In this document: positions 1-64,000 of the stretch, in pieces
Layout: every line of letters begins with the position of its first letter
How positions within the stretch are numbered: the stretch's first letter is position 1
DNA from: a virus
Length of the DNA: 64,000 nucleotides
IMG/VR virus record: IMGVR_UViG_3300020183_000053
Location: 1-64,000 of that record
Strand: one strand, 5' to 3'
Position numbers and translations under genes: made by a program
The notes under the pieces: model-generated
What the model was told of the DNA's origin: nothing
Seen by the model: the letters and a program-made list of their open reading frames with translations, nothing else
Databases searched by the model: none

Positions 1-592
1 CCTGCGGTGGTGCTGTGGCGGCACGGTCCAGGGCTTGGTGCGCCGCTGCGGCGCGGCGGTTTGCGGCGGCCTCGGCCTGCACGGCTGCTGCCAGCTGGGC
101 GCGGGCTGCGGACAGGTCCGCGCGCACGCTGGCCAGCTCTGTGGCCGCACCTGTCAGCTGCACCTGCAGCGTACTGGCTCCCAGCTGCGCCTGGGCAGCC
201 GCAAGCTGGGCAGCGTCGCGCTCGGCCTGTGCCGCCTGCAGGTCGGCCTGCAGCGCGTGCAGGTCAGCCTGCAGCTGCACGGCTGCGGCTGCTGCGGTGT
301 CACGCTCGCGGGTCAGCACGGGTAGCTGGCGCAGGTCGCGGGTGGCTTCGCGCAGCTGGGTGCGCAGCTGCTGCGCATCGGCTGCGGCCTGGGCTTCGGC
401 GTCGGTGGCCTTGCGCAGTGCCCACTGCGCGCTGCGCACGTCGGCCAGCAGCGCGATGAACCTGCGCTCTAAGCTCTGCAGGGCGGCGTGGTCGCTGTCT
501 TGCTCCACCGCAGCCGCCACCGCTTGCGCCACCTGCTGGTCTACCGGGATCGCGGGCTTCTTGCTTCGCTTTTTGGGCTTAGTGTCTGTCAT
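1..592 (-). CDS. Coiled-coil protein, C-terminus outside window
   Basis: Open frame from an ATG at 592 running off the left edge, so at least 197 residues. It begins MTDTKPKKRSKKP, a lysine-rich basic tail. From about residue 45 it becomes a long Ala/Gln/Leu/Arg heptad region with repeated LQADL and AAQLAAAQAQ-type segments, typical of a continuous coiled coil. The ATG overlaps the stop of the preceding gene by 4 bases (ATGA). No enzymatic motif is visible and the function is unknown; a structural or DNA-associated role is possible because of the basic tail. Confidence 0.7.
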   Translation of the reverse strand, partial: MTDTKPKKRSKKPAIPVDQQVAQAVAAAVEQDSDHAALQSLERRFIALLADVRSAQWALRKATDAEAQAAADAQQLRTQLREATRDLRQLPVLTRERDTAAAAAVQLQADLHALQADLQAAQAERDAAQLAAAQAQLGASTLQVQLTGAATELASVRADLSAARAQLAAAVQAEAAANRRAAAAHQALDRAATAPPQ

Positions 593-879
593 AGCAGCCT
601 CCTGCCTGGGCAGCCCAGGTCGCTGCCACCGCGCATGATGTGGTTCCCCACTGCGGTGGCCAGTGGGTTCTCGGCGCGCAGCAGTGCCTCGCAGTGCGGG
701 CCTGCAGCCCAGCGGCACGCGCACACTGCCGGGTCACGGGGTGCGCTGGGTGCGCTGGGTGCTGGTGCTGGCGCGGGCTGTGCCTGCTGGCCCACTGTGT
801 CCAGCTGCAGGCGCCGCTGCTGTAGCAGCGCCAGCAGCGGCGGCAGGTCGGCCTGCGCGCCACGCTGGGCGCGGGTCAC
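589..879 (-). CDS. Small hypothetical protein, Pro/Ala-rich centre
   Basis: A 96-residue frame starting at the GTG at 879, which overlaps the upstream stop by 4 bases (GTGA); its own stop overlaps the next start (ATGA). This perfect coupling supports the start. The middle is an Ala-Pro-Ser linker (QPAPAPAPSAPSAPRD) and the C-terminal third contains CACRW and HCEALLRAENPLATAV. Conserved Cys/His residues might form a small zinc site, but no family is recognised. Confidence 0.6.
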   Translation of the reverse strand: MTRAQRGAQADLPPLLALLQQRRLQLDTVGQQAQPAPAPAPSAPSAPRDPAVCACRWAAGPHCEALLRAENPLATAVGNHIMRGGSDLGCPGRRLL

Positions 880-1187
880 GACACACCACCAGGGCGGTGC
901 AGGCGGCGCCCATCGGTGGGGCTGTCGGTGGTGTCCTCGGCGGGCTGCACTGCGGGCACGGCCACGGGTGGGTGGGCGTGCGGGTCCACCAGTGCGGCCC
1001 CCAGCACCAGCGGCAGCTGGTCCTGCGTGGCGTACACGCACAGCACCTGCCCGGCGGTTGACAGCACCCGCCAGCCTGCACCCTGCTGCAGCACCAGCAG
1101 CTGGGCGGCGCCACGCAGCAGCAGCACGTGCTCCACGCCGTGCGTGGCCCACGTGTAGGGTGGCGGTACGGTGCAGGGCGGGGTCAC
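876..1187 (-). CDS. Small hypothetical protein
   Basis: A 103-residue frame whose GTG start at 1187 overlaps the stop of the XF1762-family gene (GTGA), and whose stop overlaps the next GTG. The N-terminal 70 residues read like a compact beta-rich domain (HVLLLRGAAQLLVLQQ, GWRVLSTAGQVLCVYATQDQ); the end is polar and probably disordered. No family recognised. Confidence 0.55.
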   Translation of the reverse strand: MTPPCTVPPPYTWATHGVEHVLLLRGAAQLLVLQQGAGWRVLSTAGQVLCVYATQDQLPLVLGAALVDPHAHPPVAVPAVQPAEDTTDSPTDGRRLHRPGGVS

Positions 1188-1936
1188 GGCGTGCCGCCTT
1201 GCGGGTCCGCAGCGGGTGCCGCAGGCGGGTCCGACAGTCCGGTGGCCACCAGCAGCGGCAGGGTGCACGGCCCCACCTCCCCGGCTGCCATCATCGCCGC
1301 CCCCCTACCCGGAGCTGCAGGCGCGGCGGGCACCCACCCGCGAGCGAGCGCGGCGGGCAGCGACGCGGGGCTGACCCACCGCCGCTTCGGGTCTGCGACG
1401 ACACCGAGGCGCAGCGTGCGGGTTCGCGAGGGACTCGACCACTGCCGGGGTCCGCGCCGGTCGTGCCGACTCACCACCTCAACCCACCCAGCTGCGCGCA
1501 GGCTGGTCCCGGGCTCAGTGGCGAGCGTGTACGTCACGAGGGGCTGCCCCAGCTTACGCGCCCAGCGGGCCGCTGCGCCAAGGAGTGCTGAGGCGCAGCC
1601 GGGCGGCGCGCCGTCGGGCACAATGCCGCGACTGTACTCCACCCACCCGCCGACCTGCAGTTCGCGCGCGACAGGGCGGCCAATAAGGCCCCAGGCCACC
1701 GGCCAGCGGGTGTCGCGGCGCACCACCACCAGCCCCACAAGGCCGCCCGCTACGCGCGGCAGGTGGCGGTGGTGCTCGGCGCAGCGACGGATAGCCTCGC
1801 CGACACCGATGGTGTGGACGGCGAGGCGGACGGCGCCGGGCGGCTTGTAGCGGGGGGGCGAGTCCACCACCCCGAGCGTAGCACGCGGGGCGCCGTTCAC
1901 GGTGCCTGCCAGCTTTTCCGTTTCTGACTTGCTCAC
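1184..1936 (-). CDS. XF1762 family protein (GNAT-like fold)
   Basis: About 250 residues. Residues 40-165 match my memory of the XF1762 family common in phages of high-GC bacteria: a HTIGVGEAIRRCAEHHRHLP start, VGLVVVRRDTRWPVAWGLIGRP, the VGGWVEYSRGIVPDGAPPG stretch, then LVTYTLATEPGTSLRAAGW, the motif reminiscent of acetyltransferases. Substrate unknown. The C-terminal 80 residues are Pro/Ala-rich. I chose GTG at 1936 (6-7 bases after ACGAGG) over TTG at 1942. It heads a run of four overlapping genes and lies just behind a TAAC-N9-GTTA site. Confidence 0.75.
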   Translation of the reverse strand: MSKSETEKLAGTVNGAPRATLGVVDSPPRYKPPGAVRLAVHTIGVGEAIRRCAEHHRHLPRVAGGLVGLVVVRRDTRWPVAWGLIGRPVARELQVGGWVEYSRGIVPDGAPPGCASALLGAAARWARKLGQPLVTYTLATEPGTSLRAAGWVEVVSRHDRRGPRQWSSPSRTRTLRLGVVADPKRRWVSPASLPAALARGWVPAAPAAPGRGAAMMAAGEVGPCTLPLLVATGLSDPPAAPAADPQGGTP

Positions 1937-1946
1937 TTGCAACCTC

Positions 1947-1975
1947 GTGTAACTGCTGCAGGGTTACCCTACACA
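1947..1975 (-). promoter_or_regulatory. Promoter/operator site P0 (TAAC-N9-GTTA)
   Basis: Minus strand shows TAAC-CCTGCAGCA-GTTA (1950-1966) followed by CAC, the same palindrome and -10-like TTACAC seen at twelve other sites. The -35 position reads TGTGTA, so this is the weakest promoter match. The -10-like hexamer is only about 10 bases from the GTG at 1936, so either the transcript is almost leaderless or the site acts only as an operator. Confidence 0.45.
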
Positions 1976-2002
1976 CGCCAGCGGTGCGGCTGTGTGTAGG
2001 GT
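1966..2002 (-). terminator. Inverted repeat after gene 2034-2549
   Basis: Perfect 11-base arms ACCCTACACAC (1966-1976) and GTGTGTAGGGT (1992-2002) with a 15-base loop, lying 3' of the gene that ends at 2034. No U-tract follows, so it could be a factor-dependent terminator, an RNA-processing hairpin, or a second operator beside P0. Confidence 0.45.
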
Positions 2003-2033
2003 GGGCGGTGGGTGCGCGCACAGCGTCTGCGCA

Positions 2034-2549
2034 TCACTCTGCTGACGCACGCAGCTCTGCCGCCAGCATACGCCACCGGCTGAAGCCCGGTGCCGTGCGT
2101 GCACCCACCAGCGGGTCCACGTCGCCGCCGCTGGCGTAGTGGTGCGCCACCAGCTCGGCCAGGGCGGTGGCCACCCGGTCGCGGTCCAGCTGTGGCAGGT
2201 TGCGCACGTACCACTGCATGACCGCGTGCAGGTCAGGGTCCGTCATCAGCTCGGGGCGCAGCTGCATCAGCTGCACGGCGGCCACCAGCAGGGTGGCGAT
2301 GTCGCCGTGCTGCACCACGCTGCCCTGCAGCCCGCCCTGCACCAGCTGGGCGCCAGCGGGCACATACACCCGCACCTGCGGGTCCAGCCGGTACAGGCTG
2401 ACGCTGGTGTGCGCCCCGTTCAGATGCAGCAGCCCACCCACAGGCAGCCCCGCACTGTCGCGCACAGCGGGAAAGCTGAACTCCACGGTGCGGTCGTTGG
2501 GTGTGTCCTGTTGGGCGGCGGGTGGGTTCAGCTTGCACTGCGGCTTCAT
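2034..2549 (-). CDS. Hypothetical protein, 171 aa
   Basis: Start ATG at 2549 has a clear CAGGAGTAACC ribosome site. The protein starts MKPQCKLNPPAAQQD, has a short beta-like N-terminal part (VEFSFPAVRDSAGLPVGGLL) and a helical C-terminal half (LVAAVQLMQLRPELMTDPD, LDRDRVATALAELVAHHY). The C-terminal half resembles a small all-alpha domain. Separated by 2 bases from the upstream gene, so co-transcribed with it. Function unknown. Confidence 0.7.
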   Translation of the reverse strand: MKPQCKLNPPAAQQDTPNDRTVEFSFPAVRDSAGLPVGGLLHLNGAHTSVSLYRLDPQVRVYVPAGAQLVQGGLQGSVVQHGDIATLLVAAVQLMQLRPELMTDPDLHAVMQWYVRNLPQLDRDRVATALAELVAHHYASGGDVDPLVGARTAPGFSRWRMLAAELRASAE

Positions 2550-2551
2550 GG

Positions 2552-2773
2552 TTACTCCTGCGTGGTGGTGTGTGTGGTGGGTTCCACCGTGAACTCGTTG
2601 CGGGCGCGGTACACGAACCCGCACGGCCAGTGCGGGCTGCTGAGCCGGTACAGCTGCACGTCGCCAGCGGGCAGCTCGGTGACTTGGCAGCGCACGCTGC
2701 GGGCGTCGGCTTTGAACCAGCTGGCGAAGGTCCACACCCAGGTGCCCAGCGGCACGTGCTGGCGCCGCGTCAC
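2552..2773 (-). CDS. Small hypothetical protein, 73 aa
   Basis: GTG start at 2773 overlaps the stop of the coiled-coil gene by 4 bases. The sequence (TWVWTFASWFKADARSVRC, VQLYRLSSPHWPCGFVYRARN) looks like a small beta-barrel or SH3-like domain with two Cys. No family recognised. Confidence 0.55.
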   Translation of the reverse strand: MTRRQHVPLGTWVWTFASWFKADARSVRCQVTELPAGDVQLYRLSSPHWPCGFVYRARNEFTVEPTTHTTTQE

Positions 2774-3327
2774 TGGCCACCGCCTGCGCTGGGCGCGGGC
2801 AGCTGCGCGGCCACCAGCCCCTCGGCGGTGCACACGCACGCACCCAGCGCCAGCACGGTGCTGGCCTGCACGGGCGCGCTGTCCGCCCCATACACGTGCG
2901 CCGGGCGCACCACCACCAGCTGCCCACCACCACCGCCCAGGCTGCCCAGCACCGCGCCCTCACGCAGTGCTGCGTGCACCTGCGCAAGCTCACGCACCGC
3001 TTGCACCTCGTACAGCTGCGGCAGCTGGGTGGCTGGCGCGTCTGCGCCCGCTTGCGGTTGCGTGAGGCGCTGCACGTGCAGCCGGGACAGCGCAGCCTCT
3101 GCCTCTTGCAGCTGGTCGTGGGCACGGTTGATTTCGTCCGTTGCCTCGGCAAGCTCGGCACGCAGCTGGGCGAGCTGTGCCTGCAGCTGCTCGGTGTAGT
3201 GGCGCTCCAGCGCACGGTGCACACTGGTGGCAGACACGCTGAACCGCTGCACACCGGACGCGCACGCTGTCTGCAGCACCCACGGCACGAGATCGGGGTG
3301 CGCACGCTCTACCCTTTGACGGCCCAT
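2770..3327 (-). CDS. Coiled-coil protein, possible DNA-binding N-terminus
   Basis: 185 residues from ATG 3327 with an AGGAGGTTCCG ribosome site. Residues 1-40 (VQRFSVSATSVHRALERHY) read like a helix-turn-helix-type segment; residues 45-85 are a strong coiled coil (QLAQLRAELAEATDEINRA). A flexible part follows and then a Gly-rich beta region (LGGGGGQLVVVRPAHV). The layout, a short HTH followed by a coiled coil, resembles KfrA-like plasmid proteins, but this is inference. First gene after the class II promoter at 3372-3402. Confidence 0.65.
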   Translation of the reverse strand: MGRQRVERAHPDLVPWVLQTACASGVQRFSVSATSVHRALERHYTEQLQAQLAQLRAELAEATDEINRAHDQLQEAEAALSRLHVQRLTQPQAGADAPATQLPQLYEVQAVRELAQVHAALREGAVLGSLGGGGGQLVVVRPAHVYGADSAPVQASTVLALGACVCTAEGLVAAQLPAPSAGGGQ

Positions 3328-3371
3328 CGGAACCTCCTGCTGGCGGGCTGCGCCTTGCGCCCTGCATGTGC

Positions 3372-3402
3372 TGTAGTAGGCAGCCGCACACTAACCCGCA
3401 CA
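3372..3402 (-). promoter_or_regulatory. Class II promoter/operator element, copy 1
   Basis: A 31-base element that recurs at 24720-24750 with only two mismatches. Minus strand reads TGTGCGGGTTAGTG then GCTGCCTACTACA. TACTAC is a plausible -10; no good -35 lies 17 bases upstream, so it may need an activator. Both copies lie upstream of the first gene of a minus-strand operon (start codons at 3327 and 24691). Confidence 0.55.
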
Positions 3403-3596
3403 GCGTACCACTACACCACAGGCATCAAGCTGAAAACCCGTGCAGCAGCCGGTGCAGGTGGGCGCAGGTGCGGCTGCATCACTGCGCGGGTGCTGTGGTG
3501 CGGGTAGAAAAAAAACCGCTACGCAGGCTGCGCGGGTGGTGTGGGAAAAATGTGCGGGGGGCCATGTGGCCGCCCCCCCTGCCGCCGGGCCTGTTC

Positions 3597-3628
3597 ACGG
3601 GGTACCCCCCCCCTACGGGGTACCCCGT
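3597..3628. repeat. Repeated GGGGTACCCC palindromes
   Basis: ACGGGGTACCCC occurs at 3597-3608 and again at 3615-3626, where it extends to the perfect 14-base palindrome ACGGGGTACCCCGT (3615-3628). Repeat spacing is 18 bases. Possibly paired binding sites for a dimeric protein. Confidence 0.6.
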
Positions 3629-4138
3629 ATGCCGCACCCCGACGCCCAGGATGTCGTGCTGCACGCTATTCCCACGCAGCAGGCAGCGCACGGCGCGCTG
3701 TGCTGGGTGCGGGCTGGGTGCAGCGCGGCCTGCCACCCGTACAGGCGGGCACCCGCCTGCACACCCAGACGCTGCGCGGGTGGGTGCGCCGCAGGGTGCG
3801 CAGCTGCGCGCCACAGGCGGGACCGCTGTGGGGCCGCTGTGGGGCCGCTGGTGCCTCCACAGGCGCGCGCAGCCGTCAGCCGCACCCTGTGCCGCCCACC
3901 TGCCCCGCGCGCGCCTGTGGAGCCTGTAGGCCGACTGTGGGGCAGGCTGCTATGGGCTGCTGGGCAGCCTGCTGCACCCTCGCCCGCCATGCGCTGCACC
4001 CACCCCTCCTCACCACCCCACCACCACCGCAGCACAGCCCCTGCCACGATGCGCCTGCATCCTGCGCTCTGGTGCCCACCAGCACCCCACGCGCTGGGCA
4101 CGCTGCACGTGCTGCGCGGGTGAGCAGCACAGGGTGCG

Positions 4139-4220
4139 CAGCTGGGCACAGTGGGGCGCAGCTGCAGCGCGGCCCGACCGGCTGGCACCAGCCCGCGAAG
4201 CGGGCTGCAGTGCCCAGCTG
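4139..4220. repeat. Nested inverted repeats, about 80 nt
   Basis: Outer arms CAGCTGGGCAC (4139-4149) and GTGCCCAGCTG (4210-4220) are perfect complements. Inside sits CAGCCCGC-GAA-GCGGGCTG (4189-4207), a perfect 8-bp stem. Together they could fold into a branched RNA or a cruciform. No coding frame overlaps convincingly. Confidence 0.55.
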
Positions 4221-4343
4221 TGCGCCGATTGCGGCTCACCCAGGCCCGCGACACTGGGCGCCCGGCTGCGCACCTGCGGCTGGGCCTGCGCGGGTGGTGG
4301 GCCGCACTGTGTGCCAGCTGCGCGGGTGCCGCCGAGATGGTAA

Positions 4344-4371
4344 AGCCCCGCTCGGCTGAACCGGCGGGGCT
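4344..4371 (-). terminator. Terminator after gene 4396-4941
   Basis: AGCCCCGC (4344-4351) pairs with GCGGGGCT (4364-4371). On the minus strand the hairpin is followed by TTTACC, a short U-run, 25 bases after the stop codon. Confidence 0.65.
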
Positions 4372-4395
4372 GTGGGGCTGGTGGCGCTGGATCTG

Positions 4396-4941
4396 TCAGG
4401 CGGCGACGGACAGCACCAGGGTGAAGCCGTCCGCGCTCTTGGTGGTGCTCACCCGGAGGCCAGCGCGGGCGGCGGCCTTGCCGCCAGGGTTGCACGGCGC
4501 CCAGTAGGCGCGGTGAGCCACGCTGCTGGTGGCGAAGCCGAGCGCCATCCGGTCGGCCACGGTGAGAACAGCCACGCCGCTGCCGGCCGTCAGCTGGGCC
4601 AGGGTTGCCGCCATGCTGGCGATGGTGGTGCGGGTGCTGGTGGTGCTGGTCGTCTGGCCAGCCTCGACAGCGGCGCGGGCGGCCTCGGCGCGGTCAGCCT
4701 CCAGCTGCTGCTCGGCGGCGGTGATGGTGTTCGGGGTCACGGGCGCCTCGTATCCGGCATCGCGCAGGGCCTTCACGCGGTCGGCGTAGATGGCGAGGTC
4801 GGCCTTCTTCCAGCCGTCGAAGCGCATGGCGCTGGGCACGCCCGCGATCGCGTTCATGCTGGTCAGGGCGAACTTGATGTCCTCGGTGGTGGCGGTGGCG
4901 ATGGTGGACACGGTGGCGAAGGCGAAGGTGAGCTTGGTCAT
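4396..4941 (-). CDS. Paralogue A, conserved YWAPCNPGGKAA domain
   Basis: 181 residues from ATG 4941 (AGGACG ribosome site), behind promoter P1. The C-terminal 55 residues (ADRMALG, then HRAYWAPCNPGGKAAA and KSADGF) are closely similar to those of the next gene (5186-5776), while the N-terminal parts differ (here FDGWKKADLAIYADRVKALR). So a conserved C-terminal domain is attached to variable helical N-termini. Function unknown; the invariant Cys, Trp, Gly-Gly-Lys cluster suggests a binding or catalytic surface. Own promoter and terminator, so a single-gene unit. Confidence 0.75.
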   Translation of the reverse strand: MTKLTFAFATVSTIATATTEDIKFALTSMNAIAGVPSAMRFDGWKKADLAIYADRVKALRDAGYEAPVTPNTITAAEQQLEADRAEAARAAVEAGQTTSTTSTRTTIASMAATLAQLTAGSGVAVLTVADRMALGFATSSVAHRAYWAPCNPGGKAAARAGLRVSTTKSADGFTLVLSVAA

Positions 4942-4992
4942 GGTGGTCGTCCTGCGTGGTGGTGGGCAGCTGCCCGTCTGCTGACACCATCG

Positions 4993-5021
4993 GTGTAACA
5001 CGAGCACGGTTAGACGCGCAA
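4993..5021 (-). promoter_or_regulatory. Promoter P1 with TAAC-N9-GTTA operator
   Basis: TTGCGC (5021-5016), 17-base spacer, TTACAC (4998-4993). The spacer contains TAAC-N9-GTTA. The A-tract GAGCAGAAAGTTCG sits directly upstream and the leader GGTGTCAGCAG downstream. Drives the gene at 4941. Confidence 0.75.
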
Positions 5022-5127
5022 CGAACTTTCTGCTCGCGGCGTGAAGATTGTTGAGAACCGCCGCCACCACGCGCACAGCAGCAGCTGGGCGCGGCCCCTG
5101 GGCGCTCCAGCTGTCCCCACACGTGCG

Positions 5128-5159
5128 AGCGCCCCGCGAGGCGAGGCCAGCGGGGCGCT
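5128..5159 (-). terminator. Hairpin terminator after gene 5186-5776
   Basis: Perfect 10-base arms AGCGCCCCGC (5128-5137) and GCGGGGCGCT (5150-5159), 26 bases past the stop at 5186 on the minus strand. No clear U-tract. Confidence 0.6.
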
Positions 5160-5185
5160 GCTGCAGTGCGGCGTGGCGAGGGGCG

Positions 5186-5776
5186 TCAGGCCGCCCGCAC
5201 CAGCACCACGTCGAACCCGTCCTCAGACTTGGCGCTGCGCACGGTCAGCCCAGCCAGGGCTGCCGCCTTGCCGCCAGGGTTGCAGGGTGCCCAGTATGCC
5301 CGGTGAACCACGGCGCTGTTTGGCAGGCCCATCGCAAGGCGATCGGCCACGGTGAGCACGGTGATGCTGTAGACCGCCAGGGAGCGCAGCTCGGTGGCGA
5401 AGTCACCCACGCTGGACCGGGTGCGGGTGGTGGTGTCGCCGGTGGCGGCCTTGCGGGTACGGGTGGTGGTGCGCGTGGCCGCAGCCACCTGCGCCTCCAC
5501 CTGCGCCAGCAGCTCCGCAGCCGACAGCGCGGCGGCGGCGGCCTCGGCCTCGGCAGCCACGCGGGCGGCCTCGGCAGCGGCGCGCTCGTCGGCCACCTGC
5601 TGCTCGGCGGCGGCGGTGAGCATCGCGTCGATCGCAACGCGCAACGCGGTGGCCTTGTCGAGCAAGCTGCGGTCAACGGCCACGCCCTGCTCGGTGCAGA
5701 GCGCGCGGTAGGCGGTGCGCAGGGCAGCGCGGTCGAAGGTGGCGATGGTGGCAGTGGTCAGGGTGGTGGTGGTCAT
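5186..5776 (-). CDS. Paralogue B, conserved YWAPCNPGGKAA domain
   Basis: 196 residues from ATG 5776 (AGGAGC ribosome site), behind promoter P2. The N-terminus is MTTTTLTTATIATFD, the Thr-rich start shared by several genes with this promoter cassette. A long Ala/Glu coiled-coil stretch follows (residues 50-95). The C-terminal 55 residues (ADRLAMG, HRAYWAPCNPGGKAAA, KSEDGF) match the C-terminus of the gene at 4396-4941. Tandem duplication followed by N-terminal divergence is the simplest explanation. Function unknown. Confidence 0.75.
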   Translation of the reverse strand: MTTTTLTTATIATFDRAALRTAYRALCTEQGVAVDRSLLDKATALRVAIDAMLTAAAEQQVADERAAAEAARVAAEAEAAAAALSAAELLAQVEAQVAAATRTTTRTRKAATGDTTTRTRSSVGDFATELRSLAVYSITVLTVADRLAMGLPNSAVVHRAYWAPCNPGGKAAALAGLTVRSAKSEDGFDVVLVRAA

Positions 5777-5831
5777 TGTGGTCTTGCTCCTGCGGGGTGG
5801 TGGGCGGTGCGCCCGTCTGCTGACACCACCT

Positions 5832-5860
5832 ATATAACACCGTGGCAGTTAGACACGCAA
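5832..5860 (-). promoter_or_regulatory. Promoter P2 with TAAC-N9-GTTA operator
   Basis: TTGCGT (5860-5855), 17-base spacer, TTATAT (5837-5832), the best -10 of the family. Operator TAAC-TGCCACGGT-GTTA at 5835-5851. It shares GAGCAGAAAGTTCG-like upstream sequence with P1 at lower identity and the GGTGTCAGCAG leader. Confidence 0.8.
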
Positions 5861-6000
5861 CGAACTTTCTGCTCGCTTGCGAAAGATTTTTCAGATGCCG
5901 CACACGCACTGCGTTCTGGCGCTGCACCTGCTGCGCAGCAGCACCCCACACGCAGCAGCGCCCGCGCAGCACGGGCTGGCGGGCGCGGGCGATGCTCCCC

Positions 6001-6058
6001 GAACGCTGCGAGGCCCGCCGAGCTGGGCAGCTGGGCGGGCCTCCCATGCCAGCGTTCA
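6001..6058 (-). terminator. Two-tier hairpin at the end of gene 6056-6349
   Basis: Inner arms AGGCCCGCC (6011-6019) and GGCGGGCCT (6034-6042); outer arms GAACGCTG (6001-6008) and CAGCGTTC. The outer arm overlaps the stop codon at 6056-6058. Confidence 0.55.
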
Positions 6059-6349
6059 GGCTGGCCACTCTGCCAGCGTGGCGCTGTACCACCGCGCCGG
6101 GCTGCTGTGGGTGCCAGCGCCCTCGGCCAGCACCAGCTCGGCGCGCAGCCGTGCGGGCCGACCGGGCGCGCGTGGTGCTGGGCGCAGGTAGACCGCAGCG
6201 GCCCGCCAGCCGGGCGCCCAGCCTGCTGCGTTCGCCAGCAGCTGGCAGCAGCCCACGCTGGCAGGCAGCCCAGGGTGCGGGCGAACGGTGGCGGCCATCG
6301 CCATCTGGCGCAGCTGCGCCACGGTGGGCTGGGTGGTGGTGCTGGTCAT
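6056..6349 (-). CDS. Small hypothetical protein, 97 aa
   Basis: ATG 6349 with a GCAGGAGCGCACA ribosome site. Starts MTSTTTQPTVAQLRQMAMAA, again Thr-rich. The centre (GCCQLLANAAGWAPGWRAAAVY) and the C-terminal RLRAELVLAEGAGTHSSPARW look like a small folded domain. No family recognised. The second gene of the P3 unit, 29 bases after the stop of the gene at 6379-6642. Confidence 0.6.
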   Translation of the reverse strand: MTSTTTQPTVAQLRQMAMAATVRPHPGLPASVGCCQLLANAAGWAPGWRAAAVYLRPAPRAPGRPARLRAELVLAEGAGTHSSPARWYSATLAEWPA

Positions 6350-6378
6350 TGTGCGCTCCTGCGGGGTGGTGGTGGCCA

Positions 6379-6642
6379 TCACGCCACCGTCTTGCGACCG
6401 TCGTGGAAGCCACGCATCCACTCACTGTGATTCTCGCGGGTGGCGGCACAGTACGCGATCCAGTCGTTGTCGTCCCGTCCCCACGAGATGTCGGGGTTGC
6501 ATACCCAGGGGCCACCGGGCACGTAGCTCTCAGTCCAGCGGCGGCCAGTGGCCTTGCCGCTCTCGTAGGACGCCGTCGCAGTGGGAATGCCGCGATTCAG
6601 GTCGTTGGCGGGGTAGGCTCCGAAGCGGCGGGTGGTGGTCAT
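6379..6642 (-). CDS. Small hypothetical protein, duplicated start region
   Basis: 87 residues from ATG 6642. A second in-frame ATG at 6669 with an identical ribosome site would add nine residues (MTTTQQEHT), because a 27-base unit holding ribosome site plus start is tandemly duplicated. The body (RRWTESYVPGGPWVCNPDI, DDNDWIAYCAATRENHSEW) is Trp-rich and acidic. It resembles no family I know. Behind promoter P3. Confidence 0.65.
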   Translation of the reverse strand: MTTTRRFGAYPANDLNRGIPTATASYESGKATGRRWTESYVPGGPWVCNPDISWGRDDNDWIAYCAATRENHSEWMRGFHDGRKTVA

Positions 6643-6687
6643 CGTGTGCTCCTGCTGGGTGGTGGTCATCGTGTGCTCCTGCTGGGT
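6634..6687. repeat. Perfect 27-bp tandem repeat of RBS and start codon
   Basis: Positions 6634-6660 and 6661-6687 are identical. On the minus strand each copy contains CAGCAGGAGCACACGATGACC, split here for length: AGGAGCACACG, then ATG and three Thr codons. The unit is 9 codons, so the frame is kept. Confidence 0.9.
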
Positions 6688-6714
6688 GGTGTGCGTCTGC
6701 TGCTGACACCACAG

Positions 6715-6743
6715 GTGTAACACTGTCGCGGTTAGGGCCGCAA
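6715..6743 (-). promoter_or_regulatory. Promoter P3 with TAAC-N9-GTTA operator
   Basis: TTGCGG (6743-6738), 17-base spacer, TTACAC (6720-6715). Operator TAAC-CGCGACAGT-GTTA. Upstream A-tract GCAGAAAAACGC and the GGTGTCAGCAG leader are present. Confidence 0.75.
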
Positions 6744-6908
6744 GCGTTTTTCTGCATGACGTGCAAAGATTGTGCAGGCGCTGCACCAGCACGGCGTTCT
6801 GCCGCAGGCCGCCAGCAGCGCGCGCAGCGCCACCCGCGCGCCGCTGTGGCGCACGCCAGCGGTGGCCAGCACAGCGGCGCGATAGCCTGGGTGCACCCTG
6901 GAGGCCCC

Positions 6909-7337
6909 ATGACACCGCTCGCCGCCCTGCTGAACCTGTGGGCGCACCTGCGCGCCGCCCATCACGTCTACTGGACCCTGCACTGGCAGGCCCGTGGCCC
7001 CTCGTTCTACGCCGACCACCAGCTGTTCGGCGGCCTGTACGAAGCTCGCGTCGAAGAGATTGATCACGTGGCCGAGCTGATCGCCGGGCACCACGGCGCC
7101 GACAAGCTGGACCCGCTCGCAGCCTGGACCGCTGCCATCCCGGTGGTCGAGGCCATGCTCGCGGGCAGCAGCCCGGTGGTGGTGGCGCAGCTGGTGGTGG
7201 CGGCAGCAGAGGCCGCGAACACCGCCTGTGCAGGTGCACCTGCACCCGCCAGCACGCAGAACGTGGTGGCCGACATCGGCAGCGCGCACGTGAGGGCGCT
7301 GTACCTGCTCCAGCAGCGGTTCGGGCGCGGCGGGTAG
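6909..7337 (+). CDS. dps: Dps-like ferritin
   Basis: 142 residues, one of only two convincing plus-strand genes. ATG 6909 follows CTGGAGGCCCC. The Dps ferroxidase signature is visible: HHVYWTLHWQARGPSFYADH, then FGGLYEARVEEIDHVAELI, matching the usual W-x-GP-x-F-x2-H-x2-F and D-x3-E pattern. Dps-family proteins form dodecamers, oxidise and store iron, and some coat DNA. Shorter than most bacterial Dps (about 160). The second half is divergent. Possible roles: protecting phage DNA from oxidation, or a virion or host-interaction function. The opposite strand implies separate regulation from the early set. Confidence 0.8.
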   Translation: MTPLAALLNLWAHLRAAHHVYWTLHWQARGPSFYADHQLFGGLYEARVEEIDHVAELIAGHHGADKLDPLAAWTAAIPVVEAMLAGSSPVVVAQLVVAAAEAANTACAGAPAPASTQNVVADIGSAHVRALYLLQQRFGRGG

Positions 7338-7342
7338 CCCAG

Positions 7343-7361
7343 GCGGCGCGCTGGGCGCCGC
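7343..7361. terminator. Hairpin between convergent genes
   Basis: GCGGCGC and GCGCCGC arms separated by 5 bases, just after the dps stop and 20 bases from the stop of the minus-strand gene at 7381. May serve both directions; no U-tract. Confidence 0.45.
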
Positions 7362-7380
7362 GCCGAGCCAGCGCCTGCGG

Positions 7381-7617
7381 TCAGTAGCCGCGCCGCTCAG
7401 TGGCGCGCTGGGCGCGCTCGGCCTTGCGCTGCAGCTGCATCATGCGGGCCAGCCCGGCGTCCTCGGTGGTGTCGGCCTGCTCGGCGGGCAGTGCGGCCAG
7501 CTGCGCCTGCAGCGCGGCCAGCCGCTCCCTGCGGCCAGCCGCGAACGCGCTGGTGGCGTCCCGCTCCAGGCGGCGCTGCAGGTCTGCGATCTCGGCGGTG
7601 ATGATGGTGCGGTTCAT
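7381..7617 (-). CDS. Small helical protein, 78 aa
   Basis: ATG 7617 with AGGAGCACACC ribosome site, behind promoter P4. MNRTIITAEIADLQRRLERD then RLAALQAQLAALPAEQAD and QLQRKAERAQRATERRGY: almost entirely predicted helix or coiled coil with a basic tail. Function unknown. Confidence 0.65.
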   Translation of the reverse strand: MNRTIITAEIADLQRRLERDATSAFAAGRRERLAALQAQLAALPAEQADTTEDAGLARMMQLQRKAERAQRATERRGY

Positions 7618-7662
7618 GGTGTGCTCCTGCTGGGTGGTGTGCGACTGCTGCTCTCACCACCT

Positions 7663-7691
7663 GTGTAACACGGGAGCGGTTATGCACACAA
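7663..7691 (-). promoter_or_regulatory. Promoter P4 with TAAC-N9-GTTA operator
   Basis: TTGTGT (7691-7686), 17-base spacer, TTACAC (7668-7663). Operator TAAC-CGCTCCCGT-GTTA. Leader reads GGTGGTGAGAGCAG. A 28-base A/T-rich element identical to one at P5 lies just upstream. Confidence 0.75.
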
Positions 7692-7697
7692 GGTGGG

Positions 7698-7725
7698 CAC
7701 CTAACTTTTCTCAAAGAAAGTTCAG
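7698..7725. repeat. 28-bp A/T-rich element upstream of P4
   Basis: Identical over 28 bases to 8231-8258. It contains the inverted repeat AACTTT-TCTCAAAG-AAAGTT. Directly upstream of the -35 on the minus strand, so a candidate UP element or activator site, or the tail of a transcription terminator. Confidence 0.7.
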
Positions 7726-7858
7726 AGCACCCACCAGCACGGTGCTTTCAGTGGCCGCCCACTGCAGCAGCGGTTCGGTCGCGCGGCACAGTGGCCCCAC
7801 AGCAGCACAGCCCGCGCAGCTGGTGCTGGCGGGCTGTGCGAGCAGCGCCTGCTGCCTG

Positions 7859-8146
7859 TCAGGCGCTGCAGCCGCGACGCTGGCCGTCGCTGCGGTGCTG
7901 GTACAGCGGCAGGCCCCGATGCGCGAGCAGCATGGCGCCGGACGCGACCGGCTCCTTGGCGCCGAACACCAGCACAGGCTGCAGCCGCCCGTCCGGCAGC
8001 GTGACCACGTCGAGGTTGCCGCGCAGGTCGTGCGCGTCGATGTCGGCGTCCCACTTGGCGAGTGCGGCGCGCAGGGTGCGCTCGTTGGCGTAGCCCTTGA
8101 AGTTCGGGGCGAGGAAGGCGATGACGTTGGCGGTGAGCATGGACAC
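7859..8146 (-). CDS. Small hypothetical protein, 95 aa
   Basis: GTG 8146 (AGGAGTTCACC ribosome site) gives MSMLTANVIAFLAPNF. The body (NERTLRAALAKWDADIDAH, NLDVVTLPDGRLQPVLVFG) looks like a small alpha/beta domain. Behind promoter P5. Start could also be the ATG two codons in. No family recognised. Confidence 0.65.
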   Translation of the reverse strand: MSMLTANVIAFLAPNFKGYANERTLRAALAKWDADIDAHDLRGNLDVVTLPDGRLQPVLVFGAKEPVASGAMLLAHRGLPLYQHRSDGQRRGCSA

Positions 8147-8195
8147 GGTGAACTCCTGCGTGGTGTGTGGGCGCAGCGCCCTGCTGACACCACGG

Positions 8196-8224
8196 GTCTA
8201 ACGCTGTCGCGGTTACACCCACAA
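8196..8224 (-). promoter_or_regulatory. Promoter P5 with TAAC-N9-GTTA operator
   Basis: TTGTGG (8224-8219), 17-base spacer, TTAGAC (8201-8196). Operator TAAC-CGCGACAGC-GTTA. GGTGTCAGCAG leader present. Confidence 0.75.
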
Positions 8225-8230
8225 GGTAGA

Positions 8231-8258
8231 CACCTAACTTTTCTCAAAGAAAGTTCAG
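8231..8258. repeat. 28-bp A/T-rich element upstream of P5
   Basis: Exact second copy of the element at 7698-7725, in the same position relative to the promoter -35 hexamer. Confidence 0.7.
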
Positions 8259-8280
8259 CACACGCACCAGCACGGCGTTT

Positions 8281-8811
8281 TCAGTGGCCCTCTGGCGCAG
8301 GTGGCCATTCGGGCAGGCCACGCACCACCCGCTGCAGGCGCTGCACCAGCGGCACCAGCTCGCGCACCATCCTCCGCGCAGCCGGATGCTGGGCCACCAG
8401 CAGGTACGCCACCGCGTCCAGCAGCTCGGGCAGCGCCTCGTCCAGCCCCTGCGCCCAGGGTGCCCGCAGCACGGTGCCGTACCTGCCACGCCCCAGCTGG
8501 GCGCGCGCCGCAAGGTCGGCCAGCACCTGCGGCGGCAGCCCCTCGTCCAGCGCCAGCTGCAGCGCGGTCGGGCCTGTCAGCTGGTCGCACGGCACCGTGG
8601 CGCGGGTGGCGGCTGGTGTGGGCGGCAGGGTGCACGCAGCCTGCTCGGCACGTGCCTCGGCGCCCGCCTCGGTGCGCAGGCACGCACGGCAGGACACCGC
8701 CAGCAGGTCGGCAGCCAGCCCGTCCTCGTCGGCTGTGCGCCCGCAGGCAGTGGCCCAGGGCGACCACGGGGCGGGTCCGGTCGGGGTGGTGGCAAGGTGC
8801 AGCACGGTCAT
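8281..8811 (-). CDS. Hypothetical protein, 176 aa
   Basis: ATG 8811 overlaps the dUTPase stop by 4 bases. The N-terminal 70 residues hold several Cys ([20 protein letters not shown]) with a pattern that could bind zinc or form a small metal site. The C-terminal half is helical ([34 protein letters not shown]). No family recognised. Co-translated with dUTPase. Confidence 0.6.
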
Positions 8812-9272
8812 GCGCGGCCCGTGCTGCCGAAGCCACCAGCGCCGCGCGTGGTGTCCTGCAGGTCATCGGTGGGCAGGAACACAGCGCGCCGCACAGGTGC
8901 GAGCACCAGCTGGGCCACGCGCTCCCCGCGCGACAGGCGCACCTCTACGCTGCCGTGATTGACCAGCAGCACCTGCACCTCGCCACGGAAGTCCGCGTCA
9001 ATGGTGCCCGGTGCGTTCAGCACGGTGATGCCGTGGCGCAGCGCCAGCCCACTGCGCGGGCGCACCTGCGCCTCCACGTCGGCGGGTAGCTCCAGCCGCA
9101 GCCCGGTGGGCACCAGCGCCCGCGCACCGGGCGGCAGCACCACCTCGGCGGCAGCGTACAGGTCCGCACCTGCGGACAGCTCGGTGGCATAGGTGGGCAG
9201 CGACAGGCCAGCGGCGTGCGGCAGCTGCTGCACCAGCACGTGCGTGGTGGGTGGGCGTTGCGGCAAGTTCAT
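8808..9272 (-). CDS. dut: dUTP diphosphatase
   Basis: 154 residues. Hydrolyses dUTP to dUMP and PPi, keeping uracil out of phage DNA and feeding dTMP synthesis. All five trimeric dUTPase motifs can be seen: AGADLYAA (I), [11 protein letters not shown] (II), [13 protein letters not shown] with the catalytic Asp (III), [12 protein letters not shown] (IV) and [10 protein letters not shown] at the C-terminus (V). Normal family length. ATG at 9272 overlaps the upstream stop by 4 bases and follows GGGGG. Confidence 0.95.
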
Positions 9273-9529
9273 CCCCCTGCAGCCCTGGCGGCTGCCGTGA
9301 TTGCGCGCTGCGCGCGCGTGAGTGTGCCGTTGAAGCACCTGCGGCACTGTGCACAGGCGCCCGCCGCACTGTCCCTCGGCTTCGCCGGGTCACACAGTTC
9401 GTGCAGCGGGCACACCACTGCGGCGGGCTGTACGGCTCCGCTGGCGTTTCGCTGGCGTGCTGCTCGCGCCACAGCCTGCGCGCCCGCGCGAACCAGCTCT
9501 CGCGCTTGCCGCCTGTCACGGGTGCCCAC
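9269..9529 (-). CDS. Small Cys-rich protein, frame uncertain
   Basis: The stop at 9269 overlaps the dut start, as expected for this gene string, and the C-terminal half reads well: CPLHELCD, then [18 protein letters not shown], a possible zinc site. The N-terminal part in this frame is poorer. In the neighbouring frame, a GTG at 9519 overlapping the upstream stop gives a good-looking start ([17 protein letters not shown], then QWCARCTNC). Either the gene starts late in this frame (several GTGs), or there is a frameshift joining the two frames near 9425. Coordinates are therefore tentative. Confidence 0.4.
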
Positions 9530-9929
9530 CCGGTAGGCAGTGCAGCGCCGCCAGCGCCAGCGCCTCACCCAGCGTGCCAGCACACCACTCGCCCAGCTCG
9601 GGGTCAATGTGCGCCACGTACTGGTCGCACGCGCCTGGATGCGTGTGGGTGTGCCACGCCGTGTCCTGCTCCCACAGCTGGGCCAGGAGCAGGGCTGCGG
9701 TGGCGTGGTCATCCAGCGCGGGCACACACACTGCCGCAGCCATCGTCAGCTGCACCTCGCCGCGCGACACAGCCACCCGCAGGCGCAGGTGCGCACCGCG
9801 CCGCTGCACCTGGGTGTGGCCCACCACCCGCAGCAGGTCGGCGCAGCCTGTGGTGCGCACCGCGCTGCCCACAGGCCAGCGATACCACTCCGCACGTGCC
9901 ACCCTGTCACGCAGTGTCAGCTCCTGCAC
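9516..9929 (-). CDS. Hypothetical protein, 137 aa
   Basis: GTG 9929 preceded by GGAGGGTACG; overlaps the end of the 3D-domain gene by 13 bases. Contains AVCVPALDDHATAALLLAQL, a His-rich HTHTHPGACDQYVAHID stretch and GTLGEALALAALHCL. The C-terminal layout is common in phage proteins of unknown role that sit among early genes. No family claimed. Confidence 0.6.
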   Translation of the reverse strand: MQELTLRDRVARAEWYRWPVGSAVRTTGCADLLRVVGHTQVQRRGAHLRLRVAVSRGEVQLTMAAAVCVPALDDHATAALLLAQLWEQDTAWHTHTHPGACDQYVAHIDPELGEWCAGTLGEALALAALHCLPGGHP

Positions 9930-10246
9930 CGTACCCTCCGCGCCCGCACCTGCTGCTCGCCCAGGGCGCGCGCCTGGGTGGTGCTGGCCACCAGCAGGTC
10001 CAGGTGCCTGTCTGCTCCTGCCTTGCGCCGGGTGCTCGGCCCCAGCCGGTCGGCCACCTGCACGCTGCGCCAGCGGCCACCTATCTCCACCTCCAGGCAG
10101 GTGCCCAGCGGCCACGCTGTGCTCGTGGCCACCACGCCCAGGCGGTGGTCGGCCTTGCGTCCATCGGCCATCACGCCGCTGCAGCCCGTGCACGTGGCTG
10201 TATAGGCTGTGAGCTTCGCCACGAAAATCAGCCCCATCGCGGTCAT
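9917..10246 (-). CDS. 3D-domain (RlpA-like barrel) protein
   Basis: 109 residues from ATG 10246 (GGAGGGCGC). It matches the 3D (Asp-Asp-Asp) double-psi beta-barrel: KLTAYTATCTGCSG at the start, LGVVATSTAWPLGTCLEV in the middle, VADRLGPSTRRKAGADRHLD with the catalytic-type Asp residues, then the usual STTQARALGEQQV end. This fold occurs in peptidoglycan lytic transglycosylases (MltA, RlpA, Bacillus YocH). No signal peptide is evident, only a short hydrophobic MGLIFVAKL. Unusual place for a wall enzyme, next to dut rather than the lysis genes. Function in the phage is inferred only. Confidence 0.7.
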   Translation of the reverse strand: MTAMGLIFVAKLTAYTATCTGCSGVMADGRKADHRLGVVATSTAWPLGTCLEVEIGGRWRSVQVADRLGPSTRRKAGADRHLDLLVASTTQARALGEQQVRARRVRCRS

Positions 10247-10265
10247 GCGCCCTCCAGGCTGACGG

Positions 10266-10685
10266 CTACGCCAGCGGGCCGCTGCGTGCCAGCAGCCCCT
10301 GCACCGTGGCCAGGGTGCCGCGCACCGACTTCGGGTTCAGGTCGCGGGTCATCGCGTAGCTGGCCAGCGCCCAGCACAGCTCGTCCACCACCTGGGCAGG
10401 CTTCGCGCCTGCTGCCTCTGCGGCCTCCACCTGCAGCAGCAGCCGGTGGTGCAGCTGGGCGGCCTGCGCGGGCGGTGCGGGTGCTGGTGCAGGTGCGGCT
10501 GCAGCCGCAGGCGGCGCAGCGGCTGCCCGCAGCCCCTCGGCCACCGCGCCCAGGAACACAGCACCCAGCGCCTGGGCCAGCTGCTGGCGTGCTTCGTCAC
10601 TATCTGGGCGGGCGGCTGTGCCTTCCGCCACTGCCCGCAGGTGGTCCAGGGCGCGCTGGTGCTCGGGGCTGAGGCGGCTACGCAT
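10266..10685 (-). CDS. Hypothetical helical protein, 139 aa
   Basis: ATG 10685 overlaps the end of the upstream gene. MRSRLSPEHQRALDHLRAVA begins a helical N-terminal domain, followed by an Ala-Pro linker (about residues 57-72) and a second helical domain with KPAQVVDELCWALASYAM and KSVRGTLATVQGLLARSG. No family recognised. Confidence 0.6.
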   Translation of the reverse strand: MRSRLSPEHQRALDHLRAVAEGTAARPDSDEARQQLAQALGAVFLGAVAEGLRAAAAPPAAAAAPAPAPAPPAQAAQLHHRLLLQVEAAEAAGAKPAQVVDELCWALASYAMTRDLNPKSVRGTLATVQGLLARSGPLA

Positions 10686-10977
10686 CGGCCACCTCGCGCT
10701 CGGGCGGCAGGCCGCAGTGGTCGCGCAGCATGGCGCGACGTGCTGGGCCAGGGTCCAGCACCACGAACCCGTGGCCAGCCACCTCGGCGACCACCAGCGG
10801 CACACCAGCCAGCACGTGCCAGCGGGTGCGCTGCTCCAGCCACCACGTGGCGGGCTGGTCGGGGTCTGCCAGCGGGTTCGGCGCCAGACCCACCCAGCAG
10901 CTGCGGTCCACGCGCAGCTGGGCGCCGCCCAGCTCTGGCGGCATCTGCAGCCAGTCGGGCGACAGGCTTGGGTCCAT
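10678..10977 (-). CDS. Hypothetical protein, 99 aa
   Basis: ATG 10977 follows an excellent GGGGAGGTGGTG ribosome site. In-frame GTG 11103 would add 42 residues (MVLPYTSTHGR onwards) and leave almost no gap after dpdA, so it is a real alternative. The body is Trp-rich (PDWLQMPPELGGAQLRVD, TWWLEQRTRWHVLAGVPL) and resembles a small beta domain. Function unknown. Confidence 0.6.
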   Translation of the reverse strand: MDPSLSPDWLQMPPELGGAQLRVDRSCWVGLAPNPLADPDQPATWWLEQRTRWHVLAGVPLVVAEVAGHGFVVLDPGPARRAMLRDHCGLPPEREVADA

Positions 10978-11115
10978 CACCACCTCCCCGCCTGCACCCG
11001 TGCTCACCGCCTCGCCCACTCGCCTGCTCGTCCACACTGTGTCCACCGCTGCCTCCAGCGGGCGCTGGGTGCGCCCGTGCGTACTGGTATAGGGTAGCAC
11101 CACCGTCCGCGCACG

Positions 11116-12057
11116 TTATGGGTGGTGCGTCTGCACAATGCGCTGCAGCACGGTAGGGTCAGCGGCCCACTGCGCCATCATTGGCAGCACGTGGTGCCCC
11201 ATGCCCCAGTCTGAGACATACAGGGTGCGGAGGGTAGGGTTCCATTCGCTTAGAGCGGTAGCCACAGCCATCAGCCCAGCCCGCAGGAGCTGACCCCACT
11301 GCGGGTGACCGTTGCGGCCCACCACGAAGGCGTTCGCCAGCACGCTCACGTCTACGCCCAGGCGCTGCAGGTGCTCGGCCTGCACACCTGTCAGCTCGCT
11401 CAGCGGCACGTTGCGCAGCTTTCCGTCCCTATAGATGGGGAGCGTTCTGAAACGTGTACCTGACGCAAAGCTGGTCGCGTCTACGCTGTCCCACGTGTAG
11501 CCGCGCACCAGCTTTTCGGCGTTGATGCCGAACCCGTGTGTGCGCAGACCCAGGCGGCAGCACGCTGGCATCACCGCAGCCAGCCACCTGTCCGCGTCAG
11601 CGTCGGTGTAGCCGTGCAGCTTGCGCAGCTGTGACGTGATCCCGCCGATGGCGATGCGTTGCGCACCGATGGCTGCGTACCGCTCCACCCAGGCGGGGTC
11701 TGTTCCGAGGTGAATAGTGGGCATGGCGTTCTCTACGCCCGCTTCAACCATGCTGCGATGGTTCGCATAGGTGACTGCGGGGTTTCCCACCACGTCAAGG
11801 CTGGCACACCAGTCGGCGCACCTCCACTTCTCACCTGCGCGCAGGAAAGACGTGTAGGCGAGCAGAGACACGGGCTGACCAGTGGTGGCCACGCTGAAGG
11901 CACCACTGTCAAAAACAAGCGGCACACCGTCCGTCGCCGCTGTGCGCGCCTGGGTCCACAGCTTTGGGTTCTGGCGAATGGCGGCATAGCTCACCAGCCA
12001 CCCTACCCGCAGCGTATGGACGCCTGTGCGGTCGCTTGGAGTGTGAATAGTGATCAC
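11116..12057 (-). CDS. dpdA: DpdA-type 7-deazaguanine DNA transglycosylase
   Basis: 313 residues from GTG 12057 (GTGA overlap with queC). Phage DpdA proteins are TGT-related enzymes that exchange guanine in DNA for preQ0-type bases. Family hallmarks seen in order: FDSGAFSVA (catalytic-type Asp near residue 55), CADWCASLDVVGN, PTIHLGTDPAWVERY, RIAIGGITSQL, LGLRTHGFGIN, then YTWDSVDATSFASGTRF with the second key Asp. The length fits phage DpdA rather than the longer bacterial Dpd enzyme. It follows the complete preQ0 operon directly, which strongly supports the call. Confidence 0.9.
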   Translation of the reverse strand: MITIHTPSDRTGVHTLRVGWLVSYAAIRQNPKLWTQARTAATDGVPLVFDSGAFSVATTGQPVSLLAYTSFLRAGEKWRCADWCASLDVVGNPAVTYANHRSMVEAGVENAMPTIHLGTDPAWVERYAAIGAQRIAIGGITSQLRKLHGYTDADADRWLAAVMPACCRLGLRTHGFGINAEKLVRGYTWDSVDATSFASGTRFRTLPIYRDGKLRNVPLSELTGVQAEHLQRLGVDVSVLANAFVVGRNGHPQWGQLLRAGLMAVATALSEWNPTLRTLYVSDWGMGHHVLPMMAQWAADPTVLQRIVQTHHP

Positions 12058-12770
12058 GGACACTGCAGCAGTGGGTCGCGCACCCCGGCCTGCGCGAAGC
12101 CACGAGCGCGCAGGAGGCAGGCATGGCACTGACCACAGGGCGGCGTCTGCCCGGCGTAGCACGTGTGAGACACCGCCAGGGCGTCCATACAGCCCTGCAG
12201 CGTTGTCGCCAGCCGCACCGAGGCGGCCTTGTCCAGCCGCATCAGTGGCGTCAGCACAGGCAGCCAGTGGTCCCGGCCGACCACCGCCTGGGCGATGGCT
12301 TCTTCTGCCGCATCCACGAATGTCCGCCTGCAATCGAAGTATCCCCCGAAGTCTTCCTCGCACACGCCAGTCACCAGCGCGTCCGCCTTCACCGCCGCTG
12401 CCCGATTGGCAGCCAGTGTCAGGAATAGCAGGTTCCGTCCCGGTACGAACGTCGGCTCTACACCACCGGGCAGGTCGTCAGCATTCGCGTACAGACCCAG
12501 CGGCGCGTCACTCACCAGCGGGCTGGTGCCGACCAGCACGCGGCCCATCTGCACCTCCTCGTGCCGCAGCACCACGCGAGGATAGTGCGCCTGCGCCACC
12601 TGCAGCACCGCCCTGGCAGCACGCAGCTCCGCGTCATGGCGCTGGCCGTACCACACCGACAGTGCGTGCACCTCACTGGCGCCAGCGTCCAGCGCCCAGA
12701 ACAGGCACGTGGTGCTATCCTGGCCACCCGACAGCAGCAGCACCACCCGTTTCCCAGTTAGGTCCATCAT
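12054..12770 (-). CDS. queC: 7-cyano-7-deazaguanine synthase QueC
   Basis: 238 residues. Converts 7-carboxy-7-deazaguanine (CDG) to preQ0 using ATP and ammonia. The PP-loop SGGQDSTTCLFWAL is at residues 14-27, the YGQRHDAEL motif near 42, VPGRNLLFL near 110, and the four-Cys zinc site CYAGQTPPCGQCHAC near the C-terminus. Standard length. ATG 12770 is coupled to the queD stop (TAATG). The stop overlaps the dpdA start. Confidence 0.95.
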   Translation of the reverse strand: MMDLTGKRVVLLLSGGQDSTTCLFWALDAGASEVHALSVWYGQRHDAELRAARAVLQVAQAHYPRVVLRHEEVQMGRVLVGTSPLVSDAPLGLYANADDLPGGVEPTFVPGRNLLFLTLAANRAAAVKADALVTGVCEEDFGGYFDCRRTFVDAAEEAIAQAVVGRDHWLPVLTPLMRLDKAASVRLATTLQGCMDALAVSHTCYAGQTPPCGQCHACLLRARGFAQAGVRDPLLQCP

Positions 12771-13204
12771 TATTCCCCCTTACGCCAGTCTGCCCAGCAG
12801 TTCGGCGTTTCATAGACCCGCACGTGTGTCACCGCGATGCCGTACCCGTGCAGCAGCTGCCCAGCTGTGTGTCCGACCAGCCGGGCTATATTCTCGGCGG
12901 TGGGTTCGCCGTATTCGCGCGGCATCGCATAGGTTTTCTGGCCACGTTCCACCAGAAAGGCCCCCACAGGGTCATCGGGGTGGTGGGCATACCCGTGGTC
13001 CAGCGCCTCGTCCAGCCACGTGCCGACCACCTGCTTCACCACCGAAAAGTCAACCACGCGGCCCACCGCGTCCAGCGCAGGTGCTGCGCACGTGACCTCG
13101 ATACCGTAGCGGTGCCCGTGCACGTGTGCGCACTTGCTTTCATGGCGCATCACACGGTGGCCCACGTCAATCCCGAAAATGCGGGTGCAGGTCGTACCCA
13201 TCAC
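12770..13204 (-). CDS. queD: 6-carboxy-tetrahydropterin synthase QueD
   Basis: 144 residues. Converts dihydroneopterin triphosphate to 6-carboxy-tetrahydropterin. Zinc ligands are visible as H16 (VGHRVMRH) and the H29/H31 pair in CAHVHGHRY; the Cys before them is the catalytic one. DFSVVKQVV, LDHGYAH and EPTAENIARLV are typical of the family, as is the C-terminal RVYETPNCWADW with its Glu. Start at 13204 overlaps the folE stop. Confidence 0.95.
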   Translation of the reverse strand: MMGTTCTRIFGIDVGHRVMRHESKCAHVHGHRYGIEVTCAAPALDAVGRVVDFSVVKQVVGTWLDEALDHGYAHHPDDPVGAFLVERGQKTYAMPREYGEPTAENIARLVGHTAGQLLHGYGIAVTHVRVYETPNCWADWRKGE

Positions 13205-13797
13205 GCCCCCCTGGGCAGCGGTTCACACAGGTGCCAGAACTCGGCGCGCACCTCGTGCTGCCGGAAGGCGCCCAGCAGCACCTCGGTGGTCATGGTGCCA
13301 GTCTTGCGCACACCACGGCAGGCCATGCAGTGGTGCACGGCGCGCACACGCACACCCACCCCACGCGCGTGCAGGTGCGCAGCCAGCGCGTCGGCCACCT
13401 GCTGCGTCAGCCGTTCCTGCACCTGCAGGCGCCGTGCATACAGGTCCACCAGTCGGGCCAGCTTGGAAACACCCACCACCAGACCAGTGGTCCCTGGCAG
13501 GTAGCCCACGTCGGCCACACCAGTGAACGGCAGCATATGGTGCTCGCAGACGCTGTGAAACGGAATGTCGGCCAGCACGATCATCTGGTCGTAGCCACCC
13601 ACTTCCGAGAACCCAGCGTCCCCGGTGCTCGTACTGAGCACGTCGCCCGGCTGCAGGTTCATTCCCTCCAGCATCTCGCTCCACGCCTTGGCCACCCGTT
13701 CGGGCGTGCCACGCAGCCCCTCCCGGTGCACGTCCTCACCCACTGCGGTCAGCAGTGCCCGCACCGCGTCGGCGGCAGCTTGTTTGTCACTTGTCAT
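13201..13797 (-). CDS. folE: GTP cyclohydrolase I
   Basis: 198 residues. Makes dihydroneopterin triphosphate from GTP, first step to preQ0 and folate. Conserved FolE motifs: REGLRGTPERVAKAW, IPFHSVCEHHMLPFTG with Cys and His zinc ligands, GLSK-equivalent VVGVSKLARLVD, YARRLQVQERLTQQVA and HHCMACRGVRKTGT. Complete, standard length. Overlaps both queE and queD by 4 bases, so the four enzymes are translated as one unit. Confidence 0.95.
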   Translation of the reverse strand: MTSDKQAAADAVRALLTAVGEDVHREGLRGTPERVAKAWSEMLEGMNLQPGDVLSTSTGDAGFSEVGGYDQMIVLADIPFHSVCEHHMLPFTGVADVGYLPGTTGLVVGVSKLARLVDLYARRLQVQERLTQQVADALAAHLHARGVGVRVRAVHHCMACRGVRKTGTMTTEVLLGAFRQHEVRAEFWHLCEPLPRGA

Positions 13798-14456
13798 GAT
13801 AGCTCCAGCAGCTTGTGAACCTGCGCCGAAACACGCCAGCCCAGGCGTGCAGCCAGCGCCAGCGCGGGCTGCACCGCGCCGGGTCCGGTCCCGATGTCAA
13901 GGGGCTGGACGAAGCGGTGCACGAACGACCACTCACCCATGCGGCGCAGCTCGTCCTCGGACCACTGCGGGTCCACCACCTTCAGGTCAGTGCCTTGCCT
14001 GACCACCACGTGCTGCAGCGTATCAGCGCCGGGCTGGCGCAGTGCTTTCGGGGATACCGTTACGTGCTGAACAGCCTGCAGGGCATCAGCACGCACGGTC
14101 CCGTTCGTTTCCACAGCCACCCACACGCGCGCAGCACGCAGGCCCTCAATCAGTGCTTCGCCCGCCAGCGTGCGCAGCTGCAGGCACGGCTCGCCGCCGG
14201 ATACCACCACGAACGGGCGGCGCCACCCGTCGCACAGGCGCAGCACAGTGTCCACCACCTCCTGCGGCTCGTAGCGCGTGCCACGGGCGAAGTCGGTGTC
14301 ACACCACGCGGCGCACGCACCAGCACCTGCATCCCGAAGGTGCGGCAGCCCGCTCCACAGGTTGCAGCCAGCGAGGCGCACGAACACTGCAGGAACTCCT
14401 GCCATGCTGCCCTCACCCTGCATCGTGGCGAACACCTCCCGAACGTACACAGTCAT
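13794..14456 (-). CDS. queE: CDG synthase QueE (radical SAM)
   Basis: 220 residues. Rearranges 6-carboxy-tetrahydropterin to 7-carboxy-7-deazaguanine. EVFATMQGEGSMAGVPAVFV is the canonical start and VSGGEPCLQ the SAM-binding GGE region, with VAVETNGT and DLKVVDPQW further on. The cluster motif is CNLWSG, then CAAWCDTDF, giving Cys-X16-Cys-X3-Cys. Standard radical SAM enzymes have CX3CX2C and some QueE have CX14CX2C, so this spacing is atypical. ATG 14456 overlaps the upstream ParB-like stop. Confidence 0.92.
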   Translation of the reverse strand: MTVYVREVFATMQGEGSMAGVPAVFVRLAGCNLWSGLPHLRDAGAGACAAWCDTDFARGTRYEPQEVVDTVLRLCDGWRRPFVVVSGGEPCLQLRTLAGEALIEGLRAARVWVAVETNGTVRADALQAVQHVTVSPKALRQPGADTLQHVVVRQGTDLKVVDPQWSEDELRRMGEWSFVHRFVQPLDIGTGPGAVQPALALAARLGWRVSAQVHKLLELS

Positions 14457-15175
14457 GCGCCCGCCTGTGCGAGCACCGCCCGCTGCACCGTGTCGGTGAT
14501 ATTGTCGGTGCCGTACTGGTCAGCCAGCTTGCGCACGGCCATCTGGAACGGTTCCATCGTCTCGTCGTTGAGGAACAGCTGCACCACGCGCACCGCGCTG
14601 GTGGGCATCGGTGCCGGCGCCGCGCCGGGCGGCAGCACGCTCCCAGCAGCGGCGCCTGCGCCAGTGGGTGCGGCAGCAGGCACAGCTCCACCGGACGGAG
14701 CCAGCGCCGCAGCCTGCGGGTCAGCGACGGGTGCCTCGGCAACGTATGCCGCCACCAGCGCGTCCAGCTCTGCGGTAGAGAACCCGAGGTCGTCCACGTT
14801 GAAGGACGTGTCCAGTGCCGACAGGTCCGCAAGGTGCCGCGCCAGCACAGCCTCGTCCCAGCCCGCCAGCTCCCCGGTGCGGTTCAGCGCGATGGATAGC
14901 TTGCGGGCCTCTGTGTCGCTCACGTCCAGCAGCGCCACGCGGGCAGCCGTCCAGCCCAGGCTGCGCATGGCCTCGGCGCGCCCGTTCCCACCGATCACCA
15001 TCATCGTGGCCTTCTGCACCAGCAGCGGCTCCACCTGCCCGTGGTCGCGCAGGCTGGCGGCGATGGCCGCGAGGTTCCGCTTGTCATGTGTGCGCGGATT
15101 GGCAGGGTCAGGCCGCAGTTCTGCCAGCGGCACGGTGGTCAGGTTCAGCTCGGCGGTGGGCATCGGTTGCTCCAT
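14453..15175 (-). CDS. ParB/Srx-domain protein
   Basis: 240 residues. Residues 8-75 form a ParB N-terminal-like domain: LRPDPANPRTHDKRNLAAIA, HGQVEPLLVQ, then GNGRAEAMRSLGW in place of the usual GERRxRA box. DVSDTEARKLSIALNRTGEL follows, a stretch commonly seen in phage ParB-like proteins beside DNA methylases. A Pro/Ala linker (about residues 145-185) leads to a C-terminal helical domain (VQLFLNDETMEPFQMAVRKL). It sits directly upstream of queE in the same overlapping string, so a role in guiding or licensing DNA modification is plausible, though partition or regulation are alternatives. Confidence 0.8.
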   Translation of the reverse strand: MEQPMPTAELNLTTVPLAELRPDPANPRTHDKRNLAAIAASLRDHGQVEPLLVQKATMMVIGGNGRAEAMRSLGWTAARVALLDVSDTEARKLSIALNRTGELAGWDEAVLARHLADLSALDTSFNVDDLGFSTAELDALVAAYVAEAPVADPQAAALAPSGGAVPAAAPTGAGAAAGSVLPPGAAPAPMPTSAVRVVQLFLNDETMEPFQMAVRKLADQYGTDNITDTVQRAVLAQAGA

Positions 15176-15462
15176 CAGTGGGTGAGGCTGGCCACCAGCG
15201 CGCCCACAGCCGCGCCAGTGGCGCAGGCCAGCGACGCCAGCAGGTACAGGTGGCGGGGGACCAGCAGGGCGGCCTGCGGGCGAGGCGGTGCCAGCACCAG
15301 CAGCAGCTCGGTGCGGTCACCTCTGGCTGCTGGCAGGCTGGCCACCACGTGCCAGCCCTCGGCCAGCAGGGACGCCAGCGCCGGGCTGCGCACGCTGGCC
15401 TCTGGATCGTCCATCGGCAGTGCCAGCACAGTGGCGCGCTCGGGCACAGCCGGGCCGCTCAC
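15175..15462 (-). CDS. Small protein with C-terminal membrane helix
   Basis: 95 residues. GTG 15462 overlaps the upstream stop (GTGA); the stop overlaps the ParB-like ATG. A soluble N-terminal part (LASLLAEGWHVVASLPAARG) precedes a hydrophobic segment LYLLASLACATGAAVGALVA near the C-terminus, a probable tail anchor. Unknown function; carried between the modification genes. Confidence 0.6.
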   Translation of the reverse strand: MSGPAVPERATVLALPMDDPEASVRSPALASLLAEGWHVVASLPAARGDRTELLLVLAPPRPQAALLVPRHLYLLASLACATGAAVGALVASLTH

Positions 15463-15734
15463 AGCGGCACCGTGGCGGGCTGGTGGCTGGGCACACAGTC
15501 CTGCCCAGCCACCAGCCCGCGCACCACGCCGTGCACCTGCACCCACACGATGCGCTCGTTTCGGTGCGCAGCGGCGTGCTGCGCCTCCATCCTCTGGTAT
15601 TCCTTGAAGTCGCGGGGTGCCGCCTGGGCCAGCGTGGTGCCTTGCACCACGTCGCCAGCCTCCAGCACCACCTGCTCCCTCGTGCCACCGTTGAGCATGA
15701 ACGTCACCCTCCGCTGCACCCTGTAGGTCGTCAC
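15459..15734 (-). CDS. Small hypothetical protein, 91 aa
   Basis: GTG 15734, 22 bases after the upstream stop, with a weak ribosome site. Reads MTTYRVQRRVTFMLNGGTRE, then VLEAGDVVQGTTLAQAAPRD and a His-rich middle. Probably a small beta-rich domain. Unknown function. Confidence 0.6.
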   Translation of the reverse strand: MTTYRVQRRVTFMLNGGTREQVVLEAGDVVQGTTLAQAAPRDFKEYQRMEAQHAAAHRNERIVWVQVHGVVRGLVAGQDCVPSHQPATVPL

Positions 15735-15756
15735 CGCTGCCCCGTTATCACACCGC

Positions 15757-16632
15757 TCACGCCTCTGCCGTTACGCCAGAGAGCTGCGCGATGGCGTGCT
15801 CCAGGGCTGTGTCCCACACTGCGGGAACCAGCTCCCAGCTGTAGTCGGGCAGCGCCTGCAGCTGCTGCTGGGCATACAGGGTGCCGATGGCGGTGATCAC
15901 GTCGTGCCAGCTTGCGCGCACGCCAGCATCTTCGCACCGCTCCACGTACTCCTGCACCAGCGCACCCAGGCTGTCGCCGGGCGGCGCAGTCACGTCCAGC
16001 ACGGTGGCGGGGCGCCCTGCGCCCAGGTCCAGCTCCACCACGGTGTCCAGGCACTCCACCCGCAGCGCGGTGCCGTCCTGGGCCACCACCACACCAGCCA
16101 CCACCTCCGCGCCCTGCTGCACCACCACCAGCCGCCCCACCAGCCCACCAGCCGCAGGGTGCGCACCTGCACCCACCGCCTGGGCCACCGACAGCCGGGC
16201 AGCGTGCTGGGTGCGCAGGCGCACCTGCAGCACCTCGTCCAGCTGGTACACCACGTCGGTGGCAGCACGCTCCAGCAGCCCGTGCACACGCACACGCACC
16301 ACCAGCACCGCCTGCGCTGCTGTCACGCTCACGGTGGCCTGCCGCACCTCGGCGTGGCCACGCGCAAGGTGGCGCCCGTCCTCGGCAGCCAGCTCCACCG
16401 CGCACAGGTCGAACCCGCCGCTGGTGCTGGCCTTGCCCCGCGCACCGTCGCCACCGCTGGCGAACGCACGCGCCGCACCGGGCACGTAGCTGTCCACCAG
16501 TGCAGCGGCCTGCTCGTCAGGCACGTCCAGCGACAGGTCGTAGTCCCACACGATGCCCGCACCATCTCGGCGGGGCGTGGCGCGTACCAGTCGCATCACG
16601 GCGCTGGTCGGCAGGTTGCGCAGGTCAAGCAT
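15757..16632 (-). CDS. Hypothetical protein, 291 aa, in modification operon
   Basis: ATG 16632 follows GGAGAGCTG. No recognised domain. The first 90 residues mix strands and helices (LRNLPTSAVMRLVRATPRR, IVWDYDLSLDVPDEQAAALV), the centre is beta-rich (ATVSVTAAQAVLVVRVRV, AAGGLVGRLVVVQQGAEVV), and the C-terminus is helical (SLGALVQEYVERCEDAG, HDVITAIGTLYAQQQLQAL). It lies between the VUT transporter and the ParB-like gene, so it is a candidate unknown component of the modification system. Confidence 0.7.
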   Translation of the reverse strand: MLDLRNLPTSAVMRLVRATPRRDGAGIVWDYDLSLDVPDEQAAALVDSYVPGAARAFASGGDGARGKASTSGGFDLCAVELAAEDGRHLARGHAEVRQATVSVTAAQAVLVVRVRVHGLLERAATDVVYQLDEVLQVRLRTQHAARLSVAQAVGAGAHPAAGGLVGRLVVVQQGAEVVAGVVVAQDGTALRVECLDTVVELDLGAGRPATVLDVTAPPGDSLGALVQEYVERCEDAGVRASWHDVITAIGTLYAQQQLQALPDYSWELVPAVWDTALEHAIAQLSGVTAEA

Positions 16633-16680
16633 CAGCTCTCCGCGCTTGTCATAGGGCCGAAGCGCCAGCGGCGCACAGGG

Positions 16681-17193
16681 TCAGCCGTTCGGGCTGCGTA
16701 GCAGGCGCACCAGCAGCAGCGACCACAGCAGCCCGCCGACCACCTTGGCGCTCGCCTGCGCGGCCACCAGCAGCGGCGGCGCATCCCCGAACGCTACAAG
16801 CTGAAACACCAGCGAGTCCACCGCCGCCCCTGCCACGTTACTGGCGTTCACCCGCAGCAGGCGCCCCTGCTGCCGCAGGCGGTGCAGCACCACGCTGTCG
16901 GCCACGCCAGCCACAAGGAACGCCGCCGCGCTGGCAGCCGCCACGCGGTCGGCCCGCTCCAGCACCAGCGCGGTCAGCAGCGATCCCGACAGCACCAGCG
17001 CGCCCAGGCGCAGCACCAGCTGCTGCCCGGTCCACCGCTCCTGCAGCACGTCCTTCACCGTCAGGTCAAGGGGAATGACCAGCCAGGACGACACCAGCGC
17101 CGCCGGTCGCCCCCACAGCACCACAGCCACGTTCGCGGCCACGATGCTGGCAAGGTAGGCGGCCACGAGGGGTCTGCTTTGCGGGCTGGTCAT
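16681..17193 (-). CDS. VUT/YhhQ-family queuosine-precursor transporter
   Basis: 170 residues with about five or six membrane segments (PLVAAYLASIVAANVAVVLW, ALVLSGSLLTALVL, SAAAFLVAGVADSVVLHRL and others). Family features include LVIPLDLTVKDVLQERWTG and ASNVAGAAVDSLVFQLVAFG, which match PF02592 (VUT, including YhhQ, a preQ0/preQ1 uptake protein). Expected in the host inner membrane. It precedes the preQ0 biosynthesis genes on the same strand, so both import and synthesis of the base are encoded. ATG 17193; weak ribosome site. Confidence 0.85.
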   Translation of the reverse strand: MTSPQSRPLVAAYLASIVAANVAVVLWGRPAALVSSWLVIPLDLTVKDVLQERWTGQQLVLRLGALVLSGSLLTALVLERADRVAAASAAAFLVAGVADSVVLHRLRQQGRLLRVNASNVAGAAVDSLVFQLVAFGDAPPLLVAAQASAKVVGGLLWSLLLVRLLRSPNG

Positions 17194-17218
17194 CGGGTGA
17201 CTGTAGCACGCACCGTGC

Positions 17219-17236
17219 AGCCCCGTTTTCGGGGCT
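17219..17236. terminator. Short perfect hairpin AGCCCCG-TTTT-CGGGGCT
   Basis: 7-bp stem, 4-base loop, between the recombinase stop at 17321 and the transporter start at 17193. No U-tract on the minus strand. The 17194-17320 gap is also where an attachment site would be expected beside a recombinase gene, but no core can be identified from one copy. Confidence 0.45.
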
Positions 17237-17320
17237 ACAGCGCGCGCGGCGCTCCCAGCAGGCCCAGCCACCTCCCCGCGTCCCGCGCGCGCCCTGTGGG
17301 CGGTTTTTGGCCCCTGTAGG

Positions 17321-18049
17321 CTATGCCGCCCGCGCAGCCGCCACCCGTGCAGCCAGCACCACCCGCACGCTGCTGGCGTGCCACGTGCCGCCGCTGCGAG
17401 GCGGGTGCCCAGCCTCGGCCAGCAGCGCGCCCACACGGCGCAGGCTGTGGCCCTCGCCGTGCAGCTGCTGCGCCAGCACGATGGCAGCCTGCTCGGCGGG
17501 CACCGGGTGCAGCTGGCCCTCGGCGTCGGCCTGCCACCCATAGGGTGCGCGCCCGCCAGTGTAGGCGCCCTCGGCCTTCATGTGCGCCATCGCGGCGCTG
17601 GTGCGCTCGCCGATAGTCTCGCGCTCCCACTGCGCCACCGACATCAGCACGTTCAGCACCAGCCGCCCGCCTGCGGTGCGGGTGTCCACCTGCTCCTGCA
17701 CGCTCAGCAGCGCCGGGCCGTCCTTGCGCCCGAACCAGCCGTCCAGCAGCTCGCCCAGGTCGCGCACGCTGCGGGTGAGGCGGTCCAGCTTCGCCACCAG
17801 CAGGGCGTCGGCGGCGCCGCTGTCAAGCATGGCCAGCGCCGCCTGCAGCCCGTCCCGCTGCAGCGTCTTGGCGCTGGCGCCCGCGTCTACCACCACCTCC
17901 ACCAGCTCCACGTCGTACAGCTCGGCGTAGAGCTGCACCTTGGCGCGCTGGGCCTCCAGGCTCACGCCGTGGTCGGCTTGCTTATCGGTGCTCACGCGCA
18001 GGTACGCGACAGCGCGGGTGCGGGTGGTGGTGCTGGTGCTGCGGGCCAT
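17321..18049 (-). CDS. Small serine recombinase
   Basis: 242 residues, ATG 18049 (AGGAGGTTCAC). The resolvase/invertase catalytic domain spans residues 11-150: AVAYLRVSTDKQADHG with the nucleophilic Ser, then DAGASAKTLQRDGLQAAL, LLVAKLDRLTRSVRDLGEL and SVAQWERETIGERTSAAM. The rest (APYGWQADAEGQLHPV, GHSLRRVGALLAEAGHPP) is the start of a recombinase-type DNA-binding domain. Large serine integrases have about 450-550 residues, so this may be a short integrase, a resolvase or an invertase. N-terminus MARSTSTTTRTR belongs to the Thr-rich set. Behind promoter P6. Confidence 0.9.
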   Translation of the reverse strand: MARSTSTTTRTRAVAYLRVSTDKQADHGVSLEAQRAKVQLYAELYDVELVEVVVDAGASAKTLQRDGLQAALAMLDSGAADALLVAKLDRLTRSVRDLGELLDGWFGRKDGPALLSVQEQVDTRTAGGRLVLNVLMSVAQWERETIGERTSAAMAHMKAEGAYTGGRAPYGWQADAEGQLHPVPAEQAAIVLAQQLHGEGHSLRRVGALLAEAGHPPRSGGTWHASSVRVVLAARVAAARAA

Positions 18050-18072
18050 GTGAACCTCCTGCTGACACCACC

Positions 18073-18101
18073 TGCTAACCGGGCAGCCGTTACGCGCGCA
18101 A
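18073..18101 (-). promoter_or_regulatory. Promoter P6 with TAAC-N9-GTTA operator
   Basis: TTGCGC (18101-18096), 17-base spacer, TTAGCA (18078-18073). Operator TAAC-GGCTGCCCG-GTTA, then GGTGGTGTCAGCAG. Upstream is an A7 tract inside an inverted repeat (GCGCCAG and CTGGCGC). Drives the serine recombinase. Confidence 0.75.
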
Positions 18102-18155
18102 GGCTGCGCCAGCTCTTTTTTTCTGGCGCCCCGTGATGGTGCTGCAGGCCGCTGT

Positions 18156-18425
18156 TCAGCGCCACGCGCTGGTGCGGTCGCACCAGCTGTGCGCCTCGGC
18201 CAGCTCGGCGTCGGTGGCCTGCCGTGTGGCCCACACGTGCGCCAGCACCTCGTCCACGCACCGCTGCTCGTCTGCCTGCAGCCGCTCCAGCAGGGCGGCG
18301 TGCGCCTCTGCGCCACGTGCCTGCTGAATGGGGTCAGGCTGCAGCAGCCCCCACACCAGCCCAGCACCCAGCACCGCCAGCGTGGCGCCCAGCACGGTGC
18401 CCAGCACAGCGTCAACCCGGCTCAC
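18156..18425 (-). CDS. Small membrane-anchored protein, 89 aa
   Basis: GTG 18425 overlaps the upstream stop. N-terminal membrane segment (VLGTVLGATLAVLGAGLVWG) followed by a charged helical tail (AHAALLERLQADEQRCVDEV). Type II-like single-pass topology. Unknown function. Confidence 0.6.
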   Translation of the reverse strand: MSRVDAVLGTVLGATLAVLGAGLVWGLLQPDPIQQARGAEAHAALLERLQADEQRCVDEVLAHVWATRQATDAELAEAHSWCDRTSAWR

Positions 18426-18595
18426 CGGGCACCTCCGGTGCGCTCGCGCGCCACCTCGCGCGCCACCTGCGACAGCCGCTCGCTGGCGGCCTCACGCTCG
18501 GCCAGCAGGCGGGCCGCGCACTGTGCCACGGGTCCGTTTCCACGCGCCAGCTGGCGCAGCTCACTGGTGCTCTGGTTGGACAGTTCGTTGTTCAC
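18422..18595 (-). CDS. Small helical protein, 57 aa
   Basis: GTG 18595 preceded by AGGAGGTCACA. MNNELSNQSTSELRQLARG then AARLLAEREAASERLSQVAR: helical, charged. First gene of the P7 transcript. Unknown function. Confidence 0.6.
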   Translation of the reverse strand: MNNELSNQSTSELRQLARGNGPVAQCAARLLAEREAASERLSQVAREVARERTGGAR

Positions 18596-18637
18596 TGTGA
18601 CCTCCTGGGCCTCGCGGCCTCGCTGCTGACACCACTG

Positions 18638-18666
18638 GTGTAACACTGGCGCGGTTAGCCGCGCAA
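18638..18666 (-). promoter_or_regulatory. Promoter P7 with TAAC-N9-GTTA operator
   Basis: TTGCGC (18666-18661), 17-base spacer, TTACAC (18643-18638). Operator TAAC-CGCGCCAGT-GTTA. GGTGTCAGCAG leader present; A6 tract just upstream, directly after the stop of the primase-helicase gene. Confidence 0.75.
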
Positions 18667-18687
18667 GGGGGACGCCTCAGATTTTTT

Positions 18688-20715
18688 CTACCCACCAGCA
18701 GAATGCGCTGCCAGCGCGGACCCGCGCCCTGCCCGCCCTGCTGGCGTGGCCTCCCAGCTGTCGGCGTACACGCAGCTCTCAGGGTCGTAGAACTGCACCA
18801 CGCGGGCGCCCTGCAGGCCGAACTCGCTGCGACACTTGTCCACGTGCACCGCTGTGGCTGGGTTCTGCACTGCGCGACCGGGCAGGATGCGCTCCACCAC
18901 GATGCCCACGTGCGCATCCTGCCGGATGGCGCTCGCACCCTTCAGGTCGCCCAGCATGACGCGCCGCTGCTGGGTGACTGACAGGTTGTTCGGGTGGCAG
19001 ATCAGCACCAGCGTGACCTCGCGCTGAACCGCGAACACAGCCATCTTCCGCACGGCGTCCTCAATGGCGCGGCGCTCGTCCTCGGCGCCTGTGACAAGGA
19101 ACCCCAGGTGGTCAATCACTGCCACCTTGACGCCGCGCCTGCGCACGGCGTAGCCCACCGCCTCCAGCACCTGCTGCGTGCCCAGCTCCCCATAGTGGTC
19201 CAGCACGTAGATCGGCAGCTGGCCCAGCTGCGCCATCGCCGTGCGGCGCTCGTGTTCGCTGGCGTGCGAAAAGTCACCACCCAGCTGCGCACGCAGCAGC
19301 TTCTGCACCGTGCCGATAGGGCGCTGCTCGAAGCTGGTCAGCATCACAGGCACACCACGCAGCGCCTGCTCGCGCGCCACCCAGGTGGTCCACGATGTCT
19401 TTCCTGCTGCCGTGTCGCCGGTCACCACCACCAGCCCAGGCCGCCAGCCACCCAGCGCCTCGTCCAGCTTGGCGCTGCCAGTGGGTAGCCCGCGCAGCTC
19501 GGCGGGCCGCTGCACCAGCTGCTCGATGGCGTCGGCGTAGCTGTCCACCCGCACCAGCTGCACGTCCATCATCGGGCTGGCGGCGTCCAGCGCAGCGTGC
19601 ACCGTGCGCTGCCCCACACAGGCGGCCAGACAGTCAGCGGCATCCTTGGCGGGCAGCTTGACCCGGCTGCACCGTTCCCTGCCCAGCTTCGCCGCCAGCG
19701 CCTGCGCACCCTGCTCGCCAGCATCGTCGGCGTCGTAAGCCAGCAGAAAGCTGCGGTATGGCTCCAGCACGTCCAGCCACTCGTCCAGCCACGTGCCTGC
19801 ACCTGCAGTGCCTGTGACCACGTTGCGCTGCAGCCCGTACTGCCACAGGGCCAGCACGTCCAGCTCGCCCTCGGTGATCACCACCTCGCTGTCGGGGTCG
19901 CCGTCAAGCTGGTGCACACCGAACAGCGTGCTGGGTGCACCTGGGCAGCGCAGGTAGACCTTTTTCACTTGCCCAGCCTTGCACCTGTCGCACCCGGTGC
20001 CACCGCACCGCAGGCACGCGCCGGGCACGCTGCGGAAACGCACGTTCATCGCGGTGCCCTTGGCGTCCAGCACCGGGAGCGCCACGTACTGCTCCAGTAT
20101 CCGCCCGTCCGCACCACGCAGCAGGTGCGCGCCCACCTGCCAGTGCCGCAGCGTGTCCTCGGTGAAGCCGCGCCCCTGCAGGTAGGCGAGCACCTGGGCA
20201 CCGTCAGCTGACCACAGTGCGGCGGCACACTCGGCGGGCAGGTCGGGCCGCCAGCCGAACGGGCCACCCTGCTGCGGTGTGACCGCTGGCGGCGCTGTGG
20301 CTGTCCGTGGCCGCTCCTGGCTGGTGGGTGCAGGTGTGGGCAGCCTGCGCACCGCAGGCGCGCCCCTGGCGGCACCTGTGGCTCCCTGGGTGGCACCAGT
20401 GCACCACCCGTGCTCTGCCGCCCTGTCCCGCAGCTGCGCACGCTGGTCCTGCGACAGCTCGCGGAACCGGCCACCGTACCACGCCAGCGCCAGCAGGTCG
20501 GGCACGTCCCCGCTGGCGTCGCAGCGGAAGCACCGCCAGCCCAGCCCGTCCGTGCGGGCGCCCAGCGGGCCGCGCCTGTCGTCACCGCCCCGCTGCTCTG
20601 CCTTGCACGCGGGGCAAGGCCCCAGCCCAGCCCCGCGCGTGGTGCGCAGCCCACACACCAGCGCAGCCTGCGCCACCGTTGCCGCGCCCTTCACCTCGTC
20701 AATCCAGCTGATCAC
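18688..20715 (-). CDS. T7 gp4-like primase-helicase
   Basis: 675 residues. Makes RNA primers and unwinds DNA at the fork. N-terminal zinc ribbon CPACKAEQ and CFRCDASGD (residues 34-70). A second zinc site CLRCGGTGCDRC lies in the primase part. The Toprim core shows VVITEGELDVLALW and LLAYDADDAGEQGAQAL. The C-terminal RecA/DnaB helicase has Walker A GDTAAGKTSW, VAVIDHLGFLV as Walker B, and IRQDAHVGIVVER. ATG 20715 overlaps the upstream gene by 17 bases. C-terminal tail is Gly/Ala-rich. Confidence 0.92.
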   Translation of the reverse strand: MISWIDEVKGAATVAQAALVCGLRTTRGAGLGPCPACKAEQRGGDDRRGPLGARTDGLGWRCFRCDASGDVPDLLALAWYGGRFRELSQDQRAQLRDRAAEHGWCTGATQGATGAARGAPAVRRLPTPAPTSQERPRTATAPPAVTPQQGGPFGWRPDLPAECAAALWSADGAQVLAYLQGRGFTEDTLRHWQVGAHLLRGADGRILEQYVALPVLDAKGTAMNVRFRSVPGACLRCGGTGCDRCKAGQVKKVYLRCPGAPSTLFGVHQLDGDPDSEVVITEGELDVLALWQYGLQRNVVTGTAGAGTWLDEWLDVLEPYRSFLLAYDADDAGEQGAQALAAKLGRERCSRVKLPAKDAADCLAACVGQRTVHAALDAASPMMDVQLVRVDSYADAIEQLVQRPAELRGLPTGSAKLDEALGGWRPGLVVVTGDTAAGKTSWTTWVAREQALRGVPVMLTSFEQRPIGTVQKLLRAQLGGDFSHASEHERRTAMAQLGQLPIYVLDHYGELGTQQVLEAVGYAVRRRGVKVAVIDHLGFLVTGAEDERRAIEDAVRKMAVFAVQREVTLVLICHPNNLSVTQQRRVMLGDLKGASAIRQDAHVGIVVERILPGRAVQNPATAVHVDKCRSEFGLQGARVVQFYDPESCVYADSWEATPAGRAGRGSALAAHSAGG

Positions 20716-21799
20716 TGTCCCCTCCCAGCAGATGCTGCACGTGCTGCGGGTTCAGCAGCGCGTACAGGTTGTCGCCGTCGTCACTGCGTTCCACCACCAC
20801 GATGTCAGCACCCCAGCCACGCAGCTCGCTGATACGGCTGGAATACTTCAGGGCAAGCTCGGCCAGCTCGTGCGTGCGCACGCCCTGGTCACCACGGCGC
20901 ACGAACAGCTGCAGCATCGCCTCGCACTGTGCCGCCAGCCGCGCAGGGCGCGGGTCCACGGTGGTCTGCGTGCCAGCTGGGCCACGTCGCCGGTAGGCAG
21001 CCAGCGGCCCCAGGTCGGTGCCGTCACCACCACCCGCTGGCTGCTGCGTGGCCAGCCACTGCTCCACCAGCTGCAGCCTGTCGGCCAGCTTGCCCAGCCG
21101 CAGCAGGTTGTCGAGGCCCAGGTACGTGCGGCGATGGTCGTTCTGGCCACGCCAGAACCGGGCGGCAGGTTCGTCGGCGTCATAGGCGAACGCCACCAGC
21201 TGCACCAGCTGGTCGGCGGTGGCCTGCTGCAGCGCGCCCCGCACCAGCCGCTGCACCGGCTCGGCCAGCACACACGCACCAGGGCGCGCCTGCCTGTCGC
21301 GCCACGCAGCCCACACGCGCTCCACGTCCTGGGCGGCGCTGGGTGCAGCCGGGCGCACCAGACCCCAGCTGCGCGGGCTGGCGCGCCTGCCCTCGGCAGC
21401 GGTGGCGGGCCGCCCCAGCTGCCGCCCCAGCACAGCCAGCACCAGCTCGCGCGGTGGTGCTGGGCGGTCGCTGCACCGTGGCAGCGCCAGCGCGCCGCTG
21501 CTGGGCTGGTCCTCGTGCTGCCGCACCAGCCACGCCCAGGTCTGCGTGCCCAGCAGCAGGTCAGCGTGCTGCCACAGGCCCAGCAGCCCACGCTGCTCCA
21601 GCGCCCGCACCTGCTGCACGGCGTGCAGCCGGTCGGCACCGTCCCGCAGCTGCGGCACCAGCTGCGCGCTAACCACCTGCACGATGCCGTCCCTGTCGGC
21701 CTGCGCCTGCAGGTACAGCAGCAGCAGCCGCTGCTCGGCGTCAAGCGCCTGCACACGGGCATCAGCCCACCACGCGGCGCGCAGCACAGTGTCACGCAT
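20699..21799 (-). CDS. Putative replication-initiation protein
   Basis: 366 residues, ATG 21799 (GGAGGGTTCCG). The N-terminal 100 residues (AEQRLLLLYLQAQADRDG, VSAQLVPQLRDG, VRALEQRGLLGLW) have the spacing of a winged-helix domain as in phage DnaD/O-type replisome organisers. The middle is helical (TADQLVQLVAFAYDADEP, NDHRRTYLGLDNLLR, the latter like the DnaD-loader C-terminal segment), and the end (THELAELALKYSSRISEL) is another wHTH-like part. Directly before the primase-helicase. Helicase loading or origin binding is inferred from this and from position. Confidence 0.65.
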   Translation of the reverse strand: MRDTVLRAAWWADARVQALDAEQRLLLLYLQAQADRDGIVQVVSAQLVPQLRDGADRLHAVQQVRALEQRGLLGLWQHADLLLGTQTWAWLVRQHEDQPSSGALALPRCSDRPAPPRELVLAVLGRQLGRPATAAEGRRASPRSWGLVRPAAPSAAQDVERVWAAWRDRQARPGACVLAEPVQRLVRGALQQATADQLVQLVAFAYDADEPAARFWRGQNDHRRTYLGLDNLLRLGKLADRLQLVEQWLATQQPAGGGDGTDLGPLAAYRRRGPAGTQTTVDPRPARLAAQCEAMLQLFVRRGDQGVRTHELAELALKYSSRISELRGWGADIVVVERSDDGDNLYALLNPQHVQHLLGGDSDQLD

Positions 21800-21817
21800 C
21801 GGAACCCTCCCACGACA

Positions 21818-21848
21818 ACGCCCGCCCGGTGGTGTGCCGGGCGGGCGT
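21818..21848 (-). terminator. Strong hairpin between SSB-like and initiator genes
   Basis: 12-base perfect arms ACGCCCGCCCGG (21818-21829) and CCGGGCGGGCGT (21837-21848). It follows the stop at 21863 and precedes the start at 21799 on the minus strand. No U-tract; may act as an attenuator or RNA-processing site within the replication operon. Confidence 0.55.
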
Positions 21849-21862
21849 GTCGGTTGCGCAGC

Positions 21863-22423
21863 TTAGAACGGGATGTCGTCATCCTGGGCGGGTGCGCCAC
21901 CACGCACACCACCACCGCCACCACCACCACCGCCCGCAGCGCGCTTCTGGCGGCCATCGCGGCACCACTGCTCGGCCTCGGTGATGGTGTCCTCCATCGC
22001 CTCGGTGATCTCGCCACCGTACAGCGCGAACTCCTGCACCTTCACGCGGGTCTTGCCGTTGTACGTGTCGTCCACCAGCGTCACCCACACAGGGCGGCGG
22101 GTCAGCACGGTCCACGTGGCCTCGGGGTCCATCGCATCCCAGGGTGCGGTCTGGCCCAGCGCCTTGGCCAGCTGCTGCACGCGCCACACAGCCCGCTGCG
22201 ACAGCGTGAGCGTGTCGTAGAACAGCCCGCGCACGTCGGCACCGTTTCCCTGCGGGTCGTCCACCACACACCACCGGGCGTCGATTTTGTCATTCCCGGC
22301 GTTGCTTCGCCCGTACTCCATGTCGGCGCACCACACCAGCTTCCTGCCCGGCTGCACCTCGGGCCGCCGCTTGCCACCACCACCGCCCTGCTGCGGGGCG
22401 TTCGGGTCTACCATGAATGCCAT
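21863..22423 (-). CDS. SSB-like protein (DUF669-type)
   Basis: 186 residues, ATG 22423 with AAGGAGGACAGTACG. The core (PGRKLVWCADMEYGRSNAG, DARWCVVDDPQGNG, VWVTLVDDTYNGKTRVKVQE) matches phage OB-fold proteins of the DUF669 group. The tail is a poly-Gly linker ending QDDDIPF, the acidic C-terminal tip by which SSB proteins recruit partners. It sits between the initiator and Sak4-like genes, as expected for a single-strand binding protein used in replication and recombination. Confidence 0.8.
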   Translation of the reverse strand: MAFMVDPNAPQQGGGGGKRRPEVQPGRKLVWCADMEYGRSNAGNDKIDARWCVVDDPQGNGADVRGLFYDTLTLSQRAVWRVQQLAKALGQTAPWDAMDPEATWTVLTRRPVWVTLVDDTYNGKTRVKVQEFALYGGEITEAMEDTITEAEQWCRDGRQKRAAGGGGGGGGGVRGGAPAQDDDIPF

Positions 22424-22451
22424 CGTACTGTCCTCCTTGATTGTTGTGGGG

Positions 22452-23279
22452 TCACTGCGCCGTGCGGCGGCGGCGTGCGGGCTGGGTGGGGTCAGGTGCC
22501 TCGGTGCGCGCAGGTGCAGGTGCTGCTGCCTGTGCCGCAGCTGCCACCGGGCGCTCGCCGTGCAGCTTGGCGAGCCATGCACAGATGTCGGGCGGCTCCA
22601 CCGGGTCAAGGCCGGGCAGCGCCTTCGTCAGCAGGGTGGGCGGCCCCTGCAGCAGCACCCGGTGCTGCACGGTCACGGTGCCGTCCTCACCCTTGGCGCG
22701 CTCGCGGTACACGTACCCGACGAGCGAAAAGTAGCCCGCGATCTCATTGGGCAGCTTCTTGCCGTCAAAAGACGGCTGCGTGTACCGCTGGCCGGTGCCT
22801 TCGTCGTTGTCGCTGGCCGACAGGGCGATGCAGACCACGTGAAACGGCAGGTCACGCACGGTGCGCACCAGCTTGCGCATCCGGTCAGTCAGTGTGCCCC
22901 AGTCCTGCAGGCTGAACGCCTCGCCGCCCGGTTGCCCCTTGCGGCTGGCGATGATCTCGTCCCGCAGCATACGCTGCAGCTCGGTGAGGCTGTCCAGCAC
23001 GATGGTCTCGCAGCCGGTTTCCCGCGCCAGCGAACCGTCCAGCGCCGCTTTGAAGAACGCGCGCACCACGTCCATATCGTGCGCCTGCACCACCACCGCG
23101 TCGGGGTTCGCCGCCTTGATGGTGGGCAGCCCGTTCGCCTCGGTCAGCAGGTAGCACGGGCGGGGTGCAGTGCTGGCTGCGTGTGTTTTGCCTGCGCCAC
23201 TGTCCCCGTACAGCAGCGCCTTCACCTTCACGTCCTGGGCGGCCATCTCACCCACACGGCTCCAGCTCAAAACGGACAC
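22452..23279 (-). CDS. Sak4-like RecA-fold ATPase
   Basis: 275 residues. Phage AAA_24/Sak4-type ATP-binding protein. Walker A GDSGAGKTHAAS (near residue 25), TIVLDSLTELQRM as Walker B, LPFHVVCIALSA and a C-terminal Pro/Ala basic tail. Sak4 proteins are RecA-core annealing or recombination mediators that need a single-strand binding protein, here the next gene. GTG 23279 follows AGGGGG and overlaps the nuclease stop by 13 bases; ATG 23246 is a possible later start. Confidence 0.8.
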   Translation of the reverse strand: MSVLSWSRVGEMAAQDVKVKALLYGDSGAGKTHAASTAPRPCYLLTEANGLPTIKAANPDAVVVQAHDMDVVRAFFKAALDGSLARETGCETIVLDSLTELQRMLRDEIIASRKGQPGGEAFSLQDWGTLTDRMRKLVRTVRDLPFHVVCIALSASDNDEGTGQRYTQPSFDGKKLPNEIAGYFSLVGYVYRERAKGEDGTVTVQHRVLLQGPPTLLTKALPGLDPVEPPDICAWLAKLHGERPVAAAAQAAAPAPARTEAPDPTQPARRRRTAQ

Positions 23280-24691
23280 TCGACACCCCCTGCCGCTGCT
23301 GCGGCCTTCACGTTGTTCTGCTTCACGGCGTCAGCGGTCAGCCAGCGCACAGGGTGCCGCTGCTGGAACGCCGCACGCCCCACTGCGCTGTCCTCCTGGC
23401 AGATGCCAGTGAACGGACAGCTGCCACCGGGCTGGCGGCACAGCGGCACCCGGTGCCACTGTGCAGCCACCTGCTCGTCGTTGGTCACCGTGCCACCCTC
23501 TGCAGTGGCAGTGCCCACCACCGCCCGGCGCCACGTGGCCAGCCGGGTGGCCTCCGCGAACAGCTCCACCTCGTACCTGCGCAGCTGCTCGGGCGTGTAG
23601 CGCCCGAACTCGCGGTGGTACAGGCTGCCGTCCACGCTCTCGCGCAGGTGCTGCAGCAGGTCGCGCAGCCCCTGCAGCTCGTCGGGCTTGTACCGGCTCG
23701 CGTCCTCGTCCTGCAGCACCTGCTCCAGCTCCCAGCTGGGCACGCGCTGACGCTTGTCGGTGCTCAGCTTGCCGCTGGCCAGCCGCTTCGGTTCACGCTG
23801 GTGGCCACTGCCAGCCACGTCCCAGACGTAGCCCTCCACCTGCCGCCCCTCGCCCCACTTCCCGGTGCCCACGAGATACCACAGCGCCCGCAGGTAGCCG
23901 GGCAGCTGGGTGTCCAGGCCCAGGTTCTCGCCATAGGTGCTCGGGCTGGCGCTGGTCTTGGTTTCCCACAGCCACAGGTTCCCGCTGCGCCGGTTTGCCA
24001 CCACCGCGTCCAGCTGCGCCAGCTGGAACCACGGCAGCACCACCTCCTGCACCTGCGCAGGGCTGTCGCCCGCGCTGGCCAGCCGCCAGCCGTCGCCCGT
24101 GGTCACCACAGGCACCCGGCTGCGGTACGTTTCCCCGGTGGTGGGGCTGGTGATGGGCGCTGCCACCGCCAGCTCGGTGGCCAGCACCTGCCAGTCGTCG
24201 CGCATCCCGCTGCCGTACACGTGCAGCCAGCCCAGCACGGCGCGGCGCAGGCGGTCCACCTCGGCCTCCACGCCACCGTCCTCGGCCTCGTAGACCTCGG
24301 GCTGCTTCCGCAGCCCTGCGGCCACGTACTCCACCGCGCCCAGGCCGGTGCCATCGCACAGCGGGCAGGTGGGGTCAGCACCGTGGCAGTGCAGGCAGCG
24401 GTCCAGGCCCTCGGACGGGTACAGCTCGCCGTCGTGGTGCTGCAGCCAGCCCAGCACCCGCTCCAGGATGCGGTGGTAGGCAGTGCCGAACCGCATCGCA
24501 CCCGTGGCCTCACCACTTAGGCCGGTGCCGTACTCGTACCACCAGCGGCGCGGACACCACGCAGCACGCCGCTCGCTGTTCGTCATCACCATCGCGCCGG
24601 GCGGCAGCCCCAGCACGCCGCTCTCGTATCGCGGGGCGATTGTCGCTGCAGCGCGGAACCGCTGCCTCTGTCTCTGGACACGCTGGGCCAC
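23267..24691 (-). CDS. Cas4/AddB-like PD-(D/E)XK nuclease
   Basis: 474 residues; GTG 24691 follows AGGAGGTGCACA. The nuclease core reads LDAVVANRRSGNLWLWETKT (Asp, then Glu-x-Lys). A single Cys in AAWCPRRWWYEYG near residue 44 plus CRQPGGSCPFTGIC near the end give the one-plus-three cysteine arrangement of Cas4 and AddB iron-sulfur nucleases. An extra zinc-type insert CLHCHGADPTCPLCDGTG lies near residue 95. Followed by Sak4-like and SSB-like genes, so a role in end processing and recombination is likely. Confidence 0.85.
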   Translation of the reverse strand: MAQRVQRQRQRFRAAATIAPRYESGVLGLPPGAMVMTNSERRAAWCPRRWWYEYGTGLSGEATGAMRFGTAYHRILERVLGWLQHHDGELYPSEGLDRCLHCHGADPTCPLCDGTGLGAVEYVAAGLRKQPEVYEAEDGGVEAEVDRLRRAVLGWLHVYGSGMRDDWQVLATELAVAAPITSPTTGETYRSRVPVVTTGDGWRLASAGDSPAQVQEVVLPWFQLAQLDAVVANRRSGNLWLWETKTSASPSTYGENLGLDTQLPGYLRALWYLVGTGKWGEGRQVEGYVWDVAGSGHQREPKRLASGKLSTDKRQRVPSWELEQVLQDEDASRYKPDELQGLRDLLQHLRESVDGSLYHREFGRYTPEQLRRYEVELFAEATRLATWRRAVVGTATAEGGTVTNDEQVAAQWHRVPLCRQPGGSCPFTGICQEDSAVGRAAFQQRHPVRWLTADAVKQNNVKAAAAAGGVECPF

Positions 24692-24719
24692 TGTGCACCT
24701 CCTGTGTGGGTGGCTGCTG

Positions 24720-24750
24720 TGTAGTAGGCAGCCACCCACTAACCCGCACA
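24720..24750 (-). promoter_or_regulatory. Class II promoter/operator element, copy 2
   Basis: 29 of 31 bases identical to 3372-3402. Minus strand: TGTGCGGGTTAGTG, then GCTGCCTACTACA. Located 29 bases upstream of the nuclease start and directly after the helicase stop (24762). Confidence 0.55.
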
Positions 24751-24761
24751 CGGGTGGGGTG

Positions 24762-26255
24762 CTATTCCTGTGGCCGAACCCACAGCACCCTGCGCAGCGC
24801 GTCCACAGCGTGCGCACGCGCCACTGGCGGCGGCACCTGCAGGCCCAGCGCCTCGCGGTACGCCTGCTCGCGGGCGCGCCACTGGCCACGGAACGGCGTA
24901 CCGTCCACGATGTCCACCACCACCGGCTGCACCTTTTCGTCGGCCACGCGCATCACGCGCCCGATGCGCTGCACGGCGCGCCCTGCTGCCCGCCCTGTGC
25001 TGGCCACCACCAGACAGTCGAGCGCAGGCACGTCCAGCCCCTCGTCGGCCAGCTGCGTGGCCACCAGCACCTGCAGCTGGCGCGCCCGCAGCTGGCGCAG
25101 CTGGGCCACGCGCTGCACCTTGCCCGTGGCGCTGGTGGCGTCCGCAGCCAGCACACCACGCGCACGCAGGTGCTGGGCGAGCACCTGCGCCTGCTCCACG
25201 CGCGGCACCAGCAGCAGGGTGGTGCGGCCAGCCTGCGCTGCCACCGTGGCCAGCTGCAGCAGCAGCTGGTGCCGCTCGGGGTCGTCCACCAGCTGCTGCA
25301 CGGCGCGGGAGATCACCAGCTGCCCGCTCGCGCTCGTGCACCGCTGCAGGTCCACCTGGGTGGCGCTGAACACTGGCAGGATGGCGGGCTGCATCAAGTA
25401 GCCGCCCGCCAGCAGCTGCTGGGTGGTGATCTCGTAGAGCTGCTCACCCAGCGCCAGCTCCAGCATCCCCGTCAGCCCGTCGCCGCGCTCTGGCGTGGCG
25501 GTCACGCCCCACCGATGCCGCGCAGGCACGCGGTCCAGCAGCTCGCGGAACGTGCTGGCTGGTGCGTGGTGGCATTCGTCCAGCACCACAGCGCCCGCGC
25601 TGGCCAGCAGCGGGTCAGCCGCTGCACCAGCCCGGCTTAGGGTCTGAACCATCGCCACGCACAGCTCGGGGCCAGTGGCGTACACACCCAGCGGCCCCAG
25701 GCGCGCCTGCCCACCCACCACCGCACGCACCCGGTATCCCCAGCCCCGCAGCAGCCGCACCCACTGCTCCAGCAGGTCGTGGGTGTGCACCAGCACCAGC
25801 CCAGGCTCACCGCTGGCAGCCAGCGCGCTGCACGCGATCACTGTCTTGCCAGCCCCGCAGGGCGCCACCACGTGCCCCTGCACGCCGAACAGCATCGCCT
25901 CCACGGCATCTCGCTGGTAGGCACGCAGCTGCACAGGCAGGTCGGCCAGCGGCACCCGCTGCACAGCGCGGGACACCACCGCACTGCCCCAGGTCAGCTC
26001 GGCACCGTGCAGCGCAGCCTGCTGCCGCACCCGCTTCACCGCACCACGTGGCACGTGCAGCCAGTCGCCACGCTGCTCCCAGAGCGCCAGGGTGGCGGGT
26101 AGGTGCCCACCGGACAGCCCAGCCCGCACCAGCTGCTCACGCTCAGGGTTCGGCACGGTCAGCAGCTGCTGCACCGCTTGGACGAACCGCAGCGGCACCC
26201 GCTGCAGGTGCAGCGCCAGCGTGGCGGCGACGTGTGCGTTCGGTGTGGTGGTCAT
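24762..26255 (-). CDS. SF2 DEAD/DECH-box helicase
   Basis: 497 residues. An N-terminal 115-residue extension precedes the helicase core: LRAYQRDAVEAML (Q-like motif), APCGAGKTVIA (Walker A), VVLDECHHAP (DExH), WGVTATPERGDG (III), LLLVPRVEQAQVLAQHL (IV), VLVATQLADEGLDVPALD (V), RAVQRIGRVMR (VI). Similar to XPB/ComF-type and phage UvsW-like helicases, which act in recombination and fork rescue. ATG 26255 has no Shine-Dalgarno sequence in the preceding bases (TTTCTTCAAT), so it may be leaderless or start elsewhere. Confidence 0.88.
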   Translation of the reverse strand: MTTTPNAHVAATLALHLQRVPLRFVQAVQQLLTVPNPEREQLVRAGLSGGHLPATLALWEQRGDWLHVPRGAVKRVRQQAALHGAELTWGSAVVSRAVQRVPLADLPVQLRAYQRDAVEAMLFGVQGHVVAPCGAGKTVIACSALAASGEPGLVLVHTHDLLEQWVRLLRGWGYRVRAVVGGQARLGPLGVYATGPELCVAMVQTLSRAGAAADPLLASAGAVVLDECHHAPASTFRELLDRVPARHRWGVTATPERGDGLTGMLELALGEQLYEITTQQLLAGGYLMQPAILPVFSATQVDLQRCTSASGQLVISRAVQQLVDDPERHQLLLQLATVAAQAGRTTLLLVPRVEQAQVLAQHLRARGVLAADATSATGKVQRVAQLRQLRARQLQVLVATQLADEGLDVPALDCLVVASTGRAAGRAVQRIGRVMRVADEKVQPVVVDIVDGTPFRGQWRAREQAYREALGLQVPPPVARAHAVDALRRVLWVRPQE

Positions 26256-26265
26256 ATTGAAGAAA

Positions 26266-26330
26266 GGGGAACCGGCTGCAGGCCAGGAGCACAGTGTCAG
26301 CAGCGCAGGAGGAACGCGCAGCCGGTCCCC
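26266..26330. repeat. Inverted repeat in divergent intergenic region
   Basis: GGGG-A-ACCGGCTGC (26266-26279) and GCAGCCGGT-CCCC (26318-26330) are complementary with one bulged base. It occupies the 182-base gap between the divergent helicase and plus-strand primase genes, a place for promoters and shared operators. No clear -35/-10 pair is seen. Confidence 0.55.
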
Positions 26331-26437
26331 GCCCAGTCTTAGGCCCACCGGGTGCTTTCCGCACACCGCCGGGCTATACCGGGGTGCCGCAGGCGCCACC
26401 ACGCGCCTGCAGCTGCCACCACGGACCCATCACGATC

Positions 26438-27907
26438 ATGGCGACAGCCGCACCCTACCACGCCACCAGCGTGGTGTCGAGCCTTGCCCTGCCCGCCGAC
26501 GCGCTGGCTACCGCTGCGCGCCGCCTGGAGGCTGGGCTGCTGGCTGCGGCAGCTGGCTGCGGTGCGCTGGGTGTGGGGCTGCGTGCCGCCCTGTACGGCT
26601 GGGCGGTGCAGCTGCAGCACGCACAGCGGCTCCCCTGCGGGCGGTGGTACGTCGAGAGCTGCCCCAGCTACGTCGCCACCGTGCAAGGCTGCACGCGCTG
26701 GGCGGCCACGCTGGCGTGGCGCTGTGCCCAGCAGCTGGTGGGCTGGTCAGAGGTCGCCACCGACCACGCGCGGGCGCTGGGCGCCCAGCTGCGCCGGGTG
26801 CGATGGGGCACCCGGTACGGGCGGCACCTGCTGCTGGACGGGTGGCAGCTGGCTGGGCTGCGCGCCGCAGCTGGTGTGCCCGCAGGCGCCGCTGGCGAAC
26901 TGCTGGTGGATGCTGACGAGGCGCTGGCGCGCCTGCGCGGTGGCGCCCGCACCGCCACAGTGCGGTGCCCACTGCACGATGACCGCACGCCGTCGCTGGT
27001 GCTGTGGGCCAGCGGCGGCGCGCAGTGCATGGCCTGCCAGCAGCAGGATGGCACCGCGCCCCGCTGGGCGTGGCTGGCGGCAGGCCAGCAGGTGCGCCTG
27101 CTGCCTGCTACCCGCACCAGCACGGCACAGCAGCGCCACCAGCACAATAAAAGCCCCCAGGTAGCCCAGGCGGCCACCGTGCAGCCGGTCGGGGTGCCTG
27201 TGGGTGGGTGTGTGGTGCGCGGTGCTGTGCACAGCGGGCACACGGCTGCACTGCTGCGGGCAGCCACCACACACTGCGGGCGGGTGGCCACGTGGCGCAC
27301 AGCGGGCAGCCGGGCGGCTGGTGGTGTGCTGGCTGCGCTGCAGCGGGCCGACGCCAGCAGCTGCACGCCAGCGGCCACACAGCGCGCCCACGACGCGGCG
27401 CTGTTCGGGGCTGGGCTGCCCGGTCGGGCGGTGCTGCCCGACAGGCTGCTCAGCGTGTCCACGATGGGGCGCGCACCGGGTGGCGGCTGGGCCACGCCGC
27501 AGGTGCCACGGTGCCAGCAGTGGGTGCTGCTGGACATTGATGACGTGCAGCTGCCTGCTGCGTGCGGTGGGCTGGGCCACGCCATCGCGGCAGTGGTGGC
27601 GGCAGACGGCGAGGCCAGCGGGCGCTGCGCTGTGGTGCGCACCGGCCCCGCTGGGCTGCAGGTGTGGGTGCAGCTGGCGCACGCGCGCCACAGCGCCACC
27701 ACGTGGCACCAGCACCCTGCGGTGCGCAGGTGGTACACCACGCTCGGGGCGCGGGTGTTGGCGGCTGCACGCGCGCACGGCGCGCAGGGTGGCCACGTAG
27801 ACACCAGCGCCTGCGCTGCGGGGCGGTTCGGGCGGCGCCCAGGCTGGCGGCTGGTGGGCGGCGCACCCTACCGGGCGCACCTGCTGCACGTGGTCAGCGG
27901 TGCGTGA
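26438..27907 (+). CDS. Zinc-finger, AEP/PrimPol-like primase
   Basis: 489 residues on the plus strand. Residues 1-165 are helical and unrecognised. A CHC2-like zinc motif follows: RCPLHDDRTPSLVLW, then AQCMACQQQDG. The C-terminal half holds VLLDIDDVQL (Asp-x-Asp, motif I), RTGPAGLQVWVQL (like the Gly/His motif II of archaeo-eukaryotic primases, without His) and DTSACAAGRFGRRPGWRL (like motif III). I infer a primase or priming polymerase; the missing His and weak spacing lower confidence. ATG 26438; only a weak GGA upstream. Transcribed against all neighbours. Confidence 0.55.
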   Translation: MATAAPYHATSVVSSLALPADALATAARRLEAGLLAAAAGCGALGVGLRAALYGWAVQLQHAQRLPCGRWYVESCPSYVATVQGCTRWAATLAWRCAQQLVGWSEVATDHARALGAQLRRVRWGTRYGRHLLLDGWQLAGLRAAAGVPAGAAGELLVDADEALARLRGGARTATVRCPLHDDRTPSLVLWASGGAQCMACQQQDGTAPRWAWLAAGQQVRLLPATRTSTAQQRHQHNKSPQVAQAATVQPVGVPVGGCVVRGAVHSGHTAALLRAATTHCGRVATWRTAGSRAAGGVLAALQRADASSCTPAATQRAHDAALFGAGLPGRAVLPDRLLSVSTMGRAPGGGWATPQVPRCQQWVLLDIDDVQLPAACGGLGHAIAAVVAADGEASGRCAVVRTGPAGLQVWVQLAHARHSATTWHQHPAVRRWYTTLGARVLAAARAHGAQGGHVDTSACAAGRFGRRPGWRLVGGAPYRAHLLHVVSGA

Positions 27908-27924
27908 GCACCAGCGGGCGCTCG

Positions 27925-28200
27925 CTACGCTCCGAGCTGCTGCCGCTGCACCGCGCCACGCGGGCCGATGAACCAACGGCTATCGAACAGGAACGCAGGT
28001 TCGCCCATGAAGTCGGCGCCCAGGTGGCGCAGGTCCACGCCGAACGAACGACCAGCCGGGTGCATCTCCACGTCCAGCTGCAGGGTGCAGGCATCGCCAT
28101 AGCGTTCGCGGAGCACGCCGTACACTGCGCGTGCGATCGGGAGTGGGAACTGGCGCAGCTGCTGGCTGATGCTGTCGATGGTGCCGGTGAACTTGTGCAT
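27925..28200 (-). CDS. Small hypothetical protein, 91 aa
   Basis: ATG 28200 with CAGGAGGCACCC. Reads MHKFTGTIDSISQQLRQFP, ARAVYGVLRERYGDACTLQ, then GVDLRHLGADFMGEPAFLFD. A small alpha/beta protein. Behind promoter P8, convergent with the plus-strand primase. No family recognised. Confidence 0.65.
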   Translation of the reverse strand: MHKFTGTIDSISQQLRQFPLPIARAVYGVLRERYGDACTLQLDVEMHPAGRSFGVDLRHLGADFMGEPAFLFDSRWFIGPRGAVQRQQLGA

Positions 28201-28224
28201 GGGTGCCTCCTGGTGGCACGCTCG

Positions 28225-28253
28225 ACATAACGCCGCAGCAGTTACACACGCAA
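28225..28253 (-). promoter_or_regulatory. Promoter P8 with TAAC-N9-GTTA operator
   Basis: TTGCGT (28253-28248), 17-base spacer, TTATGT (28230-28225). Operator TAAC-TGCTGCGGC-GTTA. A8 tract upstream. The downstream leader has diverged here (no GGTGTCAGCAG). Confidence 0.7.
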
Positions 28254-28273
28254 GGGGCATCAGGTGTTTTTTT

Positions 28274-28795
28274 TCATAACGCGGCCAGAAGCACAGGCAG
28301 GTGGCCGTTCTGCGCGCAGAACGGCACGCCCAGCTGGTGCAGCTGCGGCAGCGACAGGCTGGCGCTGCCCCGTGGCAGATCACGCCCTGCCTGGGCGGCC
28401 TCGTGCCACCGCTCCCACACTGGCGCAAGCTGGCTCCACGGCAGCACCCACTGCGTGCTGCTGGGCTGGTGGCGCAGCAGCACCACGCCCAGCCCGCCCT
28501 GCGCCTGCCACGCAGACAGGCGGCGCGCTTGATGGGCGTGCAGCTTGGCCAGCTGCCAGCGGTCAGCCACGCAGTCCTTCGCCTCGGCGGCGATGGCACG
28601 GCCACCAGCGAGCAGCACATAGTCGGGTGGCCCCTCGGTGGCGTACACAGCCACGAACTGCCCGCCCGACAGCGCACGCAGGATGCGCATCGGTGGCGGG
28701 GTGCGCAGCACCACCGCCTGCCCGGTGGCCTCGTAGCGTGCGTGATGCAGCTCCAGCAGCTGCTCCCAGGCGCGCCCTCGGTTCGCGTGGCTCAC
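28274..28795 (-). CDS. RecU-like Holliday junction resolvase
   Basis: 173 residues; GTG 28795 overlaps the HTH gene stop. Features of the RecU/PD-(D/E)XK resolvase family: NRGRAWEQLLELHHARYEA at the N-terminus, EGPPDYVLLAGGRAIAAEAK (the Asp and Glu-x-Lys catalytic set), KLHAHQARRLSAWQAQGG, GVVLLR and WVLPWSQLAPVWERW. Resolves branched recombination intermediates, useful before packaging. Adjacent to HTH and sigma-like genes. Confidence 0.82.
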   Translation of the reverse strand: MSHANRGRAWEQLLELHHARYEATGQAVVLRTPPPMRILRALSGGQFVAVYATEGPPDYVLLAGGRAIAAEAKDCVADRWQLAKLHAHQARRLSAWQAQGGLGVVLLRHQPSSTQWVLPWSQLAPVWERWHEAAQAGRDLPRGSASLSLPQLHQLGVPFCAQNGHLPVLLAAL

Positions 28796-29124
28796 GCCGT
28801 GCGCTGGCGCCGCAGCTGCGCAAGGTGCAGCCCATCGGGCCGCACCACCACCTGCCTGCGGCACAGGTGGCACAGCAGCACGATGGCGCTCCAGGGCGGC
28901 CTGCGGTCATCGGTCCCCGTTTTCCACTGGCTGCACAGCTGCGGGCGCACGCCCAGCAGCGCCGCAAGGTCTTTCGACCGGGTGCCAGGGTTCCGGCGGT
29001 GCCACTCCGCTGCCAGCTCGGCGAACACCTCCACCAGCGGCAGCTCCTGCCCAGCCTGCAGCTCGCGCAGCAGCTGCGCGTCGTGCTGCGGTGCCTCGTG
29101 TGCCTCGTCTTGCTCGTCGCTCAT
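28792..29124 (-). CDS. Helix-turn-helix protein
   Basis: 110 residues, ATG 29124 (overlap ATGA). Residues 30-75 contain a lambda-repressor-like HTH: AELAAEWHRRNPGTRSKDLA, ALLGVRPQLCSQWKTG. An acidic N-terminus (SDEQDEAHEAPQHD) and a Cys/His segment LLCHLCRRQVVV follow. A candidate to bind the TAAC-N9-GTTA operators, but this is inference only. Confidence 0.65.
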   Translation of the reverse strand: MSDEQDEAHEAPQHDAQLLRELQAGQELPLVEVFAELAAEWHRRNPGTRSKDLAALLGVRPQLCSQWKTGTDDRRPPWSAIVLLCHLCRRQVVVRPDGLHLAQLRRQRTA

Positions 29125-29612
29125 GCCACACCCTCCAGGCGCGCCCGCAGGCGCGCCACACGTCGCCGGGCAGAGAACGGCGCACAGCCGCACGCCTCGC
29201 CCAGTTCGTCACCGCTCAGCCCGTCCGCGTATGCAGTGGCTGCTGCCCACTCGTCAGGGCGGGCCATGCGCCGCGCCTGCGCCGCCAGCACCCAGGCCTC
29301 GGCCACCGGGTGCACCGCAGGGTGCAGGGCGTCCTCCAGCTCCACCTCGCCCTGCCTGCGGCGCCGCTGGTCCATCATCGCGCTGCGCACCGCACGCGCC
29401 TGCCACCACACCCAGGTGCTGGGCTTCGCGACAGTGGCATCGTATGCGCGCCATCGCTCCACCAGCCGCACCAGCAGGCTGCTGTGCAGGTCGTCCGCGT
29501 CCAGCCCCGTGCCGCTGGCCATGCGCCACGCTGCGCACCGCACCACCTGTGCGTGCTGCAGCACCCAGCCCCAGGCCGCTGCACTGTCCTCGTTCTGTGT
29601 CCCGTGTGCCAT
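29121..29612 (-). CDS. Small sigma-70-like factor
   Basis: 163 residues. Residues 30-85 resemble sigma region 2: LDADDLHSSLLVRLVERWR, AYDATVAKPSTWVWWQARAV, RSAMMDQRRRRQG. The C-terminal part (DEWAAATAYADGLSGDELGE, ACGCAPFSARRRVARLRARL) resembles the region 4 HTH. Size and layout fit an ECF-type or phage sigma factor, for switching host RNA polymerase to phage promoters. Behind promoter P9. Could equally be a sigma-related transcription regulator. Confidence 0.65.
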   Translation of the reverse strand: MAHGTQNEDSAAAWGWVLQHAQVVRCAAWRMASGTGLDADDLHSSLLVRLVERWRAYDATVAKPSTWVWWQARAVRSAMMDQRRRRQGEVELEDALHPAVHPVAEAWVLAAQARRMARPDEWAAATAYADGLSGDELGEACGCAPFSARRRVARLRARLEGVA

Positions 29613-29653
29613 TCTGTCCTCCTGCGGCTGTGCCGCTGCTGCTGACTGTTACC

Positions 29654-29681
29654 GGCTAACCGCTGCCAGGGTAGCGCGCAA
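29654..29681 (-). promoter_or_regulatory. Promoter P9, degenerate operator
   Basis: TTGCGC (29681-29676) immediately after the rmlC-like stop, then GC-TACC-N9-GTTA with TTAGCC at 16-base spacing. Left half-site is TACC instead of TAAC. Leader contains GTCAGCAGCAG. Upstream of the sigma-like gene. Confidence 0.55.
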
Positions 29682-29682
29682 G

Positions 29683-30318
29683 CTACCCGTCGCGCGAACG
29701 TCGCCACAGGTATCCCACGCCGTCGAACGGTCCTGCGTGCGCGTCCCTGCGCCACTCGTCGGTGCCGTCGTACTCGATGGACACTGCGTTCAGCACCACC
29801 GCCTCACCGTAGCCGGGCAGCGCCATCCACCCGTGCGCCCAGCCGGGCGGCACCACCACCTGCGCAGGGTTCCGCTGCGGGTGCAGCACCACCTCGTGCA
29901 CCTGCAGGCCCACAGTGTGCCCCAGACGCTGCGCCCGCTCGGCGGCGATCACGTCGTAGAGCGCCAGCAGCACAGCACCCTGCACCACCACGAACCTGTC
30001 GTGCTGGCGGGCGTGCAGGTGCCACCCCTTCACGACGCCCTCGGCGGTGGTGCTCAGGTAGACCTGCGCCACCTCGCCGCGCCTGGGCATCGGCACAGCG
30101 CCGGGCTGCACGTCCCTGTGCCAGCTCTCGCGGTGTGCCTCCACCAGCGCGCCACGCGCGTCCACGTGCCAGCGCAGCGGGCGCAGCTCCACCGGCTGGG
30201 CGTGGTACGGCTGGTCGCCGCCCAGGGTGCGCAGGGTGGGCGGTGTGGGTGCCTGCGGGGTGTGTGCGTGTCTGGTGTAGCCAGCCCGGTGGTAGATTTC
30301 GTCAGCGTCGTAGATCAC
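29683..30318 (-). CDS. rmlC: RmlC-like dTDP-4-keto-6-deoxyhexose 3,5-epimerase
   Basis: 211 residues. The cupin RmlC signature is visible: GVVKGWHLHARQHDRFVVVQ with the catalytic-type His, LLALYDVIA, QVVVPPGWAHGWMAL and VLNAVSIEYDGTDEWR. RmlC epimerises dTDP-4-keto-6-deoxyglucose towards L-rhamnose. N-terminal 50 residues are an extra His/Pro-rich stretch. GTG 30318 follows AAGGAGCACCC and overlaps the upstream stop. Works with rmlB (59649) and rmlD (34842) elsewhere in the window. Confidence 0.85.
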   Translation of the reverse strand: MIYDADEIYHRAGYTRHAHTPQAPTPPTLRTLGGDQPYHAQPVELRPLRWHVDARGALVEAHRESWHRDVQPGAVPMPRRGEVAQVYLSTTAEGVVKGWHLHARQHDRFVVVQGAVLLALYDVIAAERAQRLGHTVGLQVHEVVLHPQRNPAQVVVPPGWAHGWMALPGYGEAVVLNAVSIEYDGTDEWRRDAHAGPFDGVGYLWRRSRDG

Positions 30319-30728
30319 GGGTGCTCCTTGATTGTGGGGAGTAGTTCGATGCTGGGCGGGTAGCCGTACACGCGCACCCACAGGTCGCGCAGGGTGCCGT
30401 AGACCGCCCCGCTGGGCTGCCCAGCGCGGCGCTCCAGCACGTGCCACAGGGCGGCGTCCACCGCCCCCACAGCGGGGTGCTGGGCGTACAGGGCGCGCAG
30501 GCGCGGGTCCAGGCGCTGCCAGCGGGCGGCCCACAGCAGCAGCCGCTGCAGCTGGGCATCGTCCAGCCCGCCCAGCCCTGCCAGCGCCAGCTGGGCGCCC
30601 TCCACCAGCGCGCCAGCCGGTGGCCACCAGCCAGCCAGATCGTGCAGGCGGGCGCACGCGCCCAGCACCTGCGCGGTGGCCAGCACCGGGTGCGGCGGCA
30701 CCGGGCCGCCCTGGCTACGGGATCGCAC
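30315..30728 (-). CDS. Hypothetical helical protein, 137 aa
   Basis: GTG 30728 overlaps the VWA gene by 14 bases and has AAGGTGG upstream. Helical throughout: ATAQVLGACARLHDLAGWW, DDAQLQRLLLWAARWQRLD, AVDAALWHVLERRAG. Translationally tied to both the VWA protein and rmlC, so it may be a small partner of either. No family recognised. Confidence 0.6.
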   Translation of the reverse strand: MRSRSQGGPVPPHPVLATAQVLGACARLHDLAGWWPPAGALVEGAQLALAGLGGLDDAQLQRLLLWAARWQRLDPRLRALYAQHPAVGAVDAALWHVLERRAGQPSGAVYGTLRDLWVRVYGYPPSIELLPTIKEHP

Positions 30729-32199
30729 CAGCCACCACCTTCCCGTCGTTAGCCCCGCTGGCGCTGTCCAGGTCCACCACGTGGTCGGCCAGCTGCTGCA
30801 CGGCGTGGCCCAGGCTGCCACCACCCACCGTGAGGCCGAACACCCGCAGCCCGCCACGCTTGGCGGCCTGCAGGCGCTCCATCACGCTGGTGGGCGCCTC
30901 TGCGTGGCCATCGGTCACCAGCACGAGATCGGCGCGCTCTCGGGTCACGCCGTCCTCCAGCTCCAGCGCGGCCAGCAGCGGCGGCGCGAACCGGGTGCCG
31001 CCATCGGGGCGGCTGCTGGCCACGTGCAGCGCCACCTCGGCGCAGCCGCCCATCGCGGTGGCCTGCGCCACGTCGTGGGTGCTGTGCGACCACGCGCGCC
31101 CCTGCGCGTCCAGGCGCACCACGTAGCGCACCGCGCCATTGAAGCCGATCACGGTGCAGGCGCGGCGCTCACGGGCGGCGGTGCCGAGACAGGCGAGGGC
31201 GACCGCCGCAGCCCACAGACTGCGTTCACCCTCCATCGACCCGCTCTCGTCGAGCAGCACGACCACGGGGCCGCGACCCTGCGGAACCTGCCCGACCACG
31301 TGATACTGCTGCAGGCGGCGGTCGGCCAGCTTGGCAAGCTGCACCCGGCGCAGGCGCGGGTGGCGCAGCAGGCCCAGCTCGGTGGGCAGGGCGCGCGGCA
31401 GGTCGCCGCCGATGGTGGTGCCCACCAGCGTGTCCGCGCCCAGCTCGTCGCGCACCTTGCGGCCCTCGCTCGCAAGGCGGCGCAGGCGGCCCGCCAGCTT
31501 CATCACGCGCTTCAGCCGGGCGTCAGCAGCTACGCGCTCAGCCAGCGCCATGCGCGCGGCGCCGTCCTGCTGGTGCTGCGCGGGCGTGGCGCCCAGCCCA
31601 GGCGCCAGCCCCTCCAGGCCATCGGCGGCCTCGGCAGCAGCCTGGGCTGCATCGCTGCAGGCGGCCCGCAGGGCGCGGCGCAGGGCGCCGTCACCATCGG
31701 CAGCCGGGCCACGCTGGGCGCGCGCACCCAGCGCCTGCTGGGCCTGCTGCTGGGCCTGCTGGCGGTCCTGCTCGGCCACCTGCGGCAGCGCACCAGCCAC
31801 ACCACGCAGCAGCTGGGCAGTGGCCAGCGCCGCAAGGTCGGGGTCGCCCGCCACCTGCGCCTGCAGCTGCGCGAACTCGGGCAGCTGCTGCAGCTGGGCG
31901 TGCACGCGGGAAATCAGCTCGGTGTCGGGCGCGGGCTTCTCCAGCAGCTGCGCCTCGTCGGCGTCGTACAGGCCAGCGAACACTTCGCGGGCGGTGGCGG
32001 TGGCCAGCGCGTCCATCCGGCGCGCCTCGGCGGCGTCGGCGGTCTTGCCGTGCTGACGGTAAGCGCCCGCCAGGGTGCTGCGGGCACCGCGCAGCTCGGT
32101 GCTGGCGGCCTCACGGGTGGTGAACAGATAGTCGGCCCAGCGCGACACGGTGCGGGTGGCGTCGGTGTGGCGGGCGGTGGTGTAGGCTGCGGCGGTCAT
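30715..32199 (-). CDS. VWA-domain protein (CobT/ViaA-like)
   Basis: 494 residues, ATG 32199 (AGGAGGACCGC). The first 300 residues are helical. The C-terminal VWA domain carries the MIDAS set: VVVLLDESGSMEGE, DGGTRFAPPLLAAL (Thr) and LVLVTDGHAEAP (Asp). Proteins of this layout pair with MoxR-type AAA ATPases (RavA-ViaA, CobS-CobT) to remodel target proteins. The MoxR partner is the gene transcribed just before it (32339-33475). Behind promoter P10. Confidence 0.88.
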   Translation of the reverse strand: MTAAAYTTARHTDATRTVSRWADYLFTTREAASTELRGARSTLAGAYRQHGKTADAAEARRMDALATATAREVFAGLYDADEAQLLEKPAPDTELISRVHAQLQQLPEFAQLQAQVAGDPDLAALATAQLLRGVAGALPQVAEQDRQQAQQQAQQALGARAQRGPAADGDGALRRALRAACSDAAQAAAEAADGLEGLAPGLGATPAQHQQDGAARMALAERVAADARLKRVMKLAGRLRRLASEGRKVRDELGADTLVGTTIGGDLPRALPTELGLLRHPRLRRVQLAKLADRRLQQYHVVGQVPQGRGPVVVLLDESGSMEGERSLWAAAVALACLGTAARERRACTVIGFNGAVRYVVRLDAQGRAWSHSTHDVAQATAMGGCAEVALHVASSRPDGGTRFAPPLLAALELEDGVTRERADLVLVTDGHAEAPTSVMERLQAAKRGGLRVFGLTVGGGSLGHAVQQLADHVVDLDSASGANDGKVVAGAIP

Positions 32200-32223
32200 G
32201 CGGTCCTCCTGCTGACGCATAGC

Positions 32224-32252
32224 CTGTAACCGGGCAGCGGTTAGGCGCGCAA
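32224..32252 (-). promoter_or_regulatory. Promoter P10 with TAAC-N9-GTTA operator
   Basis: TTGCGC (32252-32247), 17-base spacer, TTACAG (32229-32224). Operator TAAC-CGCTGCCCG-GTTA; leader GCGTCAGCAGG. Confidence 0.75.
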
Positions 32253-32287
32253 GGCGGCGTGTGCAGATTGTGCGCAGAAAAGTGGAA

Positions 32288-32314
32288 GCGCCCGCACCGG
32301 GTGGGCGCGGGCGC
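32288..32314 (-). terminator. Intrinsic terminator after moxR-like gene
   Basis: GCGCCCGC (32288-32295) and GCGGGCGC (32307-32314). On the minus strand the hairpin is followed by TTCCACTTTT, 25 bases after the stop at 32339. Confidence 0.8.
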
Positions 32315-32338
32315 GTGCAGGGTGGCCTGCTGGTGCGG

Positions 32339-33475
32339 TTAGGCGCCCAGCCCGCTGCCCAGCCCGCTGGCGGTCATGAAGCGCCGGGCCAGCCCCTTTC
32401 GCAGCTCAGCCACCTGCGCGTGGCAGGCGGCCACGTCCACGTCGGCCAGCCCCAGCTGCACCAGCTCGGCCTCCACCGCCTTGATCCGCTGCAGGGCGCG
32501 TGCACCGTCCGCAGCCACGTCTCGCACGGCGTCGTACACCTCGCGGGCGCTGTCGGCCAGCTTGGTCGCGGCGGCCAGCTGCGGAGCGGCCACCGCCAGC
32601 ACCGTGGCCAGCACAGCGGGGCGCTGCTCGTGGCGGTGCCACACGCTGTCGGCCAGCACCAGCAGGTCGCGGGCGGTGGCCACGTCGCGCCCGTCCAGCG
32701 CGGCGCTGGCCTGCAGCAGCCGCACCATCCCGCGCAGGCGGCGGTCGGACACCGTGATGCCGTTGTCGCGCGCCAGCGCGTCGGCCACGTCGCACAGCAG
32801 CTCCAGCACCTGCTGCGGCACCACCACGTCGCGCACCGCCTGCTGCAGCAGCTGCACGCTGTCGGTGGGCAGCTTGGCGGTCACCACCTGCGCCGGGTCA
32901 GCAGCGGTCAGCAGCGCCAGCCGCCCCGCACGGGTGGGCACGTACTGCGTCCAGTAACGCAAGGTGAAGCGGTCGTAGAGCGCCTCCAGGCTGGCGTCCT
33001 CGGGGTATTCGTTGCTCGCCCCCACGCACAGCTCCAGCGGCAGCTGCAGGCGGGCGGTGCCGTTGTCGAACTGGCGCTCGTTCAGCACGGTCAGCAGGCT
33101 GTTCAGGATGGCGCTGTTCGCCTTGAACACTTCGTCGCAGAACGCCACCGTGGCGGTGGGCAGGTAGCCCTGCACGGCGCGCTCGTAGCGGCCCGCGTCC
33201 AGGGCGCCCAGGTCATAGGGTCCGAACAGCTCCTCGGGCGCGGTGAACGCGGTCAGCAGGCGCTGGAAGTATTCGCCGCCCAGGGCGCTGGCGAACACCT
33301 GGGTCACCAGCGACTTGGCGGTGCCAGGAGGCCCCAGCAGCAGCACGTGCGTGCGGGCCAGCAGGGCGAGCAGCAGCCCGTCAATCTCGGCGTCGCGGGC
33401 AACGAACGCGCCCTTCATCTGCGTGCGGAGGGTGGACAGCTGGGTGCGGGCGGTGGCGAGGGTGGTGGTGGTCAC
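32339..33475 (-). CDS. MoxR-family AAA+ ATPase
   Basis: 378 residues, GTG 33475 (CAGGAGCACCAC). Walker A LLLGPPGTAKSLVTQ, MoxR-typical AFTAPEELFGPYDLGALD, Walker B TVAFCDEVFKANSAILNSLL, ERQFDNGT and sensor 1 GASNEYPEDASLEALYDRF. C-terminal helical domains follow (ITVSDRRLRGMVRLLQAS). Similar to RavA/CobS chaperone ATPases. Has its own promoter (P11) and terminator, but lies next to its VWA partner. N-terminus MTTTTLATARTQL belongs to the shared Thr-rich set. Confidence 0.93.
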   Translation of the reverse strand: MTTTTLATARTQLSTLRTQMKGAFVARDAEIDGLLLALLARTHVLLLGPPGTAKSLVTQVFASALGGEYFQRLLTAFTAPEELFGPYDLGALDAGRYERAVQGYLPTATVAFCDEVFKANSAILNSLLTVLNERQFDNGTARLQLPLELCVGASNEYPEDASLEALYDRFTLRYWTQYVPTRAGRLALLTAADPAQVVTAKLPTDSVQLLQQAVRDVVVPQQVLELLCDVADALARDNGITVSDRRLRGMVRLLQASAALDGRDVATARDLLVLADSVWHRHEQRPAVLATVLAVAAPQLAAATKLADSAREVYDAVRDVAADGARALQRIKAVEAELVQLGLADVDVAACHAQVAELRKGLARRFMTASGLGSGLGA

Positions 33476-33537
33476 GTGGTGCTCCTGCGGTGGTGTGGCT
33501 GCGGTGGTGGTGGGCGGCTGCCCTGCTGACACCACCT

Positions 33538-33566
33538 GTGTAACGCCTTCGCGGTTAGGCGCGCAA
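33538..33566 (-). promoter_or_regulatory. Promoter P11 with TAAC-N9-GTTA operator
   Basis: TTGCGC (33566-33561), 17-base spacer, TTACAC (33543-33538). Operator TAAC-CGCGAAGGC-GTTA, the most symmetrical copy, then GGTGGTGTCAGCAG. Confidence 0.8.
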
Positions 33567-33578
33567 GGTGCAGCACGC

Positions 33579-33620
33579 AAAAAAGAGCGACGCCGTGCTG
33601 GCGGTGCACCAGCACGGCGT
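33579..33620 (-). terminator. Strong intrinsic terminator
   Basis: 12-base perfect arms ACGCCGTGCTGG (33590-33601) and CCAGCACGGCGT (33609-33620). On the minus strand followed by CGCTC and TTTTTT (33584-33579). Ends the gene at 33641; the P11 -35 is 13 bases further on. Partial copies of one arm (CACCAGCACGG) occur near 6783, 7735 and 8265. Confidence 0.9.
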
Positions 33621-33640
33621 TCTGGGCGCGCGCCGCGCCG

Positions 33641-34729
33641 TTAGGCGGCCTGCGCTTCCATGGCGCTGGCCAGCGCCTCCACCAGCGCCTCGCGGTCGCT
33701 GGGCTGCTCGCCGCTGCCCAGGGCGTCCCACAGCGTGCCCAGCTGCGCGGCGCTCATGGCACGCAGCGCGGCGCGGCGGGCGGCCTGCGGGGTGGCTGCA
33801 GGTGCGGCCACCTGCTCGGCCTTGCGGGTGCTGGTGCGGCTGTCGGCCTCCACGTCCTTGGCGGCGATGATGTCCTCGGCCAGCGCTTGCATCTCGGCCA
33901 CGTCTGCCTCGATGTCCTCCACGGCCACCTGCAGCGCCTCGCGGTACAGCGCGGCGCGCTGGGCGATGGTGCTGAACCGGGCCAGCACGTGCTCCTGCGT
34001 GTCGGTGCGCACGCGCTTGGCCATGTCGCGCCAGCCCTCAATCTGCACGCGCAGCTCGTCAAGGTCGTTGCGCAGCTCGGTGCGGCTGGCCTCGGCCAGC
34101 GGCTGCTCCCAGCCCTGCCCAGCCTGCACCTGGGCCACCTGCACGCGGAAGCTGTCCAGGCCAGCCAGCGCACGCTGGGCCTCCACCACCGGGCCGCAGC
34201 TCACGTGCGGCACCACGTGCATCCCGCGCCGCAGGGTGAAGCTGCGGGCGCGCTCCAGGGCGGGCACCACCAGCAGGTCGCGCACGCTGTTCCCGTCCAG
34301 GTACGCCATCAGCTCGGCGGCGTTGGCGCGCAGGGTGGCGGCCTCCTGGGTCAGCCCGGTGGTGTGCCACGTGGCGGCCACCTTGTCCCACACCAGCTCG
34401 TCGGTGGGCAGCTTGGCCACGCGCTCGCGGGCCTGCTGGGTCAGGGTCAGCAGGTTCACCACCACGTGCGTGTCGTTCTCGTGGGCGATGGCGGCCTCCA
34501 TCGTCACCCGCTTGCCCTCGTGCACGCGGAACTCGCGCACTGCACGGCGCACCGCGTCGGTGGGGTCAATGTCCTTGACGGTGGCGGGGTTGCCACCAGC
34601 GGCGGCCACGCGGGTGCGCAGCTCGGCGGGCGTGATGGCGGTGCCGCTGAACTCCCACCAGACAAGGCTGGCGAGGCCGCTGGTCACGGTGGCGAGGCTG
34701 TCGGTGGTGGTGGCGAGGGTGGTGGTCAT
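33641..34729 (-). CDS. Coiled-coil protein linked to MoxR-VWA pair
   Basis: 362 residues, ATG 34729 (CAGGAGCAGCAC). Starts MTTTLATTTDSLATVTSG. A mixed domain follows (WWEFSGTAITPAELRTRV, GKRVTMEAAIAHENDTHVVV, GMHVVPHVSCGPVVEAQRA), then long helices (NDLDELRVQIEGWRDMAKR, VAVEDIEADVAEMQALAED) and an Ala-rich tail. Not recognised as an enzyme. Its position just before the MoxR and VWA genes, with the same promoter type, suggests it is the substrate or adaptor of that chaperone pair; this is inference. Confidence 0.75.
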   Translation of the reverse strand: MTTTLATTTDSLATVTSGLASLVWWEFSGTAITPAELRTRVAAAGGNPATVKDIDPTDAVRRAVREFRVHEGKRVTMEAAIAHENDTHVVVNLLTLTQQARERVAKLPTDELVWDKVAATWHTTGLTQEAATLRANAAELMAYLDGNSVRDLLVVPALERARSFTLRRGMHVVPHVSCGPVVEAQRALAGLDSFRVQVAQVQAGQGWEQPLAEASRTELRNDLDELRVQIEGWRDMAKRVRTDTQEHVLARFSTIAQRAALYREALQVAVEDIEADVAEMQALAEDIIAAKDVEADSRTSTRKAEQVAAPAATPQAARRAALRAMSAAQLGTLWDALGSGEQPSDREALVEALASAMEAQAA

Positions 34730-34795
34730 GTGCTGCTCCTGCTGCTGGCCTGCTGTGGTGGTTGCTGACTGCGGTGCACCAGCACCGTGCACAGC

Positions 34796-34822
34796 CACTA
34801 ACCGGGTGCCAGTTACGCGCAA
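34796..34822 (-). promoter_or_regulatory. Promoter P12, shortened spacer
   Basis: TTGCGC (34822-34817), then G-TAAC-N9-GTTA with TTAGTG (34801-34796): spacing is 15 instead of 17. Upstream GCAGAAAG and CAGCTTTCTGCC; leader contains CAGTCAGCAACC. Drives the gene at 34729. Confidence 0.6.
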
Positions 34823-34841
34823 GGCAGAAAGCTGCAGAAAG

Positions 34842-35549
34842 TTAGAGCGAGCGCCACGCAGTATCGGCAGGCTGCACTGGAAGCCGCCGCAGCTCGGCAT
34901 CCTTGCGCGATGTGACGATGCGCTGCAGCGCCGGGTGCTGCGGGTAGCGCGTGGCCAGCAGCTGGGCGGGCGTGACCGGGTGCGGGCCGCCCAGCTCCAC
35001 CACCCGCTGCAGCTGGTGCGCAGGGTAGCCTGCCCAGGTGCCCAGCAGCGGCACCAGCTCGTCCACCCAGCAGCGGTGAGCGTAGCTGTAGCCGTTGGCC
35101 CACTGCCAGCCTGCCACCTGCTCGGGCGTGGTGAACGCCACCCGCGCCACGTAGCCACCCGCCAGCAGCACCAGCTGCTCGGCCACCAGCTTAGCGGCGG
35201 CGTACACTCCAGCGGCATCCTGGCGCAGCACGGCGTGCACGTAGTCGGTGGACACGTACAGCAGCGGCACCTGCGCGTCGGTGGCCGCAGCGATGGCGTG
35301 CTGCGTGGTGAGCACCGTGTCGCGCACGCAGGCGCCCGGCTGCAGCTGGGCACGTGCCACGTCGGTCCAGCTGGCCAGCAGCAGCAGCCGGTGCGGCTGG
35401 TGCTGTGCCACTGCTGCCTGCACCTGTGTGGGTTCCGCCCAGTCCACCTCGTCGCGGGGCGGTGCCACCACGTCGTGGTCACGCTCGCGCAGCCACGCCA
35501 CCAGCAGGCGCCCCAGGCGCCCACCACCACCGCTCATCAGCACACGCAT
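34842..35549 (-). CDS. rmlD: RmlD-like dTDP-4-dehydrorhamnose reductase
   Basis: 235 residues, ATG 35549 (GGAGGTGGCCG). Short-chain reductase fold: MRVLMSGGGGRLGRLLVAWL (nucleotide-binding Gly motif), LLYVSTDYVHAV, then VYAAAKLVAEQ (Tyr-x3-Lys). DEVDW and the RmlD-type TDVARAQ region are present. Reduces the 4-keto group to give dTDP-L-rhamnose or a relative, with NAD(P)H. Shorter than typical RmlD (about 290), lacking part of the C-terminal substrate domain. Its partners rmlC and rmlB lie elsewhere in the genome. Confidence 0.82.
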   Translation of the reverse strand: MRVLMSGGGGRLGRLLVAWLRERDHDVVAPPRDEVDWAEPTQVQAAVAQHQPHRLLLLASWTDVARAQLQPGACVRDTVLTTQHAIAAATDAQVPLLYVSTDYVHAVLRQDAAGVYAAAKLVAEQLVLLAGGYVARVAFTTPEQVAGWQWANGYSYAHRCWVDELVPLLGTWAGYPAHQLQRVVELGGPHPVTPAQLLATRYPQHPALQRIVTSRKDAELRRLPVQPADTAWRSL

Positions 35550-35584
35550 CGGCCACCTCCGCAGCGGGCGTAGCCTGCCGCCTG

Positions 35585-35992
35585 TCAATCGTCCTCGATA
35601 GCCAGCTCTGCCAGCGCGGCAGCCTCCACGGCCCGACACTCGGGGCGCTGCGCGGTGCTCTGGCCGAACTGCAGGCAGGTGGCCCAGGCGCACAGCGCGG
35701 TGCGCGGGTCGCCGCCTGCATCCCTGCGGCACTGCACAGGGACGCGCGCCAGCTCGCTGCGCGTCTCCGCGTCCAGCACCACCGGGCGGGCGCTGGCTTC
35801 CGCCAGCTGCACCTGCCCAGCCACCAGCTGCGCCTGCCCAGCCTGCAGCGTGGCCAGCGCCGCCCCCTGCGCCTCCAGCGCGTCGGCGGTGCCGTCTGGC
35901 TTCAGTCCCCAGCCAGCACCGAACCCTGCGGCCAGCGCCGCCACCACAGCCACCACCACCAGAGACACAGGCTCCACGCGCACCTCACTCAC
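35585..35992 (-). CDS. Possible spanin-like membrane protein
   Basis: 135 residues; GTG 35992 overlaps the endolysin stop. N-terminal membrane helix SLVVVAVVAALAAGFGAGWG, then a periplasm-type helical part (LATLQAGQAQLVAGQVQLA) and a Cys-containing C-terminus (VQCRRD, LCAWATCLQFG, RPECRAV). A signal-anchor plus coiled coil directly after the endolysin is the layout of i-spanins (Rz). If the host lacks an outer membrane another role would apply. Confidence 0.55.
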   Translation of the reverse strand: MSEVRVEPVSLVVVAVVAALAAGFGAGWGLKPDGTADALEAQGAALATLQAGQAQLVAGQVQLAEASARPVVLDAETRSELARVPVQCRRDAGGDPRTALCAWATCLQFGQSTAQRPECRAVEAAALAELAIEDD

Positions 35993-36795
35993 GCAGCGGG
36001 CAGCGCCAGCAGGCGCGGCCACACGGTTACGTCCTCACGCTGCACCAGGGTGCGCGCTTGCTCGTCGTTCAGCAGCAGCGCCGTGCACAGGGCGGCGCGT
36101 GTCTTGGCGCCCACAGCCCCGTCGATGGTGCCGATGTCGTGGCCAGCCCGCTGCAGCAGCGCCTGCGTGACGCTGGCCCAGCTTGTCCCGGTGCCTGCGT
36201 GCCCCACCAGCAGCGCGCCAGCGAACCCTGCCTGCTCGTACCCCAGGCGGTTCCGCACGCCCCGCAGGTCGCCCCAGCAGTCCAGGTGCCACGCCTCGCT
36301 GGCGCGCTCGTCCGGCTGGCGGATCACCGGGGTCCACCCACAGGCCGCAGCCAGATCCCACAGCCTGTCCAGCTGCCTGTCGGCAGCCACCCCAGGGAAC
36401 TTGAGCGCACCCAGGTTCACGTCAATGGCGCGGCCTGCGTTGTGTAGGCTTCGCCCAGGCATGGCCACGAACGCCGACTTCATGGTGGTCGAATCGAACC
36501 CTGGGCTGCCCGCTGCCGGGCGGCCAGCAGCGAGCCAACGATCATATTTTGCACGTGCAGCCTGCTGCACGGCCACGTCACGGTGCAGCTCGGTCACCCT
36601 GAAGTCCCCACCAGCCGCCTGCACCGCTTCGTGCAGTGCCAGCAGCGCGGCAGCAGTGTCGGCAGTGGCTACCCCAGCACGCCCCAGCTGGGCAAGCGGG
36701 CGCAGGTCCGCACGCGGGCCGCTGGTGCCTCCCTTGCGGCTGTAGCTGGAGAGGATGCGCGGGTCCACGGCCACAAGGCTGACGGGTGCGGTCAT
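35989..36795 (-). CDS. Endolysin, VanY-type peptidase with C-terminal domain
   Basis: 268 residues, ATG 36795 (GGGGGACAC). The zinc D,D- or L,D-peptidase domain carries SLHNAGRAIDV (His and Asp zinc ligands, near residue 125) and SEAWHLDCWGD (Glu-x-Trp-His, near residue 175), the pattern of VanY/L-alanyl-D-glutamate peptidases. The C-terminal 75 residues (TSWASVTQALLQRAGHDIG, TIDGAVGAKTRAAL) are a peptidoglycan-binding repeat-like domain. Cuts host wall peptides at lysis. Neighbours are small membrane proteins. Confidence 0.9.
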   Translation of the reverse strand: MTAPVSLVAVDPRILSSYSRKGGTSGPRADLRPLAQLGRAGVATADTAAALLALHEAVQAAGGDFRVTELHRDVAVQQAARAKYDRWLAAGRPAAGSPGFDSTTMKSAFVAMPGRSLHNAGRAIDVNLGALKFPGVAADRQLDRLWDLAAACGWTPVIRQPDERASEAWHLDCWGDLRGVRNRLGYEQAGFAGALLVGHAGTGTSWASVTQALLQRAGHDIGTIDGAVGAKTRAALCTALLLNDEQARTLVQREDVTVWPRLLALPAA

Positions 36796-37268
36796 GTGTC
36801 CCCCTGGGTGGGCGGTGGCAGCGGTGCCTGCGGTGGCGGCACCGCGCGCGTGCCGAAGTAGTACGAAAAGACCATCAAGCACGTGTCTTTCACGAACGCC
36901 AGGATGCTGGTGTGGTCACTCTCTGCCAGCAGGCTGGTGTCAGGCCCAGCCACCAGCAGGTCGGCGATGAACGCACCCACCACCAGCGCCACCATCGTGG
37001 TGACGAACTGTGTGAGGGCAGCGTGCTCGTCCCTGCTGCGCGCGTAGATGCGGGCTACCGCCCACAGCACCCCACCGATAATCGCGGCGGCCAGCGCGAT
37101 GGCCAGCAGTGTGCCGCCCTGGCTGTCGTACAGGCTCGGATAAGACCGCACGTGCGGCGGCTCCACCACCTCAGCCTGCTGCCCGCTGGGTGCGGGTTCT
37201 GGTGTGGGTGCGGTTAGGGTCGGGTCAGGAACCATCTGCCAGTCTGTCGGCGGCACCGGGTCCATCAC
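36792..37268 (-). CDS. Holin-like membrane protein
   Basis: About 158 residues; starts GTG 37268 or ATG 37265. A Pro-rich N-terminus is followed by two or three membrane segments (LLAIALAAAIIGGVLWAVAR, FVTTMVALVVGAFIADLLV, and the weaker LAFVKDTCLMVFSYYFG). Next to the endolysin and overlapping it by 4 bases. Holin function is inferred from topology and position. Confidence 0.65.
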   Translation of the reverse strand: MMDPVPPTDWQMVPDPTLTAPTPEPAPSGQQAEVVEPPHVRSYPSLYDSQGGTLLAIALAAAIIGGVLWAVARIYARSRDEHAALTQFVTTMVALVVGAFIADLLVAGPDTSLLAESDHTSILAFVKDTCLMVFSYYFGTRAVPPPQAPLPPPTQGDT

Positions 37269-37486
37269 ACCCTCAATCGCGCCACAGCTACCTGCAGCAC
37301 AGGCTGCGGGGCTGGCGCGTGTGTGGGTGTGGGCACGGCGGTGGGTGTGGGTGGTGCAGCCTGCAGGGCGTCCTGCGGTGCCCGCAGCAGCGGCGGCGCG
37401 CTGCCCAGCTCCACGCGGCAGGTGCGCACGTCATCACGTGCAGCCAGCACCAGGGCGAGCAGCTGCTCGCGCACGCTTGCGGTCAT
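37265..37486 (-). CDS. Small Pro-rich protein, 73 aa
   Basis: Begins MTASVREQLLALVLAARDDV, a short amphipathic helix, then a Pro/Ala/Thr-rich tail (TPTAVPTPTHAPAPQPV). Both ends overlap neighbours by 2-4 bases. Part of the lysis cassette; function unknown. Confidence 0.55.
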   Translation of the reverse strand: MTASVREQLLALVLAARDDVRTCRVELGSAPPLLRAPQDALQAAPPTPTAVPTPTHAPAPQPVLQVAVARLRV

Positions 37487-37785
37487 GGCAGGCGCTCCAG
37501 TGTGTTGTGGATCTGCTGCAGGTTGTGATCCACGCTGGTCAGGCGCTGGTCGATACGCGCCAGCAGCTGCTGGTCGGCACGCTGGTGCTGCTCCAGGGTG
37601 GCCACACGGGTGACAAGCTGGGCGCCCTCGGTGCGGTCACTCACCGTTTTCAGCTCGTCAAGCCTGCGGTGCAGGGTGGCCACGTGTTCGCGGGTGCGGT
37701 CGCTGGCGCGTGTCCACACCCGCTCCAGCATCACCAGCACCGACAGCCCCAGGCCCAGCCAGGGAACCGCGTCGGCGGCGGTCAC
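37483..37785 (-). CDS. Membrane-anchored coiled-coil protein, lysis cassette
   Basis: 100 residues; GTG 37785 overlaps the upstream stop. N-terminal membrane segment VPWLGLGLSVLVMLERVW followed by a long charged coiled coil (HVATLHRRLDELKTVSDRT, ATLEQHQRADQQLLARIDQR). Resembles phage holin-associated or spanin-like small proteins such as XhlA in composition, but in reverse order. Function unproven. Confidence 0.6.
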   Translation of the reverse strand: MTAADAVPWLGLGLSVLVMLERVWTRASDRTREHVATLHRRLDELKTVSDRTEGAQLVTRVATLEQHQRADQQLLARIDQRLTSVDHNLQQIHNTLERLP

Positions 37786-38081
37786 GGCTGCGCCCTGCGC
37801 CGTGCTGGCGGCACTGCTTCGGGCGGTGGTGTGGCCGCTGTGGCTGCCAGCACGGCAGGCGCCAGCGCGTCGGTGGTGGCCTCACGGCCCTCCACCACGT
37901 AGCGCAGGTCAGCCTGCCGTACCGTCAGCGTGTGCACGTGCACGTCGGGGTGCTCGGGGTCGTTGACACCCTGCACACCCAGCAGCACCACCATCCCCTG
38001 GAGGAACGGGTGCCGCCCCAGGGAAGTGGCGCGCAGCGTCACCTCCCCGGTGGGGCTGGCCCAGCGTGCGAGCACAGGCAC
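37782..38081 (-). CDS. Small hypothetical protein, 99 aa
   Basis: GTG 38081, 2 bases after the fibre stop. A beta-rich domain (GRHPFLQGMVVLLGVQGVND, DVHVHTLTVRQADLRYVVEG) and a Pro/Ala tail. Lies between fibre and lysis genes; might be a tail accessory protein. Confidence 0.6.
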   Translation of the reverse strand: MPVLARWASPTGEVTLRATSLGRHPFLQGMVVLLGVQGVNDPEHPDVHVHTLTVRQADLRYVVEGREATTDALAPAVLAATAATPPPEAVPPARRRAQP

Positions 38082-38083
38082 TA

Positions 38084-39406
38084 TCAGCCCAGATAGTTAG
38101 CGAGAATGGTGTCCGTTACGCTGGGCGCGGTGCCACCCAGCGTGATGCGGGTTTTGCTCGTGCCGCTGTTCCGGTCGACCACGAACTGGCCATCGGTGGG
38201 GTTCGACGCCACCTTGACCAGCATCTGGCCGTTCAGCGCCACGAGCACGCCAGGGAAGAACTCTGTGCGAATGTCCTGCCCCAGATCGTAGGCGAGCGCC
38301 GTGCCGCCAGAGAAGCTCTCGGCGAAGGGCCGGAAGCCAGCCTTCAGCAGCGTGACGGCGTTGTCAGCCAGCTTGGTCGTGGTCACAGCGGTGCCAGCGA
38401 TCTGCGTGGTGCCGACACCGCCATCAGCGATCTTCACGCCGCTGGCGTCCTGCGAGAGCGTAACGCCGTTGAGCCGCAGCGTGACGAACCCGCTGCCGTC
38501 CACCTGCACGCCGTTCGTTGCCTTGACCGCAAGGCCACCACCAGCCCCGAACTCCAGCCCCTTGTTCGCTTCCAGGCTGACGAACAGCCCGTTCACGTCG
38601 CGGGTGAGGCCGCTGTTCGACTTCGTGAGCACCTGCAAGCCGCCGCCGCCATCGACGCCGAGCGCGGGGTTCGAACCAGCGAACTTGACGGCGACCGCGT
38701 CCGACGAGATCTGGATGCCGCTGCCCACGTTCACGTTCAGCGTGTTTCCGGACTTGCTCAGACCGTCGCCCGCGACAATCGTCCCCAGCCCCGTGAACTG
38801 CACGAAGGTGATCGCGGTCGTGCCGAGGGTCACGCTGTCGTTCGTACAGACGAAGCCAGTATCGGCGTTGGAACCCTCCGACACGAAAATGGCGGCGCTG
38901 GGGAACTCGCTGCCAGCGTCCAGGTCGGGCGAGCGGGACGCTGCACCAGACGACGGCGCGACATACACGCCGTTTTGACTGCCGGTGGACTGGTTGACCA
39001 GCAGGATGCGGTCGCCCGCAGCCAGGGTCACGCCGTCCACCGTCTGGCCAGCGGCGAGGCCGGTGCTGATGTCCACGTTGACGGTGGACAGCACGCGGGC
39101 GGGCTGCTTCCACTTGATGCCCTGCGCCACGCCATCGACGTATGCCTTGGTCGCCACGTCGCTGTCGGCGCTGGGTGCAGCCGCCCGCAGCACGGCGCCG
39201 GTGAACGCCCAGGTGCCAGTCAGGTCGGCCTTCGCGGCGGTGACCGCGTTGGCCGCCAGCTTCCCGGTGGTGACGTTGCCATCGGCAATCGCGGCAGTAT
39301 CCACCGCGTTGTTCGCCAGCTTGTCGGCGGTGACGGCGTCGTTCGCCAGCTTGGCGGTGGTGATGATGCTATCGACGAGCTGCCGGGTAACGAACTGCAG
39401 GGCCAT
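38084..39406 (-). CDS. Tail fibre protein with repeats
   Basis: 440 residues. N-terminal half contains repeats of the type TTAKLANDAVTADKLANNAV and TTGKLAANAVTAAK, the phage-fibre repeat that forms trimeric rods. Then DSDVATKAYVDGVAQGIKWK (a peptide common in phage fibre proteins), a beta region with GIQISSDAVAVKF and GLEFGAGGGLAVKATNGV, and a C-terminal beta domain. Fibre for receptor binding. Codon use is slightly less GC-rich (more GAC/AAC/GTC and lysine) than early genes. Confidence 0.85.
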   Translation of the reverse strand: MALQFVTRQLVDSIITTAKLANDAVTADKLANNAVDTAAIADGNVTTGKLAANAVTAAKADLTGTWAFTGAVLRAAAPSADSDVATKAYVDGVAQGIKWKQPARVLSTVNVDISTGLAAGQTVDGVTLAAGDRILLVNQSTGSQNGVYVAPSSGAASRSPDLDAGSEFPSAAIFVSEGSNADTGFVCTNDSVTLGTTAITFVQFTGLGTIVAGDGLSKSGNTLNVNVGSGIQISSDAVAVKFAGSNPALGVDGGGGLQVLTKSNSGLTRDVNGLFVSLEANKGLEFGAGGGLAVKATNGVQVDGSGFVTLRLNGVTLSQDASGVKIADGGVGTTQIAGTAVTTTKLADNAVTLLKAGFRPFAESFSGGTALAYDLGQDIRTEFFPGVLVALNGQMLVKVASNPTDGQFVVDRNSGTSKTRITLGGTAPSVTDTILANYLG

Positions 39407-39447
39407 GACGTTGCTCCGTTCTGGTGTGGGTTGCGGTGCTGGCCCGT

Positions 39448-39822
39448 CTATGCAGGTCGGTATGCGGCCTCTATAGCAGACGGCGCCGCTGGCGCATAGG
39501 GCAGCGTGAAGGTGGAGGGCGATGCCTGCGTGAAGTCGGTTAGCAGCAGCCGCTGCCCGCTGTCGTATACCTGCAGGCTTCCAGGGAAGTACGCCTCTGG
39601 CAGCGTGAAGGTGGTGCGCACGCCGTCCACCTGTGCGGTGAGGTCCACCCGCAGCAGCGCGGCGCGCACGGCGCGCGTGGCCACCACCACCGGCTGCGTG
39701 TAGTCCTGCGCCGGGCTGGGCGCGTTCGGCGCTGCCAGGGTGGGGTCAGGATCATCCTCGGTTGTCCAGTAGACCAGCACGCCGTCAGCGGTGCGCCGGG
39801 CGCGGTTCACGTACTGCAGCAC
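39448..39822 (-). CDS. Small tail-associated protein, 124 aa
   Basis: GTG 39822 with AGGTGAACTC. Reads MLQYVNRARRTADGVLVYWT, then AALLRVDLTAQVDGVRTTF, LPEAYFPGSLQVYDSGQRL and TQASPSTFTLPYAP. The LQVYxxGxRL and DFTQ pattern resembles beta-sandwich tail-fibre attachment proteins. Role inferred from position. Confidence 0.65.
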   Translation of the reverse strand: MLQYVNRARRTADGVLVYWTTEDDPDPTLAAPNAPSPAQDYTQPVVVATRAVRAALLRVDLTAQVDGVRTTFTLPEAYFPGSLQVYDSGQRLLLTDFTQASPSTFTLPYAPAAPSAIEAAYRPA

Positions 39823-39841
39823 GAGTTCACCTGTAGATGGT

Positions 39842-40018
39842 TCATGGGCATGGCAGCCCTAAGATGCGCGCCACCACGTGCGTCACGCAGTGAAGGCCGC
39901 CCGCGACCGCTGCCGCCCATAATGCAGCCGACGATACCCGAAGCGCGATAACCCTGGCCGCCTGTGTGCTTCTGTCCTTCACTATGCGCTCCATAAGTGT
40001 GGCGATCGAACTCGTCAC
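39842..40018 (-). CDS. Small membrane protein, 58 aa
   Basis: GTG 40018 overlaps the stop of the upstream gene (GTGA), the coupling used throughout the operon. Translation begins MTSSIATLMERIVKDRSTQ and contains a hydrophobic helix VSSAALWAAAVAGGLHCVTH. Ends LGLPCP. A single-pass membrane protein; base composition is clearly coding, with two G/C-poor codons near the start. Holin or antiholin-like size. An internal ATG at 39994 is possible. Confidence 0.6.
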   Translation of the reverse strand: MTSSIATLMERIVKDRSTQAARVIALRVSSAALWAAAVAGGLHCVTHVVARILGLPCP

Positions 40019-40833
40019 TCGATGCGCAGGCCAGCGAACCCGACGATGCCCAGGTCATCGCTGGCATCGGCGCCCACCACGTCGGCGTGCACCTCGTAGA
40101 CCCTGCTGGTGGTGCGCAGGTTACCCGCCTGCCCGCCCACAGTCAGCCCCGCGCTGGTCACAGCCGCAGGCACCGCCCCACTGCGCAGCACGGTGCCGCC
40201 TGTCACGTACTCGGCGTCGGTCGCGTTGTAGAGCCGCACGCGCACCTGCCAGCCGCCTGCGGTAGCCAGCACCGCCTGCAGGCGCACCGTGCGCCCCGCA
40301 GGGTAATCCTGCGGGTTCCACGGCACCGCAGCCAGCACCCGCACGCCGTCGCGCTTGGTCACCAGCTGCTGCCCGCACCAGACCATCGGCTGGTGCAGCG
40401 GCGCCTGCACGTAGCTGGGCAGCTCGCCACCGCCCTGCGCCTGCAGCACACGCCCAGCAGCACCGGCTGCCAGCCGTGTCCACGTCTGGCCACTGCGCAC
40501 CAGCAGGTCGCCGGTGGTCTGCCCAGCCACACCCACCGCCAGCGTGGCGGTGCTGCCCGCACCAGCGTCTGCCAGGGTAAGACCTGCGCCTGCTGCCAGC
40601 ACTCGCTCAGCGGTTAGTCCCGCACTGGTGGCGAGCACCACGTAGCTGGCATCAGCAGGCGCGCCACCACCACCCTGCCCACCGGGCACGAGATCGAACG
40701 ACAACGTGGTGGGGTTCCACGCCAGGGTGCTGCCCTGTGCTGTCTGGGCGGTTGCGCTGGCGCTCAGCTTCGGGGCGTGCCCCGAAAAGTTCAGCAGGCT
40801 GATGCGTTCTGCTGGGCTGCCTGCTCCCGCCAT
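40015..40833 (-). CDS. Tail-tip or fibre protein, 272 aa
   Basis: ATG 40833 shares a base with the upstream stop (TGATG). N-terminus MAGAGSPAERISLLNFSGHA, then beta-rich repeats (SYVVLATSAGLTAERVLAAG, AGLTLADAGAGSTATLAVGV) like phage fibre stalks. Then WTRLAAGAAGRVLQAQGG and a C-terminal jelly-roll-like domain (TVRLQAVLATAGGWQVRVRL). Likely a tail fibre or baseplate component. Confidence 0.7.
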   Translation of the reverse strand: MAGAGSPAERISLLNFSGHAPKLSASATAQTAQGSTLAWNPTTLSFDLVPGGQGGGGAPADASYVVLATSAGLTAERVLAAGAGLTLADAGAGSTATLAVGVAGQTTGDLLVRSGQTWTRLAAGAAGRVLQAQGGGELPSYVQAPLHQPMVWCGQQLVTKRDGVRVLAAVPWNPQDYPAGRTVRLQAVLATAGGWQVRVRLYNATDAEYVTGGTVLRSGAVPAAVTSAGLTVGGQAGNLRTTSRVYEVHADVVGADASDDLGIVGFAGLRIE

Positions 40834-42488
40834 CAGCCACTCCCCGCCACGCTCGCGGTGGCGCTGCCGCCCCCGAGCATGTAGTAGCGCGCCCACACAC
40901 GCAGCCCCAGGGTGCAGGCCGCTGGCGTGTACGTGATGGCCTCCACCGTGGCGCGCTGTTCGGCCCACCCGAACTCGGCATCGGTTAGCAGCACCGTGTC
41001 ACCGCGCCGCAGGTGCAGCAGCACCCAGGGCGAAGCCAGATAGTCCACCCTGTAGCTGGGCAGGGTGGTGTGCTCCACCAGCCAGTCCACCACAGATTCG
41101 GCCACCTGCTGGTCGGTTATCCACAGGCTCTCAACCACGTCTCCCTGCCGCTCGCCCACCATCTGGCGGCTGATGCTGCACAGCAGGCTATTCGTCGGGT
41201 TGCGCTGCACCACGCCTGCATAGCTGTCGGCCAGCGGATCATAGCCGAACTGCAGGGTGAACGTGTTCCGCAGGTCCGCACGTGCGCTCTCGCTCACGCT
41301 GGATGCGCGGTCCAGCAGCGGCCACTGGTCAGCCACCAGCGAAGCCACAGGCGGCGCCCGCCGGTCGGTGATGATGGGGCCATAGCCACCACCCTCCCAG
41401 ACCATCGACACCATCGGGAAGCTGGCCAGCAGCTCGCCCTCGATGAACGCCAGCACCGTGGTATTCGCGCTGCCGCTGGCGTTGACGGCGCAGCGGGCGC
41501 CCATACGGGTGCCCAGCTTCGCCTGCGCCTCGGCGAACAGGCCAGCGGCGGCACCCGCAGCACCGAGCGTGGTGTAGCCCTGCACCAGCTCCCGCACGAT
41601 GGTGATGGGTGTGCCGTCGCTGCGGCCACCACTGACGGCCACGTACACAGCCTCGTCACCACTGAACCCTGACAGGCCGCCCGTGAAGTCAAGGCGGGTG
41701 AACGGTTCGCCCTGCAGGTCCACAGCGTGCGTTTCGGCCCACGGGTAGAACAACGATGCAGCAGGGTAGGCGGTGCCATCCACGTAGACCGTGTCAATGG
41801 TGAGATGCCCGTGGCAGACGGCATACCGTGGCACAGTGCTGGACGAAGCCACCAGTATCGCAGGGATGGCGCCGAACTGCGGCAGCACCACAGGCAGGCG
41901 CTGGCCCTCGCTCTCGGCGGGCAGGGCGGTCAGGCGGTCGGTGGTGAGCACGTATGGCGGCAGCTGCTGGTCACAGCTGCCCAGCGGGTCGCTCACCGTG
42001 CAGGACACCACCTGGGTGCGGGCACCGAACTCCACCTCGTCCATATCGCCGCGAATAAGCACCAGCCGCTGATCGTAGTCACCGCCATCCACGTTCAGCG
42101 ACACCTCGGCCACGCCAGACAGCAGCCGCCCGGCTGCCACCAGCTCGGCGGCGTTGACCAGCACGTTGGGCACGGTAACGGTCAGCGTCTTGGCTGTGCT
42201 GGACGCGCTTCCCAGCTGATAGTCCAGGGTGATGCTGATGTCGTCACTCAGCAGCCCGTGCCACGCTTGCTCGGTGCCGTCGAACCCGCTGCGGGTGCCG
42301 CACTGTCGGCTGGCCACCCGCACCACGTGGTCATCCCCGAATACCAGCTCCACGCACACCACCAGCCCCTGCAGCTGCGGGTCGCGCTGCAGCACGCCCT
42401 GCCAGTAGCTGCTGGACAAGCCACGCGCACCGAACCGCCCGGTGCGCCACCGTGTGAACGCTGGGTGCTGCAGGTACAGGGTGCTCAC
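40833..42488 (-). CDS. Baseplate/tail-tip protein, 551 aa
   Basis: GTG 42488 overlaps the upstream stop. Contains GLVVCVELVFGDDHVVRVAS, ISITLDYQLGSASSTAKTLT, GDYDQRLVLIRGDMDEVEFG and a C-terminal MVGERQGDVVESLWITDQQV, HLRRGDTVLLTDAEFG segment. The latter resembles the late domains of tail-hub proteins that form the tube tip. No enzymatic motif. Order after the tape measure fits a distal tail or tip role. Confidence 0.7.
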   Translation of the reverse strand: MSTLYLQHPAFTRWRTGRFGARGLSSSYWQGVLQRDPQLQGLVVCVELVFGDDHVVRVASRQCGTRSGFDGTEQAWHGLLSDDISITLDYQLGSASSTAKTLTVTVPNVLVNAAELVAAGRLLSGVAEVSLNVDGGDYDQRLVLIRGDMDEVEFGARTQVVSCTVSDPLGSCDQQLPPYVLTTDRLTALPAESEGQRLPVVLPQFGAIPAILVASSSTVPRYAVCHGHLTIDTVYVDGTAYPAASLFYPWAETHAVDLQGEPFTRLDFTGGLSGFSGDEAVYVAVSGGRSDGTPITIVRELVQGYTTLGAAGAAAGLFAEAQAKLGTRMGARCAVNASGSANTTVLAFIEGELLASFPMVSMVWEGGGYGPIITDRRAPPVASLVADQWPLLDRASSVSESARADLRNTFTLQFGYDPLADSYAGVVQRNPTNSLLCSISRQMVGERQGDVVESLWITDQQVAESVVDWLVEHTTLPSYRVDYLASPWVLLHLRRGDTVLLTDAEFGWAEQRATVEAITYTPAACTLGLRVWARYYMLGGGSATASVAGSG

Positions 42489-45400
42489 AACTCTTCCTCG
42501 AACCGCACAGACAGGTCGCCCACCTGCACCCACCGCTGGGTGGTGGTGTCATACCTCCAGGCAGCGTTCTCCAGCTCGGTGGATTCCAGGAACCGCGCGT
42601 AGAGCATGGACCCGTTCTGCTGCTGGTCGTCAGTGCACAGCACCAGCGGCTGCGCACCGTAGCGCCCCAGGTGGCGCACCGTGGCGCGGAAGGCTTCGCG
42701 CCACCGCTCCACGTCGCCCTCGCTGGTGCCTGTGATGGTGCGGCGCGGGGTGCCAGCCACGTATGCGCTGCGCGCGCCAGATACTGCAGTGGTCACCTGC
42801 ACGTTTCCGGCCTGCTCGTCAGTGCCGCGCCAGTCCAGCGGCACGGTGATCGGCAGCGTCATCCCCGCCACCAGTGCACCCACCCGCCAGTAACCCTCGG
42901 GCGGTGCACCCTGCGCAGTGCTGGACGGGATGGTGATGCGCAGGTAGCGCGGGAAGTCGTTGTCGGCGCGCCGGGTGCCCGAACTGGTCGGGTCAGCGAT
43001 AACTCGCACACCCTGCGGATAGTCATCGAAGGCCAGCAGGTGCCTGTCACCCCATATGTCCAGGGTCACGCCGCTGGTGATGCCGTAACTGAAAAGCCCC
43101 TGCGTCAAGCCAGCGAAGTGAATGGTGTCGCCGTGGTTAGTGGCGATGCGCACGATGCCGGGGTTCGTGCTCAGCGCGTGCACCTGCGCGCGGCAGTAGT
43201 GGCCAGCCAGCTCCCCATCACGCCACGCTGCACAGTCAGCTGGGTTCACCCGAACGCTGTTACTGGCCAGCGTCTGTGACTGCAGTGTAGTGGTGTAGCG
43301 CCGTCCGTCCACGTAGATGCGCGACGGTGCCGAAAGACCAGCATCGTCCCCGTATTCCAGCACCAGATACCGGCTATTCGTGCCCACAACGGCGAGGCCG
43401 CTGTGCTTGAACCGCACCACCTCGTTCGCCGCCACTGCAGCACGCTGCGCGTCCAGCAGCAGCTGCTGCTCCCCGGTGGTGGTGCTGCGCCATTCACTGT
43501 CGGGGCTGGGTGTGGCCAGCTGGTCACCACCGTACTCGTACCGCACAGGCGCAGCGAACTTGTCCCCCGCGAAGCCACCACCGCCTCCCCACCGCACGGC
43601 GACGCCCTGCGCCACGTGCTGCGGCTCGGCGGCAGCCAGCCACCCGCGCAGGTCGCCGGGGCTGCTGGGTGCATACTGCCCCAGGCTGCTCACCCTGGAC
43701 CACCACGCCTCGCGCCACTCGTGCGTGAAGGTGGCGCCTGCCTGGACGGACAGGTGACCCCAGTCCACGCGCTGGAACGCAGTGGGCAGCACGCCGCTGG
43801 TGAGGGTGAGCGGACCCGTGCTCGTCCACACGTTGTCGCCAGCGCGGGACCACGCAAGGTCGGCACGGGTGGTGCCACCCGCTGTCTGCAGCCCCACGCG
43901 GAAGTCGTACCAGATGCCGGTGGTGATACCCGCCAGCGTGTTCTGCGGGGCCAGGAACAGCGTGGTCACGGCGTTGGGGTCATAGATGCCCACCCTGCCA
44001 TCGTTAGACAGGTGAACGCCCACTGCGAACGATAGCCCCGCACTGCTCAGCGCCTGCAGGCCCACGCCCCACCTGGGTGCGCGCATCGCTGGTGCACTGA
44101 CAGCGGACGGCTGGGTGCCACCAGTGCCTGCAGTGGCGCGGCAGGTCCAGCCCAGCACGCCGTCCTCGGCCATGAACTGCGTGACACCAGCGGCGGCCTG
44201 CGACACGCTGAACGCCAGCCTGCTGGCAGTGCCCACCGTCACCTGGGTGGCGTCGGTGGCCCAGGTGAGCAGCGGGGTGCCAGCGAACGACGCGCCCCAG
44301 GGTGTGAACGCGCTGGCGCCGCTGTAGGCTGGCGGCCCGTACTGTGTGGACCAGTAGTTAGTGAACAGGCTGCCGAACTCGTCTGTCAGCACACCAGCAT
44401 CGCGGTGCACGGGGCGGCGGCTGTATGCCGACCAGTAGGACAGCGTCCCCGGCTTCCAGTTAGCAGTGCCAGTCCCGGTTTCGCGGTCGATGCCGCCCGC
44501 CAGCAGGCCCACACGGTCGCCCAGCCACGCCAGCGTGCCACCCTTCGGGGCGTAGCGCATGGACCCGGTATGGCCCAGGATGTCGTCACCCCACAGCAGC
44601 CACTCCCCCACACGGGGCGCCGCAGCACTCCACCCTGCCTGCAGGCGGTCCAGAGGTATCAGAAAGCTGTAGTTCCCGAAACGATTGTCTCCTGCGCCGT
44701 TATCGGTGTGCACCAGCAGGTAGACGAACGCGCCACCACGCGCAAGGAATAACGACTTTGAGTTACCCACTGAAGGGATGAACCCCACAGGGGACCCCAT
44801 CGGTGACCATGCTCCGTCACGACTTGCGAACTCATACCTCCAAATCCCAGCGGCAGTAGCCCGCACACGGAAAAAGGCGCCGTCAAGCGTGCCGAGGCCC
44901 ACGATTGCGAACCGTTCTTGCTTATTCGCGCTGTCACTGTTCCCGAGGTCGTCCAGCCCATCCGGCTCGGCCACCGACAGGCCCCAGGTAGCGCCCCTGT
45001 CGGCGCTATACGCGCTTGCGATGCCCTGCGTGACTGTGCTGCCCAGCCACAGCTCCAGGCGCAGCCAGTCCCCACTGACAGCGGCCTGCATCCGGTAGAT
45101 ATCATGGGTGGTGCCGTAGGCTGCAGACACGATGCCCGGCGTTGCAAGCGTCCACGTCGCACCGCCATCCCGGCTCGTTAGCATGTCAACGTCGTGGCTG
45201 AACACTGCAGGGTTGGGACGGTACACATAAAACCAGCGCAGGCTGCCGTCAGGCAGCTCCACGATAGACGAATAGTCCGCAAACGTCGGCAGGCGGCCCA
45301 CAGGCGGCGAATAGCTGGTGGTGGTGTACCCTGCAGCCGGGTCCGTGGTGGCGAGGCTGCGGTATGCCACGTCGAAGGTGGTGGTGCCTTGTCGCAGGCG

Positions 45401-45919
45401 AACCGCGACCACCCGGTTGAACGCCGTGCTGTACGCCAGCGCATAGTGCCCGGCTGCGACCTTGGCGGTGCTCCACGGGTGGTGCGCGCCCTGCTGATAC
45501 CGCAGGTCGTGCGCGCCCCGCGTTTCGGTGGCGGGGTCAGTCTCGTAACGCCAGCCCCATTCAGCACCTTCGAACAGCCCACCAGTGGACAGCAGCTGCA
45601 GCACCACGCCAGTCGGCCCAGGCTGCGGGGTGCCGGGCGTGGTGTCCCACGCGCCCGCCAGGAACGGCAGCAGGTCGCCCTCGTTCGCGCTGTCAGGGTA
45701 GGCAGTGCCCAGCCGGGCACCGCGCTGGCTGGTGGCCCCGGACAGCACGTTGCCCCGCAGCGGGGCGTCCTGCGTCAGCAGGAACGCACGCGGCTCGGCG
45801 CGCTCTGCCTGCGGGTCGCGGTCGGCCCACACCACCTCGGCCACCGCACCGAACGCCGTGCCAGTGGTCACACCACGGTGCACCACAGCAGCGACACCGC
45901 CTGCAGCCTTCGCAGCCAT
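42485..45919 (-). CDS. Sialidase/BNR-repeat tail protein
   Basis: 1144 residues, ATG 45919. Asp-box motifs of the BNR/sialidase beta-propeller are visible: LTSRDGGATWTLAT and YSADRGATWGLSV, with a related FASRDGAWSPMG further on. The N-terminal part carries NVLSGATSQRGARLGTAY. After the propeller come lectin-like beta-sandwich regions (TPLLTWATDATQVTVGT, LTLTSGVLPTAFQRVDWGH) and a C-terminal GQVQ-type domain. A large receptor-binding or glycan-cleaving tail protein; whether it is catalytic cannot be judged from the motifs. Confidence 0.75.
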   Translation of the reverse strand: MAAKAAGGVAAVVHRGVTTGTAFGAVAEVVWADRDPQAERAEPRAFLLTQDAPLRGNVLSGATSQRGARLGTAYPDSANEGDLLPFLAGAWDTTPGTPQPGPTGVVLQLLSTGGLFEGAEWGWRYETDPATETRGAHDLRYQQGAHHPWSTAKVAAGHYALAYSTAFNRVVAVRLRQGTTTFDVAYRSLATTDPAAGYTTTSYSPPVGRLPTFADYSSIVELPDGSLRWFYVYRPNPAVFSHDVDMLTSRDGGATWTLATPGIVSAAYGTTHDIYRMQAAVSGDWLRLELWLGSTVTQGIASAYSADRGATWGLSVAEPDGLDDLGNSDSANKQERFAIVGLGTLDGAFFRVRATAAGIWRYEFASRDGAWSPMGSPVGFIPSVGNSKSLFLARGGAFVYLLVHTDNGAGDNRFGNYSFLIPLDRLQAGWSAAAPRVGEWLLWGDDILGHTGSMRYAPKGGTLAWLGDRVGLLAGGIDRETGTGTANWKPGTLSYWSAYSRRPVHRDAGVLTDEFGSLFTNYWSTQYGPPAYSGASAFTPWGASFAGTPLLTWATDATQVTVGTASRLAFSVSQAAAGVTQFMAEDGVLGWTCRATAGTGGTQPSAVSAPAMRAPRWGVGLQALSSAGLSFAVGVHLSNDGRVGIYDPNAVTTLFLAPQNTLAGITTGIWYDFRVGLQTAGGTTRADLAWSRAGDNVWTSTGPLTLTSGVLPTAFQRVDWGHLSVQAGATFTHEWREAWWSRVSSLGQYAPSSPGDLRGWLAAAEPQHVAQGVAVRWGGGGGFAGDKFAAPVRYEYGGDQLATPSPDSEWRSTTTGEQQLLLDAQRAAVAANEVVRFKHSGLAVVGTNSRYLVLEYGDDAGLSAPSRIYVDGRRYTTTLQSQTLASNSVRVNPADCAAWRDGELAGHYCRAQVHALSTNPGIVRIATNHGDTIHFAGLTQGLFSYGITSGVTLDIWGDRHLLAFDDYPQGVRVIADPTSSGTRRADNDFPRYLRITIPSSTAQGAPPEGYWRVGALVAGMTLPITVPLDWRGTDEQAGNVQVTTAVSGARSAYVAGTPRRTITGTSEGDVERWREAFRATVRHLGRYGAQPLVLCTDDQQQNGSMLYARFLESTELENAAWRYDTTTQRWVQVGDLSVRFEEEL

Positions 45920-46956
45920 CACGACGCCCCGTAGCGGAGGGCAAGGTTGTCCAGATCGGCGGCTGCCCACCCGCTGCCGCCGGGCTTATCGGTGCGCAGC
46001 AGGCTGCACAGGCCGCCACCAGTGTTCATCCCGGTGGCGCTGCTGCTGGCAATACTGGCGCCCAGCGCCATCCCTGCGGTGCCATTCGGCAAGGCACCGT
46101 CACCAGCGCCAGCCACCTCCACCTGCACCGCCTGCACGGCGGGCGAAGTCCACGCAGCGTTGACAGCGTTGCGGTTCTGCAGGTTCACCTGCAGGGTGCT
46201 GGCGGTGGTGGTGCGACAATCGCTGGCGTCTGCCGCGTCCAGCAGCGCGGAATGAATACTGGCGGCGCCGAATGGCACCCACGCGCCGCTGATGTCGTCG
46301 GCGTTGGGGCGCAGCCCCTGCACCCAGGTGGTGCGGTCCACCGGGTCCGCACTGCTGCCCCACACCACCGTGTGGTCGTGGTAGCAGGTGGCACCAGCGC
46401 CGGACATCGGCGCACCCCATCGGGCAGTGTCCACCGCGTCGGCGGTGGTCTTTGCCACGCTGCGGCTGAGCACCTGCACGCCGTCCACCCACAGGGTGCA
46501 GGTGATGCTGCCGCCTGTGTAGCTCCACCGCAGCGCCAGCCGGAGCCACCTGCCCGTGGTCACCAGCGCGCTGGTGGTGCCCACTGTGGCGCCGTTATGC
46601 TTGACGGTGAGGCGGGTGCTGTTCCCGGTGTCGGCGGCGTAGATGCCAGCCACCTCCAGGCCGCCAGTGTCGTACACAGCCAGCAGCGGGACCGTGCTGG
46701 CTGCCGCGAACGGCTGCGCGGCGCGGAAGGTGCTGTTGATGCCGCCCCCGCTGGGCACCGAAAACGCTGGTCCAGTCCGCAGCCACCCGTCAGCTGTCAG
46801 CGACAGGCTGGTGTCGCCGCCACCGTAGCCTGCGGGGTGCTGGTGGGTCACCGTGCGTTCGTTCGGGTCAGCGGTGCCTGCGCTTGACCACGCCGAGCCA
46901 GTGTAGAACGCCAGCGGCGCCCGCACTTCCCATCCCCACGTCCACACGATGGCCAT
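45919..46956 (-). CDS. LamG/ConA-like tail protein
   Basis: 345 residues. Contains a concanavalin-like lectin sandwich: LTADGWLRTGPAFSVPSGG, VPLLAVYDTGGLEVAGIYA, TRLTVKHNGATVGTTSALVT, WLRLALRWSYTGGSITCTLW and VDGVQVLSRS, as in LamG domains. N-terminal AIVWTWGWEVRAPLAFYTG is common to some distal tail proteins. C-terminal part resembles the start of its downstream neighbour. Probably part of the tail tip and binds host glycans. Confidence 0.7.
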   Translation of the reverse strand: MAIVWTWGWEVRAPLAFYTGSAWSSAGTADPNERTVTHQHPAGYGGGDTSLSLTADGWLRTGPAFSVPSGGGINSTFRAAQPFAAASTVPLLAVYDTGGLEVAGIYAADTGNSTRLTVKHNGATVGTTSALVTTGRWLRLALRWSYTGGSITCTLWVDGVQVLSRSVAKTTADAVDTARWGAPMSGAGATCYHDHTVVWGSSADPVDRTTWVQGLRPNADDISGAWVPFGAASIHSALLDAADASDCRTTTASTLQVNLQNRNAVNAAWTSPAVQAVQVEVAGAGDGALPNGTAGMALGASIASSSATGMNTGGGLCSLLRTDKPGGSGWAAADLDNLALRYGAS

Positions 46957-46973
46957 GCTGCCTCCCGCCTGCC

Positions 46974-49900
46974 TTAGAACCTGCCACGGTCGAACCCGAC
47001 GTGCACGCCCGCCCGCAGTGTAGTGCGGCGCAGCTCTCGCTGCAGCCTCGGGGCCTCGCCCCGCTGGCCAGCCGTGAACAGCGCCTCGTCCAGCGTGCGC
47101 CCGTTGGCCTGCACCACCACCTGCAGCTGCTGCCCAGCGGCTGCGCCTGCACCACCAGCCACCGCGCCCTGCATCGCCGTGGCGGCCTGCAGCATCGCGC
47201 TGGCCAGCCCCGCAGCTGCAGGCACCTCCAGCTCGCCGGGCGTGTAGCCACGCGCCGCTGGTGCCAGCCCAGCAGCCAGCTGCCCACCCATAGCGTCCAG
47301 TGCCTGCCGTAGCAGGTCGGCGGGGCGCTGCGCAGCGATCACATAGTCACCCGGTGCAAACCGGGCGCTCAGCCCATCGGTGCCTGCCTTCACGGCACCG
47401 GGCGTGTCGCCGAACGATGAAGTCTCCGCGCGGCCCAGCGTGAAAATCTCGGTCAGCACGTCCTTGAAGAACTGCACCAGCCGCTGCAGGCCCGCCACGA
47501 CAGCCTCACCGATGCCCCGCGCCAGTGTGGCCAGCGCCTCACCGAGAGCCAGCACCAGCCCCACAGTCAGCTCGTACAGAATGGCAGGCAGGCTCTTGAT
47601 GATAGCGGGCACCAGCTCGGTGATGAACGCCACCACCAGGGTGGGGACAAGCCCGATGAGCGCGGTCACAATCTGCGGCAGTGCGTTAGCGACACCACCG
47701 ATAACCGCAGGAATAAGCCGAACAATCGCTGAGATAAGCTGCGGCAGCATCGTGATGATGGCCACAATCAAGTCGGGCAGCATGGCCACCACACCCACCA
47801 CGATGTCGGTCACGGCCAGCAGCAGCGCCTCCACGATGGACGGCAGCTGCAGTATCAGCTCCTCCACCAGCAGGGTGACCGCCTGCAGCAGTGCCGCCAC
47901 CAGCTGCGGCAGCTGCTGCACCACGCCCGTGATCAAGCGCGGCACCTCGGCCACCAGCACAGTCACCACCTGCAGCGCGCCCTGGGTGAGCGCCTGCACG
48001 ATGGTGGGCAGCTGGGCGATGACCACCTGCACCAGCCCCAGGGCGGCGTCCACCAGTGCGGGCACCAGCGCCTGCACCACCTGCACCAGCGCCTGCACCA
48101 GCTGCGGCACAGCGCGCAGCACGGTGTCCACCAGCACAGGCACCAGATCAATCAACGCCACCACCGCCTGCAGCAGTGCGGGCAGCGCGGCCTGCAGCGC
48201 GGCCACCAGCGCCTGCACCAGCGCGGGCAGCTGCTCCACCAGCGCCTGCACCAGCACGCCCACACTGTCGGCCAGCGCCTGCACCACAGTGGGCAGCTCG
48301 GCCACCAGGGCGGCCACCAGGGCGCCCGCAGCCTGGGCCAGCGTGCCAGCCAGCCCAGGCAGCGCAGCGGCGAACTGCTGCACCAGGGCGGGCAGCTCGG
48401 CAGCCAGCGCCTGCAGCGCCGCAGGTGCTGCCTCCACGAACGTGGCCAGCAGGTCGCTGGCGCCGCCCAGCAGCTCCTGCACGTACAGCACCGCACCCTC
48501 TGCTGCCGTGGCGGGAAGCCCAGCCAGCGCGGCCTCGTAGTCGGCGGGCGACAGCTCACCGGCTGCCAGCTGCTCCTGCAGTGCGGCGGCGTCGGCCATG
48601 CCGCTGGCAGCAGCGTCCACCGCACCGGACAGGCTGAACGCGAACCCGGTCAGCTGCCCGAACAGGTCCACCACACCACGCGCGGCGCTGGCGATACCCA
48701 CACCGATGGCGCGGGCCACCGCCAGCGCGGCGCGTTGCACAGCGCCGAAGGCTGCGGCCATCACCTGGGCGGCCTTGCTCGTTTCTTCGGCAGTATCCTC
48801 GCCCGCTGCAATGATGGCAGCGGCATAGTGTGCCACCACTGCCTGCCGCTCGGCCAGCTGGTCCTCACCCAGCCGTGCCAGCAGGGCGTCCCGCTCACGC
48901 TCCAGCTCGATCACCTTGCGGTTCTGGCCAGCGGTCAGCAGCACCACCTCTTCAGTGAGCTTGCGTTTCTGCTCCAGCACCCGCGCGTCATACACTGCAT
49001 TGATTTCGGCTATCTGCTGCTCGGTTGCCTCGCTGTTCGCCGCCAGGGTGCGCAGCCGGTCCAGCTCGATGCGCTCCAGCTCATTCATCCTGCCTTCCGC
49101 GTCGGACAGCTGCAGCTGCTCGATCTCGGCGTTGATGGCTGTGTATGTCTCACGCACCCGCGCCAGCGTTTCGGCAGCCTCCACCTCTTCCAGCCGGGCG
49201 CGCGCCTGCATGAACCTCAGCATCACGTCCAGCCGCTCGGCGCTGCCCGCCTCATACAGTGCCAGCTCCTGCTGGAACTCCAGCTCCAGGGCGGCGCGCC
49301 GGGCGGTGGTGCGCGCCTGCAGGTCGGCCCGCTCACGCTCAGCGGCGGTGCGCCCTGCGGCGGCCAGCGCATCGTCCAGCTGCTGCACCAGTGCCTGCTG
49401 CTCCTGCTGCTGCTGCGCCGCAGCGTCGGCACGCACCACCGCCACCACGCGGGCGCGCTCCTGCTCGGCGGCGCGCACCTTGGCAGTCTGCCGACCATAT
49501 GCGGCCACCTCCGCGTCGAATACCTTGTTCAGATCTGCCAGCTCGTTTTGAAGCTCCAGGGCGGCCTGCTGGGCGGCCTGTACCTGCCGCCGGGCGATTG
49601 CGTCCTCGACCCGCTCCACAGCTTTCAGTCGCGCCTCGTATGCCTTCTTTGCCTCGTCCGCGCCAGCCTTGGCCGCCTTGCCTGCCCCCTCGTCCTCGTC
49701 GGCCATGCGCCCGGTGCTGGCCGCCGCAAGGTGTGCGGCGATCTCTTTTTTGGCCAGTGCCTGCGTTGCCAGGGTGGCACCCTGCGCCAGCCCCTCGGCC
49801 TTCTCGCGCGCGTCATCGACACGTGCCGCAAGCTCTTGCGCCCGCGCCCGTGCCTCCTCTATGCTGCCCGCCAGCCCCTGGATCTGCGTTTTGAACGCCA

Positions 49901-51887
49901 CCGTGGCCTGCCCACCAGCCTGGGTGAACGTGTCATAGGTGTCGATAGCCTTAGTGTACCGGGCCAGCTCGCGGTTCAGGGTGGCCACCTCCCCACGCGC
50001 CGCGCCCTGCGCCTGCTGCAGTGCCGCAGCGGCGTCAGCTGCCTGGGTGCTGGTGTCGTATTGCAGCTGCAGTGCGGTGGCGTGGTCCAGCACCACCTCG
50101 GTGCCGCCCAGCGTGGCGACGAACAGATTGCCGCTCGCCAGCCCAGCCTGCACACTGGCAGTGTCCAGCGCCTGCAGGCGCTCCAGCTGCTGGTCCAGCG
50201 TGCTGGTCAGCTCGCCCTCGGCCTGCAGCTGCAGCTGCAGCTGGCCCAGGCGCACGCCCTGCTGCGCCGCCAGGGCGTCGGCGGCGGCACGCTGCGCCTG
50301 CGCCCGCGCCTCTTGGTCCGCTGCCAGTGCCGCCTCGGCGGCGCGCAGCCGTTCGGCTGCGGCCTCGGCCTCGTTGGTGGTGGAAACAAGGTAGATGAGG
50401 CCAGCCACCAGCGTGCCGACAGCAGCTACCACTGCGTAGATGCCACCAGTGGCAGCGGTCAGTGCCAGCATCACCGCGCGAATGCTGCCGCCCATCGCGG
50501 TCAGCGCGGTGATGCCGCCCTGCACAGCGATAGTGAACACGCGCACCTTGTCGGCCACCCATACCAGCAGCATCGTTTTCGCAAGCGTGTCCAGCGTTGG
50601 AATCATGCGCACCAGCAGAACCACGGCGTCCCGCAGGCCAGCCACGAAGTCCACGAAGGTGGTGGCAATCATGGCGCGGTTCTCGCGCAGGAACTTGACC
50701 GCCTGCCCCACCATCTGCTCAAAGCTGTTACCGATGGTGCCAGCTGATCGGTTGAAAACAGCGGCCACGTAAGCGATAGTGCTGGCAAGCTCGTCAAGCA
50801 GGTCGCCCAGCGGCCCCTTCATGGTGTCGAACAGCGACAGCATGAGTTCTTGGAACGCTGACAGGGCAATATCGAACCGCCCTTGCACCGTGTCCGTCAT
50901 CCTGTTGTAGAGCACCTCGGCCTGCCCGGCGCTGTTTTCCACTTGATCGAGCAGTGTATAGTATCCTGTAGTGCTGTCCCCGAACTGTCGCGCAATCTGC
51001 GCCACGTTGGCACCACTGCGCTGCCCGAACACGTCGAGGGCGTCGCTGGTGGTCATGGACACACGCCCCACCGTCGTCATGATTTCAGCGAAGCTGTGCA
51101 GTTCGGGGTTGATGTCCTGCGCCGTCAGCCCATACTTGGCCAGCGTGCGCTGCGCGTCCTCGGTTACGTTGGCTGCGGCAGACAGCGCCATGCGAAAGTT
51201 CGTGCCCGCCATCGAGCCTTCGAGGCCCAGGTTTCGGAACTGCGCCACCGCTGCCGTCGTTTCCTCAAGCGAGTACCCGAAGCCTGCGCCAACGGTGCCA
51301 GCGTATTTCATGGCCTCGCGCAAGCTCTCCACGTCAAAAAGCGACTTGCGCAGTGCAGTGCTGAACACGTCGGCCACTCGGCCCGCCTGTGTAGCGTCAA
51401 GCTGAAACTGCGACAGGGTGGCAGCGGTGAGCGAGGTCGCCGTGGCCATGTCGGTGCCCGCGCCAGCCGCGAACAGCAGCGCCGGGCCGCTGCTGTTCAG
51501 AATGGCGTTCACGCTCATGCCAGCGCGCGCGAAGTCCTGCATCGCCGTGGCGGCCTCGGTCGCCGTGAACTTTGTGCTGGCTCCAAGCTCGCGCGCGCGC
51601 GCGGTCAGCTGCGCCAGCTCGGTGTCGCTGGCACCAGCCACGGCGCCCACCGTGGTGATGGCCTGCTCAAAATCGGCGCCCACCTTGACCGCAGCCACAC
51701 CGAACGCGGCTAACGCTGCACCAGCCGCAGCCAGTGCACCCGTCACAGCTGTGTCGAGACTGTCCGCGAACTTTACGCCAGCCCCCTGCATCTGCTCCAG
51801 CGCGCTGGTGGCGCCCTTGATACCACCACGGAACTGGCTGTCCTCCAGTCCCAGCTCGACCAGCAGCTTGCCGATGGTTGACGCCAT
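46974..51887 (-). CDS. Tail tape measure protein
   Basis: 1637 residues, the longest gene. ATG 51887 is 7 bases from GGGAG (GTG 51893 also possible). The N-terminal domain is the tape-measure core: LVELGLEDSQFRGGIKGATS, GADFEQAITTVGAVAGASD, AFTA-type LGASTKFTATEAATAMQDFA and FGVSLEETTAAVAQF-like GFGYSLEETTAAVAQFRN. Two hydrophobic regions follow, then coiled coils, then a long hydrophobic array of leucine/valine helices separated by single Pro residues (about residues 1120-1480). Sets tail length and is ejected into the cell. Confidence 0.95.
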   Translation of the reverse strand: MASTIGKLLVELGLEDSQFRGGIKGATSALEQMQGAGVKFADSLDTAVTGALAAAGAALAAFGVAAVKVGADFEQAITTVGAVAGASDTELAQLTARARELGASTKFTATEAATAMQDFARAGMSVNAILNSSGPALLFAAGAGTDMATATSLTAATLSQFQLDATQAGRVADVFSTALRKSLFDVESLREAMKYAGTVGAGFGYSLEETTAAVAQFRNLGLEGSMAGTNFRMALSAAANVTEDAQRTLAKYGLTAQDINPELHSFAEIMTTVGRVSMTTSDALDVFGQRSGANVAQIARQFGDSTTGYYTLLDQVENSAGQAEVLYNRMTDTVQGRFDIALSAFQELMLSLFDTMKGPLGDLLDELASTIAYVAAVFNRSAGTIGNSFEQMVGQAVKFLRENRAMIATTFVDFVAGLRDAVVLLVRMIPTLDTLAKTMLLVWVADKVRVFTIAVQGGITALTAMGGSIRAVMLALTAATGGIYAVVAAVGTLVAGLIYLVSTTNEAEAAAERLRAAEAALAADQEARAQAQRAAADALAAQQGVRLGQLQLQLQAEGELTSTLDQQLERLQALDTASVQAGLASGNLFVATLGGTEVVLDHATALQLQYDTSTQAADAAAALQQAQGAARGEVATLNRELARYTKAIDTYDTFTQAGGQATVAFKTQIQGLAGSIEEARARAQELAARVDDAREKAEGLAQGATLATQALAKKEIAAHLAAASTGRMADEDEGAGKAAKAGADEAKKAYEARLKAVERVEDAIARRQVQAAQQAALELQNELADLNKVFDAEVAAYGRQTAKVRAAEQERARVVAVVRADAAAQQQQEQQALVQQLDDALAAAGRTAAERERADLQARTTARRAALELEFQQELALYEAGSAERLDVMLRFMQARARLEEVEAAETLARVRETYTAINAEIEQLQLSDAEGRMNELERIELDRLRTLAANSEATEQQIAEINAVYDARVLEQKRKLTEEVVLLTAGQNRKVIELERERDALLARLGEDQLAERQAVVAHYAAAIIAAGEDTAEETSKAAQVMAAAFGAVQRAALAVARAIGVGIASAARGVVDLFGQLTGFAFSLSGAVDAAASGMADAAALQEQLAAGELSPADYEAALAGLPATAAEGAVLYVQELLGGASDLLATFVEAAPAALQALAAELPALVQQFAAALPGLAGTLAQAAGALVAALVAELPTVVQALADSVGVLVQALVEQLPALVQALVAALQAALPALLQAVVALIDLVPVLVDTVLRAVPQLVQALVQVVQALVPALVDAALGLVQVVIAQLPTIVQALTQGALQVVTVLVAEVPRLITGVVQQLPQLVAALLQAVTLLVEELILQLPSIVEALLLAVTDIVVGVVAMLPDLIVAIITMLPQLISAIVRLIPAVIGGVANALPQIVTALIGLVPTLVVAFITELVPAIIKSLPAILYELTVGLVLALGEALATLARGIGEAVVAGLQRLVQFFKDVLTEIFTLGRAETSSFGDTPGAVKAGTDGLSARFAPGDYVIAAQRPADLLRQALDAMGGQLAAGLAPAARGYTPGELEVPAAAGLASAMLQAATAMQGAVAGGAGAAAGQQLQVVVQANGRTLDEALFTAGQRGEAPRLQRELRRTTLRAGVHVGFDRGRF

Positions 51888-51905
51888 GATCACGCTCCCG
51901 CCTGC

Positions 51906-51914
51906 ATCCTATCG
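51906..51914 (-). promoter_or_regulatory. Late-type -10 element upstream of tape measure
   Basis: Minus strand GCGATAGGAT: -10-like TAGGAT. One of five related elements in gaps of the structural region. GTAGCCC lies 25 bases upstream, as at two other copies. No clear -35. Confidence 0.4.
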
Positions 51915-51934
51915 CACGGGTGGCCTGGGCGGGG

Positions 51935-52315
51935 CTACACGTCCTCGACAGGCAGGCCCAGGGCGGCCAGCTGTGCAGCCACGTCACGGTGGCCACCTGC
52001 TGGCGGCGGCTGTGCAGCTGCCTGGGCTGCCTGCGCCGCACGTGCGCGGGCTGGCTTCTTCACCTTGCCACCCAGCGCGCTGCTGATGGCACCCAGCACC
52101 AGATTCGCCTGCTCGGCTTTGTACGCCACCACGCACTGCGACACCACGTGCAGCTGCTGCCACGTGAGGCCCAGCACGTCGTCAAGCGTCCACCCGCTGC
52201 CGAACAGCATCCCCAGCCCCTGCTGCAGCTGCTCGATGGTTAGCCCGGCTGCGGCCCCACTCCGCTCGCCAGCACCTGCACTCCCTGCCCCAGCCTCCGC
52301 ACGAACCGCTCCGAG
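51935..52315 (-). CDS. Tail assembly chaperone, frameshift extension (gpT-like)
   Basis: 126 residues read by -1 frameshift from the gene 52240-52707. After CCCTTTC the -1 frame stays open through LGAVRAEAGAGSAGAGERSG and AAAGLTIEQLQQGLGMLFG, then GWTLDDVLGLTWQQLHVV and YKAEQANLVLGAISSALGGK. No ribosome site precedes the ATG at 52210, and coding continues well upstream of it, supporting fusion rather than separate initiation. Like lambda gpG-T, the fusion (about 257 residues) would bind the tape measure during tail assembly. Confidence 0.82.
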   Translation of the reverse strand, partial: LGAVRAEAGAGSAGAGERSGAAAGLTIEQLQQGLGMLFGSGWTLDDVLGLTWQQLHVVSQCVVAYKAEQANLVLGAISSALGGKVKKPARARAAQAAQAAAQPPPAGGHRDVAAQLAALGLPVEDV

Positions 52316-52707
52316 AAAGGGACGAGGGACACAGCCAGCTCCTCGATAGGCAGCACGTCCAGCGGGTCGCGCCCCTGCAGGGCGTCGGGGTAGGCAGCGG
52401 CGAACGCCTTGCCCAGCAGCTCAGCCACCTGCTCGTCCGTTGCCAGCTGCACCACCGCGTCCACCAGCCCAGCGGTGCCAGTGCCACGCACCAGCCCGAT
52501 GGCTTCACCCAGCTGCGGCAGCTCGGCCAGTGCCTTGATGAGACGAAATACCTGCACCTGACGCCGCGCCGGGATTGCGCCGGGCAGTGTCACCTGGGTG
52601 CCGTCCACGGTGCGCACCTGCACCTGCTCGGGCGGCACCAGCTTGTCCAGCAGTGCAGTCAGCTGAGCGTTGAAGTCGGGGTTGATGGCGTTGTCGGGCT
52701 GGCTCAC
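52240..52707 (-). CDS. Tail assembly chaperone (gpG-like)
   Basis: 155 residues, ATG 52707. NPDFNAQLTALLDKLVPPEQ, then QVQVFRLIKALAELPQLGEA, GLVDAVVQLATDEQVAELLG and IEELAVSLVPFSERF. Helical, between major tail protein and tape measure, the standard gpG position. The slippery heptamer at 52315-52321 lies near its 3' end (codons Val-Pro-Phe). Regulated ratio of short and fused form is expected from lambda. Confidence 0.85.
   Translation of the reverse strand: MSQPDNAINPDFNAQLTALLDKLVPPEQVQVRTVDGTQVTLPGAIPARRQVQVFRLIKALAELPQLGEAIGLVRGTGTAGLVDAVVQLATDEQVAELLGKAFAAAYPDALQGRDPLDVLPIEELAVSLVPFSERFVRRLGQGVQVLASGVGPQPG
52315..52321 (-). promoter_or_regulatory. -1 ribosomal frameshift site CCCTTTC
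   Basis: In the gpG-like frame the codons are GTC CCT TTC, giving C CCT TTC, an exact X-XXY-YYZ heptamer. Slipping back one base leads into the open gpT-like frame for 127 codons. Downstream GC-rich sequence could form a stimulatory structure. Confidence 0.85.
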
Positions 52708-52733
52708 GGTGCACCTCCTGCGGCGTCGTGGTT

Positions 52734-52742
52734 ACTGTATCA
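52734..52742 (-). promoter_or_regulatory. Late-type extended -10 element upstream of gpG
   Basis: Minus strand TGATACAGT: TG-A-TACAGT fits an extended -10. The same nine bases occur at 61958-61966. 27 bases upstream of the gpG-like start. Confidence 0.45.
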
Positions 52743-52832
52743 CGCCACCAGCCGCACCGGAACGCACGAACGGCGCAGCGTGGCGGTGCTCGCCTCACTG
52801 CGCCGCAGGGCGGCAGGTGCTGCCAGTAGCCG

Positions 52833-53384
52833 TCAGAGCTGGCGCTCCAGCTTGATCAGCTGCACGCGGGGCGCCAGGGCGTTGCCGTTCCAGTCGGTCG
52901 CCGAGCGGAGCGCGGTGTAGGAATACTCGAACTGATGCTCGTCCTGGCCCAGCGGCAGGGTGAGGCCCATGTCGCTGGTGGCCTTCCAGACGTACACGTT
53001 CATCGTATTGCCCGTGACCGCCATGTGGTGCTGGACCCATAGCGCACACTGTGTCACGATGGGGTCGCCGCCGAAGCTGAACGTCTCGGCGCTGCCCGAC
53101 ACGGTGGTGGTGCCAGCACCCATCGCCCGCGCGAAGTTATCGAAGTTCCACTCGATGCCGCTCACGGTCACCTTCGCGCCCTGGGTCTGCGCGAAGTTAT
53201 AGACAGGGATCTTGGGGTTTCCCTGGCTGATGTACCGCTTTTCGCTGGTGATCTCGATGCTGACACCATCCTCGGTGATGCTGCCCACGTCCACGGTGGG
53301 CGTGGCGCCAGCCACTCCCAGGTAGAGCACGGCGGGGCCGAAGCTGATGTCGTTGGTGGTTACGGTGGGGACGTTGAACGGCAC
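52833..53384 (-). CDS. Major tail protein
   Basis: 183 residues. VTTNDISFGPAVLYLGVAG, VDVGSITEDGVSIEITSEKR, VYNFAQTQGAKVTVSGIEWN and NFARAMGAGTTTVSG give a beta-rich tail-tube protein as seen in many siphoviruses. TLPLGQDEHQFEYSYTALRS is the C-terminal conserved part. Expected to be highly expressed and form the tube. Codons contain more GAC, ATC and AAG than nearby genes. Directly before the gpG-gpT pair. Confidence 0.9.
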   Translation of the reverse strand: MPFNVPTVTTNDISFGPAVLYLGVAGATPTVDVGSITEDGVSIEITSEKRYISQGNPKIPVYNFAQTQGAKVTVSGIEWNFDNFARAMGAGTTTVSGSAETFSFGGDPIVTQCALWVQHHMAVTGNTMNVYVWKATSDMGLTLPLGQDEHQFEYSYTALRSATDWNGNALAPRVQLIKLERQL

Positions 53385-53459
53385 GGGTGCCTCCGGTGCA
53401 CTGTGGGTGTTGGGCGTGGCACCGCTCGCGCCTCTCAGCGTCTGCTGCGGGATGCGCGC

Positions 53460-53468
53460 AGGGTATCA
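53460..53468 (-). promoter_or_regulatory. Late-type extended -10 element upstream of tail tube
   Basis: Minus strand TGATACCCT (TG-A-TACCCT), preceded by GTAGCCC 22 bases upstream and followed by TGCGCGC. About 75 bases before the major tail protein start. Confidence 0.45.
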
Positions 53469-53485
53469 CAGGCCACCCGGCTGGG

Positions 53486-53833
53486 CTACGGTCGGCGCGC
53501 GTCCTCCAGCCGGTTCCGCTGCCCGCAGCGGCGGCACGGCACCTCCACCACACCACCCGCACCTGGGCGCACGTAGCACACGAAGTCTTTGTAGCGCACC
53601 CGCAGCTCGTCTGTCTTTTCGTCGTATATGCCCAGGCGCGCGGCGCAGCTGGTGCAGCTCCACACGGTGTCACGCATCGTGGTGGCCTCGTCCCCGTCGC
53701 CGCTGCCGCTACCGCTGCTGGCGGCTGCTGCGGCCAGCACCGCCAGCTGCCCGGTCAGCGCCTGCACGGCAGCCTCCAGCTCGTGCAGGCCCACCTCCAG
53801 GCGGTGCAGCCGGGCGTCAGCGGGGGCTGCCAT
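53486..53833 (-). CDS. Com-like zinc protein, 115 aa
   Basis: ATG 53833 with GGAGGTGCGCG. Coiled-coil N-terminus (LHRLEVGLHELEAAVQALTG), Ser/Gly linker, then SCTSCAARLGIYDEKTDELR and EVPCRRCGQRNRLED, two CxxC pairs. The layout (C-x2-C, ~35 residues, C-x2-C-GxxN) resembles the small phage Mu Com translational regulator. Between tail terminator and tube genes; could regulate translation or bind RNA. Confidence 0.6.
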   Translation of the reverse strand: MAAPADARLHRLEVGLHELEAAVQALTGQLAVLAAAAASSGSGSGDGDEATTMRDTVWSCTSCAARLGIYDEKTDELRVRYKDFVCYVRPGAGGVVEVPCRRCGQRNRLEDARRP

Positions 53834-54020
53834 CGCGCACCTCCAGCCGCACGGTGCGCCCGCAGGCACCGCAGCCCAGGATGGTGTCGCTGCCATCGCC
53901 ACGCGCCCGCCCGGCTGCAGCCTGGGCGGGCAGTGTGGCCAGCGTGGCGCCGCAGGTGCACCGCACCCGCAGCGGCGGTCCAGCCGGTGCGTTCCCGGCC
54001 TGCCAGTCCTGTGTCCTCAC
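53817..54020 (-). CDS. Small zinc-ribbon protein, 67 aa
   Basis: GTG 54020 overlaps the upstream stop. VRCTCGATLATLP and ILGCGACGRTVRL form two Cys pairs of a zinc ribbon, and RLEVRDG ends the fold. Similar Cys arrangement to its neighbour at 53486, perhaps a duplicated module. Function unknown. Confidence 0.55.
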   Translation of the reverse strand: MRTQDWQAGNAPAGPPLRVRCTCGATLATLPAQAAAGRARGDGSDTILGCGACGRTVRLEVRDGSPR

Positions 54021-54454
54021 TGTCCGCTCCTGTAACTGGCGCGCACAGCCCACTGACCGCGCGCAAAGTATGCCCTCGTCGCCTCGTTCCAGCCATCCTC
54101 GGGGCGCTCGGTTTCCACACAGTAGCCAGCCAGCGCGATGCCATTCCGGCGCAGCAGCTGGTGCTGCAGCGCGGCGGTGCACGCATCGTAGATCCGCGCT
54201 GCCGTGCCAGAGCTTTCCCGGTCATAGCAGAACAAGTCCATCGTAACGACTTGGAACGTGCTGGTGGGGCTGGTGCGGCCAGCCACCAGATCGAACACCA
54301 CCAGCGGATAGGTGGCGCCGCCCGCGTCTGGTGTGAGCAGGTGCGCGCCGTGCACCTGCGCACCCACCAGTGCGGCCACACCAGCGTCGGCCAGCAGGTG
54401 GCTGCGGACCAGCAGCTTCAGCTGCTCGATACTTGGCGCAGGGTTCAGTGGCAT
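54017..54454 (-). CDS. Tail terminator-like protein
   Basis: 145 residues, ATG 54454 (GGAGGACCGTG). SIEQLKLLVRSHLLADAGV, TYPLVVFDLVAGRTSPTSTF, MDLFCYDRESSGTAARIYD, CTAALQHQLLRRNGIALAGY. The pattern LVF-x-spacer, then D-x-FCYD and a helix ARIYDAC corresponds to gpU/DUF3168-type tail terminators that cap the tube. Position between gp10-like and tail-tube genes agrees. Confidence 0.75.
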   Translation of the reverse strand: MPLNPAPSIEQLKLLVRSHLLADAGVAALVGAQVHGAHLLTPDAGGATYPLVVFDLVAGRTSPTSTFQVVTMDLFCYDRESSGTAARIYDACTAALQHQLLRRNGIALAGYCVETERPEDGWNEATRAYFARGQWAVRASYRSGQ

Positions 54455-54993
54455 CACGGTCCTCCAGCGCCGAAGCGAATACCCGCCTGCGTGCGCAGCT
54501 CTGCACCCATCACCAGCACGAACGCGCGCAGCATCTGCGGGCGCACGTGTGGGGCGCTGGCTGTCAGCCACAGCACGTCGCGCGGCAGCATCTTTCGCGT
54601 GCCTTCCACCACCCAGGACACGTGAGGCGGCACGTTAGCCCACCATCCGAGCAGGTAGTACGGGCGGGCGCCGCCACCAGCGCCACCAGCGCGGAACTTG
54701 ACTTCGCCCTGCAGCGCGGCGGCCATGCGCCCGGTGCGCGTGTGCACCACGTGCGTTTCGCCAGCGTGCACTCTGATAGTGCCGTGCCGCTTGGCATACG
54801 GGTGATCCATCCGGCGCAGCTGCTGCAGTGTGTGGTCGGTGCGGGTAAGGTTGGCGTAGACCGCGCCCTTCGCCACCTCGCCCGCCTTGCCCATCGCCCG
54901 GCCAGCGGCATCGCGCAGCACCCGGTCGGACAGCTGGCGCAGGTTGATCACCGTCGCCTCAATGCCGACCACCCGTGTGCGGTTCGCTGCCAT
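54454..54993 (-). CDS. HK97 gp10-like head-tail protein
   Basis: 179 residues. VINLRQLSDRVLRDAAGRAM, GKAGEVAKGAVYANLTRTDH, then RTGRMAAALQGEVKF and a GWWANVPPHVSWVVEGTRKM stretch: like the gp10/neck-type minor proteins whose middle contains a YxxFxEFGTxxM signature (here WVVEGTRKM). Ends with the tail terminator neighbour. Role: tail completion or connector. Confidence 0.7.
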   Translation of the reverse strand: MAANRTRVVGIEATVINLRQLSDRVLRDAAGRAMGKAGEVAKGAVYANLTRTDHTLQQLRRMDHPYAKRHGTIRVHAGETHVVHTRTGRMAAALQGEVKFRAGGAGGGARPYYLLGWWANVPPHVSWVVEGTRKMLPRDVLWLTASAPHVRPQMLRAFVLVMGAELRTQAGIRFGAGGP

Positions 54994-57818
54994 CAGCCCA
55001 CCTCGCAGCCACTATCCGCCAGCGGGGCCGCAGGGTCAAGCGCATCCAGCTGCAGCTCCAGCAGCGCGTCCAGGTCAACCTCTGCGGGTACCGCAGAACG
55101 CCCCGCGCCCAGCTTCGGCTGGTCAGGTGCGTGCTCGGCCAGCCACTGGTGCATCTGCTGCACCTGCCCGTGCAGCGTGTGGCTGGGTGCCAGCCGCCGC
55201 TGCGCTTCACCCAGCAGCAGCCGCCCGATGCGCAGGTGGTACAGCGCGGCCTCGCGGAATGGCAGGTACCCGTTCCCCGCGCAGCGCATCGCTGCCTCAT
55301 AGCACGCCCACTGTTCCTCGCGGCGGTTATCGTTGCCGTATTGCAGGCCCAGGCTCACCCATGCGCCTGGGCTGGTGGGGTCGTCCTGCAGCTGCTTCAC
55401 GAGCAGGCGCGTGTACCGTGCCAGCTTGGCCTGCATGGCCTCGGGGCCGCCGCTCAGGCCACGGTGGTCCACGGTGAACGGGGCATAGCGCACCTGCGGG
55501 TGGATGCCGCGCTCACCCAGGGCGGCCATTCCCTTTTCCAGTGTCTCGTGCACCCTGTAGCTGAACCGCAGGATGCCACCTGCCAGCCGGAACAGCCGGG
55601 TGTTTTCGGACCAGTTCCAGGCGCCGTCTGCCCGCCAGTTACGGAACCGGAACAGCCACGCCCAGCTGTCGGTGACCTCGACCATGCGGCGCAGCGCAAT
55701 CGTGGCCAGGAACGTGCTCTCATACTGCTCGTCGGGGTCCATCACAAGGCACCACGCGCAGCCCAGCTCGCGCAGCCGGTCCACGCCCGCGTTCCGCGCT
55801 GTGCCCAGGTCGTCATTCAGCGGGTGGTACACCCACTCCGCACCGTACCGGGCGGCCACGTACTGCACGTCGGCGCTGGGCGCGGTGCCCTCGGGGCCGG
55901 TCCACACCAGCACCACGTGGTCAGCCAGCGCATACAGGCTGTCAAGGTGGCGGTGCAGGTCGTACAGCTGCTCGCCATCGTGCCACAGCATGGTGAACCC
56001 CAGCCCGTTGTCAGGCTGCCAGGGTGCCAGCTGCATCCCCTCCTCGCGCACGATGTGGTCGTACCCGCCCGCGCCACTGGTGCGTCCCTGGGTGAGCACA
56101 CTATCGGGGTTCTTGTCTTTGCCACGGTAGAACGCCACTTTCCGCAGCCGGTCAGCGTGGCGCAGGTATCCATAGTGACGGAACCGCAGAGCGGCCACGC
56201 GCTTGGCGTTCTCCCCCGCATCGGGCACGTTCCCGCAGTGCAGCCCGATGTCGTTGCCCGCCAGCACGTTCTGCACGCTGGGGTGGGTCACACGCCACAG
56301 GCGGAACCCGCGCATCGAGCTGCGATAGTCGGGGCCGCACCACGGCACGTCCACGCGGCACAGGCGCGGGCTGTCCCAGTGGTTCGCCCAGCCCACGTCA
56401 TAGTGGGTCACCAGCGGGTCGGGGTTGCGCATCCACTTCTGCAGCAGGGCGCGGTCCACCCGTTCCTCCACCACCTCGTCGTGGTCAACGCTCAGCAGCC
56501 AGTCGGGCGCAAGCTGCAGCGCCAGCCGGATGGCGGCGTTGCGCTCGTCGCGCTCGTTCCACTCGCCCACCCAGCTGCGCACCAGCACAGGCACGTCACG
56601 CTGGCTGCAGGCACTGGCCAGCCGCTCGGCCCACACCTGCAGCACGGCGGCCTGCTCGTCTGGCGTGGCGTCACGGCAGGCCTCCAGCAGCGCCTGCTCT
56701 GCAGGCTCGAACAAGCCAGCACGCCACTCGGGTGTGGTGGTAACCTCCGCAGGGTTGCCGGTGAGCAGGATAGCGATGCCGTCCACCAGCTGGCTGGTGC
56801 GCCCGATGCTGGCGCGCAGCATCGCAAGGTCGTTCGGCACGTGCAGCTTCACGCGCCACAGCGCCACCAGCCGCTGCTCGCGGTCGGTGTAGCCCTCCCA
56901 GGTGCGCAGGTACGTCGGCAGGTTCGCCAGCCCGCGCTGCGCATCGGGGAACACAGCGTCCAGCGTCTGGTGGCCCAGGTGGTGAACGTAGCAGTTAGTC
57001 GCGATGGCCATACGCCAGCCCAGCAGCTGCACACGCGCGGCGATGTCGTTGTCATCGTACCCGCCGATACCGTACTGCGGGCGGATCAGACACGGCTGGC
57101 CCTCGTGCTGCTCCAGCAGCTGCAGCAGGCACTCGCGGCCATACAGCACGCACAGCCCTGACAGGAAGCTGGCGGCCATCGGTGTCCACCCGTTCTGCTC
57201 GGCGTAGTCAGCAGCGAAACGGTCCAGCATGGCGTCTGCATCTGCCGTGAAGGCGCTGCCTGTCGCCATCTTTACGTCGGGCGCACGCACCTGCTGCATA
57301 CCCGCCACCACGTTTGACACGGGGCCGACCATGCCGATGCGCCCGTAGCCACCCACAGGGTGCGCGGGCGCCTGCTGACCGTAGCCCGCCACCTCACCCT
57401 GCAGCCGAACGTCGGGCGTGTGCAGCGCACCGTGCATCCGGTGCAGCCAGCCGGGCGTCACGCGCACGTCGTCGTTCATGATCACCACAGCGGGCGGCAG
57501 CCCACCGTGCTCCAGCGCCACCTGCACCCCTGCGTTCACAGCGCCAGCCCAGCCCGCAGGCCCAGGCATCTGCACCCACTGCAGCAGCACCTGCTGGCGC
57601 TCGCCGCTCGCCGCCTGGACCATCGCCGCCACCTGCTGCTGCAGCTGGTCGATACTGCCGTCTGCCAGCCCCTGCGGCAGCGGGTTCACGACCAGCATCA
57701 GCCGCCAGCGGTCCACCTGTGTGCAGGTGAGCAGGCGCTGCACGCACGGCAGCACCAGATCGGCGCGCCCCATCGTGGGCACAATGACGAGGCAGTGGTG
57801 TTCGTTGTCGTGGTGCAT
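54993..57818 (-). CDS. Multi-domain glycosyltransferase, 941 aa
   Basis: ATG 57818 (GGGGAG, 9 bases). The N-terminal GT-A domain (GT2-like): CLVIVPTMGRADLVLPCVQR, WAGAVNAGVQVALEHGG, VVIMNDDVRVTPGWLHRMH with the metal-binding Asp-Asp. A middle region has NAAIRLALQLAPDWLLSVDH-DEVVE (second donor-site-like Asp-His-Asp) and VNWAN-like motifs. The third GT2-like domain: LADHVVLVWTG, HPLNDDLGTARNAGVDRLRE, WCLVMDPDEQYE. A C-terminal TPR-like helical part ends the protein. Acts probably on a virion or host glycan; embedded among tail genes and near rmlB and a methyltransferase. Confidence 0.82.
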   Translation of the reverse strand: MHHDNEHHCLVIVPTMGRADLVLPCVQRLLTCTQVDRWRLMLVVNPLPQGLADGSIDQLQQQVAAMVQAASGERQQVLLQWVQMPGPAGWAGAVNAGVQVALEHGGLPPAVVIMNDDVRVTPGWLHRMHGALHTPDVRLQGEVAGYGQQAPAHPVGGYGRIGMVGPVSNVVAGMQQVRAPDVKMATGSAFTADADAMLDRFAADYAEQNGWTPMAASFLSGLCVLYGRECLLQLLEQHEGQPCLIRPQYGIGGYDDNDIAARVQLLGWRMAIATNCYVHHLGHQTLDAVFPDAQRGLANLPTYLRTWEGYTDREQRLVALWRVKLHVPNDLAMLRASIGRTSQLVDGIAILLTGNPAEVTTTPEWRAGLFEPAEQALLEACRDATPDEQAAVLQVWAERLASACSQRDVPVLVRSWVGEWNERDERNAAIRLALQLAPDWLLSVDHDEVVEERVDRALLQKWMRNPDPLVTHYDVGWANHWDSPRLCRVDVPWCGPDYRSSMRGFRLWRVTHPSVQNVLAGNDIGLHCGNVPDAGENAKRVAALRFRHYGYLRHADRLRKVAFYRGKDKNPDSVLTQGRTSGAGGYDHIVREEGMQLAPWQPDNGLGFTMLWHDGEQLYDLHRHLDSLYALADHVVLVWTGPEGTAPSADVQYVAARYGAEWVYHPLNDDLGTARNAGVDRLRELGCAWCLVMDPDEQYESTFLATIALRRMVEVTDSWAWLFRFRNWRADGAWNWSENTRLFRLAGGILRFSYRVHETLEKGMAALGERGIHPQVRYAPFTVDHRGLSGGPEAMQAKLARYTRLLVKQLQDDPTSPGAWVSLGLQYGNDNRREEQWACYEAAMRCAGNGYLPFREAALYHLRIGRLLLGEAQRRLAPSHTLHGQVQQMHQWLAEHAPDQPKLGAGRSAVPAEVDLDALLELQLDALDPAAPLADSGCEVG

Positions 57819-57860
57819 CTTCTGCGCTCCCCGCCTCTCGGGCGTGTGTGTGGGGTGCGC

Positions 57861-57869
57861 AGTGTATCG
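57861..57869 (-). promoter_or_regulatory. Late-type -10 element upstream of glycosyltransferase
   Basis: Minus strand CGATACACT (-10-like TACACT), preceded by GTAGCCC and followed by GCGC. In the 78-base gap before the start at 57818. Confidence 0.4.
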
Positions 57870-57896
57870 CGGGCGGGCTACCTTGGGGAGCCAGCG

Positions 57897-58526
57897 TCAG
57901 GGCGCGTACCTGTCAGCCCGCAGCTGCCAGTGGTGTGGGCGCACGCCGAAGCCCACACGCACCTCACGCACGCCACCCACCAGCCACTGGTCGCCAGTGG
58001 CCTGCTCCACGATGTAGTCCTGCGGGCTGGGCGCCCAGGTTTCCTCATAGTCCAGCAGGAACGTGGCGGCGTCCATCGCCTGCACGCCCTGGTTCTGCGC
58101 TGGTGCGCGCATGAACCCAGACCACCCCAGCACGGCGAGCTTCGCCTCGGCCACTGTCACCAGCATGAACTGCGGCGTGCCGTCCGCACTCACCGCCTGC
58201 ACCGCCACTGTCGGCACGGTGGCCTCGTTCGCCAGCCCGGTGGTGGCCACGCTGGTCAGTGTGGCGAAACGCTTGGTCGTCACCTGGGTTCCGTTTGCCG
58301 CGAAGGTTAGCGTTTCGCTCTGTGCCGCACCACCGGGTGCCGTGCCCACCAGCTCCACGGTGCCGCTGCCTGTGGTGCCGCCAGCCACAGTCACCTGCAG
58401 GAACGCCTGCCCCAGCAGGGCGCGGGTCGGCGTCAGCGTAGCTGCTGCGGTGGTGGCCACCAGCGCGAACGCCGTCTTTCGGCGCACGTCCACCACCGTG
58501 TTCGCGCTGCTGGTGACCGTGCTCAT
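57897..58526 (-). CDS. Structural protein, 209 aa
   Basis: ATG 58526 overlaps the methyltransferase stop (ATGA). Beta-rich: AFALVATTAAATLTPTRALL, FLQVTVAGGTTGSGTVELVG, QSETLTFAANGTQVTTKRFA, TGLANEATVPTVAVQAVSAD. Ig- or sandwich-like repeats of Thr/Val strands as in tail or capsid decoration proteins. A possible substrate for the neighbouring glycosyltransferase; that is inference. Confidence 0.65.
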   Translation of the reverse strand: MSTVTSSANTVVDVRRKTAFALVATTAAATLTPTRALLGQAFLQVTVAGGTTGSGTVELVGTAPGGAAQSETLTFAANGTQVTTKRFATLTSVATTGLANEATVPTVAVQAVSADGTPQFMLVTVAEAKLAVLGWSGFMRAPAQNQGVQAMDAATFLLDYEETWAPSPQDYIVEQATGDQWLVGGVREVRVGFGVRPHHWQLRADRYAP

Positions 58527-59032
58527 GCCTTGGTGCCCCACACGAACGTGTCCAGCCCATTCCGCTCCAGCCGCCCCTGCAGGCTGGCCCACCCACAGGC
58601 GGCGCGCAGCACCTGCAGCATTTCGTCGGGGTCGCGCCCCCCGTAGTAGCCGGGCGTCGGGCTGTCCTCCAGGTGGTGCTCGGGCCGCAGCCTGCTGGCA
58701 CAGCTGAACGCCAGCAGGCCACCGGGCCGCAGGTGCTGCGCCGCTGCCTGCAGTGTCTGCTGCCAGAACGGGTCATGCTCCAGCATCTCGGTGCTCACCA
58801 CCACGTCCACCGGGCCACCCACAGGTGGGTGCTCGTGGGCGATGCCCACCACGTCCACGCCAGCGCCAGCGTATGCGTCGATACCCAGGTAGTACGACGG
58901 CGCCGGGAACAGGCGGCGCGGGCTGCCGTTGATGTCGCGGCTGCCATACTCCAGCACTCGCGCACCAGCGGCGAACAGGTGGGGATGGTTCAGGCGCAGC
59001 CCGCTCAGCCAGTCCATGACGGTGGCGTGCAT
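58523..59032 (-). CDS. Class I SAM-dependent methyltransferase
   Basis: 169 residues. Rossmann-type: RVLEYGSRDINGSPRRLF (motif I variant), YYLGIDAYAGAGVDVVGIA (Asp for the SAM ribose), GPVDVVVSTEMLEHDPFWQQ (motif IV; small-molecule type), LRPGGLLAFSCAS. This pattern resembles methyltransferases acting on sugars or small molecules rather than DNA ones (no NPPY). Overlaps both neighbours; in a cluster with rmlB and the glycosyltransferase, so methylation of the transferred sugar is likely. Confidence 0.82.
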   Translation of the reverse strand: MHATVMDWLSGLRLNHPHLFAAGARVLEYGSRDINGSPRRLFPAPSYYLGIDAYAGAGVDVVGIAHEHPPVGGPVDVVVSTEMLEHDPFWQQTLQAAAQHLRPGGLLAFSCASRLRPEHHLEDSPTPGYYGGRDPDEMLQVLRAACGWASLQGRLERNGLDTFVWGTKA

Positions 59033-59652
59033 CAGCTCTCCAGGCTGGGCGGCGCCAGCGTTTCCGTGGTGGGGTCTGCCGCTGGCGCGTCGGCCTGCGC
59101 CTGCGTGTCGTGCGCTGTGGGCGCCTGTGCGGCCTGTGGGGGCGCCTCGGGCTGCGGGGCGGCGTCGGTGCGGACGGTGCGCTTGCGGGCCGCCTGCGGG
59201 GCGCTGGCGGGCGCCTGCAGCGTGTGCTGCGGCTCCCACGCACCGGCTGCCAGTGCCTGCACCTGCACCTGCGCTGCATCAGTCACCACCACCCGCAGCG
59301 CCGCATCGGCCACTGTCAGCGCGTGCACCTCGTGGTGCGTGGCCAGTACCTGCAGGGTGGCGGCCAGCTCGTCCACGGGGCCAGCCACCAGCACCACCAC
59401 GGCAGCGCGCAGGTCCGCGCTGCCCAGCTGCGCGCCCAGGTAGGCAGGGTCACCCGCCAGCAGGGTGGCACGCCCCACGTGCGCGCGCCAGCCGCCCGCT
59501 GCAGCCACCGCACGGCCACGCCCCACAGGCGGCAGGGTTGCGCCCGGTGGCTGGTCCAGCAGCAGCACGTGGCGCGCATAGTGCAGCCCAGGCTGGGCGC
59601 TGGGCAGCAGGTCCATCGTCGGCAGCACGCCCACCACGTCGTTCTGGCTCAC
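59032..59652 (-). CDS. Hypothetical protein, Ala/Pro-rich, 206 aa
   Basis: GTG 59652 overlaps the rmlB stop. N-terminal 120 residues form a mixed domain (YARHVLLLDQPPGATLPPV, GDPAYLGAQLGSADLRAAVV, DELAATLQVLATHHEVHAL), followed by a long Ala/Gln/Pro tail. Unknown; possibly tied to the sugar genes by translational coupling. Confidence 0.6.
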   Translation of the reverse strand: MSQNDVVGVLPTMDLLPSAQPGLHYARHVLLLDQPPGATLPPVGRGRAVAAAGGWRAHVGRATLLAGDPAYLGAQLGSADLRAAVVVLVAGPVDELAATLQVLATHHEVHALTVADAALRVVVTDAAQVQVQALAAGAWEPQHTLQAPASAPQAARKRTVRTDAAPQPEAPPQAAQAPTAHDTQAQADAPAADPTTETLAPPSLES

Positions 59653-60638
59653 GATGCCTCCATTTCAGTGAACGGCGCCAGCTCAACGCTGGAGCCATGG
59701 TATTCGCTCAGCAGGGCGCGCAGGTTTTCGGGCGCCAGCAGGTCGGCGGTGGCTTCCCAGCCCAGGGCGCGCAGGCGGCTGCCGTCCACGCGGTAGGCTG
59801 CATCCTGCCCAGGCCGGTCAGGGCTGGTGACCACAGCCTCGTCCTCGTGCACGCCCAGCTGGGAGGCCAGCGCCAGCACCACCTCGCGCACGCTTGCCAC
59901 ACGTGGTCCGGCGATATTGAAGGTGGCACCAGTGTTCACCGCGCCCGCAGCCAGCCACGCGGCCACGTTGCACAGCGCGTCCGCGAACTCGTGCACCGCC
60001 ACCCACTGTCGCAGCTGGGTGCCGCCACCGTGCAGTGGCACAGGGCGGCCCGCCTGCAGCAGCGCGCAGGCAATCGGCAGCAGCTTCTCGCCCAGCTGTC
60101 CCGCCCCCCATGCGTTGCACCCGCGCGTGATGGCGTACTGCAGCCCGGCGCTGGTGCCCATCGCGCGCACCGCCAGCTCCCCGGCTGCCTTGCCTGCGCT
60201 GTAGGGGCTGCTCGGGCGCAGCACGCTCCACTCTGGATAGGGGCCACTCAACGCAGGGCCATACACCTCGTCGGTGCTGCAGTAGACCAGCGGCACACCA
60301 GCCGACGCGCACGCAGCGGCCACCACCTGGGTGCCGTAGCCGTTGACCAGCATAGCCTCGCCCGGCTGCTGCAGGCTGCGGTCCACGTGCGACTGCGCCG
60401 CAAGGTGCAGCACTACGTCGGGGCGCGCGCCTGCCAGTGCCACCCGCACGTCGTCGGGCGAGCACACGTCACCCAGCCACAGCTGGTCGCCCAGCGCGCT
60501 CTCCACAGCGCCCCACCCGGTGGCGGCACGGGTGCGCGCGTCCAGCACGGTGACACTGCGCGCGCCGTGCGCCTGCGCCAGCTGGCGCACCACGTGCTGC
60601 CCGATGAACCCTGCACCACCTGTGACCAGCGTGCGCAT
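59649..60638 (-). CDS. rmlB: RmlB-like NAD-dependent dehydratase/epimerase
   Basis: 329 residues. SDR fold: LVTGGAGFIGQHVVRQLAQ (NAD site), LHLAAQSHVDRSLQQP, VYCSTDEVYGPAL (the Thr-Asp-Glu catalytic set of dTDP-glucose 4,6-dehydratase), SSPYSAGKAAGELAVRAM (Tyr-x3-Lys), TRGCNAWGAGQLGEKLLPI, and GRPVPLHGGGTQLRQWVAVH. Forms dTDP-4-keto-6-deoxyglucose. rmlC and rmlD are far away in the early region; no rmlA is visible. ATG 60638 is coupled to the previous stop. Confidence 0.88.
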   Translation of the reverse strand: MRTLVTGGAGFIGQHVVRQLAQAHGARSVTVLDARTRAATGWGAVESALGDQLWLGDVCSPDDVRVALAGARPDVVLHLAAQSHVDRSLQQPGEAMLVNGYGTQVVAAACASAGVPLVYCSTDEVYGPALSGPYPEWSVLRPSSPYSAGKAAGELAVRAMGTSAGLQYAITRGCNAWGAGQLGEKLLPIACALLQAGRPVPLHGGGTQLRQWVAVHEFADALCNVAAWLAAGAVNTGATFNIAGPRVASVREVVLALASQLGVHEDEAVVTSPDRPGQDAAYRVDGSRLRALGWEATADLLAPENLRALLSEYHGSSVELAPFTEMEAS

Positions 60639-60862
60639 CACCGCCCCCTCGTGCGCCGTGTGCGGCGCGGCTCCGCTGCTGGCAGTTCCACCTGCTGCCA
60701 GCGTTTGCGCTGCAGCACCACCGCAGCCGTGGCGGTGTGTGCCTGGGCCAGCCACCCGCCTGCGGTGCGCTGGCAGGTCACCGCCTCTTCTGGCGTGTGT
60801 ACCACCAGCCCCTCGTCAGGGTCGCCGTCAACGTGTGGGCGTGTCCAGTGCGTGGTGGTCAT
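60638..60862 (-). CDS. Small hypothetical protein, 74 aa
   Basis: GTG/ATG region at 60862 overlaps the connector stop. MTTTHWTRPHVDGDPDEGLV starts the protein, and a basic C-terminus (VLQRKRWQQVELPAAEPRRT) ends it. Could be a small neck or regulatory protein. No family. Confidence 0.55.
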   Translation of the reverse strand: MTTTHWTRPHVDGDPDEGLVVHTPEEAVTCQRTAGGWLAQAHTATAAVVLQRKRWQQVELPAAEPRRTRRTRGR

Positions 60863-61428
60863 GCGGTGGCGTCCGCAGGGAACGCCCGCACGTACCGAGC
60901 CAGGATTGCAAGCGCGGCGGCTGGCAGCGCGCTCTCGTCCAGCGTGTACCTGTAGCCGGAAGCGCCCTCACTGCTCATTCCAGCGTGCCGCGCCCGATTG
61001 AACTCTGCCACAGCGCACAGCGTGGCGGCGTGCTGCAGGTCCGCAGGCGGCTGCGCGTACCCGAACGTGTACGTGACCGCCACCTGCTGGCGCCCCTCGG
61101 GGAAGTAATACCCCAGCGGGGCCAGCCGCACGATGCCGGGTCGGTTGTCCACGTACCACTGCGTGGCCTGCAGTGTGCTGCCCGTACACACCACTGCCGC
61201 CACACTCTCCACAGGGAAGCCACGCAGGCGCAGCTCGCTGGTTCCTGCGTTTTCGATGTCGTACAGCTCAGTCACGGTGGTAGCGGTCAGCGCGGCCATG
61301 CCGCAGTAAGCCAGCACCTGCTGCTCGCCCACGTCCACGAGATCGTCCAGCAGGGCGTCGTGCATGGTGACGCCCGCCGGGATGCCGAGAACCCGCTTGC
61401 AGCGGGCGGTGCTGGTCAGTGTCGCCAT
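60859..61428 (-). CDS. Head-tail connector protein
   Basis: 189 residues, ATG 61428 (GAGGTGTGAG). STARCKRVLGIPAGVTMHDA, LLDDLVDVGEQQVLAYCGM, TTVTELYDIENAGTSELRLR, VLRLAPLGYYFPEGRQQVAV, VTYTFGYAQPPADLQHAATL: this is the usual pattern of HK97 gp6-like / DUF3199 phage head-tail connectors (helix hairpin followed by a beta hairpin). Next to the capsid genes. Confidence 0.8.
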   Translation of the reverse strand: MATLTSTARCKRVLGIPAGVTMHDALLDDLVDVGEQQVLAYCGMAALTATTVTELYDIENAGTSELRLRGFPVESVAAVVCTGSTLQATQWYVDNRPGIVRLAPLGYYFPEGRQQVAVTYTFGYAQPPADLQHAATLCAVAEFNRARHAGMSSEGASGYRYTLDESALPAAALAILARYVRAFPADATA

Positions 61429-61429
61429 C

Positions 61430-61936
61430 TCACACCTCGGCAGCGCGGGGTCCGCGCCGGTAGCGATAACCGACATTCCCATGCGCTGCTGCGTGGCGCC
61501 GCTGGCGCGGGGTCAGGTTGCACTCGGCCAGCCCCCGTTCCTCCAGCAGCCGGATGGTGGTGCGCCACTCGCCGTCCGTGATGCCGCTGGCCTGGACGAG
61601 CGCCCGCTTGTCCTGCCACTGGTCGGTGAGCGCCGCGAAGATAGCGCGCTGGCTGGGTGTGCTGATGCGTGGTTTCGCGTCCTCAAGCGCCTGCAGCCAC
61701 TCGGCGGTGCAGTCCTGCCAGCCCAGGCACAGCGCCCGCGCGTGTGCAGCCTCACCCTGCAGGAACAGGGTATGTGCCACCTCACCACCCAGCTCAATGG
61801 CGCGGCTGTCGGTGGCCTCGTCATACGTGGCGAAGGCGATAGGCTGCGCGTCGTGGTGCGCTGCATCCCGGTCGTAACGCCGCAGGACGAACCGATAGGT
61901 GCCTGCAGCTGGCGGGGTGTCGTCGATTGCACTCAT
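61430..61936 (-). CDS. Hypothetical protein with winged-helix-like end
   Basis: 168 residues, ATG 61936. N-terminal strand-rich part (GTYRFVLRRYDRDAAHHDA, IAFATYDEATDSRAIELGGE). C-terminal segment (QSWKRALVQASG-like QWQDKRALVQASGITDGEWR, TTIRLLEERGLAECNLTPRQ) reads like a winged helix. Between capsid and connector genes; preceded by a late-type -10 element. Confidence 0.6.
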   Translation of the reverse strand: MSAIDDTPPAAGTYRFVLRRYDRDAAHHDAQPIAFATYDEATDSRAIELGGEVAHTLFLQGEAAHARALCLGWQDCTAEWLQALEDAKPRISTPSQRAIFAALTDQWQDKRALVQASGITDGEWRTTIRLLEERGLAECNLTPRQRRHAAAHGNVGYRYRRGPRAAEV

Positions 61937-61957
61937 GGGGTGCGCCCTCCTGCGCGG

Positions 61958-61966
61958 ACTGTATCA
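61958..61966 (-). promoter_or_regulatory. Late-type extended -10 element
   Basis: Minus strand TGATACAGT, identical to 52734-52742. 22 bases before the start at 61936. Confidence 0.45.
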
Positions 61967-62045
61967 CGCGCGCAGTGTGGGTGCGCAGCACAGCCCTGCA
62001 GGGTGCGCAGCTGCACCTGCGCTGCGCACCACCCGCGCAGCAGAA

Positions 62046-62076
62046 CGCCCGCCCAGCCGGGCGGCTGGTGCGGGCG
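62046..62076 (-). terminator. Hairpin after major capsid gene
   Basis: CGCCCGC (62046-62052) and GCGGGCG (62070-62076) with inner CCAGCCGGGCGGCTGG; minus strand then TTCTG. A second hairpin, GCCGCC-GGGT-GGCGGC, lies at about 62083-62098 between it and the capsid stop. May reduce readthrough so that capsid exceeds downstream proteins. Confidence 0.6.
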
Positions 62077-62111
62077 CTGTGTGCCGCCGGGTGGCGGCGC
62101 GGTGCCGTCGC

Positions 62112-63119
62112 TTAGGTGGCGGCGATACCGGCCAGCACGCTGGCGCCCTTGGTGTTCGCGAGCACCACAGCGCCGTCCCAGTAGATGTCGAACTGGTCGA
62201 ACTGGCTGTCGGTGGTGGCCAGCGGCATCATGGTCATCGGGGTCAGCTCTTCCAGGTAGGCGAAACGCTTGTTCACCACCACCAGCGCGGTGGTGGGGTT
62301 GGTGGCTTCGCCCGCGAACGCCGTGATGCTGGTGCCGCTCCAGCTCATGGCGTCAGACATGCCGGTGGACACCACCAGGGGGATGCCGTCGTAGGTCCGC
62401 ACGCGGAACCCAGCGGCGATCTCCACCTCATTGATGAACTGCTGCTGCGCCTGCAGGGCGGCGTTCAGCTTGCGGATACCCTTGAACGAACCGTAGATAA
62501 CGAGATCGCTGCGGTTACCGCTGCCGCGCACGCTGTCGATGGTTTCGTCCAGCTTCGCCAGGGTGAGACTGCCGCCTGCGCTGGCGCTGGTCTGCGCCAC
62601 CACCTGCCCGCCGACCGCGTTGATGAGGGTCAGCAGACCGTTCATCATATTCGCGTCGCCGCCCGCGCCGTTGTTCCCGACGAAGATGCACGCCTCCAGC
62701 GCCTCGTTGAAGTCGTCAGCCTTCTGCATCATTTCTTCGGCGAGGATGTCGATGTAGCTGCGGCCACGTGCCCGCATCTTGCGGGTGACGCGCCCACGGG
62801 TGGCGAGCGTGGCGTAGGTGAACGTCGCCTGCGCGTAGCTGCCAGTGCTCTCCACCACGCTGTCGGTGTCAGCCACCCACACGTCGCCCACGCTCATGGA
62901 GCTGGCGGTGCGGCGGTTGATGATGGCTGCCGAACCGCTGCCCGGCTTGCGGTCCATCGTCCCCAGGGCGCCGAACTCGCGGATCGACAGCTGCTGGATG
63001 ATGCGGTTGGTGAAGTTCTGGACCAGCGTGCTGCCAGCGCCAGCGACGTTGATGGCGCGGGCGAACGCCTCGCGCTTCGACGGGTCGAGGCCCGCCCACA
63101 CGGTAGGGGTGGTGCTCAT
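62112..63119 (-). CDS. Major capsid protein
   Basis: 335 residues. RAINVAGAGSTLVQNFTNRI, FGALGTMDRKPGSGSAAIIN, VGDVWVADTDSVVESTGSYA, KMRARGRSYIDILAEEMMQK, DLVIYGSFKGIRKLNAALQA, and IPLVVSTGMSDA correspond to an HK97-fold major capsid protein of the type found in many high-GC phages. Starts ATG 63119, 4 bases before the stop of the maturation protein. Likely the most abundant product; codons ATC/AAC/GAC elevated. Confidence 0.85.
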   Translation of the reverse strand: MSTTPTVWAGLDPSKREAFARAINVAGAGSTLVQNFTNRIIQQLSIREFGALGTMDRKPGSGSAAIINRRTASSMSVGDVWVADTDSVVESTGSYAQATFTYATLATRGRVTRKMRARGRSYIDILAEEMMQKADDFNEALEACIFVGNNGAGGDANMMNGLLTLINAVGGQVVAQTSASAGGSLTLAKLDETIDSVRGSGNRSDLVIYGSFKGIRKLNAALQAQQQFINEVEIAAGFRVRTYDGIPLVVSTGMSDAMSWSGTSITAFAGEATNPTTALVVVNKRFAYLEELTPMTMMPLATTDSQFDQFDIYWDGAVVLANTKGASVLAGIAAT

Positions 63120-63122
63120 GGC

Positions 63123-64000
63123 TCAGGCCTCCATGCTGTCAGTGATGACGCCGTCCGCGAAGGCAGCGGCGAGGATGCTGCGCAGGTCAGCCTCCAGCTG
63201 GGCGCGGGTCTGCACCACGGTGCTGTCCCGCCGGTCAGCCTGCGCGCGCGCCACCTGCACCAGCGCAGAGCCAGCACCCAGGGTGCGCTCCACGGTGCGG
63301 ATCAGCGTGCCGTGGCCACCGACATCGGTGTGGCGGTGCGCGTGCGGGCTGTGGGCCACACCCTGGCGGCTCGCAGCGGCCAGGGCGCGGTTCAGCTGGG
63401 CTTCCTTGGCGTCCAGCTGGGCACGCAGCTGGGCGGCCTCGTCGGCAGCCGGGGCGGTGGTGGTGGTCGGTGCGACGCGCTCCACCAGCTTGGCGAGAAC
63501 ACCGTTCAGCTCGCCGATGGCGCGCTCCAGAGTGTCCAGCCGCTGGGTGTCGGTCGCCGTGCGGTTGTCGGGCATGGCGTTGTCCTCGCTGTGGGTTGAT
63601 TGCAGTGCTGCGCTCTGCACGGCGTCCGACTGGCTGTTCGCAGTAGAACCCTGCGCGCCTGCCGTGTCAATAGCCGTATCACCCGCGCGCAGCTCGGGCG
63701 GTTCCTTGTCGAAGCGCGTGTATAGCGCCACGATGCGCTCGTACACTTCGGGGCGGTCGCTGTCGGGAATGTCCACACCACCGCGCGCGCCGTTCAGTGC
63801 ACCCATAGCTGCGGCCACACCACGGAACACGATGTGCAGCTCGCCATTCACCATCTTGGCGAATGGCAGCTTGTAGCTGGCGCGGCGCTCGGGGTTCGCA
63901 GTGTCCACCCACAGGTGGGCCATCGCGTAGCGTTCCCAGTCGGGCGGGTCGCCCAGCACCTCGTTCGCGGCGTCGGTGTCCCAGCCCCAGGCGGTGTCCT
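63123..64000 (-). CDS. Capsid maturation/scaffold-type protein, N-terminus outside window
   Basis: Runs off the right edge; frame is open to 64000 (DTAWGWDTDAANEVLGDP before an internal Val). Residues visible include RASYKLPFAKMVNGELHIVF, RGVAAAMGALNGARGGVDIP, PEVYERIVALYTRFDKEPPE, the usual tail of the phage head-maturation or protease-type N-terminal domain, followed by linker and a coiled-coil scaffold (LDTLERAIGELNGVLAKLVE, ELRAQLDAKEAQLNRALA-like). Precedes major capsid. Likely protease-scaffold fusion. Confidence 0.65.
   Translation of the reverse strand, partial: DTAWGWDTDAANEVLGDPPDWERYAMAHLWVDTANPERRASYKLPFAKMVNGELHIVFRGVAAAMGALNGARGGVDIPDSDRPEVYERIVALYTRFDKEPPELRAGDTAIDTAGAQGSTANSQSDAVQSAALQSTHSEDNAMPDNRTATDTQRLDTLERAIGELNGVLAKLVERVAPTTTTAPAADEAAQLRAQLDAKEAQLNRALAAASRQGVAHSPHAHRHTDVGGHGTLIRTVERTLGAGSALVQVARAQADRRDSTVVQTRAQLEADLRSILAAAFADGVITDSMEA

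Follow-up and report, generated by a model that had tools for sequence, protein, structure and literature searches.

Organization of the operon

The window, a stretch of 64,000 nucleotides, belongs to an uncultured IMG/VR viral contig whose record of 74,873 bases is possibly incomplete. At positions 11116-17193 we detected, in transcription order on the minus strand, VUT, u291, u91, u123, ParB, QueE, FolE, QueD, QueC, and DpdA (Table 1), and the six genes from ParB to DpdA overlap (gaps of -4, -4, -4, -1, and -4 bases). Profile matches located every gene named in the sequence-only reading, and the overlaps of 1-4 bases that it described were right, but its order of FolE, QueD, and QueE was not, the actual order being QueE, FolE, QueD. 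It had also called the operon complete; the full preQ0 gene set is present, but the whole system additionally includes a second intact DpdA gene (DpdA-B) near the terminase.

The independent contig L168 has the identical gene order, with the genes overlapping or almost touching, and its Que and FolE proteins share 78-83% identity with those of the window phage (dN/dS 0.11-0.21), which excludes chance as the source of the arrangement. Scanning for promoters and terminators yielded nothing of use for the operon. The serine recombinase at the island border is 86-95% identical in relatives and possibly has a role in cassette exchange.

Table 1. Features of the operon, its border, and the second DpdA gene.
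Feature	Position	Strand	Evidence or remark
DpdA-A, DNA guanine transglycosylase (putative)	11116..12057	-	GTG start; 4-base overlap with QueC; phrog_887 1e-24
QueC, preQ0 synthase without Gat domain	12054..12770	-	PF06508 3e-52; TIGR00364 above cut-off
QueD, 6-carboxytetrahydropterin synthase	12770..13204	-	PF01242 3e-28; phrog_2389 1e-34
FolE, GTP cyclohydrolase I	13201..13797	-	PF01227 6e-62; TIGR00063 above cut-off
QueE, 7-carboxy-7-deazaguanine synthase	13794..14456	-	TIGR04508 1e-40 (under its cut-off); phrog_2076 1e-30
ParB/sulfiredoxin-fold protein	14453..15163	-	PF02195 (ParB_N) 6e-7; phrog_620 5e-37
u123, no assigned family	15175..15546	-	kept in relatives of either chemistry
u91, no assigned family	15459..15734	-	88-base overlap with u123, other frame
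u291, island marker	15757..16632	-	conservation in relatives
VUT/YhhQ-type precursor transporter, predicted preQ0 importer	16681..17193	-	PF02592 3e-12; phrog_4899 2e-29
Serine recombinase at island border	17321..18049	-	PF00239 3e-35
DpdA-B, second intact DpdA	record 71308-72120, outside the window		beside terminase

Synthesis, import, and the predicted base

FolE, QueD, QueE, and QueC are encoded together with DpdA, the trait of group 2 of Hutinet et al. QueE has an unusual CX16CX3C cluster loop, a motif found also in L168. The QueC gene, matched by PF06508, has no Gat domain and hence is not a Gat-QueC fusion, and neither QueF nor DpdC (PF03883) had a match in the 74,873-base record, in agreement with the earlier statement that QueF and a Gat-QueC-like gene are missing. 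Mycobacterium phage Rosebush and Escherichia phage CAjan, with the same gene set, carry dPreQ0 at 28-32% of G, Rosebush at 28% (PMC6884629 Table 2). We keep dPreQ0, proposed already from the sequence, as the best prediction for the modified base.

Alternatively, u291 or some other protein without assignment might make a further product (dADG, dG+, or another derivative), as u291 and many genes of the record are without assignment and phage 7-11 had dADG despite no known enzyme for it (PMC6884629). We consider this unlikely: QueF, DpdC, and a Gat-QueC fusion were not found in the record, and relatives that lack the deazaguanine cassette also retain u291, which is thus not specific to it.

The VUT protein scores 47.8 bits against PF02592 (gathering score 27.2) and falls under the narrower preQ0-transporter equivalog cut-offs. 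A DpdA-type gene adjoins VUT in 41 of the 48 IMG/VR VUT loci; the transporter is also present in L168, the relative with the preQ0 cassette, and is missing at this place in the TET-cassette relatives. The sequence-only reading regarded import together with synthesis as notable; both are indeed encoded, but the combination is not unique, since VUT is likewise encoded in at least 6 of the 73 IMG/VR DpdA loci that contain three or more synthesis genes.

We infer from these gene families that preQ0 would be made from GTP by FolE, QueD, QueE, and QueC, with VUT import topping up the supply, and that DpdA-A, helped by DpdA-B beside the terminase, would replace guanine in the DNA of the phage with preQ0. 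The resulting dPreQ0 would block host restriction.

Two DpdA copies

DpdA-A has no Pfam match and was found through phrog_887, in line with the proposal that the product of 11116-12057 be compared with DpdA families. Its residues D50 and D193 are invariant in the alignment and H174 is conserved; we take the two Asp to be the catalytic ones of the TGT superfamily, a role known from the family. DpdA-A and DpdA-B both have an HGFG motif, the His of which aligns with 9g His196, and the His of this position is missing from DpdA2. By sequence, its matches in PHROG and the PDB are DpdA-type proteins of phages and the DNA-guanine transglycosylase 7ui4. In the tree, DpdA-A and DpdA-B are outside the 9g clade, among ParB-linked phage DpdAs; the rooting is weak, as the placement of the E. 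coli TGT, on a long branch, is uncertain. The AF2 model of DpdA-A (pLDDT 81) is a TIM barrel with the archaeal TGT 1iq8 among its matches (TM 0.49), and the structure matches being generic TIM barrels, the fold search alone does not give the DpdA identity.

DpdA and TGT are homologous, and the cassette could in principle serve tRNA queuosine or host metabolism and not phage DNA. This is very improbable given the absence of a Pfam TGT match, the phage DpdA-type and 7ui4 matches, and the fact that no Cys follows the second Asp in either DpdA-A or DpdA-B, which means that the tRNA TGT zinc site CXCX2C...H is missing from both. The data support a DpdA-family, not a tRNA-TGT-like, transglycosylase.

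Two DpdA copies also occur in L168 (in tandem), L010, and the Microbacterium phages Megan and Nicole72. Possibly only one copy is active, the other being a relic or, like one subunit of the two-subunit eukaryotic TGT, a partner without catalytic function; the long DpdA-A branch (1.6 vs 0.97) and the tandem position of the L168 copies are compatible with this. Such a division is rather doubtful, since both copies of the window phage have open frames and retain the catalytic Asp pair and the His, and two copies are retained in all four of these other phages. Several DpdAs co-occur with ParB (3/3 vs 3/77, p 2e-4), an association weakened by the ParB model having been trained on two such phages and by the Pfam ParB model being positive in 1/3.

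The window DpdAs and the two L168 DpdAs are only 41-43% identical, against 78-83% for the Que and FolE proteins, as would be expected of exchangeable target selectors; the DpdA-pair dN/dS is unreliable, with synonymous sites near saturation. The scan for close relatives with DpdA-A alone as a probe gave no match because of this fast divergence, and the u291 probe found them.

A probable two-slot exchangeable island

The close relatives L167 and L169 share a common backbone with the window phage (about 80-90%) and keep u291-u91-u123-ParB, and a TET/JBP hypermodification cassette replaces Que-DpdA in them, while L168 has the full preQ0 cassette, VUT, and two tandem DpdAs. Right after ParB, L167 encodes Tet_JBP (8e-25), a P-loop kinase, an arginine-deiminase fold protein, and ADDT (2e-17), and L169 encodes Tet_JBP (2e-25), a TAGT-like glycosyltransferase, an APH kinase, and a HAD protein; the oxygenase is directly 3' of ParB in L166 as well. 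No Tet_JBP was detected in the window phage (G000) and no DpdA in the records of L167 or L169. Six records, some of them partial, have no C5 cytosine methyltransferase (PF00145) that would supply 5mC to the TET/JBP cassettes, and a host or unrecognised enzyme is possible.

Slot 1 would lie directly after u291-u91-u123-ParB and slot 2 tens of kilobases away, immediately upstream of the MTase-like gene and the terminase. Within the close group, slot 1 was read across two lineages with a preQ0 cassette and two with a TET cassette. Slot 2 is DpdA-B in the window phage, L233, and L241, the TET-associated glycosyltransferase TAGT (3e-39) in L182, L234, and L236-L239, and empty in L240 and L246. The chemistry of the slots matches wherever both are readable, that is, for the window phage and the phage of L167. 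The replacement of cassettes at the same positions suggests that the preQ0 operon is one occupant of a two-slot exchangeable island, which this phage group would fill with the preQ0/DpdA set or with a TET/JBP-based hypermodification set. It seems that the group swaps the whole DNA-modification chemistry as a cassette, the sets of the relatives being predicted for a different base. Cellular genomes scanned for the capsid yielded no host.

The u291 protein is 69-80% identical over its full length in near relatives and 33-36% identical in GC-poor TET phages; its predicted structure, with a pLDDT of 67, resembled none of the solved folds in the PDB and matched only uncharacterised phage proteins. 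The u91 identity is 51-68% in L165-L169. ParB, a ParB-superfamily protein beside DpdA (PF02195), has the trait of DpdB, and we considered it as a dedicated DpdB partner; this was dropped, as the same gene is kept beside TET/JBP in L167, L169, and others. Full-length ParB relatives directly precede TET/JBP in 14 loci of 31 to 68% GC, and others precede or adjoin Que/DpdA. The retention beside TET/JBP cassettes indicates that none of u291, u91, u123, and ParB serves the deazaguanine pathway alone, and ParB-domain proteins elsewhere adjoin carboxymethylcytosine genes (PMC12783734).

The DNA modification may be right and the island no more than ordinary phage mosaicism, with u291, u91, u123, and ParB unrelated to it (replication, regulation) and bordering a variable region; such regions are common in phages, u291 matches no known fold or family, and the module adjoins replication genes. 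The recurrence of ParB kin directly before TET/JBP over so wide a GC range, and the matching chemistry of the distant slot 2 where both slots were readable, speak against this reading, and we give it clearly less than an even chance. Synthesis of preQ0, VUT import, and two DpdAs probably act together to give a restriction-blocking dPreQ0 within a two-slot exchangeable DNA-modification island. More tentatively, at somewhat below even chances, u291-u91-u123-ParB may be a chemistry-neutral platform on which the base chemistry is swapped as cassettes in two coordinated slots, the rapidly diverging DpdA paralogs acting as target selectors.

Which restriction systems can cut a phage depends on the modifications of its DNA. 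Different bases are the predicted targets of the occupants of this one locus, in phages otherwise ~80-90% alike in protein, which makes it a natural experiment on the benefit of each chemistry and on the ways in which phages change their chemistry. The ParB retention across chemistries makes the role of ParB testable, and DpdA target choice becomes testable likewise, as DpdA diverges strongly while the synthesis genes are conserved.

Relation to known systems

Phages with the gene set of the window phage, for which dPreQ0 is the predicted product, are already known. In group 2 of Hutinet et al. 2019 (CAjan, Rosebush), DpdA likewise accompanies FolE, QueD, QueE, and QueC, and there is no amidotransferase; of these, QueF and a Gat-QueC fusion were looked for in the record of the window phage and not found. 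The window phage differs from group 2 by two separated DpdAs, VUT, u291-u91-u123, and the TET-cassette exchange in relatives. Arbiter (species Rosebushvirus rosebush) has the same gene set as ParB-DpdA-QueC-QueD-QueE-FolE. The actinophage operons (Arbiter, Sour, Quesadilla, Finch, Megan) likewise have a ParB-like protein beside DpdA, and Megan and Nicole72 share the two DpdAs, but the gene order is different, no VUT or u291 was seen there, Megan has Gat-QueC, and the closest full-length kin of the window ParB mostly precede TET/JBP.

PEAT2, Flyfo Tbat1_6, and ECO111 5-P share the VUT-family transporter and a DpdA-type enzyme with the window phage; their synthesis genes are absent nearby and their DpdA branch is distant. 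The bacterial Dpd systems (DpdA, DpdB, DpdC) also pair a TGT-like DpdA with a protein of the ParB superfamily, whereas the window phage is without a DpdC match and its ParB shows no DpdA specificity. The phage TET/JBP clusters of L167, L169, and L193-L196 have the same genomic position and the same ParB/u291 module, and differ in their pyrimidine oxygenase chemistry from the predicted guanine exchange of the window phage.

Results

The operon is transcribed in the order VUT (a YhhQ-type transporter), u291, u91, u123 (proteins without known family, named by residue count), a ParB-like protein, QueE, FolE, QueD, QueC and the transglycosylase DpdA-A. Pfam, PHROGs and NCBIfam confirmed the family of every named gene, as assigned by the sequence-only reading, and the 1-4 base overlaps that it described were found to be 4, 4, 4, 1 and 4 bases from ParB through DpdA-A. 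Its claim that QueF is lacking agrees with our search, which matched neither QueF nor DpdC in the 74,873-base record; predicted genes there are nearly all on the minus strand.

Features of the record and compared contigs
Feature	Position	Observation
Operon	11116-17193	minus strand
DpdA-A	11116-12057	last gene of operon
QueE	13794-14456; L168:12174-12833	cluster loop CX16CX3C (usual: CX3CX2C or CX14CX2C)
L010 QueE	L010:3978-4841	cluster loop CX14CX3C (usual as above); other expanded spacings in L047, L095, L096, L093, L014
u91/u123	15175-15734	88-base overlap, different frames; both conserved in near relatives
Serine recombinase	17321-18049	borders island; among most conserved proteins in relatives (86-95%)
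CHC2-like zinc motif gene	26438-27907	one of two plus-strand calls; conserved, 71-78% in relatives
Family 2 glycosyltransferase (941 aa), methyltransferase-like, epimerase genes	54993-60638	amid structural genes; do not follow cassette, since kept in TET-cassette relative
MTase-like gene, DPPY motif	70451-71221 (L003:6952-7722)	outside window, adjoins slot 2; kept whether slot 2 holds DpdA, TAGT or nothing
DpdA-B	71308-72120	beyond window

No relative of u291 was found in the phage collection. Searching IMG/VR detected it in six contigs (69-89% identity) from close relatives (primase 83-87%, recombinase 86-95%); the phage of L167 shares capsid (94%) and terminase (92%) with the window phage. 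L165-L169 keep u291 and u91, and also u123 and ParB wherever the contig extends that far; L170 is short and ends within u291. Slot 1 lies directly after ParB. L168 carries VUT, QueE, FolE, QueD, QueC and two tandem DpdAs, and L167 and L169 have no VUT at the island position, no Que genes and no DpdA. L167 encodes Tet_JBP (8e-25) directly after ParB, then a P-loop kinase and a weak sulfotransferase-like protein, with an arginine-deiminase-fold protein and ADDT, an amino acid:DNA transferase (2e-17), in the same slot. In L169, ParB is directly followed by Tet_JBP (2e-25), a TAGT-like (TET-associated) glycosyltransferase (4e-4; phrog_25200 6e-21), a kinase of the APH family and a HAD protein; L166 likewise has Tet_JBP after ParB. 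Compared gene by gene, the island shows cassette exchange, in which the bordering serine recombinase is a candidate participant.

With the ParB proteins of the window and of L010 as queries, 31 loci were detected. TET/JBP directly follows ParB in 14 long-match loci (31 to 68% GC), which include L166 and some of the same phages as the island relatives, and Que/DpdA genes lie beside ParB in L010 kin and L168. Judged by these neighbours, ParB is not specific to the deazaguanine cassette. The u291-u91-u123-ParB-TET module is present in L193-L196 (43-48% GC), at 50-53% identity for ParB and TET and 22-37% for u291, u91 and u123.

Whole-record search with DpdA-A as query detected DpdA-B (41% identity over about 160 residues), adjoining the MTase-like gene and terminase (slot 2); L233, from a different metagenome, repeats this arrangement of DpdA-B, MTase-like gene and TerL with unchanged order and 100% identity. 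Both catalytic Asp residues are conserved in each DpdA, as is the His that is a marker of 9g-type DpdA (PMC6884629). Inspection found no Cys after the second Asp in either, so the TGT zinc site is absent. A careful tree places DpdA-B with L010 (99/95) and DpdA-A with both (96/96), the group lying outside a 9g-type clade (98/90), as do ParB-linked actinophage DpdAs. More than one DpdA occurs in 3 of 80 IMG/VR DpdA records (two each in L010 and L063, three in L047), and Microbacterium phages Megan and Nicole72 have two. L047 (IMGVR_UViG_3300000651_000003) is a 97-kb phage contig that also carries VUT, ParB and synthesis genes.

Among relatives retrieved with the terminase, slot 2 holds DpdA-B in L233 and L241 (59%) and TAGT in L234 and L236-L239, and is empty in L240 and L246. 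In L167's phage DpdA-B's place is taken by a TET-associated glycosyltransferase (3e-39) together with a small protein. L246 and L169 come from the same metagenome and may belong to one phage; L169 has its glycosyltransferase in slot 1. Only two phages, that of the window and that of L167, were read at both slots, and in each the chemistries of the slots match.

Between the window and L168, QueE, FolE, QueD and QueC share 78-83% identity, ParB 78%, u291 80% and VUT 64%, and the DpdAs only 41% and 43%; in L241, DpdA-B is at 59% versus 90% for TerL. Such low identity would be expected if DpdA target choice is what changes, and a DpdA acquired from another source in place of the old one would leave the same pattern.

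A DpdA-type gene lies within 300 bases in 41 of 48 IMG/VR loci found by VUT, usually with synthesis genes missing; this neighbourhood supports a role for VUT in supplying DpdA. Encoding both import and synthesis had been called notable: it is uncommon but not unique, since VUT occurs in at least 6 of 73 IMG/VR DpdA loci having at least three synthesis genes (L069 is one).

Discussion

By family knowledge and published phages, FolE, QueD, QueE and QueC would convert GTP to preQ0, VUT would import precursor and DpdA would perform the base exchange. Earlier work has described phages with the FolE-QueD-QueE-QueC-DpdA set, the presence of dPreQ0 in those named Rosebush and CAjan, and the occurrence of YhhQ homologs in certain phages (PMC6884629). 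ParB adjoining DpdA has been proposed as a possible DpdB (PMC6392294), and phage gene clusters for carboxymethylcytosine often include ParBc genes as well (PMC12783734). A limited literature search found no description of deazaguanine/TET cassette exchange at one locus; a published precedent, at subfamily level, is that of T4-like phages, in which the modified base differs among groups (PMC8056088).
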